Assembly (NCBI GenBank): GCA_024763275.1
Contig: JANTFT010000007.1
Coordinates: 1 to 59,818, forward strand
Reading direction: 5' to 3'
Length of the DNA: 59,818 bases
From: Anaerolineales bacterium
Lineage (GTDB): Bacteria > Chloroflexota > Anaerolineae > Anaerolineales > UBA11858
In this document: piece after piece, positions 1 to 59,818 of the stretch
Position numbering within the stretch: the stretch's first letter is position 1
Layout: every line of letters begins with the position of its first letter
The notes under the pieces: generated by a model
Database searches by the model: none
What the model saw: only the letters and a program-made list of their open reading frames with translations
What the model was told of the DNA's origin: nothing
Made by a program: the position numbers and the translations under genes

Positions 1-281
1 ATGATCCTGGCCTCTACGCCTGTCAGGCTGGAAGGCAGCTCAACGTAATTCACGCCGTCAAAACCACCTCCCTTTTCTACCGGCTCATTCTTCCAGGTGA
101 TCCGGAACAGGTTGCGGGAAGTGATATCCCAGAGACCAATTTTCTTGAGATCTTCCTTGACACTATCAGGAATCAGTTCAGGGTTTTTCATTTGCGCAAA
201 AGTCGGAACAATGATATTGCGCTCCCGGGCTCGTTCCACCGTTCTTTCCAACTGTTTTTCATCAATATGCAGATCAATCAT
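1..281 (-). CDS. PLP-dependent beta-family enzyme, N-terminal part
   Basis: This is the first 93 codons of a gene that runs off the left edge. The start is the ATG at 281, preceded on the minus strand by the ribosome site AAAGGAAG. The visible part has the pattern GLWDITSRNLFRITWKNEP, then a glycine-rich stretch and a VNYVELPSSLTGVEARI-type segment. From memory this matches proteins annotated as pyridoxal-5-phosphate-dependent protein beta subunit, relatives of cysteine synthase and tryptophan synthase beta. The catalytic lysine lies outside the window, so activity cannot be judged. It is the last visible gene of the minus-strand purine island and lies 47 bases beyond the glycosyltransferase. 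A role in processing an amino-acid product of purine breakdown is inference. Confidence 0.6.
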   Translation of the reverse strand, partial: MIDLHIDEKQLERTVERARERNIIVPTFAQMKNPELIPDSVKEDLKKIGLWDITSRNLFRITWKNEPVEKGGGFDGVNYVELPSSLTGVEARI

Positions 282-328
282 GTTCTTCTTCCTTTCATAA
301 ATTAAGAAATTTTTTCGATTTACCAACC

Positions 329-1297
329 TTATTCACCAGCGGTCTTATCTGCCTGCTCTTGCTTCACCTCCAAATCTTCTCGGACAATATACAGCGGCCT
401 GTCCCTGGCCTCATCATATAAGCGGCCGATATACGCACCCAGGATGCCCAGGGATATCAGCTGCACTCCCCCCAGGAACAGGACCGCTATTAAAGTGGTG
501 GCCTGTCCCAGTAAGGGATGGGATCCGGTCATCCGGAGAATGACCACTGCTGGAATAGCCAGGATGCTCAATCCAGCCACAAAGAATCCCAGATAGGTTG
601 CCAGCTGCAGCGGGAAGTATGAAAAGCCCGTTATGGCATCGCTGGCCAGCCGGAACATCTTTTTGAGAGGGTACTTGGTTTCTCCCGCGAACCTTTCAGC
701 TCTCTCATATTCCACACCGGTCTGTCTGAACCCCACCCAGACTGACATCCCCCGCAGGAAGCGGTGTTTCTCCCGCATGCCGTTCAGCACCTGGACCACC
801 TTGCGGTCCAGCAGGCGGAAGTCACCGGTATCCATCGGCAGGTTGATGTCTGTGATGCGCTGGATCAGGCGGTAAAAGGCCGCTGCAGAAAACAGCTTGA
901 ACCAGCTTTCACCCTCTCTTTTTGACCGGACCGCATAGACAACCTCGTATCCTTCCCGCCATTTTTCAATCAGCTGCAGGATGACTTCCGGGGGATCCTG
1001 CAGGTCAGCGTCAATGATGATCACTGCCTCTCCCTGGCTGCGGTCCAGACCCGCGGTCACAGCGATCTGATGCCCAAAATTACGGGCAAAAATGACCGGG
1101 ACAATTTTATCATCTTTAGCCGCTAAATCCAGGATGGCTGCTGTAGACCCGTCGGAGGAACCGTCATCAACCATCACAAATTCCCAGGATTCCCCGGTTC
1201 CATCCATGACCGCACTTACCCGGTCATACAGAGCCTGGATATTGTCAATCTCGTTATAGATGGGAGCGATGATAGTATAGATGGGCTTACCTCTCAT
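329..1297 (-). CDS. Family 2 glycosyltransferase, GtrB/DPM1-like membrane type
   Basis: The 322-residue protein has an N-terminal GT-A domain with the nucleotide-sugar motif DDGSSDGS near residue 45 and the metal/acceptor motif DADLQDPPE near residue 96. Two hydrophobic helices follow at about 230-255 and 265-295, ending in a basic cytoplasmic tail. This layout is that of polyprenyl-phosphate glycosyltransferases such as GtrB, which move a sugar from a nucleotide donor onto a lipid carrier at the inner face of the membrane. The ATG follows AAAGGCAGG at good spacing. It sits 32 bases after the threonine-synthase-like gene and before the PLP enzyme, an odd place for envelope biosynthesis. Sugar and lipid specificity cannot be read from the sequence. 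Confidence 0.85.
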
Positions 1298-1329
1298 GGT
1301 TTACCTGCCTTTCCCGGATTCACCGGAAA

Positions 1330-2571
1330 TCAGCTTTCCAACAACTTCCTGACGCTTTCCAAATCCGGTGGAATTACAGGCGCCTCACCGGCTGCCTGTC
1401 TGGCTGCTTTGACGTCCTTCAAACCACTACCGGTATTCAACACCAGCACAGGATCGTCTTCTGCGACCAGTCCGTCCTCAAGGGCCTTCTTCAATCCCGC
1501 ATAAGAAGTCGCCCCGGCAGGTTCCGCGAAAATTCCCACCTCCCCCAGGTCCGAGATCGCCTGCAGGATCAACTCATCCTCCACTCCGACATAGGCTCCT
1601 CCGGTCTGGGTGGCAGCGCGCAGGGCCCGTAAGCCATCGCTGGGCAGATTCACCGATATGCTGTCCGCCAGTGTGTCAGCCGCAACCGGAAGGATCTCCT
1701 CCTTGCCGGAAAGGAAGGCGTTGTATATAGCGGCAGAGCCAGTGGACTGGCAGCCGAAGATCCGCGGCATGGTCTGGATCTGGCCAATTTCCAGCAAGTC
1801 TTTAAACCCCTTATGAATTCCAGAGATGATGTTGCCATCCCCTACGGAAACGAAAACCGCCAGCGGCCGGTCAAGAGGGTTCTCAAGCAGCACCTGCTCC
1901 CAGATCTCAAAGGCAGCGGTCTTCTTACCCTCTGCCGTAAAGGGGTTGTAACCTGTGTTGCGATTGTACCAGCCGTATTCCTCGGTTGCTTCCAGGGAAA
2001 GCTGGTAAGCCGCGTCGTAGTTGTCATCCACCAGGATCACCCGGGCTCCATAGATCAGCAGCTGGGCGATCTTGGCTGGCGGAGCGGTTTTCGGCGCGAA
2101 GATGACCGATTCCTGGTCCACTGCTGCGGCCATACCTGCCAGGGCCGCCCCGGCATTTCCGGTGGAGGCTGTGACCACTACCTCAGCCCCAATCTCTTTG
2201 GCACGCGCTACCAGCACAGCGCTGGCCCGGTCTTTAAAACTGGCCGTGGGATTACTGCTCTCATCCTTGACCCAGAGCTGTTTTAATCCCAGTTTTTCCT
2301 TAAGTTGAGGAGGAGAAAACACAGGAGTCCAACCCGCGGACCGCAGGGTGGTGCCTTCCCCGATCAGATTGGAAACCGGAATTAGCGAAAAATAGCGCCA
2401 CAGGGAAAACTCATCCTTTAAAATCAGGTCAGCTGGTTCCTTCCCTTTCAGATTCTCATAATCCAGCATAACATCCAGAATACCGTTATCTTCCGGACAG
2501 GTATAGGTCACCTCATCTGGCTGATAGGTCTTCCCGCAAACAGAACATCGATAACCGACAAAACTTCCCAT
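1330..2571 (-). CDS. Threonine synthase-like PLP enzyme
   Basis: The 413-residue protein starts with a zinc-ribbon-like segment (Cys9, Cys12, Cys25) typical of class II threonine synthases. The PLP-binding lysine is Lys113 in the motif ASFKDRAS, and glycine-rich phosphate-binding loops follow (STGNAGAA near 137; NTGSG near the C-terminus). True ThrC converts O-phosphohomoserine to threonine. This copy lies inside a purine-catabolic cluster without hom or thrB, and ThrC relatives include ammonia-lyases acting on small amino acids such as diaminopropionate. A lyase role on 2,3-diaminopropionate or serine is therefore a reasonable alternative. The ATG is preceded by AAGGAGC about 11 bases upstream. 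Fold assignment is firm and substrate is open. Confidence 0.8.
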   Translation of the reverse strand: MGSFVGYRCSVCGKTYQPDEVTYTCPEDNGILDVMLDYENLKGKEPADLILKDEFSLWRYFSLIPVSNLIGEGTTLRSAGWTPVFSPPQLKEKLGLKQLWVKDESSNPTASFKDRASAVLVARAKEIGAEVVVTASTGNAGAALAGMAAAVDQESVIFAPKTAPPAKIAQLLIYGARVILVDDNYDAAYQLSLEATEEYGWYNRNTGYNPFTAEGKKTAAFEIWEQVLLENPLDRPLAVFVSVGDGNIISGIHKGFKDLLEIGQIQTMPRIFGCQSTGSAAIYNAFLSGKEEILPVAADTLADSISVNLPSDGLRALRAATQTGGAYVGVEDELILQAISDLGEVGIFAEPAGATSYAGLKKALEDGLVAEDDPVLVLNTGSGLKDVKAARQAAGEAPVIPPDLESVRKLLES

Positions 2572-2601
2572 GCTACTATGCTCCTTCTTTCTTATCTAAC
2601 A

Positions 2602-4863
2602 TCAACTCACTTTATTCAGCCCCAGCACCTTTTCCGGTGTGATAGGAAGGTCACAAATGCGCACCTGGATGGCATCATACAGGGCGTTGGCTACCGCAGG
2701 CGCTGTAGGAACAAGGGGAATCTCGCCAACTCCCTTAGCCCCATAGGGTCCACTGGTCTCAGGTACTTCGAGAATGATGGTCTGGTAGTTTTCCGGCAGA
2801 TCCAGCGCAGTGGGAAGCAAATACTCAGTAAAACTATCCACCCAGGACTCACCTTTGCGGAGCATAGTTTCAGAAAGGGCATATCCCAGACCGGTCGCTA
2901 CGCCGCCTTCTATCTGCCCCTCAACCCCCAGCCTGTTGATCACTTTACCAACGTCATGGATGGCGGCAAGATGTGTCACTTCCACAGTACCGAGGTCAGG
3001 GTCGACCTCAACCCTGACCACCTGGGCTCCAAAGCAGTACAGCACATGGGGCATCCCGATAGGCAGGTGCTGGGGAGTGGTCTCTTCAGGATAAGGAAAA
3101 CTAAAGGTGCTCTCGGCTTCCAGGGTGATGGAATCCTCTGCCAGCCTGCTGATGAACTCGACTGCTGGAATTTCACTGCCGTCGGGTTTGAGAACCATGC
3201 CATTTTGATAGTTAAGCTGGTCTGCGGGGATGTCCAACAGCCTGCCGGCCCCCTTCAGAAGAGCCTGGATCAATTTCTGAGAGGCATCTACCAGGGCATT
3301 GCCGACCAGATAAGTCATCCGGGATGCGCAGGTTACGTTTCCGTTGGGAGTTACCAGGGTATCGAGCGGCAAACTGCGCACCTGGTCAAAGGGAATTCCC
3401 AATGACTCCGCGGTGATCTGCTCCGCTGCGGCAGCCAGCCCCTGTCCCAGATCGGGAGATCCCAGATAAATTAAAACGCTTCCATCGGGAGCCCATTCCA
3501 GTTTGTGGCTGGAATCATCAGGCACATTGGCACCCAAACCCATCGATTGGGCTGCCAGGGCAATGCCTACTCCAGACAATTTCCCCTCCGGGGTTGGTAC
3601 AGCCCTGAACTCTTCCACGAGCTCCCTGCCCTTCTGCAAACACTTTGTGAGAGCAAGAGCTGAATCGTTGATGGTCACTTTAGTGAAAATCTGATCGCCG
3701 GGATGCAAAATGTTCTTTTCCCGGATCTGGATGGGGTCAAGCTCCACTTTCTCCGCCAGCATATCCAGAGCGCTTTCCACCGCGAAATGGGTCTGCGGGC
3801 TGCCGAATCCCCGCATCGCCCCTGAGAGGGGAGAATTTGTGTAAACCACAAAGGTATCCACCCGTACATGGGGAACTCGATAGGATCCGGTCATGGTTTC
3901 GGTGAGTATCATGGCAACCGCCGGCCCGTAAGACGCATAGGCGCCGGTATCCATGTAAGCCTCCGCCTGCACAGCAGTTATCGTCCCATCCTTTCTTGCT
4001 CCCAACTTGTAGTGAATATGAGCAGGATGGCGTTTGGGATGGGCCAAAAAGGATTCCCGGCGGCTGTTGACCAACCTGACCGTTCCCTGGATCTTCCAGG
4101 CTCCCAGCGCGGCCAGAATGGCCAGGCTGGAATCTTCCTTTCCTCCGAACGCGCCGCCGATCACAGCGCCTTTTACTCGCACCCGATCTACCGGCATGTT
4201 CAAGGCAGCAGAGATTGCCGCCTGGTCGGTGAAGGGATGTTGAGAACTGACCCAGACGGTTACGGTCCCATCATCCTCCCAGACCGCCAGAGAGGCTTCC
4301 GGTTCCATGTATCCCGGGGAGATCCTGGGCAGAGAGAAGGTCTTTTCAACGATAACATCAGCCTCCTGGAAGCCGATCTCCGGATCCCCATCTCCAACAT
4401 GGATCTCAGAGACCACATTGCCATCCGGATGCAGTTGGGGCGCATCCGCCTGAACCGCTTCGAGGGGATCAAATACTGGTTCCAGCTCCTGATAGCGGAT
4501 CTTTACGCTTTCCCGGGCTTGTTCAGCCGCTTTGAGTGAACGGGCTATCACCAGAACTACCGGTTCACCCAGGTGGCGAACCACTTCCCAGGCCAGAGAG
4601 GGCTGGTCCTGGATCAAAGGGCCAAATACCTTTTCGCCAGGAATATCCTCGGCGGTGATGACTGCCTGGACTCCCGGAACCCTTACAGCCGCCGAAGTGT
4701 CTATTTCCAGAATGCGGGCATGGTGGTGTGGGGAACGGAGGATCACACCATAGCTGAGATTCTCTACTGGTAAATCCGCCGTGTAGAGGGCTTTCCCGAC
4801 AGCCTTTTCCCAGGCATCTTTGCGGATGACCCCTTTCCCTATGGATTGGTAATTTTCAGTCAT
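2602..4863 (-). CDS. xdhA: Xanthine dehydrogenase-type molybdenum subunit
   Basis: The 753-residue protein is the molybdopterin-binding subunit of a xanthine dehydrogenase family hydroxylase. The N-terminal hammerhead domain covers about residues 10-130 and the Mo-binding domain the rest. Visible landmarks are GGAFGGKE with Glu243, AMRGFG with Arg351 and GAKGVGEIP with Glu714. By comparison with bovine xanthine oxidase these correspond to the two purine-positioning residues (Glu802, Arg880) and the catalytic glutamate (Glu1261). That favours a purine substrate over an aldehyde or CO. It overlaps the iron-sulphur subunit gene by 8 bases and follows a strong GGGGGAGC ribosome site. The subunit works in the cytoplasm with the FeS and FAD subunits upstream. 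Confidence 0.9.
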   Translation of the reverse strand: MTENYQSIGKGVIRKDAWEKAVGKALYTADLPVENLSYGVILRSPHHHARILEIDTSAAVRVPGVQAVITAEDIPGEKVFGPLIQDQPSLAWEVVRHLGEPVVLVIARSLKAAEQARESVKIRYQELEPVFDPLEAVQADAPQLHPDGNVVSEIHVGDGDPEIGFQEADVIVEKTFSLPRISPGYMEPEASLAVWEDDGTVTVWVSSQHPFTDQAAISAALNMPVDRVRVKGAVIGGAFGGKEDSSLAILAALGAWKIQGTVRLVNSRRESFLAHPKRHPAHIHYKLGARKDGTITAVQAEAYMDTGAYASYGPAVAMILTETMTGSYRVPHVRVDTFVVYTNSPLSGAMRGFGSPQTHFAVESALDMLAEKVELDPIQIREKNILHPGDQIFTKVTINDSALALTKCLQKGRELVEEFRAVPTPEGKLSGVGIALAAQSMGLGANVPDDSSHKLEWAPDGSVLIYLGSPDLGQGLAAAAEQITAESLGIPFDQVRSLPLDTLVTPNGNVTCASRMTYLVGNALVDASQKLIQALLKGAGRLLDIPADQLNYQNGMVLKPDGSEIPAVEFISRLAEDSITLEAESTFSFPYPEETTPQHLPIGMPHVLYCFGAQVVRVEVDPDLGTVEVTHLAAIHDVGKVINRLGVEGQIEGGVATGLGYALSETMLRKGESWVDSFTEYLLPTALDLPENYQTIILEVPETSGPYGAKGVGEIPLVPTAPAVANALYDAIQVRICDLPITPEKVLGLNKVS

Positions 4864-5335
4864 TTTGCTCCCCCTTCACCACCAGATGCACGGCGTCCAG
4901 CATCTTGTTGTAACCTGTGCAGCGGCAAAGATTGCCAGAAAGGCCCGCCCTGATCTGCTGATCCGAAGGGCGGGGATGGTGATCGAGGAGCGCCTTGGTC
5001 GCCAGCACCGCGCCGGGTGTGCAGTAGCCGCACTGGACAGCTCCCGCTTCCACGAAAGCCTTTTGAATAGGATGGTAGCCCTCTTGGGGGGTGATCCCTT
5101 CAATGGTGGTTACCTGCTGCCCCTCTACCTGGCCGATAAACACCAGGCAGGAGTTGACCGGCCGTCCATTGATGATCACCGTGCAGGCTCCGCACTCACC
5201 TTCACCACCACAAGCATCCTTGGCTCCTGTCAGTCCTAAATCCTGGCGCAGGACATCGAGCAGGGTCCGGTTGGGCTCGCTTTGCAGGGCTATTTTCTCT
5301 CCGTTCAATGTGAATTCCACTTTGATCTCTTTCAT
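4856..5335 (-). CDS. xdhC: Xanthine dehydrogenase-type [2Fe-2S] subunit
   Basis: This 159-residue electron-transfer subunit has both expected clusters. The plant-ferredoxin-like cluster uses Cys42, Cys48, Cys51 and Cys63, and the helical-domain cluster uses Cys102, Cys105, Cys137 and Cys139 (QCGYCTPG and LCRCTGY). It passes electrons from the Mo centre to the FAD subunit. The ATG overlaps the stop codon of the FAD-subunit gene by four bases (ATGA) and follows GGGGGAGG, so translation is probably coupled. Length and domain order are normal for the family. The name follows E. coli usage, where xdhC is the FeS subunit; in other species xdhC names a maturation factor. Confidence 0.92.
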   Translation of the reverse strand: MKEIKVEFTLNGEKIALQSEPNRTLLDVLRQDLGLTGAKDACGGEGECGACTVIINGRPVNSCLVFIGQVEGQQVTTIEGITPQEGYHPIQKAFVEAGAVQCGYCTPGAVLATKALLDHHPRPSDQQIRAGLSGNLCRCTGYNKMLDAVHLVVKGEQND

Positions 5336-6201
5336 CCCATCCTCCCCCTAGCCTGTTCCGCAGCTGCTTCCAGAACCCTGGCCACGATCACTCCTGCCGC
5401 ATGCAAACGGTATTCCTCTGTGGAACGAATATCTGTGATGGGCCTGACCTCCTCCCGCGCCTGCTCGCCAGCTTTCTCAAAGACCTTTCTGTCAGGAACC
5501 TTGCCGCACAGAGAGCTCTCCGTTTCCCGGCAGCGGATGACCACCGGGCCGACTGCTCCCAGGGCAACCCGGGCTTTTGAAACAGAGCCCTTTTTATCCA
5601 ATACCACCGTGGCTGCGGCATTTACCACAGAGATCGCCATTCCTTTTCTCTTGCCAACCTTTATGAAATGTGAGCCCCAGCGGCCAGTCAGAGGTCGGAA
5701 GGAGATACTGTGAATGAACTCTCCCTCCTCAAGGGCAGTCTGGCCGGGACCGATCACCAGGGATTCCAGAGGAACTTCGCGCTCGCCAGACAGGTTCTGG
5801 ATCAATACGCTTGCCTCATAAACGAGCAGCGGCGGCAGTGTGTCCGCCGCCGGAGAGGCATTAGCGATATTTCCACCCAGAGTGCCCCGGCAGCGGGTTT
5901 GAGTAGAGCCGACGCTCTCCGCGGCTATCCGCAAAGCAGGATTCAGGTCGCTGACCAGCTGGGATTCAGCAATTTCCTGGTGGGTTGTCATCGCCCCGAT
6001 GACCACCCGGTCCCCCTGGTCCTCAATGAATCGGAGAGACCTAATCCCGCTTGTGTCTACCAGAATCTTAGGAGCCGATTTTCCCCGCCGCAATTGGGGG
6101 ATGATGTCTGTACCCCCGGCCAGGATCCGCGCTCCTGGCTGACTGAGGTTTTCTTTCAACTCAGCCACATTCCTGGGTCTAAGATAATCAAATTCCTGCA
6201 T
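5332..6201 (-). CDS. xdhB: Xanthine dehydrogenase-type FAD-binding subunit
   Basis: The 289-residue protein is the FAD subunit of the molybdenum hydroxylase. The phosphate-binding loop RILAGGTDII lies near residue 30, and the second FAD motif (RGTLGGNIANASPAAD) lies near residue 105. The C-terminal CO-dehydrogenase flavoprotein domain follows. I place the start at the ATG at 6201, which has GAGGGAG nine bases upstream; a TTG at 6219 in the same frame would overlap the adenine deaminase stop and is less likely. The gene order FAD, FeS, Mo and the overlapping ends argue that the three subunits are made stoichiometrically from one message. The electron acceptor (NAD, ferredoxin or other) is unknown. 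Confidence 0.9.
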   Translation of the reverse strand: MQEFDYLRPRNVAELKENLSQPGARILAGGTDIIPQLRRGKSAPKILVDTSGIRSLRFIEDQGDRVVIGAMTTHQEIAESQLVSDLNPALRIAAESVGSTQTRCRGTLGGNIANASPAADTLPPLLVYEASVLIQNLSGEREVPLESLVIGPGQTALEEGEFIHSISFRPLTGRWGSHFIKVGKRKGMAISVVNAAATVVLDKKGSVSKARVALGAVGPVVIRCRETESSLCGKVPDRKVFEKAGEQAREEVRPITDIRSTEEYRLHAAGVIVARVLEAAAEQARGRMG

Positions 6202-6215
6202 AAAAACAAACTCCC

Positions 6216-7970
6216 TCAATCTACAAAGGAACTGATCAGCTTGTGGCCGAACACATCCACCAGCCCTTTGTCCGTCATTCCCAGATCGGGAACGGTTGGC
6301 AGCCCGATAAAGGAAAGCGTCATAAAGGGAGCAGGCAGGGTACCACCAAGCTCGTGGTAAATATGGTTGATCTCTCCCAGATTCGCGATGATCCTGTCTA
6401 CCGGTTCTTCACTCAGCAGACCACCGATCGGGAGGGGAAGCCTGCCCAACACTTCCCCCTGGGACACTATCACGAATCCGCCCTGCATCTTCTCCAGCTC
6501 GGAAGCACACACCGCCATGTCACTGTCGTTGCTGCCGGCGACGATGATATTGTGATGGTCATGGGCAATGGAGGACGCCAGGGCGCCATTCTTCAGCCCA
6601 AAACCCTTAACAAAACTGATCCCGATGTTGCCGTTCTTGCCATGGCGCTCCACAACAGCTAACTTGAGGATGTCATTCTCAATATCGGGTATCACCCTGC
6701 CATCAATGACATTCAAGATGGCCTGCCGTTTGGTATTGATGATCTGGTCGGGGTACAAATCTATCACCCAGACCCGAGCCTGATCCTGGTCATGGGGCAG
6801 CTCAAAGTCCTCTGCTTGATCGCCCCTGGTCAGCTTGACTGTTTTGAACAGCCAGTCTGGATATTCCGGTCGGGGAAGCTTCCCGATATATTTACCACCT
6901 GCGACAACCTGCCTGCCTTTGAAGAACACCTGGTCCGGACGGATGTTTTCCAGATCATCGGCCAGGATGATGTCAGCCCACCTTCCAGGTGAAAGGGATC
7001 CCACCAGGTGCTCGATCCGGAAATGCTTGGCAGCGTTGATCGTTGCCATCTGGATGGCCTGCATGGGAGTCAAGCCCAGCTCAATAGCCCGGTTGACCAT
7101 AAAGTCTATATGGCCTTCCTCAAGGATCTCATCGGGATGTTTATCATCCGTGCAGAACATCAGATGCTGGGAATAGGTCCCTTCCCTGACCACACCCTCC
7201 AGGATCAGATCCAGATTCCTTTCCGTGCTTCCTTCCCGGATCAATACAGCCATGCCCAGACGCAGCCGGGTCAGGGCTTCCTGATAATCCACGCATTCAT
7301 GGTCATCTGTCAGTCCACCGCAGGCGTAAGCTACCAGCTCTTTTCCAACCCGGCCGACAGCGTGGCCATTGCAGATCTTTCCCAGGCGCTGGGCTGCTTC
7401 GATCTTCAGCAGGTATTCATCCCGCATCTCCAGGACCTTGGATGGATCCAGCTCGCCCAGACTGACCGCCTCGGGCCAGGTCAGGATCTCGCTGACAGCC
7501 CGCAGGTCCAGCTCCCCGCCGGTGGTTTCCAATCCAGGAGCAGTGGGAACGCGGGAGGAAACTTCCAGGAAGATATGATAATCGAGTTTATCCAGGGAAT
7601 GCAGCAGAGCCTTAAAACCTGCCAGCCCAGCTACGTTGGCGATTTCCATCGGGTCTGCGAGCATCACAGTCGTGCCCCGGGGAAGCAGCAGCTGAGATAG
7701 ATTTTCCGGTATTACCAGGGTGGAATCCAGGTGCACGTGGGTATCGATAAACCCGGGCAGGGCGTACCTGTCCCCACCGTCCAGCACCTGAACTGCCTGG
7801 TAATCTCCAGCGTAAGGCGTGACGATCCGGCCGTCTTTGACCCCAATCGAACCCGGCTCTACAGTGCTGTTGTAAACGTTGACCACCTGGACATTGTCAA
7901 CCCGCAGGTCCAGCGGCAGTTCACCGAGAGCTGCCCGGATCAAATCCTTTCGTTTTGCTAAACTGATCAT
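6216..7970 (-). CDS. Adenine deaminase family protein, divergent copy
   Basis: The 584-residue amidohydrolase has the adenine deaminase architecture: an N-terminal metal-binding barrel and a C-terminal adenine deaminase domain. The metal motif is H78-V-H80 followed by LDST, where most family members including the second copy in this window have an H-x-H-x-E-S pattern. The next conserved block reads DPMEIANV (106-113) instead of DPHEIANV. Later motifs (GHA, DDHEC, CTDDKHPDE, HDHHN) are intact. Ade converts adenine to hypoxanthine plus ammonia. The two substitutions suggest a shifted substrate, perhaps another 6-aminopurine or related ring. It lies 3 bases after the importer permease and just upstream of the xanthine dehydrogenase genes, which would take the deaminated product. 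Confidence 0.78.
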   Translation of the reverse strand: MISLAKRKDLIRAALGELPLDLRVDNVQVVNVYNSTVEPGSIGVKDGRIVTPYAGDYQAVQVLDGGDRYALPGFIDTHVHLDSTLVIPENLSQLLLPRGTTVMLADPMEIANVAGLAGFKALLHSLDKLDYHIFLEVSSRVPTAPGLETTGGELDLRAVSEILTWPEAVSLGELDPSKVLEMRDEYLLKIEAAQRLGKICNGHAVGRVGKELVAYACGGLTDDHECVDYQEALTRLRLGMAVLIREGSTERNLDLILEGVVREGTYSQHLMFCTDDKHPDEILEEGHIDFMVNRAIELGLTPMQAIQMATINAAKHFRIEHLVGSLSPGRWADIILADDLENIRPDQVFFKGRQVVAGGKYIGKLPRPEYPDWLFKTVKLTRGDQAEDFELPHDQDQARVWVIDLYPDQIINTKRQAILNVIDGRVIPDIENDILKLAVVERHGKNGNIGISFVKGFGLKNGALASSIAHDHHNIIVAGSNDSDMAVCASELEKMQGGFVIVSQGEVLGRLPLPIGGLLSEEPVDRIIANLGEINHIYHELGGTLPAPFMTLSFIGLPTVPDLGMTDKGLVDVFGHKLISSFVD

Positions 7971-7973
7971 GGA

Positions 7974-8945
7974 TCACAGACCGCGTTGACCGCGGATGTA
8001 AGGCAAACCGAGGGCCGCCGGAGTTCCAATGCGTTTACGGTTCGCCTCCCGGGAGCCAATCACCAGGAAGATCACCGTGAAGGCATAGGGCAGCATCTTC
8101 AGGAAGAAACCGTAATAAGTGTTGTAGAAGAACGGATTTGCCAGACCCAGAATGGTGGATGGACCCTGTATATCCAGCACCAGCCGGCGCAGGGCACCGA
8201 AGGTAAAGGCTCCGAAAGCCGCCTGAACTGGGTTCCACTGGGCAAAGATCACCAGACCAATAGCGATCCACCCCTGGCCGGATGTGGTCAAGGAACCGAA
8301 CCAGCCTGGAGAGATCGATAGGCTGATGGTCGCGCCAGCCAGCCCTGCCAGTAAGCCGCCTACGAAGACATACATGTACCGCAGGAAATAGACCCGAATA
8401 CCAAGTGTATCCGCTGCCGCAGGATACTCACCTACCGCGCGCAGATGCATCCCGGGCCGGGTGCGGTTGATATAGTACCAGGCCAGGGGAACGAACAGAT
8501 AGCCGATATACACCATGATGCTCTGATTTGTGAAAAAGATCCTTCCCAGGACCGGAATCCGGTCCAACAGGGGCAGGGTCAGCTTCGGGAGCTGGGGGAC
8601 GACATCACGTAAACTTGTCAGCCCTTCCCCGAACACCAGACTTATCCCGGTAGCGAGGAAATTCAGTGCCAGTCCGCTGATGACCTGATCTGCCTGGAGG
8701 GTGATGGCGATGAAGGCGTGCACCTGGCTTACCAACCCGGCAGCCAGCATGGCTACCAGCAGGCCAATCCAGGGATCATTGGTCGCTGCAGTTGCCTTAT
8801 AAGCGGACATAGCGCCTAAGAGCATCATGCCCTCTACACCGAGGTTGAGAACACCAGACCTCTCAGAAAAGATCTCTCCAACAGTCGCGTATAGAAGAAC
8901 TGTGCCGGTGGCGACCCCGGAAGCTAAAATAATTAACCAATCCAT
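7974..8945 (-). CDS. Nucleoside-type ABC importer permease (second)
   Basis: The 323-residue protein is almost entirely hydrophobic helices with the branched-chain-like permease fold (BPD_transp_2). The GVLNLGVEGMMLLGA pattern near residue 33 and the AVGEYPAAADTLGI coupling segment in the middle are typical of the NupC/YufQ half of BMP-dependent nucleoside importers. It should pair with the adjacent permease and the double ATPase in the cytoplasmic membrane. The ATG at 8945 directly follows the stop codon of the first permease, with GGAGGAATAA as ribosome site inside that gene's end, so the two halves are translationally coupled. Substrate is probably a purine nucleoside or base, inferred from the surrounding enzymes. 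Confidence 0.88.
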   Translation of the reverse strand: MDWLIILASGVATGTVLLYATVGEIFSERSGVLNLGVEGMMLLGAMSAYKATAATNDPWIGLLVAMLAAGLVSQVHAFIAITLQADQVISGLALNFLATGISLVFGEGLTSLRDVVPQLPKLTLPLLDRIPVLGRIFFTNQSIMVYIGYLFVPLAWYYINRTRPGMHLRAVGEYPAAADTLGIRVYFLRYMYVFVGGLLAGLAGATISLSISPGWFGSLTTSGQGWIAIGLVIFAQWNPVQAAFGAFTFGALRRLVLDIQGPSTILGLANPFFYNTYYGFFLKMLPYAFTVIFLVIGSREANRKRIGTPAALGLPYIRGQRGL

Positions 8946-10079
8946 TTATTCCTCCACCCTGCGGATGACCCGCACTCGCTTACGCAGGAAGAAATCGCTA
9001 GCGATCAAGGACACCATAATCACACCTTGTATCAAAGTCGGGATTCCGGAAGGCTGAACCTCCCGGCCGGCCAGGATCAGGGCGCCAAATAGAATAGAAG
9101 CCAGGATCACTGCCAGCGGGTTGAGTTTTGCCAGCCAGGCGATAATAATACCGGTATACCCATATCCAGGAGAGATAGCTCCTTGAAGCCGGTGAACCAC
9201 ACCGCTGATCTCCGACATGCCTGCCAACCCGGCCAGAGCCCCGGAGACCATCATCACCAGCACGATATTCCTGCCGATTTTCACACCTGCATATTCGGCG
9301 GCGCGGGGGTTATCGCCGATCAGCCGGATCTCATAGCCCCACTGCGTTTTAGCTAAGATGAACCAGAGAATGATGGCAGCCCCGATGGCGAACAGCAGCC
9401 CCATATGAGTGGTCAATCCACTGAAGACCTTCCAGCGCTTGGCAAAATCGGACAGTCGTGGCAGCCAGGCATTGCGCTGGAACATCCGCGACATCTGGAA
9501 GCCTTTGTCTGTCCAAACTGCGTAAATGAAGTAGTTGTTCCACTCAATGGCAATGTAGTTCATCATCAATGTGGAAATGATCTCATTGACATTGTAGCGG
9601 GCTTTCAGTAATCCGGGGATGAAACCCCACAAAGCTCCGAAGAGCATCCCAAAGACAGCCATGGTGCTAATGAAGAGCCATTTGGGCGCGTCCTCGGGCA
9701 GCACCGGAAGCAGCACCACCATACTGGCTCCAAATGCGCCCAGGAAGAATTGGCCTTCCGCACCGATGTTCCACAATTTCATTCGAAAGGCAATCGAACA
9801 GGCCAGCCCGACCAAGATGAGTGGAGTGGCTTTGACCATCGTGTCCGAGATCACACCCAGACTGCCAAAAGAATACTTAGCTATGTGGTTATAGACTGCC
9901 CAGGGTTGACCACCGGCGATTTTGATTACCAGAGCTCCCAGCAGCAGGGCGATCACGACTGCCACAATAGATAGGAGAGGAGACAGCCACCGGGGAGGAT
10001 TCTCCACCCGGTCTTCGAACTTGATACGATAGGGGAATGCCAGCCCCCTGGCAGATTCTTTTACCTCTACTTTACTCAT
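8946..10079 (-). CDS. Nucleoside-type ABC importer permease (first)
   Basis: The 377-residue membrane protein resembles NupB/YufP, the longer permease of BMP-type nucleoside transporters. A short cytoplasmic N-terminus of about 35 residues leads into about ten hydrophobic helices. It contains KLWNIGAEGQFFLGAFGA and the coupling segment IGDNPRAAEYAGV. I chose the ATG at 10079, which overlaps the end of the ATPase gene by eight bases (ATGAGTAA); an in-frame TTG three codons upstream is a weaker choice. Gene order ATPase, permease, permease matches the nupABC/yufOPQ layout known from Gram-positive bacteria. Confidence 0.88.
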   Translation of the reverse strand: MSKVEVKESARGLAFPYRIKFEDRVENPPRWLSPLLSIVAVVIALLLGALVIKIAGGQPWAVYNHIAKYSFGSLGVISDTMVKATPLILVGLACSIAFRMKLWNIGAEGQFFLGAFGASMVVLLPVLPEDAPKWLFISTMAVFGMLFGALWGFIPGLLKARYNVNEIISTLMMNYIAIEWNNYFIYAVWTDKGFQMSRMFQRNAWLPRLSDFAKRWKVFSGLTTHMGLLFAIGAAIILWFILAKTQWGYEIRLIGDNPRAAEYAGVKIGRNIVLVMMVSGALAGLAGMSEISGVVHRLQGAISPGYGYTGIIIAWLAKLNPLAVILASILFGALILAGREVQPSGIPTLIQGVIMVSLIASDFFLRKRVRVIRRVEE

Positions 10080-11637
10080 TTCTGGCAACTCCTTCGCCCT
10101 CGATCTGTTCCAGACGTGTCCCGGTCATCATCATACCGATCTTGTTGATGTCATTATCCCGAATCTCGCCCATGATCTCCCCTTCATAAATGACATAGAT
10201 CCGGTCACTCAAGGACAGCAGTTCCTCCAGTTCCTCTGAGATCAAAAGAATGGCTGCCCCAGCGTTCCGCTGGGCTAGCAGCAGCTTTTGAACGCCTTCG
10301 ATCGCTCCCACATCCAGTCCGCGGGTAGGCTGAACCGCAATCATTAATTTTGGTTCGCTGGATATCTCCCGGGCCAGGATCACTTTCTGGAGGTTCCCTC
10401 CAGAGAGCAGGCGGACCGAAGTATCGATGGTCGGCACCATGATATCGAAGGCTAGTTTAAGATCCTCAGCATAGTTCTCCGCCTCAGACATATTCAGCAG
10501 CCCGTTCGAGCCGATGGGAGCTTGATCATAATTCTTCATGATCACGTTGTCCGTCACGCTGAGGTTCGGAGCTGTTCCCACCTGGGTTCTGTCAGCCGGG
10601 ATGAGGGAAATCCCATGCCGAATGCCCAGTTTCACAGGCTTATTCGTGACATCCTGGTTGTTGACAAGAATGCGGCCTTTCGTCACCGGCCGCAGACCGG
10701 CCAACGTCTCTGCCAGCTCTTTCTGGCCATTTCCGGCAACTCCTGCCAGTCCAACAATCTCTCCCTGCCGGACATTCAGGCTGATCCCGTTCAATGCCGG
10801 TAGCCCCTTGTCATTTTTGGCTTCCAACTCTTCCACAGAGAGGACCATGTCCCCAGCATGGGCTTCACTCTTTTCCACCTGGAAAACCACATCCCGCCCA
10901 ACCATCAAGTGGGCCAGGTCTGCCCGGGTGACATCCCCGGTATTCAGCCCGCTGGAAGTGACTTTACCCTTCCGGAGAACAGTGACCCGGTCGGAGATAT
11001 CCATTACTTCGTGCAGTTTATGGCTGATGAACACCACGGATTTGCCCTGCTCTGTCATTGAACGCAGGGTGTTGAATAATTCGCTGATCTCAGTAGGAGC
11101 AAGCACTGCGGTAGGCTCGTCCATAATCAGTACGTCTGCACCACGGTACAGCATCTTCAGGATTTCCACCCGCTGCTGCTCTCCCACAGAGAGCTGCCAG
11201 ACTTTCGCCGCCGGATCCACATGGAGTCCAAATTTACCTGCCATCTCCCCTATTATTTGATTGTACTTAGGGAGCTGCATCCGGAAACGGGGTTCTTTCA
11301 GCCCCAGGAGTATATTTTCAGTCACACTCTGGGAAGGCACCAGCATGAAATGCTGATGCACCATTCCAATGCCTTCCTCGATAGCTTCGCGGGGGGATCC
11401 AAATTCCACCACTTTACCGTGCAAACGTATGGTACCTTCCTCGGGGCGATAAAGGCCTGCCAATACGTTCATAAGGGTGCTTTTCCCCGCTCCATTTTCG
11501 CCTAGCAAGGCATGCACCTCGCCTTTACGCAAGTCAAAATCCACCTTGTCGTTGGCTAAAACGCCGGGAAAGCGTTTGGTAATTCCCCGCATGCTGACAA
11601 CATTTTCAAAGCCGTTTTCAGATCTTTCTTCATCCAT
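10072..11637 (-). CDS. Sugar/nucleoside ABC importer, double ATPase
   Basis: The 521-residue protein has two fused ABC ATPase domains, as in RbsA-like importers. Domain 1 has Walker A GENGAGKST near residue 46, signature LSVGEQQRVEI near 150 and the Walker B block MDEPTAVL near 172. Domain 2 (about 265-500) has a degenerate Walker A (GVAGNGQKE), signature LSGGNLQKV and a Walker B block reading VQPTRGLD. That asymmetry is normal in this class, where one site mainly hydrolyses ATP. It energises the two permeases encoded downstream. A 114-base gap with a stable hairpin separates it from the binding-protein gene, so it is probably expressed at a lower level than that protein. Confidence 0.92.
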   Translation of the reverse strand: MDEERSENGFENVVSMRGITKRFPGVLANDKVDFDLRKGEVHALLGENGAGKSTLMNVLAGLYRPEEGTIRLHGKVVEFGSPREAIEEGIGMVHQHFMLVPSQSVTENILLGLKEPRFRMQLPKYNQIIGEMAGKFGLHVDPAAKVWQLSVGEQQRVEILKMLYRGADVLIMDEPTAVLAPTEISELFNTLRSMTEQGKSVVFISHKLHEVMDISDRVTVLRKGKVTSSGLNTGDVTRADLAHLMVGRDVVFQVEKSEAHAGDMVLSVEELEAKNDKGLPALNGISLNVRQGEIVGLAGVAGNGQKELAETLAGLRPVTKGRILVNNQDVTNKPVKLGIRHGISLIPADRTQVGTAPNLSVTDNVIMKNYDQAPIGSNGLLNMSEAENYAEDLKLAFDIMVPTIDTSVRLLSGGNLQKVILAREISSEPKLMIAVQPTRGLDVGAIEGVQKLLLAQRNAGAAILLISEELEELLSLSDRIYVIYEGEIMGEIRDNDINKIGMMMTGTRLEQIEGEGVARNE

Positions 11638-11708
11638 CAGATACCACCGCGTCTAGGATTGAATAGAAAATCAGGGAAAAATAAAAAAAATAATTCCGGC
11701 AATCAGCA

Positions 11709-11738
11709 GTGGGTGGCCAGATCCTGCGGGCCACCCAC
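11709..11738 (-). terminator. Hairpin between binding-protein and ATPase genes
   Basis: A perfect 10-bp inverted repeat (GTGGGTGGCC and GGCCACCCAC) with a 10-base loop follows the binding-protein stop codon. In the direction of transcription an A/T-rich, T-dominated tract lies about 14-30 bases beyond it. This would protect the 3' end of the binding-protein message or partly terminate it, giving more binding protein than ATPase. That arrangement is common in binding-protein-dependent importers. Confidence 0.65.
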
Positions 11739-11751
11739 CACAAGTTAGAGT

Positions 11752-13029
11752 TTACAGATCGGGAAGTTCAGCAGTGATGTTCTGATTCCACCAATACATA
11801 CCATAGGTAGCTTCGCCGAGCGGAGGTGCAAATTGGTCAATATCTCCCTGGGTCATGCGTTCTCCCTCAGGAACAACCACATTGCCCTGATTGTCGATAA
11901 TGGGTCCGGCAAAGACATCAAAACGGTTGAATTCACCAGCCAATGCTGCGGCCATAGTATCTTTCACCAGCTGCAGATCCTCTTCAGGCAGACTAGCCAC
12001 ACCGGGCTGCATTTCCTGGCCTTCCATAAAACCGTAGAGCCCCACTCCACCGGTGGAGGCATCAAAATACTGCCATCCATATTCATAAGTACCGGCCATA
12101 ACCTCTTCGGTGATCTCGGTAAATACAGGTCCCCAGTTCCAGTAGGGAGCGGTCAGGCATTCCGGAACCGTGCAGGAACCAGACCAGTCATAGGTGATGC
12201 CGTAGACGCCTTCACGATCAGCAGCGGCCAGAGCGGAAGCCGGGGTATCAGCGCCGGTCATTACCACATGGGCGCCAGCGTCGAACAGGGAATCGGCAGC
12301 TTCACGCTCAATGATCGGGTCATGCCAGGTGTTGATCCAGCGGATATCCAGAGTGCACTCCGGGCAGGTCTTCTGGATGCCCAGGGCATAGGCATTGAAC
12401 AGACGGAACTCTTCGGGGATGGGGAATGTCGCCATACCGCCGATAATAGTCTCGCCATCTGCCTTAGCTCGAGATCCAGCGATCATGCCAGCCATGTATT
12501 TCATCACTTCCATTTCGCCAAACATGTTGCCGAAGTTGGTCGTGTTGGATTTATAACCGCTGATGTGGATGTAGCCGATATCGGGGAATTCCTCCGCGAC
12601 CACTTCCATGGAGTCCATATAACCAAAGGACCCACCAAAGATCAGATCAAAGCCTTTCCGGGAAAGGGCCCGGAAGACCTGCTCAGAGTCAGCGCCTTCA
12701 GCTACAGATTCCACGTAAGCGGTATGAACTCCGTCCACATTCTCCTGGAGGTAATTCATGCCGTCGTACTGGGCCTGTGACCAGCCGCCGTCATCATGGG
12801 TGCTGAGCATTACGAAGGCAACGTTGAATTTACCATCTTCAATCTCTGGGATCTGAAGTCCACCCTCTTCAGCAGGGGCAGCTTGCTCTTCCTCTGCGGG
12901 AGCAGCTTCTTCGCTAACTGTTTCCCCTTCTTTGGGGGCTTCAGTGGCCGGAGCCGGCTGACAGGCCGTGAAGACAAACGCCGCAATCAACATCAGACTG
13001 ATTGCTAACCATAGACTTTTCTTTTTCAT
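11752..13029 (-). CDS. BMP-family substrate-binding lipoprotein
   Basis: The 425-residue protein starts with a lipoprotein signal: MKKKS, a hydrophobic core, then the lipobox FTAC with Cys23 as the modified residue. A linker of about 35 residues rich in Glu, Ala and Pro (EAPAEEEQ-type repeats) follows, then the BMP/Med fold starting at FNVAFVMLSTHDDGG. The family binds purine nucleosides (PnrA/TmpC) or, in some members, purine bases, outside the membrane. It is the first gene after a gap of 190 bases that carries a likely promoter and inverted repeats, and its ATG follows GAGAGGAGATAAC. The purine-island context supports a purine ligand. Exact ligand is not visible. Confidence 0.9.
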   Translation of the reverse strand: MKKKSLWLAISLMLIAAFVFTACQPAPATEAPKEGETVSEEAAPAEEEQAAPAEEGGLQIPEIEDGKFNVAFVMLSTHDDGGWSQAQYDGMNYLQENVDGVHTAYVESVAEGADSEQVFRALSRKGFDLIFGGSFGYMDSMEVVAEEFPDIGYIHISGYKSNTTNFGNMFGEMEVMKYMAGMIAGSRAKADGETIIGGMATFPIPEEFRLFNAYALGIQKTCPECTLDIRWINTWHDPIIEREAADSLFDAGAHVVMTGADTPASALAAADREGVYGITYDWSGSCTVPECLTAPYWNWGPVFTEITEEVMAGTYEYGWQYFDASTGGVGLYGFMEGQEMQPGVASLPEEDLQLVKDTMAAALAGEFNRFDVFAGPIIDNQGNVVVPEGERMTQGDIDQFAPPLGEATYGMYWWNQNITAELPDL

Positions 13030-13044
13030 GTTATCTCCTCTCTA

Positions 13045-13072
13045 CAAGTATGAAATTGTACTTATGTACTTG
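13045..13072. promoter_or_regulatory. Inverted repeat in BMP leader
   Basis: CAAGTA (13045-13050) and TACTTG (13067-13072) form a perfect inverted repeat. An inner GTACTTATGTAC is also nearly symmetric. It lies 16-43 bases upstream of the BMP start codon, so it would be in the leader of the message or the promoter-proximal DNA. It could be an operator. The half-sites differ from the TTGTCAGACAA operators at the head of the island. Confidence 0.4.
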
Positions 13073-13127
13073 CTAAACGGGTGAGTGTCACCTCCTTTTT
13101 TGAAAATTATTCATCATCAGATAGCAT

Positions 13128-13157
13128 AAGTATACTTGAATATCAGTATTCTGTTTA
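13128..13157 (-). promoter_or_regulatory. Candidate BMP promoter with palindrome
   Basis: On the minus strand TAAACA (13157-13152), a 17-base spacer and TATACT (13134-13129) form a plausible sigma-70-type promoter, 4/6 and 5/6 to consensus. The -10 element is embedded in the perfect palindrome AAGTATACTT (13128-13137), which would let a dimeric repressor block RNA polymerase. It would allow the importer genes to be expressed independently of the upstream deaminase genes. Confidence 0.4.
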
Positions 13158-13200
13158 AGAACTATATCCTATCTTCAACCCTGCCAATTGTCCAAAATCA

Positions 13201-13217
13201 CGGCTTTCAGCAAGCCG
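13201..13217 (-). terminator. Weak terminator after carbamate kinase
   Basis: CGGCTT and AAGCCG form a 6-bp stem with a 5-base loop just beyond the carbamate kinase stop codon. It is followed on the transcribed strand by TGATTTTGG. The T-run is short, so termination would be partial. It fits a break between the deaminase/carbamoyl genes and the importer genes. Confidence 0.4.
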
Positions 13218-13219
13218 CC

Positions 13220-14176
13220 TTAAGGAAGGATCCGTGTGCCGGTTTCTCCCCGCAGGGCCCGACCGATGTTCTCCGGGTTGGTGATAAGAGCTTCTTTGCC
13301 ACCCTGCTCCAGGAAACGGACGATCGCCTTGATCTTCGGCTCCATGGAACCTTTGGCAAAATGCGTCCCTTCTGCAAGGTATTGCTTGGCCTCTGCTGCG
13401 GTCATCTGGTCAATTTCCGTCTGGTTGGGTTTACCGAAGTTCAGAGCCACCTTCTCCACTGCAGTGGAGATCAGCAGCAGGTCTGCCTGGATCGCAGTGG
13501 CCAGAAAAGCTGACGCGAAATCCTTATCTATGACAGCCGCCGTGCCGATCACACCTTCATCCGACTCGATCACCGGGATTCCGCCGCCACCCACAGTGAT
13601 GGTAATGGTTCCGGAATCAATCAAAGCCTTGATCGCTTCCAGCTCCATAATCTCCACTGGCAAAGGCGAAGCGACAACCCTGCGCCAACCGCGGCCGGCG
13701 TCCTCCACCACGTCCCAGCCCAGTTCCTCTTTTTTCTGCTTGGCCTCGGCTTCTTCCATGAAGGAACCGATTGGTTTGGCCGGGGCCTGAAAAGCGGGAT
13801 CATTGGGGTCCACCCGGACCTGGGTGATCACGGTCGCGGCTGCTTTGTTGATGCCGCGCTTCTTAAGCTCATTTTGAAGATTTTGCTGCAGGGCATAACC
13901 AATCGCGCCCTGGCTGTCCGCACCGCACACATCCAGCGGCACCACATGCATACCCTCAACTTTATGGGCAATCTCAGAACGCCGCAGGATAAACCCGACC
14001 TGGGGCCCATTGCCGTGGCCTATGGCGATATCCCAGCCAGCTTCAATCATGTCCACCAGGTGCTTGGCAGTTTCCTGAGCGGCTAAATACTGGTCCTTCA
14101 CAGTTTGGTGCTGTTTGTCCTTGATCAGGGAATTGCCGCCAATGGCAACTACCGCGATTTTTTTCTCTTTTGCCAT
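13220..14176 (-). CDS. arcC: Carbamate kinase
   Basis: The 318-residue protein is a full-length amino-acid-kinase-fold carbamate kinase. It has VAIGGNSLI near the N-terminus, GHGNGPQVGF near residue 54, GGGGIPVIES near 195 and the ADP-site segment KIKAIVRFLEQGG near the C-terminus. In catabolism the enzyme converts carbamoyl phosphate and ADP to ATP, CO2 and ammonia. It lies 9 bases after the YgeW-like carbamoyltransferase gene and follows AGGAGAC. No arginine deiminase gene is present here, so the carbamoyl phosphate is more likely to come from ureido compounds made from purines. It corresponds to yqeA in the E. coli purine cluster. Confidence 0.94.
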   Translation of the reverse strand: MAKEKKIAVVAIGGNSLIKDKQHQTVKDQYLAAQETAKHLVDMIEAGWDIAIGHGNGPQVGFILRRSEIAHKVEGMHVVPLDVCGADSQGAIGYALQQNLQNELKKRGINKAAATVITQVRVDPNDPAFQAPAKPIGSFMEEAEAKQKKEELGWDVVEDAGRGWRRVVASPLPVEIMELEAIKALIDSGTITITVGGGGIPVIESDEGVIGTAAVIDKDFASAFLATAIQADLLLISTAVEKVALNFGKPNQTEIDQMTAAEAKQYLAEGTHFAKGSMEPKIKAIVRFLEQGGKEALITNPENIGRALRGETGTRILP

Positions 14177-14185
14177 ATCTGTCTC

Positions 14186-15166
14186 CTAGCGCATGGTCAG
14201 CGCCATGACTGCTTTCTGGGCGTGCAAGCGGTTCTCAGCCTGGTCAAAGACCACTGACTGGGGACCATCCATCACTTCACTGGTCACCTCAACATCCCGG
14301 TCTGCGGGAAGCGGGTGCATGTAAATGGCATCCTTGTCTGCCAGGGCCATTTTCCTGGCGTCGGTGATCCAATCAGAATACTTGTCCTGGATCTTCTTGC
14401 CCTCTTCCGGATCCTGAGTGGTCAGTAGCGGCCCCCAGGACTTGGCATAGACGATATCAGCGTCCTTGAAGCCCTCTTCCATGTCGTGGACAACCTCGAA
14501 TTTGCCACCGTAGATCCTGGCCTGCTCTTTAGCCTGCTCCATGATCTCTGGCATCAGTTTGAATTCCGGCGGATGGGCCAGGGTAACATCCAGACCAAAG
14601 CGGGGCATCTGGAGGATCAAGGACTGGGGAACAGAGATCGGTTTCAGATAAGAGGACGCGTAAGCCCAGGAAACCACGATCTTCTTGCCGCGCAGGTCAC
14701 GACCTTTCTTCTCCATAATGGTCATGAGATCGGCCAGGCACTGATGCGGGTGATAGATCTCACACTGCATGTTCAAGACCGGAACCCGGGATGAGGAAGC
14801 AATATTGTTTATGTACCTGTTGCCAACACCCCAATCCACATGGCGGACGGCGATGCCGTCAAAATACCGGCCCAGGATCTCTCCCAATTCCACTTCTGTA
14901 TCGCCGTGAGAAACCTGGGTGGTGCGGCTTTCCATAAATGCCGCGTGGCCGCCCAGCTGTGCCATACCGGATTCAAAAGATGCCCGGGTCCTGGTGCTGG
15001 AAAAGAAGAACAGCATGGCCAGGGTCTTGTCCTCCAGCAGGTTGTGCCTTTCACCCAGAGCGCGTTTCTTCTTCAGATCCCAGGCCACCTCGAGAACAGT
15101 TTCAACTTCCTCTTTCGTGAAATCCAGGTCGCCAATTAAATCTCGGCCTCGTAAATCAGTTATCAT
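14186..15166 (-). CDS. ygeW: YgeW-like knotted carbamoyltransferase
   Basis: The 326-residue protein has the carbamoyl-phosphate motif SSTRTR (56-61), the QCEIYHPHQ block near 134 and a proline-containing knot segment KPISVPQ near 175. From memory its central region closely follows E. coli YgeW, whose purine cluster degrades 2,3-diureidopropionate, and it also resembles N-acetylornithine carbamoyltransferases. The C-terminal motif is HPLPADR. The start is the ATG at 15166 behind AAAGGAG; the reading frame stays open further upstream but that part runs into the neighbouring gene. In this context the enzyme probably works in the phosphorolytic direction, giving carbamoyl phosphate for the adjacent carbamate kinase. 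Substrate is inferred. Confidence 0.82.
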   Translation of the reverse strand: MITDLRGRDLIGDLDFTKEEVETVLEVAWDLKKKRALGERHNLLEDKTLAMLFFFSSTRTRASFESGMAQLGGHAAFMESRTTQVSHGDTEVELGEILGRYFDGIAVRHVDWGVGNRYINNIASSSRVPVLNMQCEIYHPHQCLADLMTIMEKKGRDLRGKKIVVSWAYASSYLKPISVPQSLILQMPRFGLDVTLAHPPEFKLMPEIMEQAKEQARIYGGKFEVVHDMEEGFKDADIVYAKSWGPLLTTQDPEEGKKIQDKYSDWITDARKMALADKDAIYMHPLPADRDVEVTSEVMDGPQSVVFDQAENRLHAQKAVMALTMR

Positions 15167-15197
15167 CGTTTGCTCCTTTAAATAACAAATAATCTGA

Positions 15198-15231
15198 GCT
15201 GGCAGGCTTACCTCCCGGTCTGCCTGCCAGC
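15198..15231 (-). terminator. Stem-loop between the two carbamoyltransferase genes
   Basis: GCTGGCAGGC and GCCTGCCAGC form a perfect 10-bp stem with a 14-base loop in the 82-base gap. On the transcribed strand it is followed by a T-rich stretch up to the ribosome site of the next gene. It may be an attenuator, a processing site or a message stabiliser. It lacks a clean run of T, so full termination is unlikely. Confidence 0.45.
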
Positions 15232-15248
15232 GTCGTTCCATCTCAGGA

Positions 15249-16202
15249 TTACTCTTTAGCTCCCAGCACCAGGGCCAGCAAGGCCATGCGCATGACCACG
15301 CCGTTGAAGCCCTCCTGCCAGTAGCGAGCCCAGCGGGTCTGGTCGACCTCAGGAGGAATCTCGTCCATGCGGGGCAGGGAATGCAGCAGAACCGCGTCGG
15401 ATTTGGCTTTGGTTTCCAGCAGTTCCTTGGTGATCTTGAACTCCGGAGGTGTCTGGCCGACATCCCCATCCCGTTCGTCACGCGATTTGGTGTAGTCAGG
15501 CTGCACCACAGGCTCAACCAGGATGACATCTGCATCAGCGATCACCTCGCGAACGTCTCCACCCTCTTTGAAATTCAGGCTGTTGCGCTTGAAATCCTCA
15601 CGGTATTCATCAGGCAGGGACATGTCCTTGGGAGAGATAAAGGTTATCGGGCAGTCAAACTGGGTCAGGGCATGACCGAGGGAGTGCATGGTGCGCATGC
15701 GCATATCCCCGACAGCGACCCATTTCAGACCATCGATGTGTCCTTTTTCACGCTTGATGGTGTAGAGATCGGTCAGGATCTGAGTGGGGTGTTCGCCCCA
15801 GCCGTCACCACCGTTGATGATGGGAACGCTGACCCATTTGGCGGCTTCATAGGGTGCGCCTTTCAAGAAATGGCGCATAACGATCACGTCCCCATAATTT
15901 TCGAGCATCTTGAAGGTATCCTTGATGGATTCCATGTAAAAGTCGCCGGCCCGGGTCATCTTAGCGTCAGAAAAGCCGGTCACCTTGCCGCCCAGTCGGA
16001 GCATAGCCGCTTCATGAGCCAGGCGGGTCCGGGTGGAAGGCTGGTAAAAAGCTGTCACCATGGTCTTTTCTTTCAGCAGGTTAACGTTCTTGCGGTTGTG
16101 CGCGATCGGGGCCAGTTCTTCTGCAACTTCGAAAACTCGCTCAAACTCGTGGCGTTCAAAATCGCGCAGGGAAATAATGTCACGTCCTACAAAGCTTCTC
16201 AT
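15249..16202 (-). CDS. Aspartate carbamoyltransferase-like enzyme
   Basis: The 317-residue protein has the PyrB-like motifs PSTRTRLAHE (55-64), GDGWGEHPTQ (132-141) and LLHSLPRMDE near 272. The loop that in PyrB carries Ser80 and Lys84 reads SDAKMTRAGDFYMES here and lacks the usual KGES, so the second substrate may not be aspartate. No other pyrimidine-synthesis gene is nearby. It stands between the GntR regulator and a second carbamoyltransferase, which suggests a catabolic job such as releasing carbamoyl phosphate from a ureido acid. The ATG follows AAAAAAGGAG. A true PyrB that merely sits here remains possible. Confidence 0.75.
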   Translation of the reverse strand: MRSFVGRDIISLRDFERHEFERVFEVAEELAPIAHNRKNVNLLKEKTMVTAFYQPSTRTRLAHEAAMLRLGGKVTGFSDAKMTRAGDFYMESIKDTFKMLENYGDVIVMRHFLKGAPYEAAKWVSVPIINGGDGWGEHPTQILTDLYTIKREKGHIDGLKWVAVGDMRMRTMHSLGHALTQFDCPITFISPKDMSLPDEYREDFKRNSLNFKEGGDVREVIADADVILVEPVVQPDYTKSRDERDGDVGQTPPEFKITKELLETKAKSDAVLLHSLPRMDEIPPEVDQTRWARYWQEGFNGVVMRMALLALVLGAKE

Positions 16203-16230
16203 CGTAAATCTCCTTTTTTATACGAACAAT

Positions 16231-16258
16231 TTAATACTATCTTTGGATTTGAATTCAA
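16231..16258 (-). promoter_or_regulatory. Possible internal promoter before the carbamoyl genes
   Basis: In the 76-base gap after the regulator gene the minus strand reads TTGAAT (16258-16253), a 16-base spacer and TATTAA (16236-16231). The -35 box is part of the palindrome TTGAATTCAA. An ATTGTTCG motif occurs twice in the gap region. The match is weak, but the A/T-rich gap with a strong ribosome site fits an internal start of transcription. Confidence 0.3.
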
Positions 16259-16278
16259 TCTGTATTGTTTATCTCTAT

Positions 16279-17007
16279 TTAGATTTGACCTCCAACTCTG
16301 CGAACAATATGAAAATGGAAATACCCGGGCAAAAAATAACTGAAGGACGAATCGATAATCCTTCCCCGGGTAGAAAACAACAAGGATGAAAAGACCAGCA
16401 AAGGATCATGACGCTGGATGTCCAGCGCGCTGGCTATCTCTGGTGTCGCGCCAATAGCGCTGATCTGGCATTTTGAACTGGCCAGTGGGATGTCATCCCT
16501 GCGAATCAGCATATCCAGCACAGATCCAGTGAAATTGGTGCGGACCTCACTCTCATTGATAACATCGACAGGTAGATTGTCTTCCAGGAATGCAACTGGA
16601 CGGTCATGGGAAAGGATCACCCTTGAAACAGTCAGGATATCCTGCCCTTCCGGCAGCTCCAGGGTTTCAGCCAGGTCCCGGTCCACAACCTGCCGGCAGA
16701 TCTCCATGTCCCCCAGGGATACCTCTAATCCCAGCTGTTCAGCGATGGTTTCCAGACTGCTGAGGGTTTCCAGGCCGGTCTCGAATACGTTGGAGGGATG
16801 GATCACGAAAGTTCCTACCCCTTGCTTCCGCTGCAGCAGACCCCGGGTCTCGAAAGTGCGCATGGCTTCCCGGAGTGAAGCCCGGGAGACACCTAGCACC
16901 GCCGCCAATTTTGGCTCCGAAGGCAGGCGCTGGCCTGACTCGGTATTGGCGATCATCAGGCTGAGCTGTTCATGCAGGTTCCTGGAAACATCATTTTCTC
17001 TGATCAA
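16279..17007 (-). CDS. GntR-family regulator with UTRA domain
   Basis: The 242-residue protein has an N-terminal winged helix (about 5-72; LPSEPKLAAVLGVSRASLRE is the helix-turn-helix) and a C-terminal UTRA ligand domain (about 85-240) ending in FHFHIVRR. UTRA domains bind small metabolites such as sugars, histidine derivatives or nucleobase-like compounds. The DNA-reading helix SRASLREAMR looks more like FadR-type than HutC-type members. It starts with TTG at 17007, overlapping the adenine deaminase stop (TTGA), which suggests low, coupled expression. The best candidate target is the pair of TTGTCAGACAA operators around the island promoter at 20262-20290. A purine intermediate as ligand is inference. 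Confidence 0.87.
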   Translation of the reverse strand: MIRENDVSRNLHEQLSLMIANTESGQRLPSEPKLAAVLGVSRASLREAMRTFETRGLLQRKQGVGTFVIHPSNVFETGLETLSSLETIAEQLGLEVSLGDMEICRQVVDRDLAETLELPEGQDILTVSRVILSHDRPVAFLEDNLPVDVINESEVRTNFTGSVLDMLIRRDDIPLASSKCQISAIGATPEIASALDIQRHDPLLVFSSLLFSTRGRIIDSSFSYFLPGYFHFHIVRRVGGQI

Positions 17008-18812
17008 GATTCTTCCCCTTCCAGAACAGGGATAAACTCAAATTTAGTAACATCGACCAGACCCAGATCAGAGATGCGCAGTTCCGGGATGACTACCAGA
17101 GCCAGCAAGCTCAGCTGCATATTGGGATTGAGGATGCTGCAGCCGCAAGCTTTAAATCCGGCCAGTACGCTGCCGGCTTCCTCGGCAACGACATCAGCCC
17201 GCTTGGTGGACATCAGACCCGCGATGGGCAGGCCAACCGAGCCGATCACCCGGCCGTCTTTGACCACCACCTGGCCACCTCTCATCTCAGCCAGGGTATT
17301 GGCAGCTATTGCCATCTGCTCTTCATCTGTTCCCACCACGATCATCTGGTGTGAATCATGAGCAACCGTGGAGCCCAGGGCGCATTTACCCTGCAGACCA
17401 AATCCGGTCACTAACCCCACTACCACTCCCCCGGTAGCCTTGTGCCTTTCCACCAGGGCAATCTTCAGCAAGTCTCCTTCCAGATCGATCTTGACTTCCC
17501 CGTCCACCGCTTTGACAGGTACCTTCAGGTGCCTGGTCGGTGCCTGACCTTCCACGATGCCGATAACATTAGCGGTAAGGGGGCTGTCCTCCAGAGCAGG
17601 ATCGACTTTCAGAGCAAAGTCCTCCGCGGTTAAGGGGCGTTTCAGATGAACGGATTCTGACGCCCAGGTGGGGTATGTGCTTGCCGGAAGCTCAAACTGC
17701 CAGGTACCTTCTTCAGCCAGCAGTTTTCCTTTGGCATATACCTGATAGGGTCGAAAATCCTCCAGATCCTTGACCAGCAGGATATCAGCATATCTGCCGG
17801 GTGCGATCTGTCCCATATCCCTGGCCAGCCCGAAATGTTCTGCAGTGTTGATGGTGGCCATCTGCAAAGCGATCAGCGGATCGATCCCCTGGCTGATGGT
17901 ATGGCGGAGCACCCGGTCCATATGGCCTTCATTGACCAGAGTCTCGGAATGTGAATCGTCCGTGCAAAGAATGAAATGCCGGGGGTCAAGCCCGTCTTCG
18001 GTGACGGCTTTGATCTGGGCTTTCACATCCAGCCACCCGGAACCGTAGCGGAGCATAGCTTTCATGCCCTGCCGAACCCGGGCAATGGCATCCTCCTTGC
18101 GGGTGCCTTCATGATCATCCTCAGGACCTCCAGCAGCGTAGCCATGAAACGGAAGGCCCAGATCCGGAGCGGCGTAGTGGCCGCCTATTACTTTCCCGGC
18201 CGCCCGGGTCGCTGCCATTTCATCATGCATTTTCTGATCGCTGGAAAACACGCCGGGGAAATTCATCATCTCTCCCAGGCCAATGATCTGCTCCCAGGTC
18301 ATAGCCTCCGCGACATCTTCCGGACTGATGGAGGAGCCCGGCGTTTCCAGGCCGGGGGCGGAAGGCACACAGGAAGGGACCTGAACCCAGACATGAATGG
18401 GCTGGTTCTGGGCTTCATCTGCCATCAGCCGGACGCCTTTCAGACCAAAGACATTGGCAATCTCATGGGGATCGATGAACATGCCGGTCGTACCCCGGGG
18501 GGCAACTGCCCGCACGAATTCAGTGATGGTCACCATACCGGATTCCACATGCATATGGGCATCCAGCAGCCCAGGTACCAGGTACATACCAGCTGCATCC
18601 ACAACCTTGGTCTGTTCTCCGATCGTGTGCGATGCATCTTCACCTACATAAGCAATTCTCTCACCCAGTATCGCAATGTCGGTGTCAGGTATGATCTCAC
18701 CGGACTGCACACATACCCAGCGGCCGTTGCGGATCACCAGGTCGGCCTTCTGGCGTCCCATAGCTACATCAACTAAAGCTCTGGTCCTGGCACTGATCTT
18801 TTCTTTACTCAT
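17004..18812 (-). CDS. ade: Adenine deaminase
   Basis: The 602-residue protein carries the standard adenine deaminase motifs: H86-M-H88-V-E90-S, DPHEIANV (114-121), a GH-containing metal segment near 195, CTDDSHSE near 275 and the C-terminal HDSHQM segment. It deaminates adenine to hypoxanthine in the cytoplasm. The start at 18812 is preceded by TAGGGAGAG; an upstream in-frame ATG would place that ribosome site inside the gene. It follows the 8-oxoguanine-deaminase-like gene by 28 bases and overlaps the regulator gene. A second, divergent family member sits about 9 kb downstream, so this copy is the likelier true Ade. Confidence 0.9.
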   Translation of the reverse strand: MSKEKISARTRALVDVAMGRQKADLVIRNGRWVCVQSGEIIPDTDIAILGERIAYVGEDASHTIGEQTKVVDAAGMYLVPGLLDAHMHVESGMVTITEFVRAVAPRGTTGMFIDPHEIANVFGLKGVRLMADEAQNQPIHVWVQVPSCVPSAPGLETPGSSISPEDVAEAMTWEQIIGLGEMMNFPGVFSSDQKMHDEMAATRAAGKVIGGHYAAPDLGLPFHGYAAGGPEDDHEGTRKEDAIARVRQGMKAMLRYGSGWLDVKAQIKAVTEDGLDPRHFILCTDDSHSETLVNEGHMDRVLRHTISQGIDPLIALQMATINTAEHFGLARDMGQIAPGRYADILLVKDLEDFRPYQVYAKGKLLAEEGTWQFELPASTYPTWASESVHLKRPLTAEDFALKVDPALEDSPLTANVIGIVEGQAPTRHLKVPVKAVDGEVKIDLEGDLLKIALVERHKATGGVVVGLVTGFGLQGKCALGSTVAHDSHQMIVVGTDEEQMAIAANTLAEMRGGQVVVKDGRVIGSVGLPIAGLMSTKRADVVAEEAGSVLAGFKACGCSILNPNMQLSLLALVVIPELRISDLGLVDVTKFEFIPVLEGEES

Positions 18813-18840
18813 ATTTCTCTCCCTAGGCAAAACCAAGAAG

Positions 18841-20226
18841 TTAGCTGTTCAGCAAACGTTTGGCTGCCAGGTTGTGCTTTTCGATCAAGACCGGCAGGTC
18901 TGCGGTGGTAAGCTGGCCTTCTTTGACGATAAATTTGCCGCCGACAACGTTGTAATCCACCTTGACGGGAGCACAGAACACCAGGGCAGCTACGGGATCG
19001 TGTAAAGCGCCGGCGTAATCGATTCTCTCCAGATTAATGGCGATAAAATCAGCGGCCTTTCCCGGCTCCAGGGAGCCGATATCTTTCCGCCCTAAAACTG
19101 CCGCTCCACCGCGGGTGGCCAATTCCAGTGTCTGGCGGGCTGACATGATCGCCTGGCTGGTTTTCCCGGACCGGGAGGCTCCCTGAATGCCTGCTCGCAG
19201 CCGGGCCAGCAGCAGGGCCTGGCGGGCTTCTTCCAGCAGGTGGGATCCATCATTGCTAGCAGAACCGTCCACTCCGATGCCAACATCCACTCCAGCGGCT
19301 ACCAGATCGAGAACGGGAGCTGCACCGGATGCCAGGCGCATATTTGAACTGGGACAGTGGGCCACACCGCAGCTGTGTTCTGCATAAGTGGCAATCTCAT
19401 CCTCATTCAGGTAAACGGAATGGGCAAACCAGACATCAGGTCCGATCCAGTCCACCTCCTCCATGTAGGCAACCGGCCTTTTGCCAAACCTGGCAATCGT
19501 GAAATCGACCTCGTCCTCGGTTTCTGCCAGGTGGGTGTGCAGCTGCACACCGTAATCCCTCGCCAGTCGAGCGCTTTCCCGCATCAGGTCCCCGGTGACA
19601 CTGAAAGGGGAGCAGGGAGCCAGTACGATCTGTGTGTAGGATCCCGGTTCGGGGTCATGATAGGTTTCAATCACCCGCTGAGAGTCTTTCAAGATCTGAT
19701 CCTCATCCTCCACAACGCTGTCTGGCGGTAAACCTCCCTTGCTCTCCCCCAGACTCATCGACCCCCGGGAGGCATGCAATCGCAAGCCTATCTCCAGCGC
19801 TGCTTCAATCTCATCATCCAGCCGGGATCCGTTGGGAAAAAGATAGAGATGATCAGAGGCGGTGGTGCAGCCGGATAATGCCAGCTCAGCAAGGGCCGTC
19901 CGGGTGGAGATCTGGATATCTTCCGGTCTCAGGCGAGCCCAGATCGGATAGAGGGTTTTCAACCAATGGAATAAGTTGGCATCCTGAGCAGCCGGGATAA
20001 CCCTGGTGAGCGTCTGATAGAAATGGTGGTGGGTGTTTACCAGTCCTGGCAGCAGGATATGCCCCTTTAAATCAAGAATCTGATCAGCTTGTGAGGGTAG
20101 TTGATCAGATTTTCCCACCTGTTCTATAAAGCCATCCTGGATAAAAAGGCCGCCATCAGGGATTTCCTGGCGCTGGTCATCCATGGTCACCAATACTTGG
20201 GCGTTCTTTACCAGAAGAGTAGACAT
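18841..20226 (-). CDS. 8-oxoguanine deaminase-type amidohydrolase
   Basis: The 461-residue protein is a mononuclear metal amidohydrolase of the cytosine/guanine deaminase group. It has the N-terminal metal motif NTHHHF (H66, H68), HTHLAETEDE near 236, a His in the FAHSVYLNEDE segment and GVDGSASND near 322. The stretch RGSMSLGESKGGLPPDSVV is characteristic, from memory, of proteins annotated as 8-oxoguanine deaminase, which turn 8-oxoguanine into urate. In E. coli the comparable slot of the purine cluster is ssnA. It is the first gene of the island: the ATG at 20226 follows AAAGGATAAT, and its promoter lies between two operators. Guanine deaminase is an alternative. Confidence 0.82.
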   Translation of the reverse strand: MSTLLVKNAQVLVTMDDQRQEIPDGGLFIQDGFIEQVGKSDQLPSQADQILDLKGHILLPGLVNTHHHFYQTLTRVIPAAQDANLFHWLKTLYPIWARLRPEDIQISTRTALAELALSGCTTASDHLYLFPNGSRLDDEIEAALEIGLRLHASRGSMSLGESKGGLPPDSVVEDEDQILKDSQRVIETYHDPEPGSYTQIVLAPCSPFSVTGDLMRESARLARDYGVQLHTHLAETEDEVDFTIARFGKRPVAYMEEVDWIGPDVWFAHSVYLNEDEIATYAEHSCGVAHCPSSNMRLASGAAPVLDLVAAGVDVGIGVDGSASNDGSHLLEEARQALLLARLRAGIQGASRSGKTSQAIMSARQTLELATRGGAAVLGRKDIGSLEPGKAADFIAINLERIDYAGALHDPVAALVFCAPVKVDYNVVGGKFIVKEGQLTTADLPVLIEKHNLAAKRLLNS

Positions 20227-20243
20227 AGATTATCCTTTAGCTA

Positions 20244-20256
20244 ACTTGTCAGACAA
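20244..20256. promoter_or_regulatory. Operator copy 1 (GntR-type)
   Basis: ACTTGTCAGACAA contains the perfect palindrome TTGTC-A-GACAA (20246-20256). It fits the FadR-class GntR consensus T-N-G-T-N3-A-C-N-A. It covers the predicted transcription start, just downstream of the -10 box, where a bound dimer would block initiation. Confidence 0.75.
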
Positions 20257-20261
20257 CTCTA

Positions 20262-20290
20262 AGTTTAGCAAAGACTCTCCAGTCTGTCAA
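20262..20290 (-). promoter_or_regulatory. Purine-island promoter
   Basis: On the minus strand TTGACA (20290-20285), a 17-base spacer and TAAACT (20267-20262) form a strong sigma-70-type promoter (6/6 and 4/6 to consensus). The predicted start is near 20255, about 29 bases before the ATG of the first deaminase gene. It is flanked on each side by an identical operator. Confidence 0.8.
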
Positions 20291-20303
20291 TTGTCTGACA
20301 AGT
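20291..20303. promoter_or_regulatory. Operator copy 2 (GntR-type)
   Basis: TTGTCTGACAAGT is the exact inverted copy of operator 1 and touches the upstream edge of the -35 box. The two palindrome centres are 45 bp apart. Paired sites on both sides of a promoter suit cooperative binding or looping by the regulator encoded at 16279-17007. Confidence 0.75.
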
Positions 20304-20372
20304 GTTTTCCCCCAAAACAGGATATTTATCACGTTGCGGAGAAGAGAGGACAGTGCACTCCGGGAGGGTCGT

Positions 20373-21491
20373 TTACTGGAACCAGATAGCCAGCAGGCTG
20401 CGGGTAAGGACCGGGTTGAGCAGGGTAAAAACCGCCCCTGCCAGAATGAGGATGAACACCAGCAAACCTATCAGGGCCAGGCAGCCACCCCGATCGAATT
20501 CCACCCTCTGGCGCTTCCCTTTTTTCTTTTCAGACCGGGTTCCAGACCTTTTCCCGGATGGACGGGAGGTGATCTCCTTGGTTTCGATTCCGCGTACCAC
20601 CAATCCGGGAGATTTCTGCCCCTCGGGTTTGGCCCCCTTATTAGCCAGAGCTTGATCAAATCCAAAGTTGATGTTAAATCTGCCGCTCTGGGCTTTCAGC
20701 AGTTCATTCTTGAATTCGGCTGCCATCTGCCAGCGGTCGTTAGGATGGACCTGGAGGGCTTTTTCAATCGCGTCGGCAACCCTTTTTGAGACCCGGGGAT
20801 TGCGTTCCCGGACAGGCGTCAATTCCACCTGGTCCATGGTCTGAGCCAGGCTGTCTTCCGGAGTCAGCCCGGTCAGAGCTGTATACAGAGTGGCTCCCAG
20901 CGAGTAGATGTCGGTGCGGGCATCGGTGCGGGCTGCACCGTACTGCTCTGGGGGGGAGAACCCCATCGTCATCGCCCGCGCCCCGGTTGTTGTGGTCTGG
21001 TCGTCGTGGATTTCCTTCGCCAATCCGAAATCAACCAGATACACTCCCCCACCGGGCGTGATGCGGACATTCGCTGGCTTGATATCCCTGTGAAGCACAG
21101 CAGGAACCCGGGAATGCATATAGGAAAGGGCATCGCAGATCGCGGCCCCGATGTAGACAACCTCTTCTTCTTCGAAGGGACCGATCCTTTCCAGTCTTTC
21201 CTGGAGATCTTCCCCCTCGATATAGTCCATGATCAGGTACTGTCCCTGACCCTCGATGGTGAAATGGTCGGATACACGGGGCAGATTGGGATGGCGGAGG
21301 TTGGCCAGGATAGTGGCTTCCCGGCGGAACTGGCGGGTGTAATCCTCAATCGTAAACAGGTTTTCCTTCACAGCAACTTCCAGACCCAGGTTTTCATCCA
21401 CAGCCCGGAAGATGGAGCCCATTCCACCGTGCCCAAGGACCTCGATGATCCTGTATCTTTCGCGAAGGAGCTGACCTTGATTTAGCGACAT
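20373..21491 (-). CDS. Membrane-anchored serine/threonine protein kinase
   Basis: The 372-residue protein has a Hanks-type kinase domain (about 12-272) with GHGGMG, the lysine in VAVKEN, HRDIKPANV and DFG, so it should be active. A basic linker of about 50 residues follows, then one membrane helix at about 335-360 and a short tail with no outside sensor domain. The TTTTGARAMTMGFSPPEQYG activation segment is rich in threonine and may be autophosphorylated. It lies 13 bases after gyrB on the same strand and may be transcribed with it. The target is unknown. Confidence 0.9.
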   Translation of the reverse strand: MSLNQGQLLRERYRIIEVLGHGGMGSIFRAVDENLGLEVAVKENLFTIEDYTRQFRREATILANLRHPNLPRVSDHFTIEGQGQYLIMDYIEGEDLQERLERIGPFEEEEVVYIGAAICDALSYMHSRVPAVLHRDIKPANVRITPGGGVYLVDFGLAKEIHDDQTTTTGARAMTMGFSPPEQYGAARTDARTDIYSLGATLYTALTGLTPEDSLAQTMDQVELTPVRERNPRVSKRVADAIEKALQVHPNDRWQMAAEFKNELLKAQSGRFNINFGFDQALANKGAKPEGQKSPGLVVRGIETKEITSRPSGKRSGTRSEKKKGKRQRVEFDRGGCLALIGLLVFILILAGAVFTLLNPVLTRSLLAIWFQ

Positions 21492-21504
21492 CCGGATCTA
21501 TCTA

Positions 21505-23427
21505 TTAGATATCCAAATTCCTGACTTCGTTGGCATGGGTGATGATAAAGCGCTTCCGCGGGGGGACTGAAGAGCCCATCAGCATATCAAATGTCCTGTC
21601 CGCGGCAGCTGCATCTTCGATGGTCACCTGCAGCAGAGTGCGGGTTTCCGGATCCATGGTCGTTTCCCAGAGCTGCTGAGGGTTCATCTCTCCCAGACCT
21701 TTGTAGCGCTGCAGGTTGGCTTTTTCGAGAGAGATTCCCAGTTCCTTCAGCTTTTCCATTCGCTCTTTTTCTGTATAGAGATAGATCTTTTTATTCTTAT
21801 GATCCAGCCGATAGAGGGGCGGCTGGGCGATGTACAGATGTCCGGTTTCGATCAAAGGCTGCATATACCGGAAGAAGAAGGTCAGCAGCAAAGTGCGGAT
21901 GTGCGCGCCGTCCACATCAGCATCGGTCATGATGATCACCCGCCAGTAGCGAAGTCCCTCGATATCAAAACTGTCTCCGATCCCCACTCCCAGGGCCGAG
22001 ATCAAGGATTTGACCTCATTATTAGCCAGAATCTGGTTCAAACGAGCGCGTTCGGTATTGAGGATCTTGCCCCGCAAAGGCAGAATGGCCTGGAAATGGC
22101 GGTCCCTACCCTGTTTAGCGGACCCACCCGCCGAATCACCCTCGACGATATAGATCTCTGATTCCTGGGGATTGCGGGAGGAGCAGTCTGCCAGTTTTCC
22201 CGGCAGAGTCATACTCTCCAAGGCTGATTTTCTGATCACCAGGTCCCGGGCTTTACTGGCTGCGCGGCGGGCCCGGGCCGAAGTAAGGCATTTATTGACT
22301 ATTGCCTTGGCAGCGGCAGGATGTTCTTCCAGAAAAGCTTCCACCCCCTCTGCCACCACCTGCTGGGTGTGAGTCTTGACCTCGGCATTCATGAGCTTCA
22401 CCTTGGTCTGGCTCTCAAACTGGGGATTAGGATGTTTGACGCTGATGATCGCGGTCAGGCCTTCCCTGGTATCATCTCCTGACAGATTCGGATCAGAATC
22501 CTTGAAGAGTTTTTTATTGCGGGCATAGTTGTTAATTGTCCGTGTGATTGCTGTCCGCAACCCGGTAAGGTGGGTGCCCCCATCATGGGTATTGATGGTA
22601 TTGGCAAAGGCATAGATCGATTCAGCAAAGGAATCCGTGTACTGGAAAGCCGCATCGATCACAATGTTGTCAATTTCCTTCTCGACGTGAATTACTGGAT
22701 GCAGTTTTTCGCGGTTGCGGTTCAGATAGCGCACAAAGGAGGTGATACCGCCGTCAAAGTAAAAGTTCATTTCCCGATCCGACCGTTCATCAATGAACTT
22801 GATCGATACTCCCCGGGTGACAAAAGCCATCTCCCTGAAGCGCTGAACCAGGGTGTCAAACTGATAACTCATTTCCGTGTCAAAGATGGTTTTATCGTAC
22901 AGGAAGGTCTGGGTGGTCCCGGTTTTCCCCCGGGGGGCATCACCAACGACTTCCAGCTTGGTGACCGGAATACCTTTCTCATAGCGCTGGAAATATTCTT
23001 TTTTATCCCGCCAGACCCTGACCTCAAACCATTCCGAGAGAGCGTTCACTGCGGAAAGCCCGACACCGTGGAGGCCGCCGGATACCTTGTATCCGCTTCC
23101 CCCGAATTTACCACCCGCATGCAGCATGGTCATAACCAGCTCCAGGGCAGGCACTTTCTTTTCCGGGTGGATATCGACCGGGATGCCGCGCCCATTGTCG
23201 GAGACGGTCACACTCTCATCTTTATGGATGATGATCTCGATCTGATCGCAGTACTCGGCTAAGGCTTCATCGATCGAGTTATCGACCACTTCATAAACCA
23301 GGTGGTGCAGGGCTTTGATATCCGTGCCGCCCACATACATACCCGGGCGCATGCGGACAGCTTCCAATCCTTCCAGCACCTGGATGTCTTTGGCCTCATA
23401 GGACAATTTTTGCTTCTTTTTTGCCAC
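21505..23427 (-). CDS. gyrB: DNA gyrase subunit B
   Basis: The 640-residue protein has the GHKL ATPase domain ([12 protein letters not shown] near 28; [16 protein letters not shown]), a transducer domain, the TOPRIM motifs [15 protein letters not shown] near 435 and DADVDGAHI near 512, and the C-terminal segment [10 protein letters not shown]. It forms the ATP-driven strand-passage enzyme with GyrA, which is not in this window. Length is normal for the short GyrB/ParE class. The SAKQGRDR variant favours GyrB, but ParE is not fully excluded. The start is GTG at 23427 behind GGGGAGG at ideal spacing. Confidence 0.94.
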
Positions 23428-23477
23428 AAAATCCTCCCCAGAACCGCTAACGAACCCGCATCATACCATAATGCAGG

Positions 23478-24497
23478 TTATTTTTCCAAAGTCGGTTTCT
23501 CATCAATTATTTGCCGGGCGACACCCAAAGCTTGCAGTTCATCCACCCAGCGGTTGACATCTTGATAATAAACAAAACTGGCCGAAAGCATGCCGGTGGT
23601 AATGAAGGCGTGCCCCAGAATACTGATCAGCATCAGCCAGGAATCCTCAGGAGCTATCTGCCAGACCATATTCAGTCCCTGGTTGATCAAGATGGCCAGC
23701 AGGATGAATAAACTGGTTTTCATAAAGGTCAAATTGGTCAGTTTGATGCTGGTCAGCAGTGACTTCCAGGCCTTCTCCCCCCGGGAATAGATCCCATGGG
23801 GTGAGAAGAACAGTGGAAATACCAGCCAAAAACTGACCACACCGACCAGAACGATCACCATCTGCCCCAGGGATATACTGAATATGGTGATCCCGGTAGC
23901 AACGCAGCTGCCCGCGATCAGGATGGCCGTGAAAAACGTCAACCACAGCAAACTGAGCACCAGTGACTGCCAGCTGACCCGCGGCCATTCCCGCAGGACA
24001 GCGTGCCAATTGACATCATCGAAAATCGCTGCCTGCCTTACGGCAGAAAAGTACAACCCTCCCAGGACCAACCCTACCAGGAAAAATACCAAGGTCAGAG
24101 AAAAGGCGGTGCCCAGATTGGTTACATCCCAGAAAAGGGGCTTGCCAAGGGGATTTTCAACAGGCAATACCGAAGCCAGTAAACTGAACACTCCCACCGG
24201 AAGTGATCGCAAGGCAACCAGTAAATTGATCTTTTCTGCAGCCAGCTTCCAGATCTCCTGGCTCGCTTCTATGACGTTGCTATAATCAGCTGGAAGCATC
24301 TGCGAGATATCATTCATCTCCTCAATGATCCCCTGAATAAGGGAGCGGATCTGTAAATGAGGTCCCAACCATAAAACCAAATCCACACTTAAAGGAAAGA
24401 GCAGTAAAACCAGGTGTTTGGTGATAGCATCAAACCCAATTCGAATGGATTTCAGGACATTGGGGGGGGGTGGAAGAGTGATCTTATTGATGTTCAT
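23478..24497 (-). CDS. Multi-pass membrane protein of unknown function
   Basis: I do not recognise this 339-residue protein. It has about six hydrophobic segments (near residues 28-46, 100-115, 130-155, 175-230, 255-275 and 285-310) and a proline run PPPP close to the N-terminus. The part between the first and second segments is amphipathic and may lie outside the membrane. It is 50 bases upstream of gyrB on the same strand, so it may be the first gene of a gyrB-kinase transcript. The ribosome site before the ATG is poor. No catalytic motif is visible. Confidence 0.7.
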   Translation of the reverse strand: MNINKITLPPPPNVLKSIRIGFDAITKHLVLLLFPLSVDLVLWLGPHLQIRSLIQGIIEEMNDISQMLPADYSNVIEASQEIWKLAAEKINLLVALRSLPVGVFSLLASVLPVENPLGKPLFWDVTNLGTAFSLTLVFFLVGLVLGGLYFSAVRQAAIFDDVNWHAVLREWPRVSWQSLVLSLLWLTFFTAILIAGSCVATGITIFSISLGQMVIVLVGVVSFWLVFPLFFSPHGIYSRGEKAWKSLLTSIKLTNLTFMKTSLFILLAILINQGLNMVWQIAPEDSWLMLISILGHAFITTGMLSASFVYYQDVNRWVDELQALGVARQIIDEKPTLEK

Positions 24498-24736
24498 CGA
24501 TGCTCTATTTTACCATACAACACCCTCCGGAACCCTTCGGGAAAGCCCGCCAAAACGACAGCCCCAGCTGCATTCCCGACCCCCCGCTGGAGGTCTTGCG
24601 GCATTCTCGCTCCTGGCAATGTCCTTCGAAAACCAGGTTCCCAGATGATACAATCTAGTCTAATCACCTGCCAATCCTACCAACCCGGACAAGGGGTTGT
24701 ATTTCACAAAGCATGTAGAATCTGCGGAGGACCATT

Positions 24737-26719
24737 ATGACTCAGAAAGCTGACTTATTATTCATCAACGCTTATGTGCTGTGCATGGATGATGATTTTA
24801 CCCAGTACGAAAAGGGGTTTGTGGCTGTGACGGGGGACCAGATCACGGAGGTGGGACCGGCTGACCAGCTTCAGGGTGAATATTCTGCTGGTGAAGTGAT
24901 CGATTGTGAGGGAAAAGTTTTAATGCCCGGGCTGGTCAACGCCCACACCCACGTGCCTATGAACCTGCTCCGTGGATTAGGGGATGACTTGCGCCTGGAT
25001 GTCTGGCTGCTGGGTTACATCATGCCCGTTGAAAGGGAATATGTCAATCCAGATTTTGTGCGTCTGGGTACCTCCCTGGCCTGCGCTGAATTGATCCTCT
25101 CCGGGGTAACTTCCTTTGCTGATATGTATTATTTCGAAGACCAGGTTGCTGAGGTAGCCGCCGAAGCTGGGATGAGAGCGATTTGCGGCCAGACCATCCT
25201 GAAATTCCCCGCACCCGACGCAGACTCCTATGAGGATTCCCTGGCAGCTTCAGAAGAGATGATCCTGAAATGGAAAGATCACCCCTTGATCACACCGGCA
25301 TTAGCCCCCCATGCAGCCTACACTTCCACGGTAGATATCCTGGAATCCGCCACTAAACTGGCCTTGAAATACGATGTACCCCTGCACATTCACATCGCAG
25401 AGACTTCCCAGGAAGTGGAAGACAGCCTGGAACTCTATGATATGCCGGTGGTGCCCTACCTGGAGCAGTTCGGTGTGTTTGAATCCAAGGTAATTGCCGC
25501 TCATTGTGTGCACATAGACGAGCGGGAAATGCACACCCTGGCCAGACATGGCGTAGGCGTAGCCCACAACCCAACTTCAAATTTAAAGCTTTCTTCTGGC
25601 ATTGCTCCTGTCAGCAGCATGCTTGATCACGGCATCAATGTCGGCATTGGGACAGATGGTGTATCCTCGAACAACGATCTGGATATGTTTGAGGAGCTCC
25701 GCCTGGCCGCCCTGCTCGCCAAAGGTAGCAGCGGGGATCCTACGGTGGTCCCGGCCCGGTCAGCAATCGCCATGGCGACCAGTATGGGCGCGAGAGCCAT
25801 TCATCTGGGCGACCAGACCGGCTCAATAGAAATCGGGAAAAAAGCAGACCTGATCCTGGTGGACATCAACACTCTCCACAATTCCCCCCATTTCCGGAAC
25901 GACCCCAACAGCGTCTACGCCCAGCTGGTGTACGCAGCTAAATCCACCGATGTCACCGATGTGATGGTCAATGGAAAATGGCTGATGCGCTCGCGGGAAT
26001 TATTAACCATCGCCCTCGAGGAACTGCTGCCCAGAGCTCAATCCCTGGCGGAGGAGATCGATCGTTTCCTGATCGAACGCTTCCAGTCAGTCTACTCTAA
26101 ACTGATCGCCATCGGCGGAGCGGAGGAGCAGGAAAGTTACGAGGTCCAGGTCAAAGCCAAATTGGAAGATCCCCAGAGCGTGATCTCCAAGATCGAGGAT
26201 TGTGAATTAGAGATCCTCTACTACCGCCACTACCATGAATTTGACACCTACTTCAAGTTCGAGAGACCTGAGGAAGGCTGGCTGCGCTACCGCGAGGATG
26301 AGTTCATCGATCGGCAGGGCAAGGTGGAAAACATCCGCTATCGCCTGACCTTGATCGGACCCCAGCGGGAAAGGCATTTTCCACAGGACGTGCTGCTCTC
26401 CCGCAGCCGGTTCATAGCCCCGGCTCCCCACAGCCTGCGGTTTTATCGGGAATATTTCAAGCCTGTCGCAGAAACATTCATTGAGAAAGACCGCAGGCGC
26501 TGGAAGGTCAATTTCCACGGAATCGAGTTCTTCATCAATGTGGACCGATTGGACGAACCCGAGCTGGGGACCTTCCTTGAAGTCAAGAGCCGCACCTGGT
26601 CTCTGGAGGATGCTGAGAAAAAAGCCCGGGTGGCCAAAGAATTGCTGCAGCTTTTGGGCAGCCTGCCTGAGGAAACGGAAACTCTGGATTACGTGCAGAT
26701 CGTTGAATCCCAATCCTGA
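24737..26719 (+). CDS. Amidohydrolase (MTA/SAH deaminase-like) fused to CYTH domain
   Basis: The 660-residue protein has two parts. Residues 1 to about 445 form an MtaD-like amidohydrolase with NAHTHVPMNLLRG, HIHIAETSQE, AAHCVHIDE and GTDGVSSNNDLD, the metal and catalytic set used to deaminate methylthioadenosine, S-adenosylhomocysteine or adenosine. Residues about 465-650 look like a CYTH domain: E469-V-Q-V-K473 where the family usually has E-x-E-x-K, then DTYFKF, WLRYRED, YRLTLIGP and a final FLEVK with Glu615. CYTH proteins bind triphosphates in a tunnel (thiamine triphosphatase, tripolyphosphatase, class IV adenylyl cyclase). The ATG follows GCGGAGGACC. Fusion of a nucleoside deaminase to CYTH is unfamiliar to me, and the frame is continuous. 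Confidence 0.85.
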   Translation: MTQKADLLFINAYVLCMDDDFTQYEKGFVAVTGDQITEVGPADQLQGEYSAGEVIDCEGKVLMPGLVNAHTHVPMNLLRGLGDDLRLDVWLLGYIMPVEREYVNPDFVRLGTSLACAELILSGVTSFADMYYFEDQVAEVAAEAGMRAICGQTILKFPAPDADSYEDSLAASEEMILKWKDHPLITPALAPHAAYTSTVDILESATKLALKYDVPLHIHIAETSQEVEDSLELYDMPVVPYLEQFGVFESKVIAAHCVHIDEREMHTLARHGVGVAHNPTSNLKLSSGIAPVSSMLDHGINVGIGTDGVSSNNDLDMFEELRLAALLAKGSSGDPTVVPARSAIAMATSMGARAIHLGDQTGSIEIGKKADLILVDINTLHNSPHFRNDPNSVYAQLVYAAKSTDVTDVMVNGKWLMRSRELLTIALEELLPRAQSLAEEIDRFLIERFQSVYSKLIAIGGAEEQESYEVQVKAKLEDPQSVISKIEDCELEILYYRHYHEFDTYFKFERPEEGWLRYREDEFIDRQGKVENIRYRLTLIGPQRERHFPQDVLLSRSRFIAPAPHSLRFYREYFKPVAETFIEKDRRRWKVNFHGIEFFINVDRLDEPELGTFLEVKSRTWSLEDAEKKARVAKELLQLLGSLPEETETLDYVQIVESQS

Positions 26720-26722
26720 GCA

Positions 26723-27592
26723 ATGAAAATAGCCGCCCTCGCCGATATTCACGGTAACTACCAGGCCCTGATTACCGTTCTGGAACATGTGGAAGCCTGG
26801 AAGCCTGATCTGGTCCTGGTTCTAGGTGACATCATCAACCGCGGTCCCCGCTCCAAAGAATGCCTTGACCTGATCAGGGTTAAAGCACTCAGCCCCAATT
26901 GGCATGTGATTAAAGGCAATCATGAGGGCTACGTGCTGATGTTTGAAGATCCAGATTTTTCACGGAAAGGTCATGATTTCGATCTCCGGAAAATCATATT
27001 TTGGACCTATCAGTCCCTCAGCAAGAGCGACATTCAGGACATAGCCCAGCTCCCGGAAGAGATCCAGCTCACACTGCCCGATCAACAGCTTATCAAAGCC
27101 GCTCACGCATCAATCGCTGGGGATCGCGTTGGGATCTATCCCGATACTCCTCCCTCTGCCCTGGCGGGGTTGATCCCGGCAGAAGCTCAGCTCTTCCTGG
27201 TAGGGCACACTCACCAACCGTTAGTGAGAACTTACCAGGGCACTACCATCGTCAATGTCGGGTCTGTAGGTTTGCCCTTCGATGGGGATACCCGGGCAGC
27301 TTATGCCCGGCTTACCTACCACAAAGGAACATGGCACGGTGAGATCACCAGGGTGGAATACGATTTACAGGCAGCTGAGGATGATTATTACAAAACAGGT
27401 TTCATTCCCGACGGCGGACCACTTGCGGACCTGGTCCTGGCAGAGCTGCGCCTGGGCTGGCCCCAGCTGGGCAGATGGTTCAAACGTTTTGAGATGCCCA
27501 TCCGCGGGGAGGAAATCAGCCTGCAGGATGCTGTATATGAATTTCTTAAGAATCCCAATATCGAGTCCCGCCGCCCGGGGTATCCGCGGTAA
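26723..27592 (+). CDS. Metallophosphoesterase, calcineurin-like
   Basis: The 289-residue protein carries the two-metal phosphoesterase signature: ADIHGN (7-12), GDIINRG near 36, GNHE near 64 and GHTHQP near 165. The overall size and the NVGSVG segment resemble the YfcE/PrpE/diadenosine-tetraphosphatase-like group. Substrates in this group range from cyclic nucleotides and dinucleoside polyphosphates to phosphoproteins. It begins three bases after the stop codon of the CYTH fusion gene and has no clear ribosome site of its own, so it is probably translated by coupling. That link hints that the two proteins act on related phosphorylated nucleotides. Confidence 0.88.
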   Translation: MKIAALADIHGNYQALITVLEHVEAWKPDLVLVLGDIINRGPRSKECLDLIRVKALSPNWHVIKGNHEGYVLMFEDPDFSRKGHDFDLRKIIFWTYQSLSKSDIQDIAQLPEEIQLTLPDQQLIKAAHASIAGDRVGIYPDTPPSALAGLIPAEAQLFLVGHTHQPLVRTYQGTTIVNVGSVGLPFDGDTRAAYARLTYHKGTWHGEITRVEYDLQAAEDDYYKTGFIPDGGPLADLVLAELRLGWPQLGRWFKRFEMPIRGEEISLQDAVYEFLKNPNIESRRPGYPR

Positions 27593-27614
27593 GATAGATC
27601 CTACAGGTAACCTT

Positions 27615-28397
27615 ATGTCAACAACCAGATTGGAAATTGCTAAAAAAGCAGGTCTGCAGGCCGGAAAAGAGCTTCTGGATTTGTTCAAAACCGGCCCGCA
27701 GGTGGGTGAGCTGAAAGCGGATCGCACGCTGGTCACAGAAGCTGACCGCAGGGCCGATCAGCTGATCCAATCCCTGATCAGTGAGGTTTATCCCCAGGAC
27801 GGCATCTTAAGTGAGGAGAATTCGACCGTTTTGCCCAGGACGGAACACACCTGGATCTTGGATCCACTGGACGGTACGGTCAATTTCAGCCACGGCCTGC
27901 TTTACTGGGGAGTCTCGATCGCCCACTTAAAGAACGGCTTTCCTGAGGACGGTGCAGTTTATTTCCCGGTGCCGGACGAGCTTTACACCGCTTCAGCGGG
28001 TCAGGGAGCGGCTTTGAACGGCACTCCTCTTTCCCTTTCCGGAAAAGACCCGGGGCTGTTCCCTATCTTCGCACATTGTTCCAGAATGCATCAGCGCTAT
28101 GAAATAAGAACTCCCTACAAGACTCGCAGCCTGGGAGCGGCCGCTTATCATTTATGCATGGTGGCCGGGGCTGGCGCCGTGCTGGCTCTGGAAAGCACAC
28201 CCAGAATATGGGATTTCGCCGCCAGCTGGCTGATTGTTCAGGAGGCAGGTGGGGCAATCCGGGCGCTGGGAGAGGAAGAACCTTTCCCTGTTCAGCCCGG
28301 ACTGGATTACGCCAAGAAACCCTTCCCGATCCTGGCAGCCAGTTCGCCCGAAATCCTGGCAGCAGCCGCTGAAGGGATTACACCAATAATAAGCTGA
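27615..28397 (+). CDS. Inositol-monophosphatase-like enzyme
   Basis: The 260-residue protein has the lithium-sensitive phosphatase fold. Visible motifs are [10 protein letters not shown] near 42, SEEN near 75 (metal ligands), [12 protein letters not shown] near 88 and [15 protein letters not shown] near 205. Family members hydrolyse inositol phosphates, 3'-phosphoadenosine 5'-phosphate or fructose bisphosphate. The start is the ATG at 27615 after AGGTAA, 22 bases behind the phosphoesterase gene. With an adenosine-type deaminase upstream, a nucleotide substrate such as pAp is worth considering, but that is inference. Confidence 0.88.
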
Positions 28398-28416
28398 TTT
28401 GACGAGAGGAGGAAAG

Positions 28417-29409
28417 ATGGAATACAGATACTTAGGAGATTCAGGACTGCAGCTGTCAGCTCTGTCCTTTGGATCCTGGGTGACCTTTGGCAGCCAGGTT
28501 GACGTCGATCAGGCCGTGAAGCTGATGAACATCGCTATTGATGCCGGGGTTAACTTCTTTGACAACGCCGAGGTATACAGCCAGGGAGCAGCCGAAACCA
28601 TCATGGGGAAAGCCATCAAAAAAGCTGGCTGGCAGCGGGGTGACCTGGTGCTCTCCACCAAGATTTTCTGGGGAGGTGAAGGGCCCAACCAGCGGGGGCT
28701 TTCCAGAAAGCATATCATCGAAGGTCTGGATGCTTCCTTGAACAGGATGGGGTTGGAGTATGTTGATCTTGTTTTCGCACATCGCCCCGATATCCACACT
28801 CCCATTGAGGAAACCGTCCGCGCCTTTAACCACGTTATCAGTCAGGGCAAAGCCTTTTACTGGGGAACCAGTGAGTGGTCCGCCCAGCAAATCATGGAAG
28901 CCTACAGCATCGCCCGACTGGAGCACCTCATCCCTCCCTTGATGGAACAGTCCCAGTACAACATGTTCCACCGTGAGCGGTTAGAAGTGGAATACCACCG
29001 ACTTTATAGTGAGATCGGGCTGGGCACCACGGTCTGGAGTCCACTGGCCAGCGGTCTGCTGACCGGAAAATACAATCAAGGCATCCCCAAGGATTCCAGA
29101 GCGAATCTGGAGGGCTATGAATGGCTTCGGGAGCGCCTGACAGGGGATGAAGCCCAGAAAAAGATCCACAAGGTCATCAAACTGACAGAGGTTGCCAATA
29201 GCCTCGGCTGCACGACTGCCCAGCTGGCGCTGGCCTGGTGCTTGCTGAATCCCAACGTGAGCACCGTGATTACCGGTGCTTCCAGGGCCTCCCAGCTGGA
29301 AGAAAACCTGAAAGCGCTGGAAATCGTCAAGCAGCTCACCCCGGACGTAGTGGAGACCATAGAGGAAATTCTGGATAACAAACCCGAATTACCCCCCGAT
29401 TTGCGCTGA
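28417..29409 (+). CDS. Aldo/keto reductase, Kv-beta/YghZ type
   Basis: The 330-residue NADPH-dependent oxidoreductase begins at ATG 28417 behind AGAGGAGG; a TTG six codons earlier overlaps that ribosome site. The catalytic tetrad is recognisable: Asp and Tyr in FFDNAEVYS, Lys in LSTKIFWG and His in VFAHRPD. The C-terminal part has the cofactor segment [18 protein letters not shown]. The family reduces aldehydes such as methylglyoxal. It ends the plus-strand group and is followed by a clear terminator. Substrate is unknown. Confidence 0.92.
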
Positions 29410-29458
29410 GGATTACCTGGCAGACCTGCCCTCAGGCAGATAACCGCACCTGAAACTT

Positions 29459-29511
29459 CAACCGGAGAACGTGATGGGCCAACCATCCACTTCTCCGGTT
29501 GTCTTTTCTTG
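29459..29511 (+). terminator. Rho-independent terminator after aldo/keto reductase
   Basis: CAACCGGAGAA and TTCTCCGGTTG form a perfect 11-bp stem (29459-29469 with 29491-29501). A further GTG-ATGG / CCAT-CCAC pairing sits inside the loop. The T-rich tail TCTTTTCTT follows. Confidence 0.8.
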
Positions 29512-29520
29512 CGGCACTTT

Positions 29521-30297
29521 TCAGGAAAGGAAATAATGGATCGTCTCAGCGGTCAGATAGGAAACGACTGTACCGTAGAGTATGCTCAGCAAGGTGCCGA
29601 TGATGATGTACTCCGCCTGCGAGCGGCGGCTGGAGTCGGACAGCTCACCAAACCGGAATATTGATTTAGCCGCAACCAGGAAACCAATCCCGGCCGGATA
29701 CCCGACCAGAATAAACAGCAAGATCAGTCCCCGCTCCAGATATCCGATCACCCTGCCTCCCTCAGCGATACCGGCGTCCAGCGGGACCGCCTCCTCCCCG
29801 CTTTCTTCCCCTTGTTTTTCATCGTTCCCGGTGATGCCCAGGGACTCAAAAGCCAGCTCGACGATAAAACTACCCACATATACTGCCAGAATCGCCCCGG
29901 ACAGGAAGGTCAGAATGACCAGGAATCCCCTGCCGAACAGCAGGGTCCAGATCCCCTCTGCACCCCCGTAAGAATAACCAGCCGCCCAGGAAAACAAACC
30001 GATGATCGTTATATGCCCGGATTGGTCAATCACAAAACGGGACAGCCGGGTCCCCCTGGTGGCCCGGAGCTTCCAGGCATCAAGCAACATATGGGTGATA
30101 GCAATTCCCACAGGTATCTGCCAGCTGGAAATCATCCCCGGGATCAAGTAGCTGAGGAAACCAACCTTCACACCATGGAATAACAGGGTAGCCAGTCTCT
30201 TTTTCTGGGCCACAGAGGCATCAGACTGCAGGACAAAATCTGCCAGCAGATGGGCTGAAAGCAAGGGGATAAACACTGCCAGAAACTGGACCAGCAT
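29521..30297 (-). CDS. DUF3307 membrane protein
   Basis: The 258-residue protein has about six membrane helices. Its N-terminal half matches the DUF3307 pattern: HLLADFVLQSD near 16, KKRLATLLFHGVKVG near 32, THMLLDAWK near 68 and FVIDQSGH near 87. The conserved His and Asp residues within helices suggest a metal- or proton-linked function, but none is established to my knowledge. An acidic loop (near 155-175) separates the two halves. It lies 62 bases after the SatD-like gene and has its own GAGGAGAG ribosome site. From memory these two families are often found side by side. Confidence 0.8.
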   Translation of the reverse strand: MLVQFLAVFIPLLSAHLLADFVLQSDASVAQKKRLATLLFHGVKVGFLSYLIPGMISSWQIPVGIAITHMLLDAWKLRATRGTRLSRFVIDQSGHITIIGLFSWAAGYSYGGAEGIWTLLFGRGFLVILTFLSGAILAVYVGSFIVELAFESLGITGNDEKQGEESGEEAVPLDAGIAEGGRVIGYLERGLILLFILVGYPAGIGFLVAAKSIFRFGELSDSSRRSQAEYIIIGTLLSILYGTVVSYLTAETIHYFLS

Positions 30298-30359
30298 ACT
30301 CTCCTCACAAACTATAGGAATTCAGGCTAATTCAAGGTGCTTTTATTCTCCCCGGGCTG

Positions 30360-31034
30360 TCAGCCAGACAGCCCCAATAGCGATGCCAGAAGGTACTCGA
30401 CAAACAGTAAACTTTTCTTTAATTGAGACCAACCCGCATTGTCAAGGTGCTGCGAAACTGCCTGCTGGGAAATAGGTCCTTCAGCCCAGCTGTCAGCGAT
30501 TTGCCGCTGGGTCAATCCCACCAGGGCTCCGGCCATCGCCCCAGCTTGTTTCCTGGTCCAGCGCTGCACCTGCAAATCGATCAAACTGGCAATCGTGTTC
30601 AGCGCCCTGGTTTCAACTTCAGGGAATTCCGGAGGGAAATTGAGGTTCAGGCGGACCGGCTTGGTGATCTCCCCTAATCCTGTTCCCGACAGCGTAAAAG
30701 CCTCCCCGGTCCCGGTAGAGACATCATCCTCTGAAAGATAATCCACCGGCCCATACCCAACAGCCACCCGGGAATCAATCCCCGCAAATGCAAGCAGGGA
30801 CGCCCGGAAAAGCAGAACGATCCGCAGTGAACTGACCGGCTCCTCAACGACCATCTGCCAGCCATCTCCCCTGAAGATGTCAATACTTCCATGAACAGCG
30901 GAAGGGAAATGCTCTTTGACTCTCAGCTCTCCTTCCAGGATCAACTCCCGAATCCGCCCCCCCTGTTCCCGGATAAACCGTGAGGAAGCAACGATATCCC
31001 CGGTCAGTACAGCATATGGTTTTCCAGCGGCCAC
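30360..31034 (-). CDS. SatD-like protein
   Basis: The 224-residue protein begins with AVLTGDIVASSRF, the usual N-terminal motif of the SatD family, followed by FRGDGWQ near 53 and a mixed alpha/beta domain. The last 55 residues (GLTQRQIADSW then ISQQAVSQHL) look like a helix-turn-helix, so it may bind DNA and regulate its own pair. The name comes from a streptococcal secretion/acid-tolerance operon; the molecular role is not known to me. The start is GTG at 31034 with GAGGAGG seven bases upstream. Inverted repeats sit just before the gene. Confidence 0.78.
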   Translation of the reverse strand: MAAGKPYAVLTGDIVASSRFIREQGGRIRELILEGELRVKEHFPSAVHGSIDIFRGDGWQMVVEEPVSSLRIVLLFRASLLAFAGIDSRVAVGYGPVDYLSEDDVSTGTGEAFTLSGTGLGEITKPVRLNLNFPPEFPEVETRALNTIASLIDLQVQRWTRKQAGAMAGALVGLTQRQIADSWAEGPISQQAVSQHLDNAGWSQLKKSLLFVEYLLASLLGLSG

Positions 31035-31062
31035 TCCATAGCCTCCTCGTTCTTACATAGGC

Positions 31063-31096
31063 ACAAGTTAATTCACTTGTATATAATAATTACAAG
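31063..31096. promoter_or_regulatory. Repeated operator half-sites before satD
   Basis: ACAAGT-N6-ACTTGT (31063-31080) and CTTGTA-N9-TACAAG (31076-31096) are two overlapping inverted repeats built from the same half-site. They sit 29-62 bases upstream of the GTG start, in an A/T-rich stretch that could hold the promoter. This is the layout of a repressor operator, possibly autoregulation by the SatD-like protein. Confidence 0.5.
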
Positions 31097-31169
31097 CATA
31101 TAACATTGTACCACAAGGGGCGACCTTTGGGGATTTTTGCCCGGCACCTCTCCCTGGTCCTGTTCAGAT

Positions 31170-32567
31170 TCAGCTATTACTTCCCAAAATTGTCTGGATG
31201 TGATCTGCCAGATCCCTGGCGCGCTGGGCTGCGTCTCCCAGATATGCTGTTCCCTGGAGAACTTCCCGGATCTCATCCGCACTCAGATAACCCTGCAAAC
31301 GGGAATCCCCCGTAAGCATCTCGATCAGGGGATTATCATCTCCCTGCCTGACTGCCTCCCAGGCCTCTCCAGCATGACCCCGGATTATTTCGTGCATGAC
31401 CTGGCGGTCAGCCCCGGCTTTGCTGAGAATCATAAGCAGTTTTTCCGTGGCCGCAAAAGGTCCATAATCTGCCAGGTTGGCCTGGATGGCTGCCTGGTGG
31501 ATTTGCATCCCGGAGAGGACTTCCCGGGTTGCCAGCAGCATCTCATCAAGACACAAGAAGCCTTCCGGCAGGATTATTCGCCGGTTAGCGCTGTCATCCA
31601 GGGTGCGCTCCAGCAAGTTGTGGGCAGCATTATCCCAGGCAGTCCTGGGAAGCTGCGCCAGATATCTGCCCAGAGAATTGATCTTTTCTGAGCGGATCGG
31701 GTTCTGTTTGAAGGGCATGGCCGAGGAACCAACCTGTTCCTCGCCGAAGGGTTCACCCAGTTCACCCAGGCAGGTGGAACTCAGGATCCGCAAATCAAAA
31801 GCCAACTTATATAGAACCGCACCCAGCTCTGCCAGACGGGTCAGCAATCGGTAATCCTGCAGGCGGGGGTAGGTCTGGGTGACAACCGGGAAGAACTCCA
31901 GCCCCAGCTTGCGTGATAATTCCTCCTGGAAAGCGGGCAGGTTCTCTTCTCCCAGTAAAGCCGCGTAGGACGCGCTGGTCCCCACCGCACCGGTGAAACC
32001 CTTGCCTTTAATCCGGTTAGTAAAAGCCTTGAGATCCTGATATCCCAGCAGCAAATCCTGGGCCGATTGGGCCAGGCGGTAACCCAGAGTGCTCGGCTCA
32101 GCAGACTGCAGGTGGGTGAAGCCCATCACCGGTCTGTCAGCCTGCTTCCGGATGAGATCTGCCAGATTTATAAGCAGCTTTTCCAGGCTGGAGATGATCA
32201 ACGCCAGGGCAGCTTTCTGCTGCAGAACGCTGGCATTGTCTTTGATATCCATCGAGGTAGCGCCCAGATGGATCACCCCACCTGCTTCCGGGCACTGTTC
32301 GGCAAATACCTCCATTTCAGCCACCAGGTCGTGTTTGCGTTCCCTTTCCAGCTCAAGGGAACGCTTCAGGTCGAGCCTGGTCTGGTTTTCTCTCAGCTCC
32401 GCTGCCTGTTCCTGGCTGACCAGACCATAGCGGACCTGAGTTTCTGCCAGGGCGACCCAGATCTTTCGCCACAGGATGCGGGTGAATTCCAGCCCCCAGA
32501 TCCTCTGCATTTCTGGTGAACCATACCGCCAGGAAAAAGGGGATTGGTAAATAGTATGATCAGCCAT
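31170..32567 (-). CDS. purB: Adenylosuccinate lyase
   Basis: The 465-residue protein is a fumarase-superfamily lyase with the signature GSSAMPFKQNP near 280 and the catalytic His region GFTHLQSAEPSTLG near 155. The conserved N-terminal block is WRYGSPEM. PurB cleaves SAICAR and adenylosuccinate to release fumarate in purine synthesis and the purine nucleotide cycle. It is transcribed away from the kinase gene at 32769. No other pur gene is in the window, so it is a stand-alone biosynthetic gene rather than part of the catabolic island. Divergence from the typical PurB at the N-terminus is slight. Confidence 0.92.
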   Translation of the reverse strand: MADHTIYQSPFSWRYGSPEMQRIWGLEFTRILWRKIWVALAETQVRYGLVSQEQAAELRENQTRLDLKRSLELERERKHDLVAEMEVFAEQCPEAGGVIHLGATSMDIKDNASVLQQKAALALIISSLEKLLINLADLIRKQADRPVMGFTHLQSAEPSTLGYRLAQSAQDLLLGYQDLKAFTNRIKGKGFTGAVGTSASYAALLGEENLPAFQEELSRKLGLEFFPVVTQTYPRLQDYRLLTRLAELGAVLYKLAFDLRILSSTCLGELGEPFGEEQVGSSAMPFKQNPIRSEKINSLGRYLAQLPRTAWDNAAHNLLERTLDDSANRRIILPEGFLCLDEMLLATREVLSGMQIHQAAIQANLADYGPFAATEKLLMILSKAGADRQVMHEIIRGHAGEAWEAVRQGDDNPLIEMLTGDSRLQGYLSADEIREVLQGTAYLGDAAQRARDLADHIQTILGSNS

Positions 32568-32680
32568 ATTCTGTCCCGGGAGCGTTCTCCCTGTGATTGA
32601 GATTGAGCGACATCTTCATTATAACCCTGCCTAACAAATCCGTTATCTTTCCCCGGAAAATCCCCCATTTTTCACTCCCG

Positions 32681-32712
32681 TAAGACCTGGATAGTCTGGC
32701 AGGCAGGTCTTA
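32681..32712. repeat. Inverted repeat in the purB-kinase divergent gap
   Basis: TAAGACCTG (32681-32689) and CAGGTCTTA (32704-32712) form a perfect 9-bp inverted repeat with a 14-base spacer. It lies 57 bases before the kinase start, near the A/T-rich TATGATAAAAT that could serve as its -10 region. It may be an operator or the foot of a hairpin. Confidence 0.45.
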
Positions 32713-32768
32713 TGATAAAATGCATTCATTAAAGAAAATTGACCTCAGCTTTTAGGGGATATAATAAG

Positions 32769-34682
32769 ATGAGGTTAATAATCCCGGGGAGGTTTGGTCT
32801 GGAAACTAAGAAAATCAACCAGAAACTGGATAACAGATCGAAAACCCTTGAATACCTTCAGCCCGGTACCAAACTGGAAGGTCGCTACAAGATCCATTCC
32901 ACTGTTGGACGGGGAGGGATGGGCGCGGTTTACCGGGCTCAGGACCTGCGCTTCAAGGTCGAAAAAATAGTGGCCGTCAAGGAAATGATCAACCAGGCCA
33001 CTGATCCAGAGATCCAAAAAACCATCGTGGAAGGCTTTGAACGGGAAGCCAACATCCTGGCCACAGTAAGCCATCCCGCCATACCCACGATTTACGATTA
33101 TTTCACCCTGGGCTCACGTTCCTACCTGGTGATGGAATTCGTTGAGGGCGACAACCTGGAGATCAAGCTCCAGCAGCGCCGGGCGCCGTTCACGGAAGAA
33201 GAGGTGATTGCCTGGGGTATCGCTCTCTGCGACGTGCTGGATTATCTGCACAATCATGAACCGGAACCAATCATCTTCCGGGATATCAAACCGGCCAATG
33301 TGATGATCACCCACCGCAACCAGGTCCGCCTGGTTGACTTTGGCATCGCCAAGACCTTCCAGCTGGGATCCAAGGGAACCATGATCGGCACAGAAGGCTA
33401 CTCTCCCCCTGAACAGTACCGGGGCGAAGCCTCCCCAGCTGTGGACATTTATGCCCTGGGAGCAACCCTTCACCATCTGCTCACCAACCAGGATCCCCGG
33501 ACGGAGCCTCCTTTCACATTTGATGAAAGGCCAATCCGGCAGACCAATCCCAACGTCAGTGTTGCCATGGAAACCATTGTCAACACGGCCTTGATGTACA
33601 ATCCCCCGGACAGGTTTGAAGACGCCGCCACGATGAGGAAAGCTCTTATTGCCCTGGCTCAAAAAACCGGATTGCTTGAAGAAGAGATTTCCGTAGCCCA
33701 GGCGACCCAGCTTTTTCAGGACCAAAGCCATTCCCCTATCTGGACATTCACCTGTGAGGATGAGATCCGGGGAACCCCCAATTATGCGGGAGGAGTGATC
33801 TATATAGGCTCCTATGATCACAACATGTACGCGCTGGAAGCTGACAACGGAAAGTTCATCTGGAAATATGCAGCTAACGGGGGCATTGTCAGCAAGCCGG
33901 CCATTTACGACAACAAGGTCTATTTTGGCTCAGTGGACCAGTACGTCCATGCCATATCCTGCCGGGGAGGGAAAAAGGTTTGGGTCCAATCTACCGAGGG
34001 CGCTATCTATTCCTCGCCCGCTATTGCTGAGGGACATCTATTCATCGGTTCCGACGATGAGTATCTACACGTACTCAACCTGATAGCCGGGCGGGAAGCC
34101 TGGCGGGTCAATCTAGGCTCGCGGGTGAGGTCCAGTCCCATCATCGCTAAGGATGCTGTTTATATAGGCTGTGAGAGCGGAGAAATACAAAGTTATGACT
34201 TTAGCGGCAACATCCGCTGGAGAACACCCGCAAAGCGCGCAGTGACAGCCACTCCTCACTTCCAGGACAACGTGATCTATATCACCTCACTTGATGGCCT
34301 ACTGTACGCTATCGATGCCAAATCCGGCTGGGTGATCTGGCGCTTCCGGATGGAAGGTGGTTCGATATCGACTCCTACCACCAATGAAAACCATGTTTAC
34401 GTGGGATCCTCGGACAATACTTTCTACTGCATTAATACCAAATCCGCCAAGAAAGTTTGGACCTTCGAGACCGACAACCAGGTCAACAGCTCGCCAGTAT
34501 ATTACAAAGGCGCTGTATATTTCTGCAATGTCGATGGTATGGTTTACAGCCTCCATGCTGCCAGCGGTCGTTTGCGATGGAAATACCAGGCGGAAGGTCA
34601 AATCACCGGTTCACCGATCATTGTTGATGACGTGCTCTTTGTGGGCGCGTCAGATAATAAGGTTTACGCCCTACCAGTCTAG
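32769..34682 (+). CDS. Ser/Thr kinase with C-terminal PQQ-type beta-propeller
   Basis: The 637-residue protein has a Hanks-type kinase domain (about 38-300) with GRGGMG, Lys71 in AVKEM, FRDIKPANV (170-178, Phe replacing the usual His of HRD) and DFG (190-192). Residues about 325-637 are seven or eight repeats of the type VYVGSSDNTFYCINTKS followed by a W-containing strand, which form a PQQ/BamB-like propeller. I see no membrane helix between the two domains or elsewhere, so the propeller should be in the cytoplasm, acting as a sensor or docking surface. The start is ATG 32769, about 10 bases after AGGGGAT. A phosphatase gene follows 19 bases later. Confidence 0.9.
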   Translation: MRLIIPGRFGLETKKINQKLDNRSKTLEYLQPGTKLEGRYKIHSTVGRGGMGAVYRAQDLRFKVEKIVAVKEMINQATDPEIQKTIVEGFEREANILATVSHPAIPTIYDYFTLGSRSYLVMEFVEGDNLEIKLQQRRAPFTEEEVIAWGIALCDVLDYLHNHEPEPIIFRDIKPANVMITHRNQVRLVDFGIAKTFQLGSKGTMIGTEGYSPPEQYRGEASPAVDIYALGATLHHLLTNQDPRTEPPFTFDERPIRQTNPNVSVAMETIVNTALMYNPPDRFEDAATMRKALIALAQKTGLLEEEISVAQATQLFQDQSHSPIWTFTCEDEIRGTPNYAGGVIYIGSYDHNMYALEADNGKFIWKYAANGGIVSKPAIYDNKVYFGSVDQYVHAISCRGGKKVWVQSTEGAIYSSPAIAEGHLFIGSDDEYLHVLNLIAGREAWRVNLGSRVRSSPIIAKDAVYIGCESGEIQSYDFSGNIRWRTPAKRAVTATPHFQDNVIYITSLDGLLYAIDAKSGWVIWRFRMEGGSISTPTTNENHVYVGSSDNTFYCINTKSAKKVWTFETDNQVNSSPVYYKGAVYFCNVDGMVYSLHAASGRLRWKYQAEGQITGSPIIVDDVLFVGASDNKVYALPV

Positions 34683-34701
34683 TCGCAGCGATTGAGAGAA
34701 A

Positions 34702-35628
34702 ATGATCAAAAGATTCCAAAAAACCCTAAAAGGTCTCTTCCAACCCAGGTCTAATAACGGTCCAGTGGCCACTTCGGTACCAGAGAAATCCATTGATACC
34801 AAGGAACTGGAAAGAAAGCCCTCGCTTGAAGTTGAAGCCAGCAAAGCGGTATACAGCTCACCGCATATCCAGGTAGGCTACGGGCTCTCAACTGGAAAAC
34901 AAAGAACTCACAATGAGGACGCCTTCTTCACCCTGACAACGATGTTCTCGTATAATGAAACCGAGCTTCCCTTTGGTCTCTATATCATTGCCGATGGAAT
35001 GGGCGGCCATAAAAACGGGGAAATCGCCAGCGAACTGGCGATCCGGACCATTGTGGGCACAATTTTGACGGAGATCTACACCCCATTGATGGGTTTGGAT
35101 CCCCAACCCGGGGATTTATCCTACCGGGAAGTGTTTTACACCGGGATCGAAAAGGCCAATTCAGAGATCATCACCAACTCCTACGGAGGCGGAACAACCA
35201 TGACCGCCATTTTGGTGATCGGTGATCAGATGACCATCGCCCATGTCGGCGACAGCCGGGTTTACTCGATCGACACGACCGGACAGATGGAACCCTTAAC
35301 GCGGGATCACTCCCTCGTGAAACGCCTTCAAGAGCTGGGGCAAATCACCCCTGAAGAAGCCGCTGTTCATCCTCAGCGGAATGTGCTTTATCGGGCTTTG
35401 GGTCAAGGGGAACCCTTTGAACCAGAAATAATTTCCACCACCCGACCGGAGGATGGCTCCCTGCTGGTCTGCTCAGATGGGCTCTGGAGCATTGTCGGAC
35501 AGGAAGGAATGCGGTCGATTATCAAATCTGGAGTCTCTCCCCAGGATATCTGTGACCGGCTGCTTGACGCGGCCAACGACGCAGGTGGCCCAGATAATAT
35601 ATCTGCGATCCTGGTGGAGTTCTCCTGA
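34702..35628 (+). CDS. PP2C-family protein phosphatase
   Basis: The 308-residue protein has the metal-dependent phosphatase motifs THNEDAFF (69-76), DGMGGH (98-103), VGDSRVY near 191, CSDGLW near 258 and DNISAI near the end. It removes phosphate from Ser/Thr residues with Mn2+ or Mg2+. A basic, probably unstructured extension of about 55 residues precedes the catalytic domain and may serve for docking. It sits between the propeller kinase and the J-domain/VWA gene, so it is the natural partner that resets the kinase's targets. No membrane segment is visible. Confidence 0.93.
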   Translation: MIKRFQKTLKGLFQPRSNNGPVATSVPEKSIDTKELERKPSLEVEASKAVYSSPHIQVGYGLSTGKQRTHNEDAFFTLTTMFSYNETELPFGLYIIADGMGGHKNGEIASELAIRTIVGTILTEIYTPLMGLDPQPGDLSYREVFYTGIEKANSEIITNSYGGGTTMTAILVIGDQMTIAHVGDSRVYSIDTTGQMEPLTRDHSLVKRLQELGQITPEEAAVHPQRNVLYRALGQGEPFEPEIISTTRPEDGSLLVCSDGLWSIVGQEGMRSIIKSGVSPQDICDRLLDAANDAGGPDNISAILVEFS

Positions 35629-35643
35629 CCAACTACCAAACCT

Positions 35644-37101
35644 ATGCCTGATAAGACCGATTTCTACCAGCGGCTGAATATAGACACTGGCGCATCCGAA
35701 CAGGCCATTAAAAAGGCCTATCGCATGGCAGTTAGAAAGACCCACCCGGATGTCAACAGGAATCCAGGGGCCACCCAGATGTTCCTGGATATCCAGGAAG
35801 CTTATCAGGTGCTGTCCGACCCTTCTAAAAAGGAAAAATACGATCTTGGCCGCGATCCTGGCGAGTCAATTCCTAACATTCATGTAACGATAGAATACAG
35901 CCAAACATCTCTGCTGAGATTGGAAGAGCCCCAGGTTATTTACGCCCTGGTGGACATCGTTGCCACTGAAGAGGAGCCTGATACCGCCGCGCTACCCTTG
36001 AACATCGCCATTGTGGTTGACAACTCAACGTCGATGGCCGGTGCCCGGCTGGATATTCTCAAAGTAGCCACCAAAGAAATCATCCAGGATCTGGGGGAAG
36101 AAGACCTGGTCTCTCTGATCAGCTTCAATGACCGGGCCGAGGTGCTCATGCCCAGCCAGTCCCAACCCTCTGCCCGGGTGATAGACACCAGCATTAATGG
36201 CCTGTTTGCGGAAGGCGGTACGGAGATCTATCAAGGCATTGAAGCAGGATATCAAGAGATCAAAAAGAACTCTTCTTTCAATTATGTCAATCACATCATC
36301 CTGATTACTGACGGCCACACCTATGGCGATGAAGACAATTGCCTGGCCCTGGCCAAGACAGCTGCGGAGGAGGATATCGGCATCAGCGGATTGGGGATTG
36401 GCATTGAATGGAATGATACTTTCGTTGATCAGCTCACTGCCCTGACTGGAGGACAGAGCATTTACATCCATGACATCAAGCAGGTGAAGGAATTCCTGGA
36501 GCACAGCATCACAGCCCTCAAACAAGCTACCTCTAGACGAGTAACCCTGGAGTTGGTTCCCGCCCCAGGAGTCCAGGTCACTTCCGCGTTCAGGATCCTT
36601 CCCGAAGCCCTTCCCCTCCCCCATCAGGAAATTTACTCTCTGGGTATTCTAAAGAAAGACCAACCGCACCGGGTGCTGTTCGAGTTTCTCATTGAACCCA
36701 TTTCCAGTAAGATCGAAAGGGCGGTGATCGCTTCAGGAGAGTTTTCGATAAAGCGCCAGCATAAGGACATCAGCCTGCCTTTCACCCTGGAGAGAGGCTT
36801 GATCCCCCCCTCCGAAGAGCTGGCCCCTCCCACTAAGGAGATCTTCCAGGCAATCAGCCATCTGGCATTTTACCGCCTGCAGGATAAAGCCCAGCGTGAT
36901 ATCGCCCTGGGAGAGCCAGGAAACGCCTATCAGCGGCTGATGAACCTTTCTTCCCATCTGATGGCCAAAGGAGAAAGCGGTTTGGCTAAAATTGCCATGA
37001 ATGAAGCGGAATATATCAGATCCCACAACAATTTCAGCCCCACCGGAAAGAAACAGCTAAAATACGGCACCATGCATTTGATGCTGCCCGATAAAACATG
37101 A
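35644..37101 (+). CDS. J-domain/von Willebrand A fusion protein
   Basis: The 485-residue protein starts with a J domain (about 5-70) that has the HPD tripeptide (34-36), the DnaK-stimulating motif. A VWA domain follows at about 118-290 with a complete metal site: DNSTS (126-130), Thr193 and ITDGHT with Asp223. The last 190 residues are a beta-rich segment then helices, as in other VWA proteins with a trailing bundle. I know of no described protein with this exact order. It overlaps the FHA gene by four bases and follows the phosphatase by 15. It may bring Hsp70 to a target held by the VWA domain. No signal peptide is present. Confidence 0.88.
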   Translation: MPDKTDFYQRLNIDTGASEQAIKKAYRMAVRKTHPDVNRNPGATQMFLDIQEAYQVLSDPSKKEKYDLGRDPGESIPNIHVTIEYSQTSLLRLEEPQVIYALVDIVATEEEPDTAALPLNIAIVVDNSTSMAGARLDILKVATKEIIQDLGEEDLVSLISFNDRAEVLMPSQSQPSARVIDTSINGLFAEGGTEIYQGIEAGYQEIKKNSSFNYVNHIILITDGHTYGDEDNCLALAKTAAEEDIGISGLGIGIEWNDTFVDQLTALTGGQSIYIHDIKQVKEFLEHSITALKQATSRRVTLELVPAPGVQVTSAFRILPEALPLPHQEIYSLGILKKDQPHRVLFEFLIEPISSKIERAVIASGEFSIKRQHKDISLPFTLERGLIPPSEELAPPTKEIFQAISHLAFYRLQDKAQRDIALGEPGNAYQRLMNLSSHLMAKGESGLAKIAMNEAEYIRSHNNFSPTGKKQLKYGTMHLMLPDKT

Positions 37102-37619
37102 ATAGATGTAAATTGTGTGGCCACGAGGAATATAACGGAGCGCTGTTCTGCAGTGAGTGCGGATCTCAGCTGGTCTTTACGGACGGCCTAAAAGTAGACA
37201 CCCTGGTCTACCCCGCCCAGATCAGGGGGTTAAATCTGGATATATCCAACACCGTGCCCAAGAAGTTGCTAGAGGAAAAGGAGTTTATCCTCTACTATGC
37301 CGACGGAGAAGAGACCCTGGACCTCCCGGATCAAAATGAGTTCACTATCGGTAGGCTGGTTGAGGGACAGGTGATCGCCCCGGACGTGGACCTCAATAAA
37401 TACGATGCTTATAACCTGGGAATATCCAGACTGCACGCAACCATCCGGATAGACCCCCAAGCAAAAAAGGTGTACGTGATAGATCTGGGATCCGCCAATG
37501 GATCCAAAGTAAATGGATATGAGATTCCCGCCAACTCCGAAGTACCTTTAAATCACGGCGATGTCTTAACCCTGGGAAAATTCAACCTGAAGGTGATTCT
37601 CCCGAGTGAAATGAAATAA
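37098..37619 (+). CDS. Zinc-ribbon FHA-domain protein
   Basis: The 173-residue protein starts with a four-cysteine zinc ribbon (Cys4, Cys7, Cys18, Cys21). Its FHA domain (about 64-170) has Gly85-Arg86, SRLHA (110-114) and GSANGSKVNG (131-140), the residues that bind phosphothreonine. It should read threonine phosphorylation made by the kinase two genes upstream of the J-VWA gene. The start overlaps the J-VWA stop codon (ATGA), so the two are translationally coupled and may form a complex. There is no enzymatic domain. Confidence 0.9.
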   Translation: MNRCKLCGHEEYNGALFCSECGSQLVFTDGLKVDTLVYPAQIRGLNLDISNTVPKKLLEEKEFILYYADGEETLDLPDQNEFTIGRLVEGQVIAPDVDLNKYDAYNLGISRLHATIRIDPQAKKVYVIDLGSANGSKVNGYEIPANSEVPLNHGDVLTLGKFNLKVILPSEMK

Positions 37620-37631
37620 GGAAGGTTTGAT

Positions 37632-37874
37632 ATGTCAACAACTGTCATAGTGCACATCAGAAACTCAGAACCGATGATGGCTGAGATCGATGATATGCCC
37701 CAGGCCGCAGACACATTGATCAAACTCAACAATCCCCGCCAGCGGGACGGCAAGGATCTGGTATTTCTGGAACACAATGTGGTCACCGTTTACTGGCCCT
37801 GGTCGGAAATCAGTTTTATTGAAATCATGCCGGGAGAAACCGGTGAAGAAGTAGTCAGCTTTGTCAGGGAATAA
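37632..37874 (+). CDS. Small conserved-looking protein of unknown function
   Basis: This 80-residue protein is not one I recognise. It begins with a beta-strand-like [12 protein letters not shown], has an acidic central turn and a strand pair around [20 protein letters not shown], suggesting a small beta-barrel or sheet. It has a good ribosome site (AAGGAAGG), starts 12 bases after the FHA gene and ends one base before the response-regulator ATG. That packing argues strongly that it is a real gene and may be a small adaptor of the module. Confidence 0.7.
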
Positions 37875-37875
37875 A

Positions 37876-38604
37876 ATGAGCGCTGAAAAAACCAAATCCA
37901 AGATCCTGGTAGTTGATGATGAGAAGCGCATGGTCCGGTTCATCCAGCTCAATCTGGAACAGGACGGCTTTCAAGTCGTCACTGCCTATAATGGAAAAGA
38001 AGCCCTGGAGCAGGTCAGGACCCAGCTGCCGGACCTGGTCCTTCTGGACATCATGATGCCGGACATTAACGGTTTCGAGGTATTGAAAAAGATCCGCGAA
38101 GTCAACAGTGTGCCAGTGATCATGCTGACCGCAAAAGGGGAAGAAGATGACCGCATCCAGGGGCTGGAGTTGGGAGCGGATGACTACATCACCAAGCCAT
38201 TCAGTCCCCGGGAACTGGTCAGCCGTATCCGGGCGGTTCTGCGCAGGACAAAGGCATTCCAAGAGGACCAGGTTGATGTCATCAAGGTGGATGACCGCCT
38301 GACAATCGACTTTTCCCGCCGGGAAGTCTGGGTAGAAGGCAAAAAGGTCGATCTGCGCCCCACGGAGTACCGCCTGCTGTATCATCTCGTTCAAAATGCC
38401 GGATGGGTGAACACCCATGAACAGCTGCTCTCCAAAGTATGGGGTTTCGAATACCAGGATGAACCCCATTATGTGCGCCTGTATGTGAACTACCTTCGCA
38501 AGAAACTCGAGAAAGACCCCTCCCATCCTAAATACATCCTCACCGAGAGAGGCGTGGGGTACAGGTTCGTGGATTATAAAAGGGCACAGGAGAAAGGGAG
38601 CTGA
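37876..38604 (+). CDS. OmpR-family response regulator
   Basis: The 242-residue protein has a receiver domain (about 9-123; acidic pocket Asp14, Asp15; phosphate acceptor Asp58; Lys in TKPF) and an OmpR/PhoB winged helix (about 135-235, ending [11 protein letters not shown]). It should activate or repress transcription when phosphorylated. No histidine kinase gene is adjacent. The ATG at 37876 is one base after the small-protein stop, with AGGGA as ribosome site. Its place at the end of the kinase-phosphatase-FHA string suggests Ser/Thr phosphorylation may feed into it. Confidence 0.92.
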
Positions 38605-38624
38605 GGTCAGGGAAACAGGCCTCC

Positions 38625-38653
38625 TTGCCAGTCGTGACACTCTAGTATATACT
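38625..38653 (+). promoter_or_regulatory. Promoter of the NarL-type regulator
   Basis: TTGCCA (38625-38630), a 17-base spacer and TATACT (38648-38653) match the sigma-70 consensus at 5/6 in each box. The predicted start is near 38660, about 22 bases before the ATG, which leaves room for the AGGAGAAAG ribosome site. The regulator can therefore be made separately from the upstream module. Confidence 0.7.
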
Positions 38654-38681
38654 GTCTCCACAAAAAAACAGGAGAAAGCAT

Positions 38682-39353
38682 ATGTCTTTCCAGCGAATTT
38701 TATTAGTAGACGACCACGAAGTTGTCCGATTGGGGCTAAAGTCACTCCTCAATCGGCACACCAAATTCCAGGTCGTTGCTGAGGCGGCAACCGGCGATGA
38801 AGCGGTGACCAAGGTAGAGCAGTACCACCCTGATGTCGTCGTCATGGACATTCGCCTTCCTGGTGGGTCAGGCATTGAAGCTTGCGAAAAGATCATTGAA
38901 AAATACCCTGAAACCAAGATCATCATGCTGACTTCCTATGCGGAGGACGAGATGCTGTTTTCCGCTATTCGGGCAGGAGCATCCGGCTACGTCCTGAAAC
39001 AGGTTGGCAGCAACGAATTGATTGACGCCATTGAGGCCGTAGGTCGCGGAGAAGCCCTGCTGGATCCAGCTGTGACCCAGCGCGTATTCAAAGAAGTCCG
39101 CAAGGCAGCCCGGGAAGAGGAAGCCTCTGCCTTCACCGACCTGACGGATCAGGAAAAACACGTGCTGATCCATGTCTCAGAGGGAAAGACCAACCGGGAA
39201 ATTGCTAAGACCCTCTACCTGGGAGAAGGCACGGTCAGGAATTATGTCAGCAGCATCCTGTCCAAACTGAATGTCAGCAACCGGGCGGAAGCGGCTGCCT
39301 ATGCGGTAAAACACAACCTCCGCAACCACCTGGTACACCTCTCAAAGGATTAG
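38682..39353 (+). CDS. NarL/LuxR-type response regulator
   Basis: The 223-residue protein has a receiver domain (about 5-120; Asp10, Asp11, acceptor Asp56) and a C-terminal LuxR helix-turn-helix (about 150-212; LTDQEKHVL then [15 protein letters not shown]). The pattern is close to DevR/LiaR-type regulators. No sensor kinase lies next to it. It has its own promoter and ends just before a strong bidirectional terminator. Together with the OmpR-type regulator it gives the signalling region two DNA-binding outputs. Confidence 0.93.
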
Positions 39354-39382
39354 CTCATTCCAGGTTTGGGAAAGCGCGAAAG

Positions 39383-39412
39383 AAAAACTGCAGGGAAGTC
39401 CCTGCAGTTTTT
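39383..39412. terminator. Bidirectional terminator
   Basis: AAAAACTGCAGGGA and TCCCTGCAGTTTTT form a perfect 14-bp inverted repeat with a two-base centre. T-runs occur on both strands. It serves the NarL-type regulator on plus and the SH3-like protein gene on minus. Confidence 0.9.
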
Positions 39413-39414
39413 CT

Positions 39415-39882
39415 TTATTGATTCTGAGCTGGTACAAGGTAGTTGGAAACAGCCCAGCCCTGCAACGATGGATTCAAAGGGGCCTCCAACTGCCACCACA
39501 GATACCCATCACGATCCTCCGGACCACCCTTGACAAGATAGATCTCACCTTCATAACCCAGATAGGCGATTTCTCCGTTTAAGGAGGGATCCCGGCGCAA
39601 GCGGAGGCCTTCCCCTCCAGTTCCAGTGATCTGCACATATTCACCCACCCGGATACCGCTGGTCCCGGCGGGGGTTGGAGATACCAGGGGAATCTCCGTG
39701 GGGGTAGGCAGGGGAGTTTGAGTCGCGGTAGGAACAGGAATAACAGTGATCGCTCCCCCGCCCTGATAAGCTGTCCGGGAGGATGGGGCCAGCCAGCCCG
39801 CCGCCAGAAAGGAAAGAACCACCAGAACACTGGCTGTCAGGATCGAACCGGCGATCACCCAGGGGTTGAGAACGTCTTTCAT
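39415..39882 (-). CDS. Membrane-stalked SH3-like protein
   Basis: The 155-residue protein has one N-terminal membrane helix (about 10-32) and a Pro/Thr-rich stalk (about 48-72; VPTATQTPLPTPTE). A domain of about 75 residues resembling bacterial SH3 follows, with RVGEYVQITGTGGEGLRLR and WWQLEAP. Such domains bind peptidoglycan or other cell-surface partners, and the stalk would hold it outside the membrane. It overlaps the diacylglycerol-kinase-like gene by four bases (ATGA). Pro/Thr stalks of this kind are frequent in Chloroflexota. Confidence 0.75.
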   Translation of the reverse strand: MKDVLNPWVIAGSILTASVLVVLSFLAAGWLAPSSRTAYQGGGAITVIPVPTATQTPLPTPTEIPLVSPTPAGTSGIRVGEYVQITGTGGEGLRLRRDPSLNGEIAYLGYEGEIYLVKGGPEDRDGYLWWQLEAPLNPSLQGWAVSNYLVPAQNQ

Positions 39883-40823
39883 AAAACCTGATCGGAAAAT
39901 AAATGTCTTGGTAAATCATCGGGCACCATTACATTCAGTGCCAGGGGCTTGATGGTGATGGTCACATCCTTGGAAGGTGTGCTGGGTTCGCCGTCAAGCT
40001 GTAGATAAAGTTCCGTGGCGGATTTGATCCTGATTTCCTGGCAGCTTCTGTGGAGGGTCTTTTCGGAATTAAGGTGCCTGCCAGAGGCCAGGTCGATCAG
40101 ATGCTGAAGTATTTCCAACGTGCTGTCACCTGAGAAGAGCCACAAATCCATCCGGCCATCATCCAGCATCGCCTGAGGAGAAACTTCGGCCATACCTCCT
40201 GCATATAGGTGTATGTTGGTAGCCAGGGCCAGAATAAATGTACCTTCGTGCTTCTCGCCATCAACCCAGATGTCCAAATCCATTCCCGGCCAGGAATAAG
40301 CCAGCCAGGCCAGGTTGGCGGCATACTGGGTTGTCGGGAACTGCTTTTCCAGCCGGGAACGGGGTTCAAGGTGGTGGACGATAAAAGCATCAAACCCCAC
40401 CCCGGCCCATAGCAAGAACGGGATACCCTGACAGATTCCCACATCCATGGTATGCACCCGTCCGTTAAGGAGCTTTTTTACGCTGTTCTCCAGCGCCGCC
40501 CAGTTGGTCCAGGACAAGGTTGGCAGCCCTAATTCCTGAGCCCACACATTGGCTGTCCCCGCAGGAAGTACTGCCAGTCTGGTCTGGCTTCCCAGTAATC
40601 CAGCTACCGCCTCGTGAACTGATCCATCACCACCCGCCACAAATACAGCATCCATCCCCTTGCGGGCAGCTTTTCTGGAGAATTTGGTGATCTCTTCACT
40701 GGTTGTGGTTTTCTGAATCTCAACATCCCAACCGTTATTGGTCAAGACCCTGGCTGCCCGCTCTACCAGCGGGCGTGACGGGAAGCGCCCGGCCATGGGA
40801 TTATAGATCAGCAGTCCTTTCAT
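39879..40823 (-). CDS. Diacylglycerol/lipid kinase family protein
   Basis: The 314-residue protein matches the DAGK catalytic/YegS family: GLLIYNPMAG at the N-terminus, GGDGSVHEAV near 66 (nucleotide loop) and VLPAGTANVWAQELG near 85. A C-terminal beta-sandwich domain follows. It would phosphorylate a lipid such as diacylglycerol or a related alcohol using ATP. It is a soluble protein that acts at the membrane face. It is encoded upstream of and overlapping the stalked SH3-like protein. A sphingosine-type or undecaprenol-type substrate cannot be ruled out. Confidence 0.88.
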   Translation of the reverse strand: MKGLLIYNPMAGRFPSRPLVERAARVLTNNGWDVEIQKTTTSEEITKFSRKAARKGMDAVFVAGGDGSVHEAVAGLLGSQTRLAVLPAGTANVWAQELGLPTLSWTNWAALENSVKKLLNGRVHTMDVGICQGIPFLLWAGVGFDAFIVHHLEPRSRLEKQFPTTQYAANLAWLAYSWPGMDLDIWVDGEKHEGTFILALATNIHLYAGGMAEVSPQAMLDDGRMDLWLFSGDSTLEILQHLIDLASGRHLNSEKTLHRSCQEIRIKSATELYLQLDGEPSTPSKDVTITIKPLALNVMVPDDLPRHLFSDQVL

Positions 40824-40837
40824 AGTTTGCGCCAGTA

Positions 40838-40866
40838 CATATATCTGCTTGAGGCCCTGCCTTCAA
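40838..40866 (-). promoter_or_regulatory. Candidate promoter of the lipid kinase gene
   Basis: On the minus strand TTGAAG (40866-40861), a 17-base spacer and TATATG (40843-40838) lie 15 bases before the ATG. Each box matches consensus at 4/6. The spacing is ideal but the boxes are weak, and the leader would be very short. Confidence 0.35.
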
Positions 40867-40941
40867 AGTGTACTCCATTGCCAAACCATCGTCAATCAGA
40901 TGATGGTACAATCAAAACGGCAGAGCTACAAGGTCGTCTAA

Positions 40942-41949
40942 ATGTCTGAAATTCTCAACGATCGCTACCAGCTGGATAAAAAGCTCGGTGAAGGTGGAAT
41001 GGCCATCGTCTTCCAGGCCACGGATCTGATGCTGGAACGAACCATCGCTGTTAAGATCCTCCGGAAAGCATTTTCAGCCTCCGGAGCCTTTCAACAGCGT
41101 TTTAAAGAAGAAGCCCGCGCTGCTGCTAATCTGACACATCCCAACATCGTTACCGTGCACGATTTTGGCTTTGACCATGACCGCCTGTTTATCGTCATGG
41201 AATACGTCCCGGGAACGGATCTGAAGGAAATCATCAAAAACCATGCCCCCCTGCCCATACCCCAGGCCTCGCGCTTATTTGTGCAGGCCTGCGCCGGGAT
41301 CGGGTATGCTCACCGGGCAGGCCTGGTTCACTGCGATATCAAACCCCACAATATCCTAGTCACACCAGACAGCCGGGTCAAGGTGACTGATTTTGGCATT
41401 GCCCGGGCATTGGCTTCGGTCAAGCCGGATGAACGCACCCGGGCGATCTGGGGTTCCCCAGCCTATTTCTCGCCGGAGCAAGCAGCCGGCAGGGCGCCTT
41501 CCCCAGCCTCTGATGTCTACAGTCTGGGTGTGGTGCTGTTTGAGATGCTGACCGGTGAGCTTCCCTTCATGGATTCAACTCCCCAGGACCTGGCCCTCAA
41601 ACACCGCTACGAGGAGCCCCCTTCTCCCCGCCACATCAACCCGGAAATCTCACCAGCTCTGGAAGAGATCATCCTCAAAGTGCTTTCCAAGGAAGCCAGC
41701 GCTCGCTACCGGACAGCGGACCAGCTTGGCAGAATTGTGATCAGTTTTACCGAGTTGGAGGGGAACGGGTATCTAACGGAGGCAGAATCACCCTCTCCGC
41801 CCCCCGACCCCAGCCTGGAAGCTATCCTTGCCCTGGAGCAGAGACACCCCCCGCACCAATGGCTGACGGTGCTGCTGGGATTGCTGGCTCTGATTTCCGT
41901 GGGGGGACTCATTCCTTTCTGGCTGTGGGTTTACTTTCAGATCAACTGA
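40942..41949 (+). CDS. Serine/threonine protein kinase, PrkC-like position
   Basis: The 335-residue protein has a Hanks-type kinase domain (about 8-270) with GEGGMAIVF, Lys in AVKIL and DFG. Its catalytic loop reads HCDIKPHNI, so the Arg of HRD is missing (a non-RD kinase). A short linker leads to one membrane helix at about 305-330 and a tail of only a few residues; the PASTA domains of PrkC/PknB are absent. It lies upstream of rpe, as prkC does in Bacillus, but without an adjacent phosphatase. The nearest PP2C gene is 5 kb upstream. Confidence 0.9.
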   Translation: MSEILNDRYQLDKKLGEGGMAIVFQATDLMLERTIAVKILRKAFSASGAFQQRFKEEARAAANLTHPNIVTVHDFGFDHDRLFIVMEYVPGTDLKEIIKNHAPLPIPQASRLFVQACAGIGYAHRAGLVHCDIKPHNILVTPDSRVKVTDFGIARALASVKPDERTRAIWGSPAYFSPEQAAGRAPSPASDVYSLGVVLFEMLTGELPFMDSTPQDLALKHRYEEPPSPRHINPEISPALEEIILKVLSKEASARYRTADQLGRIVISFTELEGNGYLTEAESPSPPPDPSLEAILALEQRHPPHQWLTVLLGLLALISVGGLIPFWLWVYFQIN

Positions 41950-41981
41950 CCATTCTCACCGGCTCTGGCCTATTGTTAACT

Positions 41982-41987
41982 TATAAT
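41982..41987 (+). promoter_or_regulatory. TATAAT box seven bases before rpe
   Basis: A perfect -10 hexamer is placed so that transcription would start at or next to the rpe ATG (41995). No ribosome-binding sequence precedes the ATG. This fits a leaderless message. No good -35 box is visible, so the call is tentative. Confidence 0.4.
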
Positions 41988-41994
41988 ACTGCTT

Positions 41995-42660
41995 ATGATT
42001 GACAAACCTTTCCTGATTTCCCCCTCGATACTCTCAGCCGATTTTACCCGGCTGGGGAATCAAATCAAACGCGCAGAAGATGCCGGGGCGGATTGGATCC
42101 ATATCGATGTCATGGATGGACATTTCGTCCCCAACATCACTATGGGCCCTTTTGTCGTGGAAGCCTGCCGGCGCGCTACCGATCTTACGCTGGACGTTCA
42201 TTTGATGATTGAAAATCCAGAGCGCTATCTGGAAGATTTTGCCCGCGCCGGTGCTGACAACCTCACAGTGCACATAGAAACCTGCCCTGAAATGGGAAAA
42301 ACCCAGGACGCGATAAAGAAGCTGGGCTGTCAGGCAGGCATCACCCTTAAACCCGGAACCGGGGTGGAGCTGATCGAGCCTTACTTGAAAAAAGCGGACC
42401 TGGTGCTGGTGATGAGCGTGGAGCCTGGTTTTTCCGGGCAGACCTTCCTTCCGGAAGCATTGCCGAAAATCAGTCAGATCCGGGATATTCTGGCCCAAAT
42501 CAACCCGGAGGCAATTATCGAAGTAGATGGCGGAATCAATCCAGACACGATCCGCCAGGCTTACGACCAGGGTGCCAGGGCTTTTGTAGCGGCCAGCGCG
42601 ATCTTCAAAAACCCAGCTGGGATCAAAGCAGGTATCCAATCCCTGGTAGAGAAGCTATAA
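41995..42660 (+). CDS. rpe: Ribulose-phosphate 3-epimerase
   Basis: The 221-residue TIM-barrel enzyme interconverts ribulose 5-phosphate and xylulose 5-phosphate in the pentose phosphate pathway. Visible motifs are ISPSILSADFTRLG at the N-terminus, HIDVMDGHFVPNITMGP near 36 (metal and catalytic His/Asp), HLMIENPERY near 68, MSVEPGFSGQTF near 140 and EVDGGINPDT near 178. Length is normal. It follows the kinase gene by 45 bases and precedes the divergent rpmB, as in Bacillus. Confidence 0.96.
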   Translation: MIDKPFLISPSILSADFTRLGNQIKRAEDAGADWIHIDVMDGHFVPNITMGPFVVEACRRATDLTLDVHLMIENPERYLEDFARAGADNLTVHIETCPEMGKTQDAIKKLGCQAGITLKPGTGVELIEPYLKKADLVLVMSVEPGFSGQTFLPEALPKISQIRDILAQINPEAIIEVDGGINPDTIRQAYDQGARAFVAASAIFKNPAGIKAGIQSLVEKL

Positions 42661-42693
42661 TAATAGTTAGTTATTATTAGTTATTAAAGGAAA

Positions 42694-42735
42694 GATCCCG
42701 GTTCTAAAGAACTGCCGGGATCGGGGAAAACTCTT
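42694..42735. terminator. Hairpin between rpe and rpmB
   Basis: GATCCCGG (42694-42701) pairs with CCGGGATC (42715-42722), and an inner TTCT/AGAA pairing extends the stem. A short T-run (CTCTTTTT) follows about 10 bases later on the plus strand. It lies between two convergent genes and probably ends rpe transcription. Confidence 0.6.
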
Positions 42736-42784
42736 TTTCATAACAGCACAACCAGAGTTGTCCTGCAGTGTTTACTTAAGAGAC

Positions 42785-42964
42785 TCAAACTTTTGTCAAG
42801 CTGCGGAGGCAGCGCGTGCATAAAGTCTTTTGTACTTTTTTCCCGTCTTCATAGACGGTTACTTTCTGCAAATTAGGTTTGAATTTACGTTTGGTCGATT
42901 TTTTCGACCAGGGGCGATTCTGCCCAAACTGTGTGGTCTTCCCACATACATCACATTTCGCCAT
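42785..42964 (-). CDS. rpmB: 50S ribosomal protein L28
   Basis: The 59-residue protein begins MAKCDVCGK and ends with [12 protein letters not shown]. The four cysteines (two CxxC pairs) mark the zinc-binding form of L28. The start at 42964 follows GAGGAAC; an in-frame ATG seven codons upstream lacks a ribosome site. It is on the opposite strand to its neighbours, the same orientation as in the Bacillus rpe-rpmB-yloU region. It is an integral part of the large ribosomal subunit. Confidence 0.95.
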
Positions 42965-43188
42965 AATTTGTTCCTCGTTCAACATTGAACTACTTGATAA
43001 TTACTCAGCTGATCAGGCATCCCTCCCCCGGCGGGATCTTCAAGAACAGAAACGTTCCTTCAAGCCCGCCAATCTTACCATACAACAGCTCAATCAACAA
43101 GAGCTGACCTTCTATTCCGGTGTTTTTATGCTAAAATTTGACATCTGCCAGTCATTTAGCAACTATCATCAAAAAGAATGGTGATTCT

Positions 43189-43548
43189 ATGACAAAAAAT
43201 AACAGATCAATGGGCGAAGTGGAAATTTCCAAGCAAGCTATCGCAACCATAGCTTTCCAGGCTGTTCAGCGCTCCTATGGTGTGGTGGGCCTGGCATCGA
43301 AAAACATCGCCGACGAAGTGGCAAACGCTATTGTTAAGGATCCCACCCACGGTATCGATGTGGATTACAAGAACAATCAAATCAACATCGATATCTATGT
43401 CATCATTGAATATGGCACAAGGATCAAATCTGTTGCCGCCAGCGTTGCCAATACAGTTCGATATCAGGTTGAAAATTCCCTGGGGATTCCCGTAAACGAG
43501 ATCAACATTCACGTTCAAGGTCTGCGCATCAGCAACGGAGGCGATTAA
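43189..43548 (+). CDS. Asp23/Gls24 family protein (YloU-like)
   Basis: The 119-residue protein has the Asp23 pattern: GEVEISKQAIATIA, then VVGLASKN and the strand IDVDYKNNQINIDIYVIIEYG, ending with NEINIHVQGL. The family gives small cytoplasmic or membrane-associated proteins linked to envelope stress. I start it at ATG 43189; a TTG upstream gives a less typical N-terminus. It precedes fakA by 44 bases, matching the yloU-yloV pair of Bacillus. Its ribosome site is weak. Confidence 0.9.
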   Translation: MTKNNRSMGEVEISKQAIATIAFQAVQRSYGVVGLASKNIADEVANAIVKDPTHGIDVDYKNNQINIDIYVIIEYGTRIKSVAASVANTVRYQVENSLGIPVNEINIHVQGLRISNGGD

Positions 43549-43592
43549 GGCGAAGGACCTTTCCGGGAAAACGCCTTCAGGAGTGCTTTGGT

Positions 43593-45251
43593 ATGAGTGA
43601 AGAACAAACAGAAAATATCAACCCGATCACCGGCACCCAGTATAAAGATCTTATGAACGCCGGCTTAACCTGGCTGCGCACCAACCAGGAATCCGTCAAT
43701 GCGCTCAACGTTTTTCCTGTTCCCGATGGAGATACGGGCACCAACATGGTGCTCACCCTCCAGGCAGCAATAGACGAAATGACCACAACGCCAGATAACA
43801 AAGTGGGTGAAATTGCTGAAAAGTTGGCCCACGGAGCATTGATGGGAGCCCGGGGTAACTCAGGAGTGATCCTGTCCCAGATCTGGCGGGGTTTTTCCAA
43901 AGGCATCGCCAACTGTACCACTCTGGATGCCAGCTACCTGGTAGAAGGGATGAAGCAGGCCCGGGAAACAGCCTACAAAGGTGTGGTCCGCCCCGTAGAA
44001 GGCACAATCCTCACAGTATGCAAGGACATGGCAATCGCGGCAGAGAAAGCCCTCAAAAAGACCCAGGACCCTTATGAGATCATCAAGATCATCACTGACG
44101 CAGCCCAGGTATCTGTGGATCACACTCCGGAGCTGCTTGATGTGCTCAAGGAAGCTGGCGTCGTTGATGCCGGGGGTAAGGGCCTGATGCACATCTTTGA
44201 AGGCATGGTCCGCCATATTGAGGGAGAACCTCTCGATGTTTCCCCTGTGCAGGTCCAGCCACTTTCCATAGTTGGCCAGCAGGAAGCTTTGAACAGCGCT
44301 GAACCCGGACAGGATTATGAGGTTATTGTGGATTTCCAGCCCCATCAGCCCCTGGAATTAGAAACATTCTACGAGCAGCTGGAGAACATCGGCACCTCCA
44401 TCCAGGTCGGGGAAGGGGATGGCATCTATCGGATGCACATCCACGTGCCAACAGAGAAGCGCTACGAGCCGATCGACTACACCATGTCACTGGGCACGAT
44501 CTCTAAGGTCCATATTGAAAACCTGATGATCCAGATGGATGGCTCCGCTGGGCAGCCCGCCGAAGAACCCATCAAACTCACCAAGGTTGCCCCCGGGGAA
44601 ATCGCCATGGTAACCATCTCCCCCGGCGCGGGATTTTCACGGATCTTTGCCAGTCTGGGAGCGGCTGCCATCGTCGAAGGTGGTCAGACCATGAACCCCA
44701 GCACTCAGGAGATCCTGGCAGCTTTTGAAAATCTACCCACCGACCAGATCATTATCCTGCCCAACAACAAGAACATTATCATGGCAGCGAATTCAGCAGC
44801 CGAGCTGTCCGTAAAGCAGGTCAAGGTCATCCCTTCCGTGACCGTTCCGCAGGGATTGGCCGCCATGCTGCGTTTGGTCCCTGGGCATGATTTTGAAACT
44901 GTGGTTCAGGGAATGGAACAAGCCCTCACCGAGGTTGAAAGCGGGGAGATCACCACCGCCGTCCGGGATGTTGAGATTGACGGCATTGATGTCAAGGAAG
45001 GTCAAATCATCTCTCTCCACAACGGCAAGCTGATCGGATCCAATGAGAACCTGAAGGATGGCTGCCTGGTCTTCCTCGAAACCGCCAAAGCCGAGGATTA
45101 CGAACTGCTCACTATGTTCTACGGACAGAACATCTCCAAGGAAGAAGCCGAGAAAATGGCCGCGGTGATTCGGGAAAAATATCCCGATCTGGAAGTCGAG
45201 CTCCAGTACGGAGGACAGCCCCATTACCAGTTTATCCTGTCCCTGGAATAA
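43593..45251 (+). CDS. fakA: DAK2-domain fatty acid kinase subunit (FakA/YloV)
   Basis: The 552-residue protein has an N-terminal DAK2 ATP-binding domain with VFPVPDGDTGTNM near 32 and GARGNSGVILSQ near 88. A middle domain and a C-terminal DegV-like domain of about 200 residues follow. FakA phosphorylates fatty acids presented by the FakB (DegV) protein, feeding them into phospholipid synthesis. The fakB-type gene is the next one downstream. The start follows AGGAGTG. Length agrees with the family (about 550). Confidence 0.92.
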   Translation: MSEEQTENINPITGTQYKDLMNAGLTWLRTNQESVNALNVFPVPDGDTGTNMVLTLQAAIDEMTTTPDNKVGEIAEKLAHGALMGARGNSGVILSQIWRGFSKGIANCTTLDASYLVEGMKQARETAYKGVVRPVEGTILTVCKDMAIAAEKALKKTQDPYEIIKIITDAAQVSVDHTPELLDVLKEAGVVDAGGKGLMHIFEGMVRHIEGEPLDVSPVQVQPLSIVGQQEALNSAEPGQDYEVIVDFQPHQPLELETFYEQLENIGTSIQVGEGDGIYRMHIHVPTEKRYEPIDYTMSLGTISKVHIENLMIQMDGSAGQPAEEPIKLTKVAPGEIAMVTISPGAGFSRIFASLGAAAIVEGGQTMNPSTQEILAAFENLPTDQIIILPNNKNIIMAANSAAELSVKQVKVIPSVTVPQGLAAMLRLVPGHDFETVVQGMEQALTEVESGEITTAVRDVEIDGIDVKEGQIISLHNGKLIGSNENLKDGCLVFLETAKAEDYELLTMFYGQNISKEEAEKMAAVIREKYPDLEVELQYGGQPHYQFILSLE

Positions 45252-45303
45252 AGCAGCACAAAAGCACGCTATCAGGACTATTCATTAACGTCTAGAGATC
45301 AAC

Positions 45304-45335
45304 AACGGCGGGTGGGCAGGATGCTCCGCCGTTTT
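45304..45335 (+). terminator. Terminator or attenuator between fakA and degV
   Basis: AACGGCGG (45304-45311) and CCGCCGTT (45326-45333) form a perfect 8-bp stem with a 14-base loop. The right arm ends in GTTTT. It lies 20 bases before the degV ATG, so it could lower expression of degV relative to fakA. Confidence 0.6.
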
Positions 45336-45354
45336 GGTAATCAGGGAGGACCTG

Positions 45355-46185
45355 ATGCCCATCGCCATCGTTACTGACAGCACCTCAGATATCCCTACCA
45401 ACCTGCTGGAAAAATACGGCATCCGGCAAATCCCGGTGGACCTTACACTGGAAAATAAAACTTACCTGGATGGTTTTGACCTTTCCAGAAATGATTTTTA
45501 CAACCGTCTGCCCACCCTGAAGAAATTGCCGACCACCGCCGCACCCTCAGTGGGTCGATTTCAAACACTTTATGAGAAGATCTTCAAGAAAGGCTTCTCA
45601 AAAATCATCTCCATTCATGCTGCCAGCACTTTAAGCGGGATTTACAATGCATCCAGACTGGCCGCTAAGGAATTCAAGCGAACTATTCAGGTGATTGACA
45701 GCGAACAGCTCAGTCTGGGGCTGGGATTCCAGGTTATCGAGGCTGCCCGGGCTGTGCAGCAGGGATTGACCCTAGAGGGAGTTCTCTCCAGAGTGCACTC
45801 ACTGAGAAAACGCGTCTATGTCTTTGCGCTCCTGGATACGTTCACCTACATCCACCGCAGCGGGCGGGTGTCCTGGGCCAAAGCGCGCCTGGGATCGATC
45901 CTGAACATCAAACCCCTGATAGAATTGAAGGCGGGTGAGGTGCTCAACCGAGGCCTGGCCCGGGCGCGGGGAAATGGCTTGCGGATCCTTGAGGATTACC
46001 TAACGAAATTGGGCCAGCTGGAATCTCTGGCAGTTTTGCATACCAACGCGGCTGAGGCCGGCCAGGTTTTTCTGGACCGGATGGCACCCGCGGATATCCC
46101 TGATCCGCTGCTGGTGAACGTCACTACAATAATCGGGACCCATGTCGGTCCCAACGGGATAGGATTTGCAGCAGTGGTAAAATAA
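45355..46185 (+). CDS. DegV-family fatty-acid-binding protein (FakB-like)
   Basis: The 276-residue protein has the DegV pattern: IAIVTDSTSDIP at the N-terminus, TTAAPSVGRF near 60, ISIHAASTLSGIYNAS near 84 and VIDSEQLSLGLG near 115. The first Ser/Thr cluster binds the carboxylate of a fatty acid. It hands the lipid to FakA for phosphorylation. The ATG at 45355 follows CAGGGAGGACC. Only one fakB-type gene is in the window, while many bacteria have two or more with different chain preferences. Confidence 0.92.
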   Translation: MPIAIVTDSTSDIPTNLLEKYGIRQIPVDLTLENKTYLDGFDLSRNDFYNRLPTLKKLPTTAAPSVGRFQTLYEKIFKKGFSKIISIHAASTLSGIYNASRLAAKEFKRTIQVIDSEQLSLGLGFQVIEAARAVQQGLTLEGVLSRVHSLRKRVYVFALLDTFTYIHRSGRVSWAKARLGSILNIKPLIELKAGEVLNRGLARARGNGLRILEDYLTKLGQLESLAVLHTNAAEAGQVFLDRMAPADIPDPLLVNVTTIIGTHVGPNGIGFAAVVK

Positions 46186-46190
46186 GCCTA

Positions 46191-48695
46191 ATGAAACCAT
46201 CGATCCAGAAATTACGTAAATTTTTCCGTTTAGAGGCAGAAAGAGGGTACGACAACAAGGCAGTGATGGGAGGATTGGCAAATATCCTCTCTGCCTGGGA
46301 GCTGGAGGCCAGGGAGGACCAGCTGTCTGAACAGATCATCCAGGCGGTGATCAGCCGGCTGCGCGATTACCATCGCCTCAGTGATGATTCCCGGGAAGTG
46401 GCTTTGAAAGGCATCTGGCGGCGGGTTACCCGGGAAACAGGGGCTGACCAGGAAGACAGCCAGGTGGAGCCCCTAAAACCCCAAAGGCAATCTCCTGAAG
46501 TGGAGAGTCCCACTGCCCAGCCTGCAGTTCCTGAGAAAGGGGAAACCCCTCACCCTCTCGCCGCAGAAACTTCGCCTACTTCCTCCGAGAAAACGGTCCC
46601 AACGCCAGAACCCCCTCAGCCGCCTCCCGATCTCGATTTTCAAGCCCCCTTGAGTACAATCAAAGGCATCGGCGCTAAGAAACAAGCCGCCCTGGAAAGG
46701 ATGGGCAAACATTCAATTTATGATCTGCTGTACACCTTTCCGCGCAGGCATGATGATTATTCCCAGCTGAAACCGATCGGCAGCCTGTGGTACGGGGATG
46801 ACACCACCATCATCGGGACGGTAAAGAGCGTTTCTACCCGCACCGTTCGCAGCGGTAGGATGAAAATCGTTGAAGCGCTGATCTCAGATAAGAGCGGCGC
46901 TATCAGAGCAAACTGGTTCAACCAGCCCTGGATGGAAAATCAGCTTAAAAAAGCCAAACAGGTGGTTCTCAGCGGATTGGTGGAACAATATCTGGGCCGG
47001 CTGGTGATGAACAACCCGGAATGGGAGCCGCTCAGCGAAGAGCAGCTTCATACCAACCGGATCGTCCCCGTATATCCCCTGACCAAAGATATCACCCAGA
47101 AGTGGCTCCGGAAAACTATCCACGACCTGGTTGAGAAATACGCGCCCTATCTGGAGGATCACCTCCCCCCCCAGGTCAGGGAGGCCAACCAGCTGCTTCC
47201 CCTGTCCAAAGCCATCCAGGAGATCCATTTCCCGGAATCAGGCCAATCCCTTCAGCAAGCCCGCCAGCGCCTGGCTTTTGATGAGCTGTTCCTGCTCCAG
47301 ATGGGAGTGCTGGAACAGAAAATGCACTGGGAAAGCCGTCCCGGGATGGTCTTTGACCCTCCGGAGGACTGGCTGGACGTCCAGCTTTCCAGGCTCCCCT
47401 TCCAGCTGACCGATGCCCAGCGCAACGCCCTCACCCATGTTCGGGATGATTTAAGGTCAGGCAAGCCCATGAACCGGCTGCTGCAGGGGGATGTAGGTTC
47501 CGGAAAGACCGTCATCGCTGCCCTGGCCGCCCTGATTGTGATCCACGGCGGTGGACAGGCGGCTTTCCTGGCTCCAACCAGTATCCTGGCAGAACAGCAT
47601 TATCACACCCTCTCTGAACTGCTCGTCCAGGGCGAACTCGAAGAGGGCCAGATCCGCCTGCTGATCGGGGCCACTCCTGAGAATGAAAAGGAGGAGATCA
47701 GGCAGGGGTTGGCAGACGGGAAAATCAAACTGATTGTCGGCACACATGCCCTGCTGCAGGATCCGGTGAAGTTCCACAAACTCCAGCTGGCTGTCATCGA
47801 TGAACAGCATCGCTTTGGCGTGGAACAGCGCGGCAGGCTGCGCCAGAAAGGGGAAAACCCCCATCTGCTGGTGATGACCGCTACCCCCATCCCCCGCTCG
47901 CTGGCTCTTACCATGTACGGAGACCTGGAGCTGTCAATCATCGACGAACTCCCTCCTGGCAGGCAGCCGGTTGAAACCCACATCCTCTTCCCCAGCGAGA
48001 TCGAAAGAGCCTACGGCCTGATCCGCCGCCAGGTAGATCTTGGCAACCAGGCTTTTATCATTTATCCCCTAGTGGAAGAAAGCGAGAAGATGGAGGGTAA
48101 AGCGGCAGCAGAGGAATTCAACCGCCTCCAGAAAGAAGTCTTTGACTCCTATCAGCTCGGTCTGCTGCACGGACAGATGAGTGCGGATGATAAAGAAAAG
48201 GCAATGTCCCGCTTCCGGGACAAGCAGATCCAGATCCTGGTCTCGACCACGGTCGTAGAGGTGGGCGTTGACATCCCCAACGCTACAGTCATGCTGGTGG
48301 AAGGGGCCCACCGCTTCGGACTGGCCCAGCTGCATCAGCTGCGCGGCCGCGTGGGCAGGGGCGACCAGAAATCCTACTGCATCCTGATCCCGGGCAGCGC
48401 CGAGGAAGCCGAGAACCAGCGCCTGCAAGCTATGGCTGAAACCAATGATGGGTTCATCCTGGCAGAAAAGGACCTGGAAATCCGCGGGCCGGGCCAATTC
48501 CTGGGCACCCGCCAATCAGGGTATACTGACCTTAAGCTGGCCAGCATCACTGACCTCAAATTGGTGGAGCAGGCTCGATCCCAGGCAACTGCTCTTTTCC
48601 AGCAGGACCCTGAATTAATCCAGGAAAAACACGCGCAGCTGGCCCGGGCTGTCAGTCAATTCTGGTCACAGCAAAACACAGGGGACATCAGCTGA
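46191..48695 (+). CDS. recG: ATP-dependent DNA helicase RecG, extended
   Basis: The 834-residue protein has the full RecG body: a wedge/OB region (about 150-390) with IKGIGAKKQAALERMG, then helicase motifs GDVGSGKTV near 438, DEQHRFG near 539, TATPIPRS near 563, VVEVGVDIPNAT near 690 and QLRGRVGRG near 722. RecG remodels stalled forks and Holliday junctions. It carries an extra N-terminal part of about 145 residues: a helical domain (1-85) and a Pro/Glu-rich linker. That makes it longer than the usual 680-700. The ATG has no clear ribosome site and lies 5 bases after degV. Confidence 0.95.
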   Translation: MKPSIQKLRKFFRLEAERGYDNKAVMGGLANILSAWELEAREDQLSEQIIQAVISRLRDYHRLSDDSREVALKGIWRRVTRETGADQEDSQVEPLKPQRQSPEVESPTAQPAVPEKGETPHPLAAETSPTSSEKTVPTPEPPQPPPDLDFQAPLSTIKGIGAKKQAALERMGKHSIYDLLYTFPRRHDDYSQLKPIGSLWYGDDTTIIGTVKSVSTRTVRSGRMKIVEALISDKSGAIRANWFNQPWMENQLKKAKQVVLSGLVEQYLGRLVMNNPEWEPLSEEQLHTNRIVPVYPLTKDITQKWLRKTIHDLVEKYAPYLEDHLPPQVREANQLLPLSKAIQEIHFPESGQSLQQARQRLAFDELFLLQMGVLEQKMHWESRPGMVFDPPEDWLDVQLSRLPFQLTDAQRNALTHVRDDLRSGKPMNRLLQGDVGSGKTVIAALAALIVIHGGGQAAFLAPTSILAEQHYHTLSELLVQGELEEGQIRLLIGATPENEKEEIRQGLADGKIKLIVGTHALLQDPVKFHKLQLAVIDEQHRFGVEQRGRLRQKGENPHLLVMTATPIPRSLALTMYGDLELSIIDELPPGRQPVETHILFPSEIERAYGLIRRQVDLGNQAFIIYPLVEESEKMEGKAAAEEFNRLQKEVFDSYQLGLLHGQMSADDKEKAMSRFRDKQIQILVSTTVVEVGVDIPNATVMLVEGAHRFGLAQLHQLRGRVGRGDQKSYCILIPGSAEEAENQRLQAMAETNDGFILAEKDLEIRGPGQFLGTRQSGYTDLKLASITDLKLVEQARSQATALFQQDPELIQEKHAQLARAVSQFWSQQNTGDIS

Positions 48696-48727
48696 CCCCC
48701 TGCCGGCCTCCAGGTAAGGAGTAATTC

Positions 48728-49252
48728 ATGATACGAGCAGTATTTCCCGGCACTTTCGATCCTGTCCACTATGGCCATATCGATATAGCCCAGCGGGCCT
48801 CCAGACTCTTCGACGAGGTGATCCTGGCAGTCTACGACCAGCCGCTGAAAAAGCTTCTCTTTCCACCAGAAAGAAGGATCGAGCTGGTAAAACTGGCTCT
48901 GGACTCAACCCCCAACATCAAAGTCATGGGCTACAGCGGGCTGACAGTCGACTTCTGCCACAAGATCGATGCCCAGGTGATCGTCCGGGGTCTGCGGGTG
49001 TTCTCGGATTTTGAATATGAGTTCCGGATGGCCCTTGCCAACCACAGCCTGTCGCCAGATATCGAGGTCGTGGCCTTGATCACCAACAAGGATCATACTT
49101 TCCTGAGTGGGTCCACGGTCCGAGAAATCGCCGCTCTGGGAGGCGATGTCAGCAGCATGGTCCCACCCTGCGTTGAGCACGCCTTAAAGGAGCGTTTTAA
49201 GGAACTGGGCAGTGATCAGTCCATTGTCCCCCATACTTCGCTGAGAGACTGA
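48728..49252 (+). CDS. coaD: Pantetheine-phosphate adenylyltransferase
   Basis: The 174-residue enzyme transfers AMP from ATP to 4'-phosphopantetheine in coenzyme A synthesis. Its motifs are FPGTFDPVHYGH (6-17, nucleotide binding), VRGLRVFSDFEYE near 86 and STVREIAALGGDVSSMVP near 128. Length is slightly above the usual 160. It has a good AAGGAG ribosome site and follows recG by 32 bases on the same strand. Confidence 0.96.
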   Translation: MIRAVFPGTFDPVHYGHIDIAQRASRLFDEVILAVYDQPLKKLLFPPERRIELVKLALDSTPNIKVMGYSGLTVDFCHKIDAQVIVRGLRVFSDFEYEFRMALANHSLSPDIEVVALITNKDHTFLSGSTVREIAALGGDVSSMVPPCVEHALKERFKELGSDQSIVPHTSLRD

Positions 49253-49303
49253 AGAAATCCTTTTCATGTTATACTAAAGGATACTTCCTTTTAAGGAGCA
49301 TGC

Positions 49304-49798
49304 ATGGACATTCTACACCTAGTGGATCGACTGGAAGAATTAATAAACAACAGCCGTTCTATCCCCTTTACCCGCAATGTCATCCTGGACGAAGACCGTA
49401 TACTAGATCTCATCGATCAGATGCGCGTTGCCATACCCGAAGAGGTGAAGAAAGCCCAACAGATCATAGCCCAAAAAGACCGCGTCATCGCCCAGGCAAA
49501 GGAAGAGGCAGAGCGAACAGTAAACCTCGCCAAAGAGAAGAGCGAAAAACTTACTGACCGGGACGGCATCGTCAAGGAAGCCAAGAAAAAAGCCAGCCAA
49601 ATTGAAGCGGAAGCAGAAAGCCGGGCTAAAAAGACCCAGGCCGAAGCGGATGAATATGTCACCGAGACGCTGACCAATCTGGAAATTGCCCTGGAACGGG
49701 TCCTCAATCAGGTCAGAAATGGCATTTACATCCTTGAAGAGGAAAATAAATTCCTCCCAGAAGAACCTGAGCAGGAACCCGGAGAAACGGTCAGCTGA
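49304..49798 (+). CDS. Coiled-coil protein, DivIVA/ATPase-stalk-like
   Basis: The 164-residue protein starts with a conserved-looking block, DILHLVDRLEELI then RILDLIDQMRVAIPEEVKKA. From about residue 48 to 125 it is a charged coiled coil rich in Ala, Lys and Glu (IAQAKEEAERTV, KKASQIEAEAE). From memory similar proteins downstream of coaD are annotated as ATPase or H+-ATPase subunit H, although no ATPase motif is present. A structural or division-related role is a guess. It has an AAGGAG ribosome site and ends before a terminator. Confidence 0.75.
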   Translation: MDILHLVDRLEELINNSRSIPFTRNVILDEDRILDLIDQMRVAIPEEVKKAQQIIAQKDRVIAQAKEEAERTVNLAKEKSEKLTDRDGIVKEAKKKASQIEAEAESRAKKTQAEADEYVTETLTNLEIALERVLNQVRNGIYILEEENKFLPEEPEQEPGETVS

Positions 49799-49819
49799 TC
49801 CCCCTTCTCCATTGAGACC

Positions 49820-49844
49820 AAAACAGCCCCTGAGGGCTGTTTTT
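49820..49844. terminator. Bidirectional terminator
   Basis: AAAACAGCCC and GGGCTGTTTT form a perfect 10-bp stem with a 4-base loop. T-runs occur on both strands. It ends the coiled-coil gene on plus and the SDR gene, whose stop it touches, on minus. Confidence 0.9.
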
Positions 49845-50667
49845 ATTTGCCACGCTGGCGCCAGGTGTACCTGACACCATCTTTGGTGTAGAAATACTTC
49901 GACAACACCCAGCCCACCAGGCGGGGGAAATGAGCCTCAGCCAGGATCGCCAGCCACATGAACCAAGGAACCACCACCCTGGTCGACCTGCGCTCGATCA
50001 CCCGCAATATCGTCTCAGCAACATCCTGGGGAGAAAGCAGAGCAAAAGCCGGGGTAACCGTCCTGGCTTTCCAGCTAACCTGTGGATCCTGGGCGAAATC
50101 CGTGTCCACGGAGCCCGGAAAGATCTCAGAGACAACCACTCCCGTTCCTCGCAACTCCCGCCGCAGGCTGGTCATGAAACCCCGCCCGCCAAATTTACTG
50201 GCATTGTAGAGGGAATAAGTGGGTATACCTACCCAGGAAGCAACTGAGGATATGTGAATGATCTGCCCCTCGCCAGCTGCCAGCAGGTCCGGCAGGACGG
50301 CCCTGGTCAGCTGGATCATGCCGACCAGGTTGATCTGAAGCAGATTCTGGATATCGGCTTCCAGGGAGTACTGATCCAGCCAGAGGTGCCTGGCAGCGCC
50401 GGCATTGTTGACCAGGATATCGATCCGGCCAAATTCCTTCCGGACCGCATTTACAAGGTCGTTGATCTGTTCCACCCGGGAGATGTCCAGAGGGAGGGGC
50501 AGAGCCTGTCCCCCCTCCGAGCGAATCTGGCCGGCCAGCTCCTCCAGGCGGTCCAACCGCCTGGCTGCCAGTACAACCCGGTATCCCCGGGCACCCAGGG
50601 TGAGAGCTGTTTGTTTGCCGATGCCTGATGAGGCTCCGGTGATAATGACAACAGGGGATTCTTGCAT
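49843..50667 (-). CDS. Short-chain dehydrogenase/reductase
   Basis: The 274-residue NAD(P)-dependent oxidoreductase has the cofactor motif TGASSGIG (10-17), NNAG near 90, a catalytic Ser in ISSVASW near 146 and Y-N-A-S-K near 160. The AARRLDR segment after the first strand favours NADP(H). The C-terminus extends about 25 residues beyond the core and ends in aromatic/basic residues that may touch the membrane. The ATG follows GAGGTGATC. Substrate is unknown. Confidence 0.93.
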   Translation of the reverse strand: MQESPVVIITGASSGIGKQTALTLGARGYRVVLAARRLDRLEELAGQIRSEGGQALPLPLDISRVEQINDLVNAVRKEFGRIDILVNNAGAARHLWLDQYSLEADIQNLLQINLVGMIQLTRAVLPDLLAAGEGQIIHISSVASWVGIPTYSLYNASKFGGRGFMTSLRRELRGTGVVVSEIFPGSVDTDFAQDPQVSWKARTVTPAFALLSPQDVAETILRVIERRSTRVVVPWFMWLAILAEAHFPRLVGWVLSKYFYTKDGVRYTWRQRGK

Positions 50668-50760
50668 CTATGATCACCTCACTTGAACTGCAATAAACTG
50701 ATTTTACCAGAGAGGCAATAAGCTTGTGGTTTCCCCAGGGGGGAGTGCGGCTGGTTTAAT

Positions 50761-50789
50761 TTGATTCTAGGTGAAATTCCGGATAGAAT
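50761..50789 (+). promoter_or_regulatory. Promoter of the acyl-CoA dehydrogenase gene
   Basis: TTGATT (50761-50766), a 17-base spacer and TAGAAT (50784-50789) match consensus at 4/6 and 5/6. The predicted leader is about 80 bases and contains the small hairpin CCCCGAGGGG before the ribosome site. Confidence 0.55.
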
Positions 50790-50877
50790 GAAAGGAGATT
50801 ATCCCACTGCGATCTCCCCTCTTGAGAATCCCCGAGGGGTCTACCATTATGCCAGCTGCCCTGACAAGGAGGTCAAG

Positions 50878-52041
50878 ATGGATTTTCAACTCTCTGAGGA
50901 ACAACGCCTGTGGCGGAAATCAGTTCACGATTTCGTTAAAAAGGAAATCAAACCCCTTGCCAAGGAAATCAATGAAAACGAGGAGATCCCCCCCCAACTG
51001 CTGAAAAAGATGGGGCCGCTGGGTTTGCTGGGAATGAGCGTCCCGGAAGCCTGTGGGGGAGCAGAGCTGGATTCCATCAGCATCGCCATCGCCATTGAAG
51101 AGATAGCCTGGGGAGACGGGGGGACCGCCCTGACCATCGAAGCTCACAACGAGCTCGGCTGCGCCGCAGTGGCGGCTTTTGGCAGCGAGAGTCAAAAGAA
51201 CAAATGGCTGCCCCCGGTGGCATCCGGGGAAGGCAAACTCACTTCCCTGGCATTAACAGAACCCCAGGCTGGCTCGGATTTGAGGAATATCAAGACCAGC
51301 GCGAAGAAAGAGGGGGATTCCTGGGTCCTGCAGGGCTCCAAAGCCTGGATCACCAACGCCGGAAAAGCCGCTTTTATCGTCACCCTGGCAGTCACCGACC
51401 CTGATAAAGGTTCCCGGGGAATGAGTATGTTCATCGTTCCTACCGATGCCCCGGGGCTCTCGATCGCCCCCCCGGAGAAGAAGATGGGTGCTGGGGGAAC
51501 TCACAGCCACGCAGTCAGCTACGAGAACGTGCGGTTGCCGCTGGAGAACCTGCTTGGCAAGCAGGGAGAAGGCCTGCAGCAAACCCTGCACGTCCTGGAC
51601 GGCGGCCGGATCAGTGTGGGAGCGATCTCAGTAGGGATCGCCCAGGGCGCCCTGGACGAGGCTGTCAAGTACGCTCGAGAACGACACTCTTTCGGCAAAC
51701 CCCTGCAAGACCACCAGGCCATCCAGTGGCTGGTCGCTGATGCCGCTACCGAAATACACGCTGCCCGGCTGATGGTCTATTATGCAGCCTGGCTGAAAGA
51801 ACAGGGCCAGCCCTTCACTCAGGCTGGCGCCGCCGCCAAGTTGTTTGCTACTGAGATGGCTGAACGGGTCAGCTACAGCGCCATCCAGATCCACGGCTCC
51901 TACGGCTACAGCCGGGAATATCCAGTAGAAGCCATGTACAGGGCAGCCCGTTTGATGACCATCGGCGAGGGAACCAGCGAGATCCAGCGGCTCGTGATCG
52001 CCCGCAAGGTCTTTAAAGATGGACCGCTGCAAATCCCCTGA
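50878..52041 (+). CDS. Acyl-CoA dehydrogenase
   Basis: The 387-residue FAD enzyme oxidises acyl-CoA to enoyl-CoA. The N-terminal helical domain starts at FQLSEEQRLW, the FAD-contact strand reads LALTEPQAGSDLRNIKT near 122, and the catalytic Glu lies in the MTIGEGTSEIQ segment near 365. It resembles the short-chain/butyryl-CoA group by length and by the position of that Glu. The start at 50878 follows a perfect AAGGAGG; the frame is open further upstream, but that part is leader. No etfAB genes are adjacent. Confidence 0.94.
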   Translation: MDFQLSEEQRLWRKSVHDFVKKEIKPLAKEINENEEIPPQLLKKMGPLGLLGMSVPEACGGAELDSISIAIAIEEIAWGDGGTALTIEAHNELGCAAVAAFGSESQKNKWLPPVASGEGKLTSLALTEPQAGSDLRNIKTSAKKEGDSWVLQGSKAWITNAGKAAFIVTLAVTDPDKGSRGMSMFIVPTDAPGLSIAPPEKKMGAGGTHSHAVSYENVRLPLENLLGKQGEGLQQTLHVLDGGRISVGAISVGIAQGALDEAVKYARERHSFGKPLQDHQAIQWLVADAATEIHAARLMVYYAAWLKEQGQPFTQAGAAAKLFATEMAERVSYSAIQIHGSYGYSREYPVEAMYRAARLMTIGEGTSEIQRLVIARKVFKDGPLQIP

Positions 52042-52085
52042 TAACCGTATCTGCCAGCCAGAACTTTGGCTTACCAGATATAAAA

Positions 52086-52118
52086 AAACTTCCGAAGCCG
52101 GGTTGGCTTCGGAAGTTT
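52086..52118. terminator. Bidirectional terminator
   Basis: AAACTTCCGAAGCC and GGCTTCGGAAGTTT form a perfect 14-bp stem with a 5-base loop. It lies between the convergent acyl-CoA dehydrogenase and S41 peptidase genes. The A-run before it gives a T-run on the minus strand. Confidence 0.9.
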
Positions 52119-52138
52119 GCTCACTTGGGGGATGAGGT

Positions 52139-53500
52139 TCACTCCCCGATGATTTCCAGCAAGGTATCGATCCCAGCCTGGATCTGCAGATCATAAGGTT
52201 CAGCCTTCAAACCCCAGGTTCCCAGAGGCGCGATCACATCTGGCGTCACCCCAACTCCTTCCAGGACCGTGCCGTCATTCAACGCCAGAGTGGAGACCGC
52301 CAGGCGGATCAATGTCCCATCTGCCAGAATCCATCCCGTGATCCCTTCAGTGTTGCCGGCCGAGTTCATGCCCACGATTGTGGCCCGGCCCAGCTCCTGC
52401 ATCGCCGCCGGGAAATAATCGGCCGCGCTGTGGCTGGAACCATCCGTGAGCACCACTACCGGTGTGGTCTTGTTCCATTCCACCGGACCGCGGATGCGGT
52501 AAATGGTGCGCTGCTCCCCTTCCCTGAACGGGCCTACTGTACCAACTATCCCCTCGGTGAAGACTGCAACCGAATCATCGGAATTGCCGCCCGGGTTGTG
52601 CCTTACATCGACGATCAAACCATCCAGGGGTTGGTCAGCTTCCATGGCTCTGATGCTTTCCATGATCGTAAAAGCCGCATCGCCGTCAAAATCCGTTACC
52701 CGAATATAACCGATGCGGGGATCCTGATTGACAATTTCGTAATAGCGGTCGGGACAGTCCCCCGCCCCGCCTAAAGTGAGAGTCAGGTCTACCGGGTCCT
52801 GGTCCGGCCCCTGCCAGACAGTCAGGGTGACCTGACTGCCGCCTGTTCCATAAACAGCTCCCAGGATATCATCGCGAGAGAATTCCTCACCTTCTTTGAC
52901 CACTTCCTTCCCATCAATGGCCAGGATGATGTCACCCCGGGTGATGCCAGCAGCTGCCGCCGGGCTGGTCCCACACACATCCCAGGCAAACAGATATTCA
53001 TCTTCCCGGGAAGGACCTGGCCAGATGACAATTCCCGTCCAGGGCTTTGGTGCAGCAGCATCTGACGTCTCCACATCAAACTCCGCGGTCATCCGGTCCG
53101 GGGGGACAAAGCGGCTGTGATCATCATTAAGCTCCCCGATCATCTCACTGAGCAGATCCCAGAGCTCTTCAGAGGAGGTCACCTGTTCTGCCCGGGCAGT
53201 ATATTCGTCATAGATAGCATCCCAATCCGCCCCGTTGAAATTGTCCCGGACATATTCCGTATTGACAATGCTCCAGGCCTGTTTGACGATGCCCACATAA
53301 TCATCCGGACCCTCCACCTCGACACCCCCAACTGGTGTGGCTGGTACGATGGTCTGCTGTGAAGTCAGAGCCATAGCGGTCTCCATTAAGTTAGGTGATC
53401 CAGAAGTGGGCGTGGCTTGAGCCTGGCCTGCTGCACCGCAGGCGCCCAGGACCACACTTGCAATTATCAACACCACTCCTATCCAAAAAGCTTTTTTCAT
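52139..53500 (-). CDS. S41-family peptidase lipoprotein
   Basis: The 453-residue protein has a lipoprotein signal (MKKAFW, hydrophobic core, lipobox LGAC), a threonine-rich linker, a helical cap, a PDZ domain with ITRGDIILAIDGKEV near 190 and a C-terminal S41 core. The nucleophile should be Ser in SSHSAADYF near residue 357. The lysine usually found 25 residues later in the GKG motif is replaced (GMNSAGNTEG), so a different catalytic arrangement or loss of activity is possible. It acts outside the membrane. The start is ATG 53500 behind GAGGAGC. It follows mogA by 39 bases. Confidence 0.85.
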   Translation of the reverse strand: MKKAFWIGVVLIIASVVLGACGAAGQAQATPTSGSPNLMETAMALTSQQTIVPATPVGGVEVEGPDDYVGIVKQAWSIVNTEYVRDNFNGADWDAIYDEYTARAEQVTSSEELWDLLSEMIGELNDDHSRFVPPDRMTAEFDVETSDAAAPKPWTGIVIWPGPSREDEYLFAWDVCGTSPAAAAGITRGDIILAIDGKEVVKEGEEFSRDDILGAVYGTGGSQVTLTVWQGPDQDPVDLTLTLGGAGDCPDRYYEIVNQDPRIGYIRVTDFDGDAAFTIMESIRAMEADQPLDGLIVDVRHNPGGNSDDSVAVFTEGIVGTVGPFREGEQRTIYRIRGPVEWNKTTPVVVLTDGSSHSAADYFPAAMQELGRATIVGMNSAGNTEGITGWILADGTLIRLAVSTLALNDGTVLEGVGVTPDVIAPLGTWGLKAEPYDLQIQAGIDTLLEIIGE

Positions 53501-53539
53501 ATCAGCGCTCCTCAATTGAAATTGATGTTCGATATCATC

Positions 53540-54052
53540 TCATAACGCGCGGCCGGGACGGTGTCCCGCTTCAGCTTGCTGGTCATTTTCCAGTAATTGT
53601 ACTCCATGTCCCAGGACCGGAGCCACGATCCGGAAGTTTTCCAGGGCACCTTTAGGGCTCCCTGGCAGGTTGATGATCAGGGTCTTTCCTCTGATCCCGG
53701 CTTTCGCCCGGGACAGCATTGCGTGAGGAGTGATCTGCAGGCTGCCAGCCCGCATGGCCTCCGCCAGGCCCGGGGCATCCCTTTCGATCACAGAGGAGGT
53801 TGCCTCAGGGGTGATATCGCGTGGCGAAAAGCCTGTCCCCCCGGTGGTCAGAATGACATTACAGTCCCCAGAGTCAGACCAGTCCATCAGGATTTCAGCA
53901 ATCTGCTGGAAATCATCCGGAACGACAGCCTTCCGGCTGACCTGCCAGCCAGCGCCCTCAACCGCCGCCACGAGCGCGGGGCCGGACAGATCCTCCCGCT
54001 CCCCCGCAGCAGACCGATCAGATACGGTCAGGATCCCAAATCGCAAGTTCAT
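53540..54052 (-). CDS. MogA/MoaB molybdopterin adenylyltransferase
   Basis: The 170-residue protein has the MoCF fold: FGILTVSDRS at the N-terminus, TTGGTGFSPRDITPEAT near 70 and NLPGSPKGALENF near 128. It adenylates molybdopterin before metal insertion. Its product would be needed by the molybdenum hydroxylase of the purine island, although the genes are 48 kb apart. It begins 12 bases after the PHP-AlbA gene, with AGGAAGGG as ribosome site. MogA and MoaB cannot be told apart here. Confidence 0.9.
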   Translation of the reverse strand: MNLRFGILTVSDRSAAGEREDLSGPALVAAVEGAGWQVSRKAVVPDDFQQIAEILMDWSDSGDCNVILTTGGTGFSPRDITPEATSSVIERDAPGLAEAMRAGSLQITPHAMLSRAKAGIRGKTLIINLPGSPKGALENFRIVAPVLGHGVQLLENDQQAEAGHRPGRAL

Positions 54053-54064
54053 TGACTTCCCTTC

Positions 54065-55819
54065 CTAAACCAGGACTTCCCAGCGCCCGTGGATGCCGTC
54101 ATCCGTGACCCCGTAATAATGGCGGTAGCCGTCCTTGGTGCGCTCGATCAGGTCGTAGCTGGAAAAATTTCCCCGCTTTTTGCGGGAAACCAATCCCACG
54201 TCTCCCTGCCATTTGATGTCCAGTGTTTCAATATCAGCCGGAAGCTTGGAAAACTGGGAAATCGCATAATGCCACAATCGCCGGGATGATTTCAAGGTGA
54301 CGTTCTTCACCACATTGCCGTTGCGCAGGTCGCGGACCTCATAGTAATTTTCTCCTCCCCGCTTGGTGACAGAAATGATCTCCACACCAGTGCGAGGATG
54401 ATCCAGCTCAGGCATTTCCTGCTCGGCCGGAGAGGCCATCTCATAGACATCCTTGGTACCCGGGATAGGCAGGGGGGCTGCTGCGATCTCTGCTTTGGCT
54501 TTTACCGAGGATCGGGTCTTTTGCCCCTGCATGACCAGCTCCACAATCTCATCCCGCACAGCCATGCCAGTCTCGGTTTCTGTTCTCAGGTAGATCTTGT
54601 TGTCATCCACCGCGTAGGGAGGATCCTCCCCTTTGGGGATCATCACCTGAATGACCTTCTTCCCGTGAGTCTCCTGGACATCGAATTTGCAGGATAATTC
54701 AGGGCTGATGCGCTTGTCAATCTCTGCCTGGAGCTTCTGAATGCTCTGATTGGGACGGGGAATGCCCTCGAATTCCTTCTTCGGGTCAGCCGACAGACCC
54801 AGATAGAGCGTTCCACCGTTGGAATTTGCAAAAGCGCAGATATCAGCAATGATGGAATACAGGTGTCCACCCCGGATAGTGATCTTCTCATGGAAATCCT
54901 GCATGAAGTTGGGGCCTTCCTGGCGGGCATCCTGAATAAAATCATAAGCCGGCTGGGAGCTGTGCCGGTGGGGTCGGGCATTGGAAAAACTGTTGCTTTC
55001 GAAGAGCTCCTGCAAAGCCTGAAAGCTTCTCTCCGGCAGGCGCACATCGGTAGTGCGCTCCCCGACTCCCAGTTTGTTCTGGTAGGCCGGGTTCTTGACC
55101 AGCAGATGGGCATCAGAGCCCTGAATGCAGTGCATGCGCCGGGGGTATTCCGGTTTATTGCCGCTGAAGAAAAATGCCGTGGAATGGCGCCCCGTTTTCT
55201 CCAGGTCGGTAACTTCCAGAGCGATCAGGTTGGGGTCCTGGGTATAGGCGATCTTAGTTTGTCCTCCGAAGGGGAAGCGGCGCATGGCAACCCCATTGTT
55301 GGAATTGGCATGGGCAGCGATGGCCATGCCGCCAGCCTCGCGGATGGCTTTGTAGGCTGTCAGCACATCCACACTGGCACCCACAGTCACCGAACCCTGG
55401 TCCAGCTTCTCTGAGGGGATGTTCAACTCCAGCAGCAGATGTTCAATATCGCGCACCGGTTTTTCCGGCGGGAAGATAGCCAGGATGTGGAAGCCAAAGG
55501 TTGCTGTGAACTCGAACCCGGGCAGGACCAGAACCCGGCTGAGCAGTTTTTGATATTCTGCCAGGCGGGTTTCCTCTTCCGGGAGCAGCCGGTTGAGCTG
55601 CTGGAGCAGTTTAAGCTGATCGATCTCCTCCATCATCCTCCTGTAACCAGCCACAGTATTGTGGTCGGTGAAGGCGATGATATCCAGTCCTTTGGACGCG
55701 GCCTGCTTGAGAATGTCCAGATAGCCGATATCCGGTTGCAGATAATCCTCCGAGGCCGGCGTATGTAAATGCAAATCCATGGTATGCCAGGTTAATCTGG
55801 CAGATTTATTTTTTGACAC
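54065..55819 (-). CDS. PHP phosphoesterase fused to AlbA_2/Schlafen-like domain
   Basis: The 584-residue protein starts with a PHP domain (about 12-290): D15-L-H17-L-H19, TDHN (51-54), the HAN segment and a GSDAH motif, which together give a metal centre for phosphodiester hydrolysis. An AlbA_2 (Schlafen-type) domain follows at about 315-435 with [16 protein letters not shown] and [16 protein letters not shown] third domain of about 120 residues at the C-terminus has charged strands and the repeated RRLWHY and RHYYGV patterns; I do not recognise it. The start is GTG behind GAGAGG. AlbA_2 proteins often act on nucleic acids or in defence. It heads an operon with mogA and the S41 peptidase. Confidence 0.85.
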
Positions 55820-56103
55820 AAATACCTCTCTAACGGGCTTCCAGGAACAGATACTGCCTCACTATCCTTTCCACAGCACCCTGAGCGGGTCCTGGGGATG
55901 GACGAGCCTGAAAACACCGTTATCAATAAGTATCGCGCAGGGAACAGGGGACTTATCTAGGACCGGGAAGTTGATCTTCCCTTATGGAGGGATTGAATGT
56001 GATCATCCCCCGGTTTAATATCTCTGTCCGCTATATGGTGTTCCTCTCCGCAATTTAATATAATTGACCTGGCAGACCCGCCACAGATGGGCTGGCACTC
56101 ACC
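55820..56103. other. Intergenic gap between lon and the PHP gene
   Basis: This 284-base stretch has no supported gene. It holds a small GGGAAG/CTTCCC stem-loop near 55967-55983 and scattered A/T-rich spots such as TTTAATATAATTG near 56056. I see no firm promoter, terminator or RNA gene. It must contain the promoter for the PHP gene and the 3' end of the lon message. Confidence 0.4.
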
Positions 56104-58668
56104 TTATTTGGCAGGACTTGCCTTCTTGGTCGCGGCTCTCCTTTTCGAAAGGGCAGCCTCTAATACCTCTTCTATATTCTCAACAAACACAAAATTGATC
56201 TTTTCGAGCACTTCCTCAGGGATGTCCTCTTCCAGATCAGCCTGGTTCTTTTTGGGCAGGATGACTGTCTTTGATCCTGCCCGGTAGGCTGCCAGAACTT
56301 TTTCCTTGATGCCGCCTACCGGCAGGACCTGGCCCCGCAGGGTAATTTCGCCAGTCATGCTGACACCTTTCTTTACAGGTCTCCCGGATATCAGCGAGAC
56401 CAGGGCTGTGGCCATGGTCACACCCGCGGACGGTCCATCCTTGGGTTGGGCGCCAGCCGGCACATGCAGGTGGATATCCTTGTCCTTGAAGAAATCTATG
56501 TCCAATCCCAGCTTATCCGCCTTGGAGCGCACATAGGAGAGAGCTGCCTGGGCTGATTCCTTCATCACCTCACCCAGCGATCCAGTCAGCTGGAAATTGT
56601 TATTCCCAGGCATGGATGTCGCTTCTACAAATAATACCTCACCTCCGGCGGAGGTCCAGGCCAAACCGGTCGCCACACCAGGCAGGGATGTGCGGCTGGC
56701 AAGCTCCTCGTCACCGTAATAGCGCGGTCGACCGAGGAATTCGGCTACTTCCTTGATCCCAATTCGCACCTTCTTGGTTTCGCCTTCCGCAATCAAGGTA
56801 ACCACTTTGCGGCACAGGTTGCCGATCTCTCGCTCCAGGTTGCGAACTCCTGATTCCCGGGTGTAGGACCGGATAATGGTCTGCAGCGCCTGGTCAGTGA
56901 AGGAGATCTCCTTGGAGAGCAGTCCGTTCTCACGGATCTGCCGCGGGATCAGATACCCTTTGGCGATGGCTTTCTTTTCCCTGTCTGTGTAGCCGGAGAG
57001 TTTGATGATCTCCATCCGGTCTCGCAGCGGGGAAGGAATGGGGTCCAGCAAGTTCGCGGTGGTGATGAACATCACCTTGGAAAGGTCATAGGCTACCTCC
57101 AGATAATGGTCCCTGAATTCACTGTTCTGTTCCGGGTCCAGCACCTCCAGCAAGGCAGAGGTGGGATCGCCCCGATAATCCCGTCCCAGTTTGTCAATCT
57201 CATCCAGCATAAAAACCGGGTTGTTCTTCCCGACCCTCCGCAGGGCCTGCAAGATCCGCCCGGGCATGGCGCCGATGTAAGTCCGCCGGTGGCCCCGGAT
57301 CTCGGCTTCATCGCGGACTCCGCCGAGGGAAATGCGGATAAACTCCCGGCCCAAGGAACGGGCGATGGATCTGCCCAGGGAGGTTTTGCCAACGCCGGGA
57401 GGCCCCACAAAACACAGGATCACGCCTTCCCGGATGCGGCGGATATTATCATCGTAGGTTTCCTCAAACTCACCTTCCCGTTCTTTGCGCAGTTTGCGTA
57501 CAGCCAGGAACTCCAGGATCCTCTCCTTGACGTCCTCCAGGCCGTAGTGGTCCTCATCGAGCACCTGGCGGGCCCGGGTGATATCCAGATTGTCCTCCGT
57601 CATCTTTGACCAGGGCAGAGAAACCATCCAATCCAGATAAGTGCGGATCACACCATATTCCGCTGCCGCCGAAGGCAGGTTTGACATGCGGTCCAGTTCC
57701 CTCCTGGCCTGTTTGTCAGCTTCCTCCGGCATGGCGGCTTCATCGATCTGACGGCGGAACTCTTCAATTTCCGCCATCTGGCTGTCTTCCTCACCCAGTT
57801 CAGAGCGAATGGCTTTCATCTGCTCGCGCAGGAAGTACTCCCGCTGTACTTTCTCGATTTCTGAGCGGGCCTGATTCTGGATGCGCTGGCCGATTTCCAG
57901 CATTTCCAGCTCCCTGGTAAGGAAGTTGACCAGCTTGTGGAGCTTTTCTGAAACCGAGTTCAATTCCAGCAGCTCCTGGGCTTCTGAAAGCTCCATGCGC
58001 TGGAAGTTCGCCACTGTGTAAACCACCTGGAGGGGGTCGTCCAGAGTCATCACCGCATCCACCAGCTCCTGGGGGACGGCCGGAACCAAATTGGTGATTT
58101 CGGCAAACTGATCCCTGGCCTGACGGGTGAGAGCGTCAATTTCCAGATCGCGCTCTACCTTGACCGGTGAAAGCTCGATCCTGGCTTTCAGATAAGGCTC
58201 TTCCTGGACAAATTCCCCGACATTGAAACGGGTGATGCCCTGCACCAGCAGGCGGATGGTGCCGTCCGGAGCCCGGAACAGGCGGTGGACCGAGGCCACC
58301 GTGCCCACTCGATAGAGATCCTCCGGGCCCGGCAGCTCATTCTGAGGATCCTTAGAGGTGACCAGGCCAATCAGGCGGTCATCCGCGGACAGCACATCGT
58401 CCACCAGGCGGATAGAGCGCGGCTGGCCGATGGAGAGCGGAACTGCTGTCTCTGGATAGACCACCAGCCCCCGCAGAGGCAGTATCGGCAGCTCCGAGGG
58501 AATGCGGCCAATCAGTGCTTCCTGGTCTATCTCAACACCTTCATCCTCATTGGCACTTCCGTGATTGGAGACCACAGCCCCCAGGAAGATATCGTCAATG
58601 GACAAATCCTCCCGATTGGCCCAATCCAGCAGTTCCCATAATTCTGTGCTCCAGCGATTTACCGGCAT
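56104..58668 (-). CDS. lon: ATP-dependent protease La
   Basis: The 854-residue protein has the Lon N-terminal substrate domain ([15 protein letters not shown] near 60), a helical region, the AAA+ module with [15 protein letters not shown] and the proteolytic domain with catalytic Ser in [14 protein letters not shown] and Lys in [12 protein letters not shown]. It degrades damaged and regulatory proteins in the cytoplasm. I place the start at the ATG at 58668, behind AGGAGAGG. An in-frame ATG at 58719 adds 17 residues and has only a weak GGGGTG site, so the start is uncertain. No CIRCE or other heat-shock operator is visible upstream. Confidence 0.95.
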
Positions 58669-58933
58669 ACCTGATCTTTCCTCTCCTGCAGTTAATCTGG
58701 GGTTCAATCTAGCAATCATTCTGCGTCACCCCAGGATTAATTTTAACACAGAGAGAGCGCCTTTCCCTCCCGGGAGGAAATTTATATAGTAGATTAACAT
58801 TTCCGCCCGGGCCCCTCACCCAGGAAGCTTTCTAACACCGATTTAATAGAAAGCCGTCCCCCTGGGTTCTATAATAGCGGATGAACCAGAAAAGTACATA
58901 TAATCACTCTATGAGATCCAAAGGAGAACACCT

Positions 58934-59443
58934 ATGCTTTCTAAAAAAATGTTAACAGCCCTGAATGATCAGATCCAACATGAACTGGAATCCGCCTACA
59001 TCTACCTGGCCATGTCAGCCTATTTCCAGGCGAACAACTATCCCGGGTTTGCCCAGTGGATGAGAGCGCAGTACGAAGAAGAGCTGATCCACACTTTCCG
59101 GTTTTACGACTTCATCCACAGCAGAGGATCCCGGGTGACACTGCAGGCCATTCCCGCCCCTCCGGCGGATTATAATTCCCCTCTGGCCGCCTTTGAAAAC
59201 GCTTTGGCCCATGAAGAGAAGATCACCGGTGATATCAACCGGCTTTACAAACTGGCCATTGAGGAAAATGATTACCCCAGCCTGTCCTTTCTGCAGTGGT
59301 TCATCGATGAGCAGGTTGAAGAAGAAGAGAACGTGGGAGCCGTGGTGGAAGATCTCAAACGCATCGGCGGCTCTGAGCAGGGCCTGTTGATGCTGGACCG
59401 CGAGCTGAGCCAGCGCCAGTCGCCTGCTGCCCCGGTGGAATAA
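58934..59443 (+). CDS. ftnA: Ferritin
   Basis: The 169-residue protein is a bacterial non-heme ferritin. The four-helix bundle carries the ferroxidase ligands: Glu in IQHELESAYIY near 17, EEELIH near 50-53, Glu in ALAHEEKI near 95 and the EQVEEE segment near 127. It stores iron in a 24-mer shell and limits oxidative damage. The ATG follows AAAGGAGAACACC. It is divergent from lon and ends before a strong terminator. Confidence 0.95.
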   Translation: MLSKKMLTALNDQIQHELESAYIYLAMSAYFQANNYPGFAQWMRAQYEEELIHTFRFYDFIHSRGSRVTLQAIPAPPADYNSPLAAFENALAHEEKITGDINRLYKLAIEENDYPSLSFLQWFIDEQVEEEENVGAVVEDLKRIGGSEQGLLMLDRELSQRQSPAAPVE

Positions 59444-59468
59444 TTCAGAACCCAGGTAAATATCACCC

Positions 59469-59500
59469 AAAAACCCGCAATCGTGTGATTGCGGGTTTTT
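59469..59500 (+). terminator. Terminator after ferritin gene
   Basis: AAAAACCCGCAATC and GATTGCGGGTTTTT form a perfect 14-bp stem with a GTGT loop, ending in a T-run. It may also work on the minus strand. Confidence 0.92.
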
Positions 59501-59602
59501 CCTTGGGTTGAACATCCAAGTTGAATTCAGATCAACCGGTACTATCCCGGTGCCATCGAAATGGAACGAGCTGCTCTTAACTAATTTCTGATCAGCATGA
59601 GA

Positions 59603-59818
59603 TTATTTACAATCTCTGTCTTTAAATATTAAATACCAATCGTCATTCAGCGGATGGTCTCCATCCACTACTCTATTTCCGCCACAAAAAGTGAATATAT
59701 AATGATATTGGCCTGGACGGAGTGTGATCCAGGCATGTCCTCGTGTGGGGACAGAGAACATTCCATCAACGCCAGTCTCATAATATTTCAAATAGATATT
59801 CACCCAATAATCCGTTTG
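59603..59818 (-). CDS. Unidentified protein, C-terminal 71 residues
   Basis: The reading frame is open from the right edge to the stop at 59603 and codes for at least 71 residues. The visible part is rich in aromatic residues (VNIYLKYYETGVDG, TLRPGQYHYIFTFCGGN, DDWYLIFKDRDC) and looks like a beta-rich, perhaps secreted, domain. I do not recognise it. The local DNA is more A/T-rich than the rest of the window. The start lies outside the window; a GTG inside the frame should not be taken as the true start. Confidence 0.5.
   Translation of the reverse strand, partial: QTDYWVNIYLKYYETGVDGMFSVPTRGHAWITLRPGQYHYIFTFCGGNRVVDGDHPLNDDWYLIFKDRDCK

Follow-up and report, generated by a model that had tools for sequence, protein, structure and literature searches.

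A nucleoside deaminase fused to a CYTH-fold domain with altered tunnel residues in Chloroflexota

CYTH proteins stand at the junction of nucleotide and phosphate metabolism, and what they do in the cell is in many cases unclear. Nucleoside deaminases of the ATZ/TRZ type, for their part, convert the adenine of a nucleoside to hypoxanthine by deamination. According to PMC8233210, CYTH/TTM proteins hold their metals with the ExExK signature and a C-terminal ExE, the second Glu of which binds metal 2, while the DxY motif positions waters and RxR grips the phosphates. An HF preceding ExExK marks the cyclases, which carry Ala in place of the second Glu of ExE, and W/YxRxR marks the thiamine triphosphatases (ThTPases). 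In the same source, the known CYTH partners comprise HD, exopolyphosphatase, nucleotidyl kinase, CHAD and phosphoribulokinase-type domains, and plant TTM1/2-type proteins are described that lack both ExExK and ExE and yet act as pyrophosphatases in vitro. No mention of a CYTH domain combined with an amidohydrolase or nucleoside deaminase was found in those portions of the literature that were searched.

The window analysed here, i.e., the whole stretch of 59,818 nucleotides from an Anaerolineales bacterium (contig JANTFT010000007.1), contains such a combination. A single uninterrupted ORF of 660 codons runs on the plus strand from an ATG at 24737, immediately preceded by an AGGAGG-like site, to a TGA ending at 26719. 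An earlier note had read this gene as a nucleoside deaminase continuing unbroken into a CYTH domain, a description that stands: the first part is recognised by a strong Pfam match (PF01979, E 1.3e-76, residues 61-416), the second through its relatives and its predicted fold. The features discussed below are collected in the Table.

Table. Coordinates (window numbering) of the fusion gene, its domains and motifs, and the two genes that follow; n/35 refers to phylum-wide sequences
Feature	Positions	Strand	Basis or conservation
Whole fusion gene, amidohydrolase + CYTH-fold, 660 aa	24737..26719	+	same lone ORF in fetched relatives, unless cut by a contig end
Amidohydrolase (ATZ/TRZ, MTA/adenosine deaminase type), residues 1-445	24737..26071	+	PF01979; PDB 4f0r/4dzh/4gbd
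HxH zinc ligands H70, H72	24944..24952	+	invariant, 35 sequences
H219 + E222	25391..25402	+	invariant, 35 sequences
H256, active-site His	25502..25504	+	invariant, 35 sequences
D307, zinc ligand / general base	25655..25657	+	invariant, 35 sequences
Helical linker, residues 427-460	26015..26116	+	two helices in AlphaFold model, pLDDT about 60-86
CYTH/TTM-fold domain, residues 463-640, eight strands + closing helix	26123..26656	+	AlphaFold, Foldseek, profile matches of relatives
E-x-Q-x-K, 469-473 (EVQVK), in place of ExExK	26141..26155	+	E, Q, K each 35/35
DTYF, 503-506, DxY kept	26243..26254	+	D and Y 35/35
LRYRED, 516-521, RxR kept, then invariant E-D	26282..26299	+	R517, R519, E520, D521 35/35
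SRSR, 555-558, strand 5	26399..26410	+	R558 35/35, R556 34/35; aligned to canonical CYTH
EKDRRR, 583-588, basic KxR kept, extra R588	26483..26500	+	K584, R586, R588 35/35
NVD, 601-603	26537..26545	+	N601, D603 35/35
FLEVKSRTW, 613-621, E-x-K replaces ExE, then invariant RTW	26573..26599	+	E615, K617, R619, T620, W621 35/35
Calcineurin-type phosphoesterase, 3 bp after the fusion stop	26723..27592	+	PF12850 E 1.4e-20 (PF12850/PF00149)
Inositol-monophosphatase-family protein	27615..28397	+	PF00459 E 4e-46

A phylum-wide fusion and its deaminase half

A frameshift hiding two separate genes, which the note had named as refuting its reading, can be discarded, as can an assembly error: across the phylum the gene is one long ORF in every fetched relative not cut by a contig end. 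Of the 121 fetched copies, 116 read through as a single frame of 600 codons or more, and the remaining five run off contig ends. Neither the relatives nor the phylum sample contain split copies other than at contig ends, and no copies were found in plasmids and viral contigs. The CYTH part was matched in 185 of 201 order-level relatives (104 of 108 when good-quality genomes are considered) and a phylum-wide sample of 400 Chloroflexota genomes, other classes included, has the fusion in 89. In GTDB genomes there are at least 565 matches, and the best 80 all bear Chloroflexota names, Pelolinea submarina among them. Those genomes lacking the fusion that were examined encode only distant stand-alone amidohydrolases, with at most 38% identity over the domain. 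Since every fused deaminase domain falls on one side of a branch with an SH-aLRT of 99, and thus into a single clade, the data are consistent with a single ancient fusion. Both halves are under similar constraint, with 71 of 445 residues (16%) invariant in the deaminase half and 28 of 202 (14%) in the CYTH half of 35 sequences.

The metal site expected of ATZ/TRZ amidohydrolases, made up of HxH, two further His and an Asp together with a catalytic Glu, is present in full as H70, H72, H219, H256, D307 and E222. From what is known of amidohydrolases, we take H219 to be a zinc ligand and E222 to be the catalytic Glu. Because all six residues are invariant across the 35 sequences, the deaminase site looks functional. 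Among solved structures, this half comes closest to the adenosine/MTA deaminases 4f0r, 4dzh and 4gbd, at 37-41% identity and with a TM-score of 0.94-0.95 across the domain. E99, W90 and H192, which hold the free ribose in the MTA/adenosine deaminase family, are retained in the fusions. Residue 156, whose place in the strand would put it near the deaminase pocket, is Lys or Arg in 29 of the 35 fusions and Q or V in the other six; in the solved adenosine/MTA deaminases it is Asp or Glu.

The substrate is probably one of MTA, 5'-deoxyadenosine, adenosine and SAH, an assignment at the family level. The MTA/SAH-deaminase label of the earlier note is reasonable to that extent, but none of the NCBIfam equivalogs shown has its cut-off reached by the window protein. 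Among the best scores, that to the TRZ/ATZ hydrolase family is 466 bits against a cut-off of 540, and the matches to N-ethylammeline chlorohydrolase, 5'-deoxyadenosine deaminase and MTA/SAH deaminase are all below their equivalog cut-offs, the last of these (NF012037, MtaD) with 322.5 bits where 779 are needed.

A predicted CYTH fold with altered tunnel motifs

A Pfam scan of the window protein gives no CYTH match for its C-terminal part, and TIGR00318 (cyaB) matches it below threshold (E 0.0016). Taken literally for this one sequence, this is the outcome that the earlier note had named as fatal to a CYTH assignment, but it is overruled by the relatives and by the fold. When relatives are scanned singly, PF01928 is matched by 15 of 35 (best E 1.6e-8) and TIGR00318 by 28 of 35 (best E 4e-8). 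Fold comparison was needed because the CYTH part, used as a single sequence or as a profile, had no useful match among PDB sequences. The AlphaFold model of the domain, based on the 35-sequence alignment, has a pLDDT of 88.7 and forms an eight-stranded tunnel barrel with the CYTH order of elements. Against the PDB, Foldseek matches this model foremost to CYTH/TTM proteins (probability 1.00, best E 9.9e-9), including Y. pestis CyaB, Pyrococcus CYTH proteins, SaTTM, ThTPase and plant TTMs; Mediator subunits are also among the matches.

Relatives (e.g., L183-L202) often encode, as a separate protein, an ordinary CYTH in which ExExK and ExE are intact, and Pfam CYTH matches occur in 140 of 201 relatives' genomes; with Pfam CYTH none was detected in the own genome of the window. 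A canonical CYTH protein was considered as a stand-in and rejected. When the domain is compared by profile with the ordinary CYTH proteins found in its order, the probability is weak (22.6%) but E is 9e-4; the alignment pairs ExQxK with ExExK, ExK with ExE and D with D, and sets RxR and KxR against their counterparts.

The motifs that face the phosphates in CYTH enzymes, DxY and RxR, are found in all 35 sequences, and K473, D503, Y505, R517, R519, K584 and R586 are kept throughout, as are D603 and E615. On the metal side, the EVQVK and the late FLEVK to which the note had drawn attention are indeed found at 469-473 and 613-617. The ExExK signature of catalytic TTM, ThTPase and class IV cyclase proteins is absent, all 35 sequences having ExQxK, and the C-terminal two-metal ExE of catalytic TTM and ThTPase proteins is likewise replaced by ExK in 35 of 35. 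The invariant Glu of canonical strand 5 (RxEIE) corresponds to an Arg, R556 or R558 depending on where the gap is placed, and the canonical Lys of LTxK has given way to I, M, T, L or V. A new motif, RTWS..DA, is conserved after strand 8. Most of the invariant residues are charged, and within each strand they favour one face (18 of 21, p about 0.03 for random placement). Judged from the alignment, the metal side of the tunnel has thus largely given way to neutral or basic residues, which are fixed in their turn, while the phosphate side is preserved.

Two familiar CYTH activities were considered and rejected. A class IV adenylyl cyclase should have the HF motif, which is missing, and Ala for the second Glu of ExE, where the fusion has Lys. 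A thiamine triphosphatase should have W/YxRxR; here RxR is invariant, but the preceding aromatic position is not conserved and can be W, Y, Q, T, R, H, I and others. That the CYTH part would by default handle triphosphates or make cAMP, as the note had supposed, is not supported, given the missing HF and the Gln and Lys at metal positions in 35 of 35 sequences.

Genomic neighbourhood

The two following genes are phosphoesterases, as previously noted, one of them three bases away (Table); an aldo/keto reductase gene comes next. As a functional clue the pair was largely set aside, since the calcineurin-type gene adjoins the fusion in only 11 of 121 loci and the inositol-monophosphatase-family gene, first or second downstream in 33 of 121, is patchy. 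Their conservation is confined to parts of the order, which makes these neighbours weak evidence. Within the order, the fusion is most often accompanied by a CinA-type gene with MoCF_biosynth (PF00994) and CinA_KH domains, whose C-terminal part is not recognised as PncC (NMN deamidase). In 51 of 121 loci (e.g., L032, L108, L127 and L156) this gene immediately precedes the fusion and is tightly coupled to it, and in 12 it stands one gene further off; within the window it is not adjacent. The N-terminal family of CinA cleaves ADP-ribose (PMC3680494). By sequence inspection, some other lineages have dephospho-CoA-kinase-like and thymidine-phosphorylase-like neighbours, the former directly after the fusion in L093 and L096-L100, which belong to other Chloroflexota classes. 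The theme of the neighbourhood is nucleotide and phosphate housekeeping, with no universal partner.

The own genome of the window encodes AhcY, an inosine/guanosine phosphorylase and an MTA/MTI-type phosphorylase, so that products of the deaminase could be recycled. For the same reason, genome content does not single out one substrate, and the need for an SAH route was dropped as a substrate clue, AhcY being already there. One phosphorylase of this genome (L234:98-1168, minus strand) passes the cut-offs of both TIGR01694 (MTA phosphorylase) and NF006599 (methylthioinosine phosphorylase). Elsewhere in the window, the minus strand of 14186-20226 carries a cluster resembling purine or nucleobase catabolism. 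It includes two carbamoyltransferase-type genes (one, of the aspartate type, over cut-off), a GntR-like regulator read by eye and two genes that are both over cut-off, an adenine deaminase (TIGR01178) and an 8-oxoguanine-deaminase-type amidohydrolase (NF006055), the latter a paralogue of the fusion's deaminase half.

Proposed function and relation to known systems

We favour, with a probability of about one half, a protein in which a working zinc nucleoside deaminase is joined to a CYTH-derived tunnel that would bind a phosphorylated ligand in a regulatory or docking role rather than cleave or cyclise it. The N-terminal half would be a mononuclear-zinc deaminase of the MTA/5'-deoxyadenosine/adenosine/SAH group, releasing ammonia as adenine becomes hypoxanthine, and the C-terminal barrel would grip an anionic, phosphate-bearing ligand through its Lys/Arg side. 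With the acidic side for two catalytic metals gone, the barrel would most likely bind its ligand without cleaving or cyclising it. In that role it would serve as a sensor or docking module tying the rate of deamination to a phosphorylated metabolite, for which ATP, inorganic tri- or polyphosphate and a nucleotide alarmone are conjectural candidates. Binding is preferred over catalysis because the phosphate side is kept and the metal side replaced by fixed neutral or basic residues. Loss of two-metal catalysis is inferred from these replacements; ExQxK, the strand-5 Arg and ExK argue against a two-metal triphosphatase or cyclase. That such a charge-altered, metal-poor tunnel has become a dedicated phosphometabolite sensor or substrate dock within a nucleoside deaminase is a tentative idea, to which we give slightly less than even credence.

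Since E469, D603 and E615 remain, one metal could still bind, and one-metal or different chemistry is conceivable. The CYTH half may then be a further active site that uses metal in a different way, perhaps as a pyrophosphatase or as a phosphatase for a specific organic phosphate, making the enzyme bifunctional. The 28 mostly charged invariant residues of the domain and the conserved RTWS..DA motif would fit this, as would the in vitro activity of the plant TTM1/2 proteins. However, Gln and Lys occupy two metal-ligand positions without exception, the strand-5 Glu is an Arg and the LTxK Lys is not maintained, and we regard a second active site as unlikely. Alternatively, both halves might act on one phosphorylated adenosine derivative (ATP-like, adenosine thiamine triphosphate or a damaged nucleotide), with its phosphates in the CYTH tunnel while the amidohydrolase deaminates it. 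A fusion that is never separated, the basic residue 156 of most copies and the ADP-ribose-cleaving family of the frequent operon partner CinA point this way. On the other hand, E99, W90 and H192 would still hold a free ribose, residue 156 is uncharged in six of the 35 sequences, and the relative position of the two sites is uncertain in the model, as is the arrangement of the two domains, because the linker has a pLDDT of about 60; a shared substrate therefore seems quite improbable.

The CYTH-like part could also be purely structural, serving oligomerisation or stability. A non-catalytic fold of this kind has a precedent, because the Mediator subunits among the fold matches, Med18/Med20, use it structurally. 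But the invariant residues are polar, tend towards one strand face and match known ligand-binding positions of CYTH proteins, which is not expected of a scaffold and makes a structural role highly improbable. If the more tentative idea of a dedicated phosphometabolite sensor or substrate dock is correct, the fusion would represent a new, phylum-typical coupling of nucleoside (SAM by-product) recycling to the phosphate or energy status of the cell, and its C-terminal half a new subfamily of CYTH domains. As a phylum-wide, never-split fusion to a deaminase it offers a direct clue to a CYTH role, as well as a natural test of what becomes of the tunnel once metal ligands are replaced. It also cautions against labelling such proteins plain chlorohydrolases, MTA deaminases or adenylate cyclases.

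Compared with known systems, the architecture is judged to be new, with a new CYTH subtype, both parts coming from known superfamilies. The deaminases 4gbd (P. aeruginosa), 4f0r (C. violaceum) and 4dzh (X. campestris) have the same metal ligands and resemble the fusion over the whole deaminase domain, but their chains lack a C-terminal CYTH domain and residue 156 is acidic. The SAH/MTA deaminase TM0936 of T. maritima (1p1m/2plm) has the superfamily and active-site chemistry in common; it is more distant (TM-score 0.90, 34% identity) and unfused. On the CYTH side, the class IV adenylyl cyclase YpCyaB (3n0z/2fjt) and the archaeal SaTTM (7ns9) share the fold (Foldseek E 1e-8 to 1e-7), DxY, RxR, the tunnel Lys and the first Glu of both ExExK and ExE, whereas the fusion differs in its ExQxK, ExK and strand-5 Arg, in having no HF motif and in the attached deaminase. 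YgiF (CYTH-CHAD), plant TTM1/2 (kinase-CYTH) and the HD, exopolyphosphatase and nucleotidyl-kinase fusions of PMC8233210 likewise join a CYTH module to an enzyme, but with another partner, in another domain order and in other phyla.
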